Below are positions 1-14,630 of a DNA stretch of 14,630 nucleotides, piece after piece. The notes beneath the pieces are model-generated. The model did no database searches. It was given only the letters and a program-made list of their open reading frames with translations, and was not told the DNA's origin. This DNA comes from Pseudomonadota bacterium (GTDB lineage: Bacteria; Pseudomonadota; Gammaproteobacteria; Xanthomonadales; Rhodanobacteraceae): NCBI GenBank assembly GCA_021783385.1, contig JAJXTX010000038.1:1-14630 (forward strand), written 5' to 3'. A program made the position numbers and the translations under genes. The stretch's first letter is position 1, and each line of letters opens with the position of its first letter.

Positions 1-179
1 TCGTGTGCGGCCACTGGTCGGCGCTGGGCCGCTTCGCCGGGCTCGGCGTGCATGCGATCGACACCGGTTGCGTGTGGGGCGGGCAGCTCACCGCGCTGCG
101 CCTGGATGGCGAGGAGCCGCAGTACATCGCGGTGCAGGCCGAAGCGCACCGCCAGCGACCGCCGGGCGTCGAGGACTGA
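1..179 (+). CDS. apaH: Diadenosine tetraphosphatase ApaH, C-terminal end (partial)
   Basis: Symmetrical bis(5'-nucleosyl)-tetraphosphatase, which splits Ap4A into two ADP in the cytoplasm. Only the last 58 or so codons are present; the reading frame enters from the left edge (first full codon at base 3) and stops with TGA at 177-179. The visible part carries the ApaH C-terminal signatures: a GHW motif near the start and an [21 protein letters not shown] segment, which match the end of E. coli ApaH as I remember it. Everything upstream, including the metal-binding phosphoesterase motifs, lies outside the window. It is convergent with the response regulator gene, with about 60 bases between the two stop codons and no convincing terminator there. 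Identification is confident despite the short length. Confidence 0.9.
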
Positions 180-240
180 TCCCATCGTGGCAAGGGCTGG
201 ACGCGCGCGGGCAGCCACCGTCGCCTTGACGCTTGCGCGC

Positions 241-1608
241 CTACAGCTCGTAGCGCTTGAGCTTGTACCACAGCGCCCGCTCACTGATTTCCAGCAGCCG
301 TGCCGCCGCCGCCTTGTTGTTGTCGCTGCGCGCCAGCGCCGCTTCGATCAGCCGTTTTTCCAGTGCGTCGACGTGCGTGCGCAACGAGAGTGCGTCGGTG
401 CCGACGGACATGCTCGGCTCCGGCTCCGTCGCCGGCTGACGCTCGCGCAGCATGTTCGCGGGAAAGTGCTGCAAGGTGATCTCCTGCCCCTCACTGAGCA
501 CCATCGCCCGTTCCATCAGGTTTTCCAGCTCGCGCACGTTACCCGGCCAGCCATGCGCTTCGAGCCGCTCCAGCACCTGCCGCGTCAGCCGCGGTGGCGG
601 GCGGCCGAGTTCGCTGGCGTATTTGCCGAGGAAATGCTGCGCCAGCAGCGCGATGTCCTCGCGCCGGTCACGCAGCAGGGGCACGTCGATACGCACCACA
701 TTCAGCCGGAAATAAAGATCCTGGCGCAACCGTCCCGATTCCACCGCTTGCTGCAGATCCACATTGGTAGCCGCCACGATCCGCAGATCGACCGGCATCG
801 TCACGTTCGCTCCCAGCCGCTCGATGGTGCCCTCCTGCACCACGCGCAGCAGCTTGGCCTGCAGCGCCAGCGGCATCTCGGTGATCTCGTCCAGGAAAAT
901 GGTGCCGCCGCTGGCCAGCTCGCATTTGCCCACGCGGCCGCGGGCGGCGCCGGTGAAGGCGCCCTTTTCGTGCCCGAACAGTTCGCTCTCCAGCAGCTCG
1001 GCGGGAATCGCGGCACAGTTGATCGGCACAAACAATCCGCTGCGGCCGGAAGCGTGATGCAGGGCGCGCGCCACCAGTTCCTTGCCGGTACCGGTCTCGC
1101 CGACGATGAAAACGTTGCTGCGCGCCGGCGCCACCTGCTGCACCAGCCGATACAGCGCCTGCATTTTCTCGCTGACCCCGATGAACTCGCCCCAGCCCCG
1201 CGATACCTCATCGCGCAGGAAGCGGTTTTCGCGCTGCACCACGCTGACCGCGAGGGTGCGTGTCACCGCCAGCTCGATCGTCTCGATCTCGAACGGCCGG
1301 ATGATGTAGTCCGACGCGCCGAGCCGCATCGCCTCCACCGCGGTCTCGATCGTGCCGTAAGCGGTCAGCACGATCACCGGCACCTCCTCGCCACGCTCAC
1401 GCAACTCGCGCAGCAGTTGCATGCCGTCCATCCGCGGCATGCGCAGATCGGTCAGCACCAGATCGAAGCGGGTGGCATCGATGGCGGCCAGCGCCTCCAC
1501 TCCGTCCGCGGCCTGCACCACCTCATGGCCCATGCTGCCGAGCGCCAGCTCCAGGATCTGGCGCATCCTTGCCTCGTTGTCGACCACCAGCATTCGCTTC
1601 ACTTGCAC
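241..1608 (-). CDS. NtrC-family sigma-54-dependent response regulator
   Basis: Phosphorylation-controlled activator of sigma-54 RNA polymerase, 455 aa from the GTG at 1608. Domain order: receiver (about 1-120; acidic pocket D10/E12, phospho-acceptor D54 in LVLTDLRMP, T82), AAA+ domain (about 140-365; Walker A GETGTGKE at 170-177, GAFTGA sigma-54 contact loop at 216-221, Walker B IFLDE ending at 241) and a C-terminal Fis-type helix-turn-helix (last 40 residues, NNKAAAARLLEISERALWYKLK). The usually invariant receiver lysine is arginine here (R104 in DYIIRPF). The GTG at 1608 follows the kinase TGA by one base. GTG 1602, six bases after a GGTGAGG-like ribosome site, or ATG 1593 are equally plausible starts and change little. 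It is co-transcribed with the kinase and is the obvious candidate activator for the sigma-54 promoter at 12347-12331 (inference). Confidence 0.93.
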   Translation of the reverse strand: MQVKRMLVVDNEARMRQILELALGSMGHEVVQAADGVEALAAIDATRFDLVLTDLRMPRMDGMQLLRELRERGEEVPVIVLTAYGTIETAVEAMRLGASDYIIRPFEIETIELAVTRTLAVSVVQRENRFLRDEVSRGWGEFIGVSEKMQALYRLVQQVAPARSNVFIVGETGTGKELVARALHHASGRSGLFVPINCAAIPAELLESELFGHEKGAFTGAARGRVGKCELASGGTIFLDEITEMPLALQAKLLRVVQEGTIERLGANVTMPVDLRIVAATNVDLQQAVESGRLRQDLYFRLNVVRIDVPLLRDRREDIALLAQHFLGKYASELGRPPPRLTRQVLERLEAHGWPGNVRELENLMERAMVLSEGQEITLQHFPANMLRERQPATEPEPSMSVGTDALSLRTHVDALEKRLIEAALARSDNNKAAAARLLEISERALWYKLKRYEL

Positions 1609-1609
1609 C

Positions 1610-3376
1610 TCACCCAGCTAAATTCATGTCAAGACGGATGTTGAACGCCGCGCCGCCCCAGGGGCTGTCGGTGACGAAAATCTCGCCGCCGTGCGCCTGC
1701 ACGATCTGCTGCACGATGGTCAGTCCGAGACCGATACCCCCCTGGCGGCGCGTGAAGAACGGATCGAAGATCAGCTCGCGGATCGCCGGCGGAACGCCGG
1801 GCCCGTCATCAGCCACGGAAAGCCACAGCGCGCCCGCTTCCAGGTAGGTACTTACCGCAACCCTGCCGCCGCTGCTGACAAACTCCAGCGCGTTCAGCAC
1901 CAGATTGAGCAGCACCTGCATCATCTGTTCGCGATCGCAGGCGAACACCACGCCCTGCGCCTCCAGATCCCGCTCCAGATGCACGCCGGCGACCTCGGCC
2001 CGTGACGCGATCAGGTTGAGTACGCTGTCGACGATGGCATGCATGTCCTGCGGACGAAAATCCGGCGACTTCGGCCGGGCGCATTCCAGCAGCATGTTCA
2101 CCAGCGGATTGAGCCGTTCGGTCTCGCTCAGGATGAATCCGATCAGTTCGCGCTCGCGCTCACCGAGCGTGGTGTGACGGGCCAGCAGCTGCGCCGAACT
2201 GCGCACGATGCTCATCGGCGTACGGATCTCGTGCACCATCACCGCCGCCATCTCGCCCACCACCGCAAGTTTGCCGGCGCGCACCACCTGCTCGCGCGAG
2301 CGATCCAGCACCTGGATCATGTCGACGTAGGCGCGAAACAGCTCTGTGACCTCGGTTATCGTGGTGACCGGCGCGCTCGGCAGGGTCTCATCACCCTGGC
2401 GGAAGCGCCGCGTGAATTCGGTCAGGTCGACGATCGGTTTCGCGATGCGGCCGGCCAGTCTCGACGCCAGCCACAGACCCAGCGCCAGCGTCAGCAGCAG
2501 CACCACCAGCATGCCCCACAGCATGCGCCAGACCGGGCGAAACGCCTCGCTGGTCCGCTCGATCATCAGAATATGCCAGCCCAGCCCTTTGAACTGCGGG
2601 TCGCCGCTGGAGGCAGCGGCACCGACCAGCAGCGAGCGGTAGCCGAGAGCGGCGCCATCATGGATATACGAAGTCACGCCGACCGCGGGTACGGCCCAGT
2701 GCAGCATGCGCTGATGGGGCAGGCGCAGGCGTTCACGCAGCGCGCTCGATGCGGCGATCACCCGGCCCTGCGCGTCCAGCAGCAGCAGGCTGCGCGGCCC
2801 GTCGGCGGCGGCCTTGTCGAGCAACCCCTGCACGGCGCCCCAGTCCACCGTCAGATACAGCATGCCAAGGTTGCCGCGGCCAAACGCGTTGGGGATCAGC
2901 GTGCGCAAAACCACCGCCTCACCGCCGGGCTGGTAGCTGGTCGCGATGAACACGTCCTTCAGCTTTGAATCGGGCATCTGCTGCCAGGCGCGGATCGAGG
3001 GCGCCATTTTTCCGATCAGTGCACGATCTGTCGCCGCCACCACGCGGCCGGAAGTGTCGGTGCACAGCAGGGTCTGGTAGATGCTGCCCTGGCCTGCCTG
3101 CAGCTCGGACAGAAAGTTGGAAATACGCTTGTCGACGTCGTTGACACGGATGTCCTGCATCACCTGCAGGTTGCGCCAGACCCGCATGCTTTCCATCTGC
3201 GTGAACAGGAACGTATCGATGCGCTCCTTCACCGCGCCGGCGCCGAACTGGAGATTGTCGGCAATCTCCGACTGCAGGGCGCGGCGAAACTCGACAAACG
3301 ACAGCGCCCCCATCACGGCGATGGAGCCGAGCAGCATCCAGAAGAACGCACGCAGCAGGGCCGAGCGAGCCGTCAC
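1610..3376 (-). CDS. Membrane sensor histidine kinase with periplasmic Cache-like domain
   Basis: Inner-membrane kinase, 588 aa, that should phosphorylate the response regulator encoded directly after it (stop and next GTG are one base apart). Layout: transmembrane helix about 8-28; a periplasmic region about 30-280 that looks like a double Cache (PAS-fold) sensor, with repeated DxxGRVxAA elements; second transmembrane helix about 284-306; HAMP about 303-360; HisKA with phospho-acceptor H382 (VHEIRTPMS); HATPase with N495, G1 box DDGPGVP at 523-529, F box FDPFFT at 537-542 and G2 box GGIGLGL at 546-552. All catalytic boxes look intact. The start is a GTG with a weak ribosome site; ATG codon 14 would cut the first helix, so GTG is preferred. 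The ligand is unknown; Cache domains commonly bind small molecules such as organic acids or amino acids. About 210 bases separate it from the upstream dehydrogenase gene, so it probably has its own promoter. Confidence 0.92.
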   Translation of the reverse strand: MTARSALLRAFFWMLLGSIAVMGALSFVEFRRALQSEIADNLQFGAGAVKERIDTFLFTQMESMRVWRNLQVMQDIRVNDVDKRISNFLSELQAGQGSIYQTLLCTDTSGRVVAATDRALIGKMAPSIRAWQQMPDSKLKDVFIATSYQPGGEAVVLRTLIPNAFGRGNLGMLYLTVDWGAVQGLLDKAAADGPRSLLLLDAQGRVIAASSALRERLRLPHQRMLHWAVPAVGVTSYIHDGAALGYRSLLVGAAASSGDPQFKGLGWHILMIERTSEAFRPVWRMLWGMLVVLLLTLALGLWLASRLAGRIAKPIVDLTEFTRRFRQGDETLPSAPVTTITEVTELFRAYVDMIQVLDRSREQVVRAGKLAVVGEMAAVMVHEIRTPMSIVRSSAQLLARHTTLGERERELIGFILSETERLNPLVNMLLECARPKSPDFRPQDMHAIVDSVLNLIASRAEVAGVHLERDLEAQGVVFACDREQMMQVLLNLVLNALEFVSSGGRVAVSTYLEAGALWLSVADDGPGVPPAIRELIFDPFFTRRQGGIGLGLTIVQQIVQAHGGEIFVTDSPWGGAAFNIRLDMNLAG

Positions 3377-3512
3377 GCCGCGGGTCCGCTGCTGGCAGCA
3401 TGGCTATGCATGTGCACGACCTGGTCAGCGCTGATTCTCGTGCACACCGCGAGGGATCCGATCCAGCCAATCGCTGCTGCGTTCAAGGTAGGGCCGCGCG
3501 CGGCGCCGCGTG

Positions 3513-3527
3513 TGAACAATTTGTTCA
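3513..3527. promoter_or_regulatory. Perfect AT-rich palindrome, candidate operator
   Basis: TGAACAA-T-TTGTTCA is a perfect inverted repeat with 7-base arms around one base. It lies in the 208-base gap between the dehydrogenase stop and the kinase GTG, about 140 bases upstream of the kinase. Its symmetry and AT-rich composition in GC-rich surroundings suggest a dimeric repressor or activator site controlling the kinase-regulator pair. One or two such palindromes are expected by chance in this length of sequence, so only its intergenic position raises its value. I found no convincing -35/-10 or -24/-12 promoter beside it. Confidence 0.35.
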
Positions 3528-3536
3528 ATCAGAGCC

Positions 3537-3555
3537 CACCGGGTCGTGCCCGGTG
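3537..3555 (-). terminator. Hairpin after the dehydrogenase gene, possible terminator
   Basis: CACCGGG-TCGTG-CCCGGTG forms a perfect 7-base-pair, GC-rich stem with a 5-base loop, about 30 bases past the UDP-glucose dehydrogenase stop. No run of T follows on the minus strand, so it is not a classical intrinsic terminator. It could stabilise the 3' end of the long glycan mRNA, weakly separate it from the kinase genes, or be chance. Confidence 0.25.
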
Positions 3556-3584
3556 CGCACGCTGCGCGACCAGTACCGGGCGGA

Positions 3585-4994
3585 TCAGGACAGAGGCAGC
3601 GGCTGCGCGCCGCCCAGCGCACCCGGCTGGCGCATCGCAGCCGCCTGGCGCAGCGGCAGTGGATGCAACCGCGGCACCGGGTGGACCGCAGGTCGCCCGA
3701 TCGAGTGATAGGAAAGTCCGGCGCACTGCATCGCCTCCGCATCGAAGATATTGCGCAGATCCACCACCAGCTTGCCACGCATTACCGTGTGCAGCCATGC
3801 GGGCGAAATGCTGCGGAAGGCGTCCCATTCGGTGACCACCACCAGCACATCGGCGCCGTCGACGGCCTCGATCACGTCGCGGCAGTACTGCACGCTCTCG
3901 GGCAGCAGCGGGCGCGCCTGCGCCATGCCGACCGGATCGAACGCGCGCACGTGTGCGCCCTCCGCCAGCAGACGATCCACAATGCTCAGTGCGGGGGCAT
4001 CGCGCATGTCGTCCGTATCCGGCTTGAAGGTGAGGCCGAGCAGGGCGATCTGCTTGCCGCGCACCGATCCGCCGCAGTTTGCGATGATCCGCCCGGCCAT
4101 GCCCGCCTTGCGCGCATCGTTCACGCTCACCACCGTTTCCACCAGCCGCAGCGGCGCGCCCGCCTCCTGCGCAATCCGCATCAGCGCCTGCGTGTCCTTG
4201 GGGAAACACGAGCCGCCGTAGCCCGGACCGGGCTCGAGGAATTTCGGCCCGATCCGGCGATCCAGGCCAATACCGTGGCCGACGTCACGCACGTTGGCAC
4301 CGACCTTTTCGCACAGATCCGCCATCTCGTTGATGAAGGTTATCTTCATCGCCAGGAACGCGTTGGCTGCGTACTTGATCAGCTCGGCGCTCTCCAGTCC
4401 GGTGAACCGCAGCGCGTCCGCGGGCAGCTGCAGCGGACGGTAGATTTCGCCGAGCACCGCGCGCGCCCGCGCACTCTCGGTACCGATGACCACGCGATCG
4501 GGCCGCATGAAGTCCTCGATCGCGTTGCCCTCGCGCAGAAACTCGGGGTTGGATGCGATCTCGATGTGCAGATCCGGCCGCAGTTCCAGCATCCGCTCCG
4601 CCAGCCGGCGTCCGGTGCCTACCGGCACGGTGGACTTGGTGACCAGCACGACCGGGCTGTCCAGCGCAGCCGCAACCTGCTCGGCGGCGCTGAACACGTG
4701 GGTCAGATCCGCGTGCCCGTCACCGCGTCGCGACGGCGTGCCGACGGCCAGGAACACCGCATCGACGCCGTGCAGCGCGCTCTGCAGCTGGTTGTCGAAA
4801 CGCAGCCGGCCGGCCTGGATGTTGGCGCTCACCAGCGCCTCGAGGCCGGGCTCGTAAATCGGCATGCGCCCCTGGCATAGCGCCGCATAGCGCCGAGGAT
4901 CGGATTCGACAATCACGATGTCGTTGCCGATGTCGGCCAGGCAGGCGCCCGAGACCAGGCCTACATAGCCACCACCGATCATTGCAATGCGCAT
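3585..4994 (-). CDS. ugd: UDP-glucose 6-dehydrogenase
   Basis: Cytoplasmic NAD-dependent enzyme that oxidises UDP-glucose twice to UDP-glucuronate, a donor or precursor for acidic surface sugars; 469 aa. N-terminal Rossmann motif GGGYVGL at 7-13; NPEFLREG at 149-156; substrate-site ELIKYAAN with K207 and N211; catalytic C263 in GPGYGGSCFPKD; C-terminal UDP-binding domain with GLTFKPDTDDMRDAP around 320-334. All expected catalytic residues are present. A proline- and leucine-rich tail of about 34 residues follows SIGRP (431-435), with no domain I recognise. ATG 4994 is supported by a GAGGAGC ribosome site at 5008-5002. The start overlaps the end of the phosphatase gene by 16 bases, implying translational coupling. 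It is the last gene of the glycan operon. A UDP-N-acetyl-sugar dehydrogenase of the same superfamily is possible but less likely from these motifs. Confidence 0.93.
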   Translation of the reverse strand: MRIAMIGGGYVGLVSGACLADIGNDIVIVESDPRRYAALCQGRMPIYEPGLEALVSANIQAGRLRFDNQLQSALHGVDAVFLAVGTPSRRGDGHADLTHVFSAAEQVAAALDSPVVLVTKSTVPVGTGRRLAERMLELRPDLHIEIASNPEFLREGNAIEDFMRPDRVVIGTESARARAVLGEIYRPLQLPADALRFTGLESAELIKYAANAFLAMKITFINEMADLCEKVGANVRDVGHGIGLDRRIGPKFLEPGPGYGGSCFPKDTQALMRIAQEAGAPLRLVETVVSVNDARKAGMAGRIIANCGGSVRGKQIALLGLTFKPDTDDMRDAPALSIVDRLLAEGAHVRAFDPVGMAQARPLLPESVQYCRDVIEAVDGADVLVVVTEWDAFRSISPAWLHTVMRGKLVVDLRNIFDAEAMQCAGLSYHSIGRPAVHPVPRLHPLPLRQAAAMRQPGALGGAQPLPLS

Positions 4995-5614
4995 GGTTTT
5001 TGCTCCTCAAGTTGGGTTGAATGGCTGCTGTTTCCGTGACGCCGGTGCAGCGTCAACGCGTGCAGCGAACCGGTGGCCACGGGGATGTTCCGGAACATGC
5101 CCAGCGGCATCCCGGCGGCCTCCAGCAGCGCGATGCGAATCGGCCCGGCGTGGCTGACGATCAGCACGCTGCCATCGTGCGCCGTCCATTCCGGGTCCTG
5201 CAGAAACTGCTGCAAGCGCTGGCGCAGGTCGGCGAGACTCTCGCCGCCCGGCAGCGCCGCGGTATCCGGCACGCGCTTCCACTGACGCAGCTGATCTGGC
5301 CAGCGCGCGCGCACCTCGGCCTGGGTCAGCCCCTCCCACGCGCCGTAGGCCAGCTCGATCAACCGCGCGTCGACCCGCGGGGCGTCCAGCCCCAGCGTGG
5401 CGGCCACAATCTCGGCGGTCTCGCGGGCGCGGCGCAGCGGGCTGCTCAGAATCGAGCGCACGCCCTGCCCGCGTGCGCGCATGCCGATCTGCAGCGCCTG
5501 CGCGCGGCCCTCGTCGATCAGCGGGGGATCGCAGCGACCCTGATAGCGCCCGCTGCGGCTCCACTCGGTCTGCCCGTGGCGCGCCAGCAACAGCGGAATG
5601 CTCGCATCCGTCAT
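4979..5614 (-). CDS. Histidine phosphatase superfamily protein (phosphoglycerate-mutase-like)
   Basis: Branch-1 histidine phosphatase, 211 aa, predicted cytoplasmic (no signal peptide). The phosphohistidine motif is LARHGQTEW with H13; a SSPLRRARET segment at 57-66 supplies phosphate-binding arginines; E87 in LIELAYGAWEG is the probable acid; the second histidine is H155 in VSHAGP. The family includes phosphoglycerate mutases, CobC and sugar-phosphate phosphatases such as glucosyl-3-phosphoglycerate phosphatase, and sequence alone does not settle the substrate. I chose ATG 5614 because the family motif begins nine residues later and it lies 5 bases after the outer-membrane gene stop; an upstream in-frame extension to 5713 would run back into that gene. 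It overlaps the dehydrogenase by 16 bases. Its place among glycosyltransferases suggests a phosphorylated sugar or lipid-linked intermediate as substrate (inference). Confidence 0.87.
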   Translation of the reverse strand: MTDASIPLLLARHGQTEWSRSGRYQGRCDPPLIDEGRAQALQIGMRARGQGVRSILSSPLRRARETAEIVAATLGLDAPRVDARLIELAYGAWEGLTQAEVRARWPDQLRQWKRVPDTAALPGGESLADLRQRLQQFLQDPEWTAHDGSVLIVSHAGPIRIALLEAAGMPLGMFRNIPVATGSLHALTLHRRHGNSSHSTQLEEQKPCALQ

Positions 5615-5619
5615 GGCGC

Positions 5620-6477
5620 TCAATAGTGCACGGCAAGGCCGAGGACGATGCGCCGGCCGGCATGGATGCCCTTGCCGGCGAGCGAGTCTTCGTAGCCGAT
5701 GAACGGACGCCACTGGCGCAAGCGACCGGCGGGCAGATATTCCAGCTTCGCGCCCACCCGCAGCAGGTTGTAGATTTCGCCGCGGTCGGCCAGGGCTACC
5801 ACCTGCTGACGCTGCAACGTGCGCACGTAGAACACCGAGCCGCTGACCCGGAACCGCGGCGCCACCCGGTAGCCGAGCGAGAGCGAGCTGCGCAGCTGCA
5901 CGGCGCCCCCGTCAAGAAACACGCGCGGCCCGGCCATCAGCGTCGCAAACATCGCACCGCGGGCGATACCGACCTGGTAGTCCGGTTCGATCGCCGCCTT
6001 GCCCGAGCCCAGCGCTGGCGACTGGCTGGTGGAGCCGGTCGGCAAGACCGCGTTGAGGGTAATCGAGTCGGCGAAGGACTGGGTCTGACGCAGCCCGTAG
6101 TTCAAACCGATCACCTGGTCTTCCAGGCCGCTGGCACGGCTGACGACCTGCTGGCCGGCGTGATGACGGGTGTCCTGCACAGCGCCGCCGCGCAGGTCGT
6201 ACTCGATCGAGAGGCCGTGGCCGATGCCCTGCGAACCGTTGATGCGCAGCTGCGTCTCGCGTTGCTGCGAGGACGGATAGGTACTGCTGCCGAAATGCGT
6301 CGGCGAAAATGCGTGGTTGGCGCTGAAGTAGCGCAGCATCGGATCGACGACGCCGTGACCCGCGGCCGGGATCCACGGATCGGCGTGGGCTGGTCGCGTG
6401 CTGGCGGCGAACAACACCAGCGCGCACGCGCACGGGAGGAGACGCATGGTGCGGGCAGCGTTGCCGGCAGAATTCAT
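5620..6477 (-). CDS. Outer-membrane beta-barrel protein, Phenol_MetA_deg-like
   Basis: Predicted exported outer-membrane barrel, 285 aa. A hydrophobic signal segment (about 12-28) is followed by an AHA cleavage site at 30-32. The mature protein is rich in alternating beta-strand-like stretches with glycine and aromatic residues and ends in an aromatic residue (VHY). The LNAVLPTGS...LGSGKAAIEPDYQVGIARG segment resembles the loosely defined 'MetA-pathway of phenol degradation' barrel family (PF13557), a family name that says little about function. The ATG at 6477 overlaps the ABC exporter stop (ATGA). A second ATG at 6447 would give a shorter, more typical signal peptide; I cannot decide between them. 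Position between an inner-membrane exporter and glycan enzymes suggests a role in passing or anchoring the product at the outer membrane (inference). Confidence 0.75.
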   Translation of the reverse strand: MNSAGNAARTMRLLPCACALVLFAASTRPAHADPWIPAAGHGVVDPMLRYFSANHAFSPTHFGSSTYPSSQQRETQLRINGSQGIGHGLSIEYDLRGGAVQDTRHHAGQQVVSRASGLEDQVIGLNYGLRQTQSFADSITLNAVLPTGSTSQSPALGSGKAAIEPDYQVGIARGAMFATLMAGPRVFLDGGAVQLRSSLSLGYRVAPRFRVSGSVFYVRTLQRQQVVALADRGEIYNLLRVGAKLEYLPAGRLRQWRPFIGYEDSLAGKGIHAGRRIVLGLAVHY

Positions 6478-8288
6478 GGGGCGACCATTCGGAGTTTGGG
6501 AGAGGGGGTGTCGTCACGCAGTGCCTGCCACAGGCTGGCGTACAGCCCGCCCGTCGCCAGCAGCTGCGCATGAGTGCCGCGCTGGACGATGCGTCCACGT
6601 TCCAGCACCAGGATCAGGTCAGCATTCATCACCGTCGAGAGCCGGTGTGCGATCACCAGCGCCGCGCGACGCGAGGCCAGCCGCGCCAGCGCCAGCATCA
6701 GCTCGCGCTCGGTGCGCGCATCCAGGCTGCTGCTAGGCTCATCCAGAATCACCACCGGCGCATCGCACAGCATCGCCCGCGCAATCGCGATGCACTGCCG
6801 CTGCCCGCCGGAGAGGCTGAGCCCGCGCTCGCTGACCATGCCGTCGTAGCCGCCGGGCAGCTGCTCGATCAACTGATCGACGCCGACCTCGCGCGCCGCA
6901 CGCACCGCATCCGCGCGCTGGGCGCCCTCGCGGCCGTAGGCGATGTTTTCCCAGATCGTTGCCTGGAACAGTGCGGGCTCCTGCAGCACCATCGCCACCT
7001 GCCGGCGCAGATAGTTCAGCGGCAGGCTGCGCAGATCGCGATCGTCCAGCCGTATCGATCCGGCGGTGGGGTCGTAGAAGCGCGGTATCAGGCTGGCGAT
7101 GGTGCTCTTGCCCGCGCCGGTGGGGCCGACCAGCGCGATCGTCTTGCCCGCCTCCAGCACGAAGCTGATGTCCTGCAGGATGGGCTGGTCGGGCCGGTAG
7201 CCGAACCCGACTTCCGCAAATTCGAGCCGTTGCGCCCGTGCGGGCGGCGCGCTGGTGCCCTCGGGGTCGACCACGCTGGGCGTTTCCGCGCGGTATTCGC
7301 CGATCCGCTCCAGCGCCACGCCGGCGCGGCCGATCACCCGGCCGGTCTTCGCCAGCTGGCGCGCGGGCGTGGCGATGCCGCGCAGATACGCCAGGAAAAT
7401 CAGCAGATCGCCCGGCGTCAGCGCGCCGCGGATCACGCTGGCCGCGCCGTACCAGATGATCGCCCCGGTGGCGACCGCGATCACCAGGTTCATGCTCGGG
7501 CCATAGCGCGCCTGCACGCGGTTGGCATGCAGGCTGGCGGTGAGGCTCTTGCTGGCGTGCTCGCTGAAGCGATCGTCCTCGTGCGACTCGCGCGCAAACG
7601 CCTGCACCACCTGCACGCTGGCGAGGATTTCCTGCGTCACGCCCCACAGCGTGCCCTCATGGTTTCGCACCTCGCGCAGCGCCTGCCGCAGCCGCTGCGA
7701 GTAGAAGCGCGCGATGTAGAACAGCACCGGCGCGATCGCCAGCGCGATCAGCGCGTAGCGCCAGTCGATCACGATCATCACGCAGGCCATGCCCAGGATG
7801 GTCAGCGCATGCGGCAGCAGATCGATGCCGACGGCAGCGACGAAGTCCTGCAGCTGCTTCACATCGCCACTGAGCCGCGACATCAGTTCGCCGCCGCGAT
7901 GGCGGCGATGGAATTCCAGCGACAGCCGCTGCAGGTGGGCGAACAGGTCGAAGCGGATGGCGAACACCACGCGCTGCCCGGCGTCCAGAAACAGCCGGTT
8001 GCCGAGATAGACCAGCAGGGCATCGGCCGCACCCAGGGCCAGCATCACCAGCGCCAGCAGGTTCAGCAGCGGCATGCGCTGCTGCGCGATTGCCGGCAGC
8101 ATGGCGTGCAGCCAGCCCGGCAGCGGCCGGCCGAAGATCACGTTGTCAATGGTGTATTTGAGCGGCCACGGCAGCAGCAGCAGCACCACCGCCCGCACGC
8201 TCATCACCAGTGCGCCGGCGGACAGCGCTTTCCACTCCGGCCACAGATAATCAAGCAGCCACGCGTGCGGGCGCGCGCGCCGCACCAT
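6474..8288 (-). CDS. MsbA-like ABC exporter (fused membrane and ATPase domains)
   Basis: Type IV half-transporter, 604 aa, expected to act as a homodimer in the inner membrane. The N-terminal about 320 residues carry the hydrophobic helices of an exporter membrane domain (with a GELMSRLSGDV coupling-region motif near 133-143). The ATPase domain follows: Walker A GPTGAGKST from 388, Q-loop VLQEPALF, signature LSGGQ at 492-496, Walker B VVILDEP with catalytic E517, and H548 in IAHRLST. All ATP-hydrolysis motifs are intact. ATG 8288 overlaps the stop of the upstream glycosyltransferase in a TGATG junction and is preferred over GTG 8309. Relatives move lipid A, lipid-linked oligosaccharides, peptides or drugs. 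Flanking glycosyltransferases argue for a glycolipid or lipid-linked glycan substrate (inference). Confidence 0.9.
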   Translation of the reverse strand: MVRRARPHAWLLDYLWPEWKALSAGALVMSVRAVVLLLLPWPLKYTIDNVIFGRPLPGWLHAMLPAIAQQRMPLLNLLALVMLALGAADALLVYLGNRLFLDAGQRVVFAIRFDLFAHLQRLSLEFHRRHRGGELMSRLSGDVKQLQDFVAAVGIDLLPHALTILGMACVMIVIDWRYALIALAIAPVLFYIARFYSQRLRQALREVRNHEGTLWGVTQEILASVQVVQAFARESHEDDRFSEHASKSLTASLHANRVQARYGPSMNLVIAVATGAIIWYGAASVIRGALTPGDLLIFLAYLRGIATPARQLAKTGRVIGRAGVALERIGEYRAETPSVVDPEGTSAPPARAQRLEFAEVGFGYRPDQPILQDISFVLEAGKTIALVGPTGAGKSTIASLIPRFYDPTAGSIRLDDRDLRSLPLNYLRRQVAMVLQEPALFQATIWENIAYGREGAQRADAVRAAREVGVDQLIEQLPGGYDGMVSERGLSLSGGQRQCIAIARAMLCDAPVVILDEPSSSLDARTERELMLALARLASRRAALVIAHRLSTVMNADLILVLERGRIVQRGTHAQLLATGGLYASLWQALRDDTPSPKLRMVAP

Positions 8289-9541
8289 CACTGCGCCACC
8301 GCCCGGCACACCGCGGGCGCGTGCGCCAGCGACAGCGCCTGTTCAACCACGTTCGCCCAGCTGTGGCTGGCCGCGGCGAGCTCGGCGGCACGCCCCATCT
8401 GACGGCGATGCTCGGGCGCATCGATCAGCTCCAGCAGCGCCAACGCACACGCGACCTGATCACCTGGCGCATACAGCCGTCCGCTGGTCTGATCCTCGAT
8501 CAGCTCGGCAATCTGGCCGATGCGCGGCGCAACGACCGGGCAGCCGGCCGCCATCGACTCGACGATTTTCATCGGCGAGAAATAGAAATCCGGATCCGGC
8601 AGGTACGGCGCAACGCTGACGTCCATCGCATCGAGCCAGGCCGGAATCTCGGCGTGCGGCACCCGCCCGGGCAGACTGACCTGGCGCTGCAGGCCCCACT
8701 CGGCAACGCGGCTGCGGATGGCCTCCAGTTCCGGGCCGTCACCGACGGCGAGCAGCCGCAGCTCGGGCCGGATCTCCACCAGCGCCCGGAACACTTCGAG
8801 CAGAAACATCATGCCGTGCCACGGCTTGAAGCTGCCGACGAAACCCAGCACCGGACTGCCGCCCAGCCCCAGCTGCGCGCGCAGCACGCTGCCGCCCTGG
8901 TGTTTGCCGAAGCGCGCCAGATCCACCCCGTTGGGCATGACGTGCACCGTCTGCTGGCTGCCGAGGATGTCGCCGACATGCTCGGCCACCGCCGCGGATA
9001 CCGCCACGATCGCATCCGCACCGCGATAGGACTCCACTTCCGCCGCGCGCGACTCGCGTTCCAGCCGCAGCCCGCGAAAGCGCCGCTGCTCTTCGACCAG
9101 CGGCGCGTTCACCTCAAGCAGGCGTGGCACGCCGAGCCGGCGCGCCACGCGCACGCCGGCCCGATGCAGCAGGGCGTGGCGTTCGTACACCAGGTCGGGC
9201 CGGAAGCCGCTGCTGCCGAGATGGCCGAGCACGCGCGCGGCGAAGGTTCGGTCATAAGCCAGCCGCGAGATCTCGCGACGCAGGGCCAGATCGGACAGCG
9301 CGGACACCGGCAACCCCAGCTCGATGCACGCCGCATGCAGCTCCGCGTCGGTGACGCTGTATTCGATGCACGCGATGCGCGCCGGCGGCGGCGGATTGCC
9401 GCTGCCAAGCGTGGCGCAGGCCAGCAACACCTCATGGCCGAGTTCGGCCGCCGCCGTGATGAATTCGCGCACATGCACCGAGGCACCCTTGTCGCCGAGT
9501 ACCGGGATACCCCGGTCGGGATTCATGTAGAGGATTTTCAT
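8288..9541 (-). CDS. Glycosyltransferase, GT4-type (GT-B fold)
   Basis: Cytoplasmic or membrane-associated sugar transferase, 417 aa. The N-terminal acceptor domain opens with MKILYMNP and a GDKGASVHVREF loop (16-27), typical of GT4 enzymes. The C-terminal donor domain has MPNGVD at 202-207, GFVGSFKPWHG at 233-243, VGDGP at 266-270 and the nucleotide-sugar E-x7-E region SPMKIVESMAAGCPVVAPR, with E328 and E346 as candidate key glutamates. ATG 9541 shares ATGA with the stop of the previous gene and starts exactly at the conserved first strand; the longer in-frame start at 9613 adds only a basic, unconserved stretch. The donor and acceptor cannot be told from sequence. It is followed by the ABC exporter with a one-base overlap. 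Confidence 0.9.
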   Translation of the reverse strand: MKILYMNPDRGIPVLGDKGASVHVREFITAAAELGHEVLLACATLGSGNPPPPARIACIEYSVTDAELHAACIELGLPVSALSDLALRREISRLAYDRTFAARVLGHLGSSGFRPDLVYERHALLHRAGVRVARRLGVPRLLEVNAPLVEEQRRFRGLRLERESRAAEVESYRGADAIVAVSAAVAEHVGDILGSQQTVHVMPNGVDLARFGKHQGGSVLRAQLGLGGSPVLGFVGSFKPWHGMMFLLEVFRALVEIRPELRLLAVGDGPELEAIRSRVAEWGLQRQVSLPGRVPHAEIPAWLDAMDVSVAPYLPDPDFYFSPMKIVESMAAGCPVVAPRIGQIAELIEDQTSGRLYAPGDQVACALALLELIDAPEHRRQMGRAAELAAASHSWANVVEQALSLAHAPAVCRAVAQ

Positions 9542-10857
9542 GAGGCGACCTCGACGTTGGTCGTTGGGTATTCGGCGGCGGCAGCGGCTGGCTGAGCGCT
9601 TACTTCGCCGCACTCATGACATCCGATCAGTGCATGCAGACGGCGCGTCGTGGTCCACAGGTCGAAGTCCTGCTCCAGCCGAGCGCGCGCCGCGCGCGCC
9701 AATTGCGTCGCCGCGTGTGGATCAGCCAGCAGCTGGCCAAGCGCATCGGCCATGGCACTCGGATCATTCGGCGGCGCGAGCATTCCGGTGCGCCCAGGCT
9801 GGACCAGCTCCGGTATGCCGGACACATCCGTCGACACCACCGGGATGCCAATGGCCATCGCCTCGGCGATCACATTCGGAATACCGTCACGGTCGCCGTC
9901 GTCGGCTATGCGCGGCGCCAGCGCAAACAGGTCGGCGTGACGGTACAGCGCGATCAGCTTCGAATGCGTCATCGCACCCTCCAGCGTCACCATGCCCTCC
10001 AGCTGCAGCTCTGCGATCTGCGCCGCGAGAGCGCCGCGCAGCGGGCCTTCGCCGACGATCATGCAACGGAAGGAGTGACCGCGCCCGCGCAGGAGCGCAC
10101 AGGCGGTGATCAGGTCATCATGGCCCTTCTTCTCCACCAGCCGGCCCACGGAAAGTATCAGCCGAGGCTGGGGTTGCGCAGCGGGCTGCGGCGCTTCGCG
10201 CACGCCGAACTGCGACAGGTCGATGCCGTGATAGACCAGATGCACCTTGCCGGCATCGGCACCGAGCAGATCCTCCAGGTAGCGCGCGTTGTAGCCGGTG
10301 CAGGTGGCGACAAAGGTGGCCGCGCGCGCGCGCCGCTGGATCACCCGCGGCGGGGTCAGGTACAGATCCTTGGCATGCGCAGTGAAGCTGAAGGGAATGC
10401 CGGACATCAGGCTGGCGAAGCGCGCCGTTGCCGCCGGCGCATTGGCGAAATGCGCGTGGATGTGGCGGATGCCCATGCGACGGCAGGAACTCGCCACATA
10501 GCCGCCGCGACCGAACTGCTTCCACACCGACAGCGGGCTGGGCGAGAGTACCGACCACAGCATCGCGCGCAGCACCGCACCCGCATAGCGCAGCGGCGAG
10601 GCGGCCAGCATGCGGCCGTGCGCGCGGGCCAGGCCGGCCCACTTGGCGCGACCTTGCGGCGGCAGCGAGTGGATCGGCGCGACCACTTCGCTCACCATCG
10701 GGTGATGTGGCGGCGGCTCCGGCGGCAGCAGCGAAAAGATATGCAGCTGCGCACCCAGCCGCTCCATCGCGCGGATCTCGTTGAGGATGAAGGTCTCGGT
10801 GAGGCGCGGATAGCGCTTCATCACGTAGGCAATTGGTCCTGCCGCATGGTCGATCAT
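9538..10857 (-). CDS. Glycosyltransferase, GT4-type, colanic-acid WcaL/AmsK-like
   Basis: GT-B fold transferase, 439 aa. The N-terminus has the YVMKRYPRLTETFILNEI pattern (11-28) seen in exopolysaccharide transferases of the WcaL/AmsK group. Further features are HIHAHFANAPA at 132-142, FTAHAKDLY at 158-166, SVGRLVEKKG at 236-245, VGEGP at 268-272 and the donor-site segment DGIPNVIAEAMAIGIPVVSTDVSGIPE with E332 and E350. Length and motif order fit a complete enzyme; the last 25 residues form an alanine-rich tail. The ATG overlaps the stop of the first glycosyltransferase by 4 bases (ATGA), and its own stop overlaps the next start the same way, so all three transferases are translationally coupled. 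The sugar specificity is unknown. Confidence 0.9.
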   Translation of the reverse strand: MIDHAAGPIAYVMKRYPRLTETFILNEIRAMERLGAQLHIFSLLPPEPPPHHPMVSEVVAPIHSLPPQGRAKWAGLARAHGRMLAASPLRYAGAVLRAMLWSVLSPSPLSVWKQFGRGGYVASSCRRMGIRHIHAHFANAPAATARFASLMSGIPFSFTAHAKDLYLTPPRVIQRRARAATFVATCTGYNARYLEDLLGADAGKVHLVYHGIDLSQFGVREAPQPAAQPQPRLILSVGRLVEKKGHDDLITACALLRGRGHSFRCMIVGEGPLRGALAAQIAELQLEGMVTLEGAMTHSKLIALYRHADLFALAPRIADDGDRDGIPNVIAEAMAIGIPVVSTDVSGIPELVQPGRTGMLAPPNDPSAMADALGQLLADPHAATQLARAARARLEQDFDLWTTTRRLHALIGCHECGEVSAQPAAAAAEYPTTNVEVAS

Positions 10858-12293
10858 GCCCGGCGCTCCAGCGAGGCTGTCGGCATGCAGGCGCGCTCCA
10901 GCAGGTACTGCGCGACGCGCTCGGCGCCATCCAGGTCGATCACCGCAGCGGCGGACTCCAGCGGCGGTGGCGCGGCCAGCGCGGCGGGAATCAGCGCGGC
11001 GAGATTCTGCACCAGTTGCGCATCGGGCTCGACGCTCCAGACGGCGCCAAGCTTCGCCAGCAGGCTGGCGCGCATGCGCTGCTCCGCCCGCGGCGCGGCG
11101 CGCGGCACCAGGATCGCGCGCTTGCGCAGAGCCATGATTTCGGCGCTGGTGTTGTATCCCGCCATCGCCACCACCAGGTCGGCCGCGCGCAGGCTGGGCA
11201 CCAGATCGGTCGTGTAGTCGACCAGCTCGACATCCGCCCGACCGGCGGCGCGCTGGCGCAAGGCGTCGCTCTCGTCGCCGGGCATCAGCGGCCCGGTGAC
11301 CACCACCGAATGCACGCTGCCCTGCGGCAGCTGCGCCAGCGCCTGCAGGTAGGCGTCCATCAGGAAGAAGCCGTCGCCACCGCCGCCGGCGGTGACCAGC
11401 ACCACCGGACGTCCCTGCGGGCGACGCGGACTCCAGCAGGGCTGCGCCTGTACCGCGCCGGCGGGTCGGGCATGCGCTGCTGGGGCTGCCACCACGTGGC
11501 CGCAGTAGCGCACGCGCGCACCGAGCGCGGGCGACATGCCGTAACCTTCGACCACGTCGAACAGCGCCCGGCTGCCATAGACGAAGATATCGTCATAGGC
11601 CTGCTCCAGCAGCGGATAGATCTCCTGCTCGCGCCACAGCTTTTGCACGGTGGCCGGGCTGTCGAGGATATCGCGCAGTCCAATGATGGTCCGCGTCTGC
11701 GGAAGCTCCCGGCGAATCAGCGCCAGCGTCGAAAGCAGTTCTCCGTTCATGCCGGCGGGGGCATGGTCGACCAGGAACACATCCGGCCGGTAGCGCAGGA
11801 TGGTCTTGAGAATCAGCGCTTCGCGGTAGCCCTTGACCATCCCGAACAGCTGCTCGCCATCGCGCGCGGCGTACTGTTCGGCGCCGGTTTTGACCACCGG
11901 TGGCAGCGGTTGAACCTGCAGACCGGGCGGAAGATTCCACTGCCCGATGACCGGCGAACCAGTCAGCAGTCGAACCGAAAACCTGCCGTCGCACTCCAGC
12001 AGGCGCGTGGCGATGGCGAGGTTGCGGCGCAGATGGCCGAGCCCGAACGTGTCGTGGGAATACAGCACCACCCGCAGGCTGCCGCCCGAGCGGTCGGCCC
12101 GCGCAACGAGCGTCTGTCCGCGTCCAGCGGCGCTGTCGGCAGGTTCCGCATGGCTCGCCGCGATCATCCGGCGCAGCGGCGCTGCGCTCTCGGTCTGCGT
12201 GCGCAGCAGGCCGTGGGTTGGCGTGGGCAAGCGCGGCGACATGCCATCCGCCAGGCATGTATCGGCGCCGAAACTTGTTGCATGACCAGGCAT
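10854..12293 (-). CDS. MurG-like predicted glycosyltransferase (COG4671 type)
   Basis: First gene of the glycan operon, 479 aa from ATG 12293. About 70 N-terminal residues look disordered. The GT-B fold then begins with LRVVLYSHDTFGLGHLRRN (SHDTFGLGH at 79-87, the MurG-like GxGH-type acceptor loop). The donor domain has VTAGGGGDG around 300-308, a GYNTSAEIMAL element at 379-389 and a following P...EQ segment, as in MurG/UGT-type enzymes. I chose ATG 12293 because GGAG sits six bases upstream (12303-12300) and because the sigma-54 promoter predicts transcription from about 12321. The in-frame ATG at 12329 would lie upstream of that transcript's 5' end. The sugar and acceptor are unknown; COG4671 is, to my knowledge, named only as a predicted glycosyltransferase. 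Confidence 0.88.
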   Translation of the reverse strand: MPGHATSFGADTCLADGMSPRLPTPTHGLLRTQTESAAPLRRMIAASHAEPADSAAGRGQTLVARADRSGGSLRVVLYSHDTFGLGHLRRNLAIATRLLECDGRFSVRLLTGSPVIGQWNLPPGLQVQPLPPVVKTGAEQYAARDGEQLFGMVKGYREALILKTILRYRPDVFLVDHAPAGMNGELLSTLALIRRELPQTRTIIGLRDILDSPATVQKLWREQEIYPLLEQAYDDIFVYGSRALFDVVEGYGMSPALGARVRYCGHVVAAPAAHARPAGAVQAQPCWSPRRPQGRPVVLVTAGGGGDGFFLMDAYLQALAQLPQGSVHSVVVTGPLMPGDESDALRQRAAGRADVELVDYTTDLVPSLRAADLVVAMAGYNTSAEIMALRKRAILVPRAAPRAEQRMRASLLAKLGAVWSVEPDAQLVQNLAALIPAALAAPPPLESAAAVIDLDGAERVAQYLLERACMPTASLERRA

Positions 12294-12330
12294 GTGACGC
12301 TCCGCGAGAGGTGATTGACCTCCAGGCATA

Positions 12331-12347
12331 AAGCGATATTCGTGCCA
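12331..12347 (-). promoter_or_regulatory. Sigma-54 (-24/-12) promoter of the glycan operon
   Basis: Read on the minus strand this is TTGGCACG-AATA-TCGCT. The -24 element is a full match to the TTGGCACG consensus, and the -12 element differs from TTGCW by one base. GG (12346-12345) and GC (12334-12333) are separated by exactly ten bases, the spacing sigma-54 requires. Transcription would start near 12321, giving a leader of about 28 bases, then GGAG and the ATG at 12293. The sigma-54 activator gene in the same window supports it. Confidence 0.8.
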
Positions 12348-12350
12348 ATC

Positions 12351-12390
12351 ACATAATTCACTGATTCATATAGTTATATCTGTACTTTTT
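12351..12390. promoter_or_regulatory. AT-rich spacer between enhancer candidate and promoter
   Basis: 31 of 40 bases are A or T, in strong contrast to the GC-rich surroundings. It includes a small palindrome, ATATA-GT-TATAT (12368-12379). At sigma-54 promoters this interval often holds a bending site for IHF; I see only a poor match to the IHF consensus, so this is a compositional observation. Confidence 0.3.
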
Positions 12391-12413
12391 CGGTGACATA
12401 CCGGCTACCGAAA
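12388..12413. promoter_or_regulatory. Inverted repeat upstream of the sigma-54 promoter, candidate enhancer
   Basis: TTTCGGT, 12 bases, then ACCGAAA: perfect 7-base arms, with an extra inner ACCG at 12400-12403 pairing with the same CGGT. The centre is about 80 bases upstream of the predicted transcription start, within the usual range for NtrC-type upstream activating sites. On neither strand is the stem followed by a T run, so a terminator is less likely. Spaced arms of this length can occur by chance, so the call is tentative. Confidence 0.4.
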
Positions 12414-12503
12414 GTTGCAGGCTGCAGGGATTGTCTGCCAACGATTGCGGGGTCGCTGCGCTCCTGGACCCAGGCGCGACCACGGCGCAGAGAGGGCTGT
12501 GGA

Positions 12504-13019
12504 TCAACGCACCGGGCGCCTCGGACAGGCTGCGGCAGGCGGCAGGGATGCCGCTGCGGGGAGCGTCAGCATCTGCACGGCATGGACGTCTGCGGTGACG
12601 AAGCAAGGTTCCACATAGCCGATGGCGCCGGGCGTCTTGGCCACGAATTCCACCACCGCCGCCTCGGACCCGAGCACGAAGGGCGGGCTGACGCCCTGGA
12701 AGTACTGCTGATTCCAATAGTTCTGCAACCGCCGTTCGCTCATGCCGATAGCAGCGCGGGAAAAGGCCTGCCGCAGCCTGCTCTCCGGCGGCAGATTGAC
12801 CGGAATGTAGGCGTGCCCGTGCGGGTCGACGAAGACCTTCTTCAGATAGATGTTGCGCAGCGTCCCCGGATCAACCGTCTGCACGCCGTGATCGCGGCTC
12901 GACACGATGACCGCGATTCTCGATTCGCCTGCCTGTGCCGCCATCGCGCAGCGCGCGCCGGTCCCCGCGACGACCAGGACGCCGAGCACGACCAGCCAGC
13001 GAGTGAAGGTTGATGGCAT
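12504..13019 (-). CDS. Small PstS-like periplasmic substrate-binding protein
   Basis: Exported phosphate-binding-protein-like domain, 171 aa, roughly half the length of a true PstS. A signal peptide (hydrophobic about 8-20, probable cleavage near AMA at 25-27) precedes the domain. The IAVIVSSRDHGVQTVDPGTLRNIYLKK start, the R-rich ESRLRQAFSRAAIGMSERRLQNYWNQQYF centre and VVEFVAKTPGAIGYVEP near the end are the pattern of short PBP-like_2 family members. The GAIGYVE motif is typical of phosphate-binding proteins. C24 is not in a good lipobox, so a soluble periplasmic protein is more likely than a lipoprotein. It begins 3 bases after the porin stop, forming a two-gene operon. No pstCAB permease genes are in the window, so transport via the usual Pst system cannot be assumed. 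Confidence 0.8.
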   Translation of the reverse strand: MPSTFTRWLVVLGVLVVAGTGARCAMAAQAGESRIAVIVSSRDHGVQTVDPGTLRNIYLKKVFVDPHGHAYIPVNLPPESRLRQAFSRAAIGMSERRLQNYWNQQYFQGVSPPFVLGSEAAVVEFVAKTPGAIGYVEPCFVTADVHAVQMLTLPAAASLPPAAACPRRPVR

Positions 13020-13022
13020 GGT

Positions 13023-14132
13023 TCAGAACAGCACACCGATCGAGGCCAGCACGCCGTTCGGCGCCAGCGCGGCATTGTTGTTTCCCTCACGGTATTCGAG
13101 CTTGAGCGACATGCCGGATTCGGGCCGGTAGTCGATGCCGAATGTCCTCAGGGTCACCCACTGGCTGGGCAGCGAATTCCGGTACCGCTCATAGCGTGCC
13201 ACGGCATACAGGTGCCGCGGCAGCGGAACAACCGCCTGCACATACCCGCCATATTCATCCGGAACCTGGGGGCTGTCCGCCGTGCGCCAGATGCCCTCGC
13301 CACTGAATTCGACGCGACGGCCTGACCATCCGAAGTCGATACCGGTGAGTCGGTACTGCTGCCGGGGGGTTTTCAGGGCATAACGCACATAAGACGCACC
13401 CAGGCTCAGACGGTCATCCAGCATGTGATACAGAAATTGACCTCCAACGGCATGCTGAAAATCATTCCTCAGCGTGCTGCTGGCACCATAGTCTGTGAAG
13501 GCCAGATTGTGGCTGCGCGTGAAGGCGAGCGCTTTGCTGTCATCCGCGAACAGCCAGTAATCGAGATCGTTCTGCCTGAGGTTGACGGTGCCGTACAGCA
13601 TGGCGCCGCTGGCATGGCGCGAGAAACTGCCCGTAGTGGTCAGTGGGCGCGACACGGTCCACACGAGGGGGTCGGCGTGCACCAGATTCCACTGCCCTAC
13701 CGGGGTGAGGAATTTGCCGAAGCGCAGCGTGATGCCGCTGCGGGTGTGATAGTCGGCGTAGAGCCGCTCGACATCGATATTGGCATCCTTGGTGGTGGCG
13801 TGCTGGCTGTCGATGACCAGCGCGTCGCCGAGTTCGGTTTCGCTGAAGAGCTTCCAGTGGGTGCCGATATCCCTGGACAGAAACAGGCTGAGGTCCTCGA
13901 CGCTGAGCGCCGCGCGGTGTTTGTCGAGGCTGTAGAAGTGAATGTCGGCATAGCCGCCGACCCGTAACGACTGTTGCGGAAAATACAGCCCCTGGCCCAG
14001 CTGGTAGGGCTGGGCTTGCCAGGATTCGTCCGCCGCAGCGGCACCTGCGGGCAGAATCCACGCCAGTACCGCAGCCAATCCCCACACCAGCAAATCGGCG
14101 TAATGCCGGTATCTGCGCCTCGGGTTGCTCAT
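13023..14132 (-). CDS. Outer-membrane porin-like beta-barrel protein
   Basis: Predicted outer-membrane channel, 369 aa. The basic N-terminus and hydrophobic stretch (about 14-30) form a signal peptide with likely cleavage after the alanine run ending at 34. The mature part shows many amphipathic beta-strand patterns (LRVGGYADIHFYS, WKLFSETELGDAL, ITLRFGKFLTPVGQWNLVHADP), as in uncharacterised porins related to the OprO/OprP or carbohydrate-type barrels. It ends in GVLF, with the C-terminal phenylalanine used for BAM recognition. A complete gene; ATG 14132 has only a weak ribosome site. It is co-transcribed with the small PstS-like gene, suggesting uptake or sensing of one solute, possibly an oxyanion such as phosphate (inference). 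Confidence 0.8.
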   Translation of the reverse strand: MSNPRRRYRHYADLLVWGLAAVLAWILPAGAAAADESWQAQPYQLGQGLYFPQQSLRVGGYADIHFYSLDKHRAALSVEDLSLFLSRDIGTHWKLFSETELGDALVIDSQHATTKDANIDVERLYADYHTRSGITLRFGKFLTPVGQWNLVHADPLVWTVSRPLTTTGSFSRHASGAMLYGTVNLRQNDLDYWLFADDSKALAFTRSHNLAFTDYGASSTLRNDFQHAVGGQFLYHMLDDRLSLGASYVRYALKTPRQQYRLTGIDFGWSGRRVEFSGEGIWRTADSPQVPDEYGGYVQAVVPLPRHLYAVARYERYRNSLPSQWVTLRTFGIDYRPESGMSLKLEYREGNNNAALAPNGVLASIGVLF

Positions 14133-14161
14133 GACGGCATGCGCCTGTGACGTGAGGTCCG

Positions 14162-14190
14162 ATGATGTGGGATTGGGTTGCGTGAATCAA
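14162..14190 (-). promoter_or_regulatory. Weak sigma-70-like promoter candidate for the porin gene
   Basis: On the minus strand TTGATT (14190-14185) and CATCAT (14167-14162) are separated by 17 bases, about 30 bases upstream of the porin ATG. Each box departs from consensus by two bases, so this is only the best candidate in the 253-base gap between secA and the porin gene. The rest of that gap shows no gene and no clear terminator. Confidence 0.25.
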
Positions 14191-14385
14191 CGCCGACCGA
14201 GCCTCGCCGGGGCGCCATCAGCGCCGCGCATGCAGGCTGAGGATGCGACGCGCCTGGAATCTCTGCCCAGGAGCCATCGAGTCGCGGTACCGCGCAATCA
14301 TTGCGGCCGACAACCCACTAGCCGGCCGACCGACTCCCGCACATGACCAACGCGCTTGCCGATGTTTCGTGGGTAGCGCCTTGCA

Positions 14386-14630
14386 TCAGGCCAGTTGGCC
14401 GTGGCAGTGCTTGTACTTCTTGCCGGAGCCGCACGGGCACAGCTCGTTGCGGCCGACCTTGGGCGCGTCGCTCGGCACCGATCGCTGCTGTGCGGCACCG
14501 GCCATCGCCGCCGGCGGGGCGCTGCCGAAGGCGTCCACCGGCGCACCGCCGCCGGTGGCCAGCATCTGCTTCTGCAGGCGCTCGGCCATGCGCATCTGCT
14601 CGGCCTCCATCGCGGCGACTTCCTCCTCGC
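14386..14630 (-). CDS. secA: Preprotein translocase ATPase SecA, C-terminal end (partial)
   Basis: C-terminal 80 residues of the motor ATPase that drives proteins through SecYEG; the gene enters from the right edge. The segment begins in a charged helix ([21 protein letters not shown]), passes a flexible alanine/proline-rich linker and ends in the zinc-binding SEC-C motif [14 protein letters not shown], preceded by KVGRNEL, closely resembling the SecA end of other gammaproteobacteria. The zinc ligands C-x-C-x8-C-H are intact; this tail binds SecB and phospholipids. Other proteins also carry SEC-C tails, but the preceding acidic/methionine-rich helix favours SecA. Confidence 0.9.

Follow-up and report, generated by a model that had tools for sequence, protein, structure and literature searches.

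The window, the whole stretch of 14,630 nucleotides that was analysed, carries seven coupled genes on its minus strand between positions 3585 and 12293, which are referred to here as GTM, GT4a, GT4b, ABC, OMB, HPh and UGD. These genes and their neighbours are arranged as follows, in the direction of transcription.

13023..14132, minus strand: porin-like protein of 369 aa, with a weak match to Porin_O_P (E 0.0015; 18.3 bits, cut-off 20.9).
12504..13019, minus strand: small PstS-like protein of 171 aa, with a weak match to TIGR02136 (E 5e-4; 19 bits, cut-off 207) and no Pfam family.
12422..12441, minus strand: candidate enhancer element, resembling TTGCAGACAA-N4-TGCA and lying on the upstream side of the promoter, picked out by eye.
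12332..12347, minus strand: sigma-54-like -24/-12 promoter, TGGCACGAATATCGCT, which precedes the GTM start codon by 38 bases and has 11 of 12 consensus positions.
10854..12293, minus strand: GTM, MurG-like GT28-C transferase of 479 aa (PF04101, E 8e-11), labelled COG4671-type in the earlier note.
9538..10857, minus strand: GT4a, EpsE/WcaL-like GT4 transferase of 439 aa (Glycos_transf_1, PF00534, E 1e-36).
8288..9541, minus strand: GT4b, GT4 transferase of 417 aa (Glycos_transf_1).
6474..8309, minus strand: ABC, fused MsbA-like exporter (ABC_membrane and ABC_tran), for which starts at GTG 8309 and ATG 8288 are equally possible.
5620..6477, minus strand: OMB, probable outer-membrane beta-barrel of 285 aa, PF13557-like, with a leader-like N-terminus (by eye).
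4979..5614, minus strand: HPh, histidine phosphatase (branch 1) of 211 aa with RHG and SHAG motifs (PF00300, E 2e-56).
3585..4994, minus strand: UGD, UDP-glucose 6-dehydrogenase-type protein of 469 aa with three Pfam domains and a GGSCFPKD motif.
1610..3376, minus strand: sensor histidine kinase, with weak, sub-cut-off dCache and HAMP matches.
241..1608, minus strand: NtrC-type sigma-54 response regulator (PF00158, E 1e-67; PF00072; PF02954) with a GAFTGA loop.

An earlier note on this DNA had described a seven-gene operon joined by short overlaps and a 5-base gap, and the reading frames, families and junctions confirmed this description. With the exporter counted from ATG 8288, all seven frames run from an ATG to a TGA, and consecutive genes overlap by 4, 4, 1, 4 and 16 bases, with a single gap of 5 bases; the longest exporter frame begins at GTG 8309. 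The GTM start at 12293 is backed by the sister contig C257, where an in-frame stop codon lies immediately before that ATG. As the note had stated, no Wzx, Wzy, Wza, Wzc or Kps-type (KpsMT) family was matched in Pfam or NCBIfam among the window's eleven complete genes. Nor was a priming phosphoglycosyl transferase or lipid synthesis gene recognised, typing of neighbours having covered eight recurrent proteins, and the window contains no recognised oligosaccharyltransferase. An anti-phage function was rejected: of the seven proteins, PADLOC matched only the exporter, with five ATPase-type hits of weak to moderate strength.

GTM is probably a membrane-associated transferase responsible for the first step on the lipid. 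MurG acts on a lipid substrate, and GTM could be aligned with the true MurG of the congeneric genome G023 (hhalign probability 88, E 3e-6), although only over residues 182-424. The likeness lies in the C-terminal donor domain, which is of the MurG type with its conserved Glu aligned, whereas GTM scores 35 bits, under the cut-off of 250 of the MurG model TIGR01133. The top NCBIfam model of GT4a is EpsE (219 bits, cut-off 400), and the nearest model of GT4b is TIGR04063 (PEP-CTERM/XrtA), far below its cut-off.

The exporter contains Walker A and LSGGQ motifs, and its top NCBIfam models are MsbA-type. Its very best solved chains are eukaryotic ABCB proteins, which have many substrates, and the best bacterial chain is a lipid A-core flippase. 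Like MsbA, it is a fused membrane and ATPase protein of the same superfamily; unlike MsbA, it falls under the TIGR02203 cut-off (418 against 602 bits), while a separate gene in the same genome reaches 717 bits. Each of the four carriers in the window's genus (G000, G005, G015 and G023) encodes a separate, true MsbA over the cut-off, and three of them (G005, G015 and G023) also a separate murG over the cut-off, G000 giving a 46-position partial match only. Housekeeping MsbA and MurG were thus rejected as identities of the exporter and GTM. A further difference from MsbA is that the operon core also occurs in Chloroflexi and Actinomycetes metagenome-assembled genomes (MAGs). The fused ABC_membrane-ABC_tran architecture also sets the exporter apart from the two-gene Wzm/Wzt or KpsM/KpsT systems of ABC-2 capsule and O-antigen export.

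OMB itself has no Pfam match; in its alignment of 29 members, nine match PF13557 at E values up to 0.1. HPh has the RHG motif and the second catalytic His of branch 1 histidine phosphatases, and among its nearest solved chains are phosphoserine phosphatase 1 (E 2e-28) and glucosyl-3-phosphoglycerate phosphatase (E 2e-17). UGD has the three domains and the active-site Cys motif of an NDP-sugar dehydrogenase and is predicted to act on UDP-glucose; it passes TIGR03026 (428 bits, cut-off 190), and its 486 bits against TuaD, a model specific for UDP-glucose, are below the 700 required there.

Relatives of the operon were compared in a first set of 62 loci with GTM identity of at least 49% (L024-L085) and a second set of Chloroflexi/Actinomycetes-type loci (L086-L103), a locus being testable where its contig was long enough. 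The co-occurrence check proposed in the earlier note came out in favour of a conserved unit: in the first set GT4a was present in 61/61, GT4b in 57/57 and the exporter in 51/51 testable loci, and the neighbour order was kept far above chance. Acidiphilium, Acidocella, Acidithiobacillus and acidobacterial MAGs are among the hosts, and Chloroflexi and Actinomycetes MAGs have the operon in reduced form. This breadth of distribution, like the porin-like and PstS-like genes and the sigma-54 regulatory part, was absent from the earlier note. Pairwise distances of GTM, GT4a, GT4b, ABC and OMB correlate (r 0.84-0.93), a correlation confounded by shared ancestry. Carriage is patchy, with the operon in four of 45 genomes of the window's genus, its own included. 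In six loci (L130-L135) the GTM relatives share only 34-39% identity; in all of these except L133 a GT4a-like gene lies close to GTM, in the case of L132 and L135 encoded on the opposite strand. Three plasmid loci (L104, L106 and L107) have a GT4a-like gene near GTM, and L105 has no such neighbour in its annotation; close relatives were not found on plasmids, all 275 matching plasmid records showing less than 60% identity.

The barrel and the dehydrogenase are less constant. In the first, proteobacterial and acidobacterial set, a barrel was detected at 37 of the 47 loci testable for it and not at the other ten, compared with 0/11 in the Chloroflexi/Actinomycetes-type set, where tblastn could have missed a diverged barrel; two of these 11 loci carry the labels Acidobacteriota and Cyanobacteria, and in L093 there is no free reading frame between the core genes. 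This pattern supports the dedicated outer-membrane partner proposed earlier. A glucuronate-containing product, also proposed, is likely, yet it is no fixed property, because UGD was not found in 11 of the 44 first-set loci that were testable for it and the UGD genes of relatives fall in several sequence groups. Epimerase-like neighbours occur at 22 loci, on both strands and at various distances; one of the proteins is a Pfam Epimerase, and three scanned in NCBIfam gave no model over its cut-off.

The unit extends beyond the seven genes first described: the porin-like and PstS-like genes on its upstream side, and the kinase and regulator that follow downstream, travel with it. All four accompany the operon in two congeneric loci (L025 and L026) and in L052, the kinase also in L021. 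The porin-like and PstS-like genes lie upstream of GTM in L025, L026, L052, L060, L072 and L076, the last four being the only such loci outside the genus. The promoter has the GG and GC of a -24/-12 element and the NtrC-type activator has a GAFTGA loop, from which sigma-54 control of the operon is predicted. Although the pattern in the window taken alone is not above chance, sigma-54-like sites (9-12 of 12 positions) precede GTM in 7/7 distinct loci with a local NtrC-type two-component pair, the site of L076 being counted only after a rescan, compared with 8/71 other loci; this association is new relative to the earlier note. The candidate enhancer element was seen by eye upstream in the window, L003, L021, L025 and L026, and in weaker form in L052, L060, L072 and L076. 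The same core stands beside other regulators in other lineages.

We consider it probable, on balance, that the operon serves the synthesis and export of a short lipid-linked glycan; we infer its substrates, acceptor, step order and flipping. At the inner face, GTM would transfer one of the first two sugars to a membrane lipid, and GT4a and GT4b would extend the glycan. UGD would supply UDP-glucuronate, making at least one sugar usually acidic, and in some relatives an epimerase-like neighbour may turn over UDP-glucuronate. The MsbA-like exporter would flip the completed glycolipid, and in most outer-membrane carriers the small barrel may place it in, or pass it through, the outer membrane. HPh may remove phosphate from a pathway intermediate or prevent the build-up of a phosphorylated precursor. 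In the window's organism, sigma-54 and the NtrC-type regulator would start transcription once the kinase senses an outside signal. In favour of this lipid-linked glycan are the core order kept across phyla, the correlated divergence of the core genes, the barrel distribution, the sigma-54-like promoter, the lack of a polymerase family in the window and of a PF02563 (Wza) match in carrier G015, together with the apparent MurG-type donor domain and the MsbA-type exporter models alongside a true MsbA elsewhere. Against it stand HPh, which the scheme leaves unexplained, the ten outer-membrane-set loci without a barrel, the ABCB proteins as best solved matches of the exporter, and the loci without UGD. 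The interpretation given in the earlier note is partly supported.

An alternative, which we regard as rather unlikely, is a role in exopolysaccharide or capsule synthesis: the locus would build the repeat unit, ABC would flip an undecaprenyl-linked oligosaccharide as PglK does, and a polymerase encoded elsewhere would join the units. Wzy_C-family proteins (polymerases or ligases) occur elsewhere in the genome of all four genus carriers, so that a polymer made in trans is possible, and Wza is present in G005 and G023, outside the operon locus, but PF02563 has no match in G015 (99% complete) or G000 (79.8% complete). The nearest models of GT4a are of the exopolysaccharide EpsE/WcaL kind, and PMC3162934 ties sigma-54 and its activators to exopolysaccharide and envelope genes. 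However, so well kept a locus would be expected to include its own polymerase, and no polymerase, copolymerase or export channel was found in the window or among the eight neighbour proteins typed.

The resemblance of HPh to the two phosphatases named above would be accounted for if the product were a soluble, non-lipid glycosylated secondary product or oligosaccharide, exported by ABC and leaving through the barrel, while HPh would clear away an intermediate that carries phosphate, in the manner of glucosylglycerate-type pathways; PF13557-like barrels may indeed be channels. We think this improbable: no scaffold-making gene was recognised, GTM aligns with the donor domain of the lipid-acting MurG, and the top exporter models are MsbA-type, although the ABCB-type scores leave the substrate unsettled. 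A hopanoid acceptor, by which acidophiles would make glycosylated bacteriohopanepolyols, is very improbable. Squalene-hopene cyclase is over the cut-off in eight of 20 genomes tested, namely those behind Acidiphilium, Acidocella, Acidithiobacillus, Rhodopila and one gammaproteobacterial locus, and a ninth (Acidithiobacillus, L069) has two partial matches, but the cyclase is not shared by every carrier: it had no match in the four genus carriers (two 99% complete) or in the genomes behind L052, L060, L093, L098 and L100, nor in the non-carriers G001 and G003.

The short lipid-linked glycan that we prefer can be compared with known systems. The exporter beside several GT4 transferases, and its proposed action, recall PglK and other lipid-linked oligosaccharide flippases, but it scores only 137 bits against the PglK cut-off of 1000, and the window has no recognised oligosaccharyltransferase. 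Transferases and UGD are shared with the Wzx/Wzy and ABC-2 (Wzm/Wzt, KpsMT) routes, whose characteristic families are missing from the window. To our knowledge, glucuronosyl-diacylglycerol pathways need no dedicated exporter, barrel or phosphatase in an operon. Nevertheless, as a uronate-bearing anionic glycolipid, glucuronosyl-diacylglycerol, one of the phosphate-starvation glycolipids described, for example, for Caulobacter in PMC6445935, would be the nearest product class. The porin-like and PstS-like neighbours might suggest a phosphate-starvation glycolipid, although both matches are weak and, outside the window's genus, these genes were found in four loci only. No characterised locus matching the seven-gene set was found in the open-access literature, among the papers listed; as far as their accessible parts go, PMC7142476 and PMC4725956 deal with the exopolysaccharide genes of acidophiles in general rather than with this set.

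Fourteen of the 17 genus-named loci of the first set belong to Acidiphilium, Acidocella, Acidithiobacillus or Rhodopila. These are acidophile genera, and enrichment in acidic habitats is only a lead, as the count has no background rate for comparison. Tentatively, and with some doubt, we suggest that a single mobile cassette, common to one- and two-membrane bacteria mostly of acidic, metal-rich places, gives rise to a new class of surface glycolipid; in this cassette the transferases and flippase would be fixed, the barrel usually gained with the outer membrane, and the sugar-acid gene and regulator (sigma-54 two-component, ECF/FecR/TonB receptor and others) swapped. The conserved core, the restriction of the barrel to the proteobacterial and acidobacterial set and the existence of cultured carriers make the question testable. 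If the lipid-linked glycan is real, the standard scheme of Wzx/Wzy, ABC and synthase routes has missed a common surface-glycan route, and a barrel tied to a single exporter would be informative about the passage of glycolipids to or across the outer membrane. In Acidithiobacillus and Acidiphilium, an acidic surface glycan could then affect acid tolerance, metal binding and mineral attachment.

All eleven complete genes of the window lie on the minus strand and read in the order porin-like, PstS-like, MurG-like transferase (GTM), two GT4 transferases (GT4a and GT4b), MsbA-like ABC exporter, outer-membrane barrel protein (OMB), histidine phosphatase (HPh), UDP-glucose dehydrogenase (UGD), histidine kinase and NtrC-type regulator. 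The earlier note had described the genes from GTM to UGD as a coupled set, and this is borne out by overlaps of 1-16 bases and one 5-base gap. The region upstream of the porin-like gene encodes the last part of another protein, which contains a 12-residue motif and which we take to be SecA. The window spans the entire contig C258 (14,630 bases); its source draft genome has 2.83 Mb and is 79.8% complete. A second contig of this draft, C257, is about 92% identical over its positions 1-14656 to nearly the whole window, with near-identical ends, and probably reflects a bin that holds two strains or species, not a duplicated region. Of the named relatives, the GTM of a Rhodanobacter MAG (P0003) is nearest to that of the window, at 90% identity, and two other proteins are closer; we take the window's genus to be Rhodanobacter, to which the congeneric locus L025 is also assigned. 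The usual GT4 motif is E-x7-E. By eye, it is not matched in GT4a (9538-10857), where the first position is D, and it is altered in GT4b (8288-9541), where SPMKIVE occupies the expected position.

To compare loci, we used a 27-protein GTM alignment to search one genome per species, which gave at least 539 confirmed relatives, and the best 80 were compared with all eleven window proteins; neighbors were counted on the same strand and only at loci with a long enough contig. Among these best 80 of at least 539, 62 loci (L024-L085, best-segment GTM identity of at least 49%) carried GT4a in 61/61, GT4b in 57/57, the exporter in 51/51, HPh in 42/47, OMB in 37/47 and UGD in 33/44 cases. The remaining 18 of the best 80 (L086-L103) are labeled as Chloroflexi and related groups, Actinomycetes, Acidimicrobiaceae, Ca. 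Dormiibacter, one acidobacterium and one cyanobacterium, and carried GT4a in 16/18, GT4b in 11/17, the exporter in 13/15, HPh in 6/12, UGD in 9/14 and OMB in 0/11 testable loci. GT4a, GT4b and the exporter occurred together in 58 of the 66 loci with room for them, again among the best 80 of at least 539. The seven genes thus form a real set, as had been claimed, and the neighbor counts extend it beyond the window. No partner gene was counted on the same strand at the cyanobacterial locus (L102). The acidobacterial L089 and the actinomycete L095 have identical match coordinates, which probably means that one of them was misbinned. In the Chloroflexi-type L099 (15779-18220), the exporter is directly followed by a phosphotransferase (APH) that matches TCAD9 weakly.

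Carriage of the set is patchy: 4 of 45 genomes in the window's genus (its own genome included), 7 of 17 in the genus of the Acidithiobacillus locus L074, 22 of 299 sampled from the family to which Acidiphilium rubrum belongs, and 9 of 369 in a class-level draw at E 1e-60, in which only two genomes besides the window's own exceeded 50% identity. Among the loci then compared, the SecA-like neighbor was found only on the window contig and C257, and it was missing from two long-enough congeneric loci (L022/L025 and L023/L026). This distribution and the differing SecA-like neighbor fit a cassette that moves. Eight class-level stretches (L128-L135) were compared. L128 (57%) and L129 (52%) have OMB, HPh and UGD in addition to the core. 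Within the six at 34-39%, L130 and L134 retain GT4a, GT4b and the exporter on the same strand, L131 retains GT4a-like genes with an ABC gene 3 kb further on, L132 and L135 have GT4a-like and HPh-like genes on the opposite strand and weak exporter matches, and no GT4a-like gene was found in the L133 stretch. Plasmids of Sulfitobacter dubius (L104, 7649-18160) and Shinella (L107) also carry distant GTM relatives, around which lie genes annotated as GT4, nucleotide sugar dehydrogenase and deacetylase, a set of importer genes and an ABC protein of 900-1034 aa; in L104 the ABC protein has a cyclic-nucleotide-binding domain and a histidine phosphatase is also nearby.

Pairwise distances of GTM, GT4a, GT4b and the exporter give correlations of 0.90-0.93 when all loci used are included and of 0.84-0.89 for loci up to L085, and those of OMB with these four give 0.85-0.88, values for which shared ancestry alone suffices. 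The fit to the four in the set up to L085 is looser for UGD (0.70-0.73) and HPh (0.51-0.60). Grouping of the 41 UGD proteins at an average distance of 0.48 gives five groups, one being a single protein, and the gene stands behind HPh in some loci and behind the exporter in others, as though this supply gene had been exchanged repeatedly. The porin-like and PstS-like upstream module recurs in L025, L026, L052, L060, L072 and L076. With clusters typed by one representative each, alternatives are a module of ECF sigma, FecR and TonB receptor (clusters of 9, 10 and 11 loci) and DUF6502 and DUF5666 genes on the opposite strand (13 and 9 loci). The core has a TonB-receptor-type gene in front of it, in the same orientation, in L030, L036, L039, L041, L044, L045, L046, L049, L051, L053 and L083, ten of which have a FecR-type and nine an ECF-sigma-type gene; this is a cell-surface-signaling set ahead of a biosynthetic operon.

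GTM and MurG, whose substrate is a membrane lipid, have the MurG donor domain in common, and the exporter belongs to the same superfamily as MsbA but is not MsbA. Based on these two features and on the restriction of OMB to loci up to L085, we favor a lipid-linked glycan, which would be flipped and would then meet its partner at the outer membrane. UGD points to an acidic sugar. The glycolipid-export interpretation of the earlier note is plausible and partly supported; all substrates in the scheme are inferred. HPh, whose nearest solved relatives include phosphoserine and glucosyl-3-phosphoglycerate enzymes, has no secure place in it. In its proposed mode of action, the locus most resembles a pathway to a small glycolipid or lipid-linked oligosaccharide. 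In membership tests, the locus failed as MsbA, as MurG, as two-gene ABC capsule export and as a Wzx/Wzy polysaccharide locus. The operon is a conserved combination of known enzyme families, for which neither a published account nor a described pathway was found in the open-access literature searched.

The NtrC-type regulator has receiver, AAA+ and Fis domains and a GAFTGA loop, and a sigma-54-like site is present:

12332-12347, sigma-54-like site TGGCACGAATATCGCT, immediately before GTM

Within the window, the pattern has 5 matches against 3.2 expected, which is not significant. When loci were compared, sites that retain GG and GC and match 9-12 of 12 positions were found in all seven distinct kinase-regulator loci (the window, L025, L026, L052, L060, L072 and L076) versus 8 of 71 others, a group in which some loci have different or incomplete regulator matches (Fisher 2e-6; 7e-5 with L076 as a miss). 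In 200 shuffles of each site's own stretch, the score of the L025 site (9 of 12) was reached 19 times, that of the L026 site 7 times, and those of L052, L060 and L072 never. A published genome comparison links sigma-54 to envelope and exopolysaccharide genes (PMC3162934). By eye, the stretch ahead of the sigma-54-like site repeatedly shows a TTGCAGACAA-like element. Another sequence, TTGTTCACAC, is present in similar form within 3377-3584 of the window, the interval that separates UGD from the kinase gene, and ahead of GTM in L052; it could be a regulator site.
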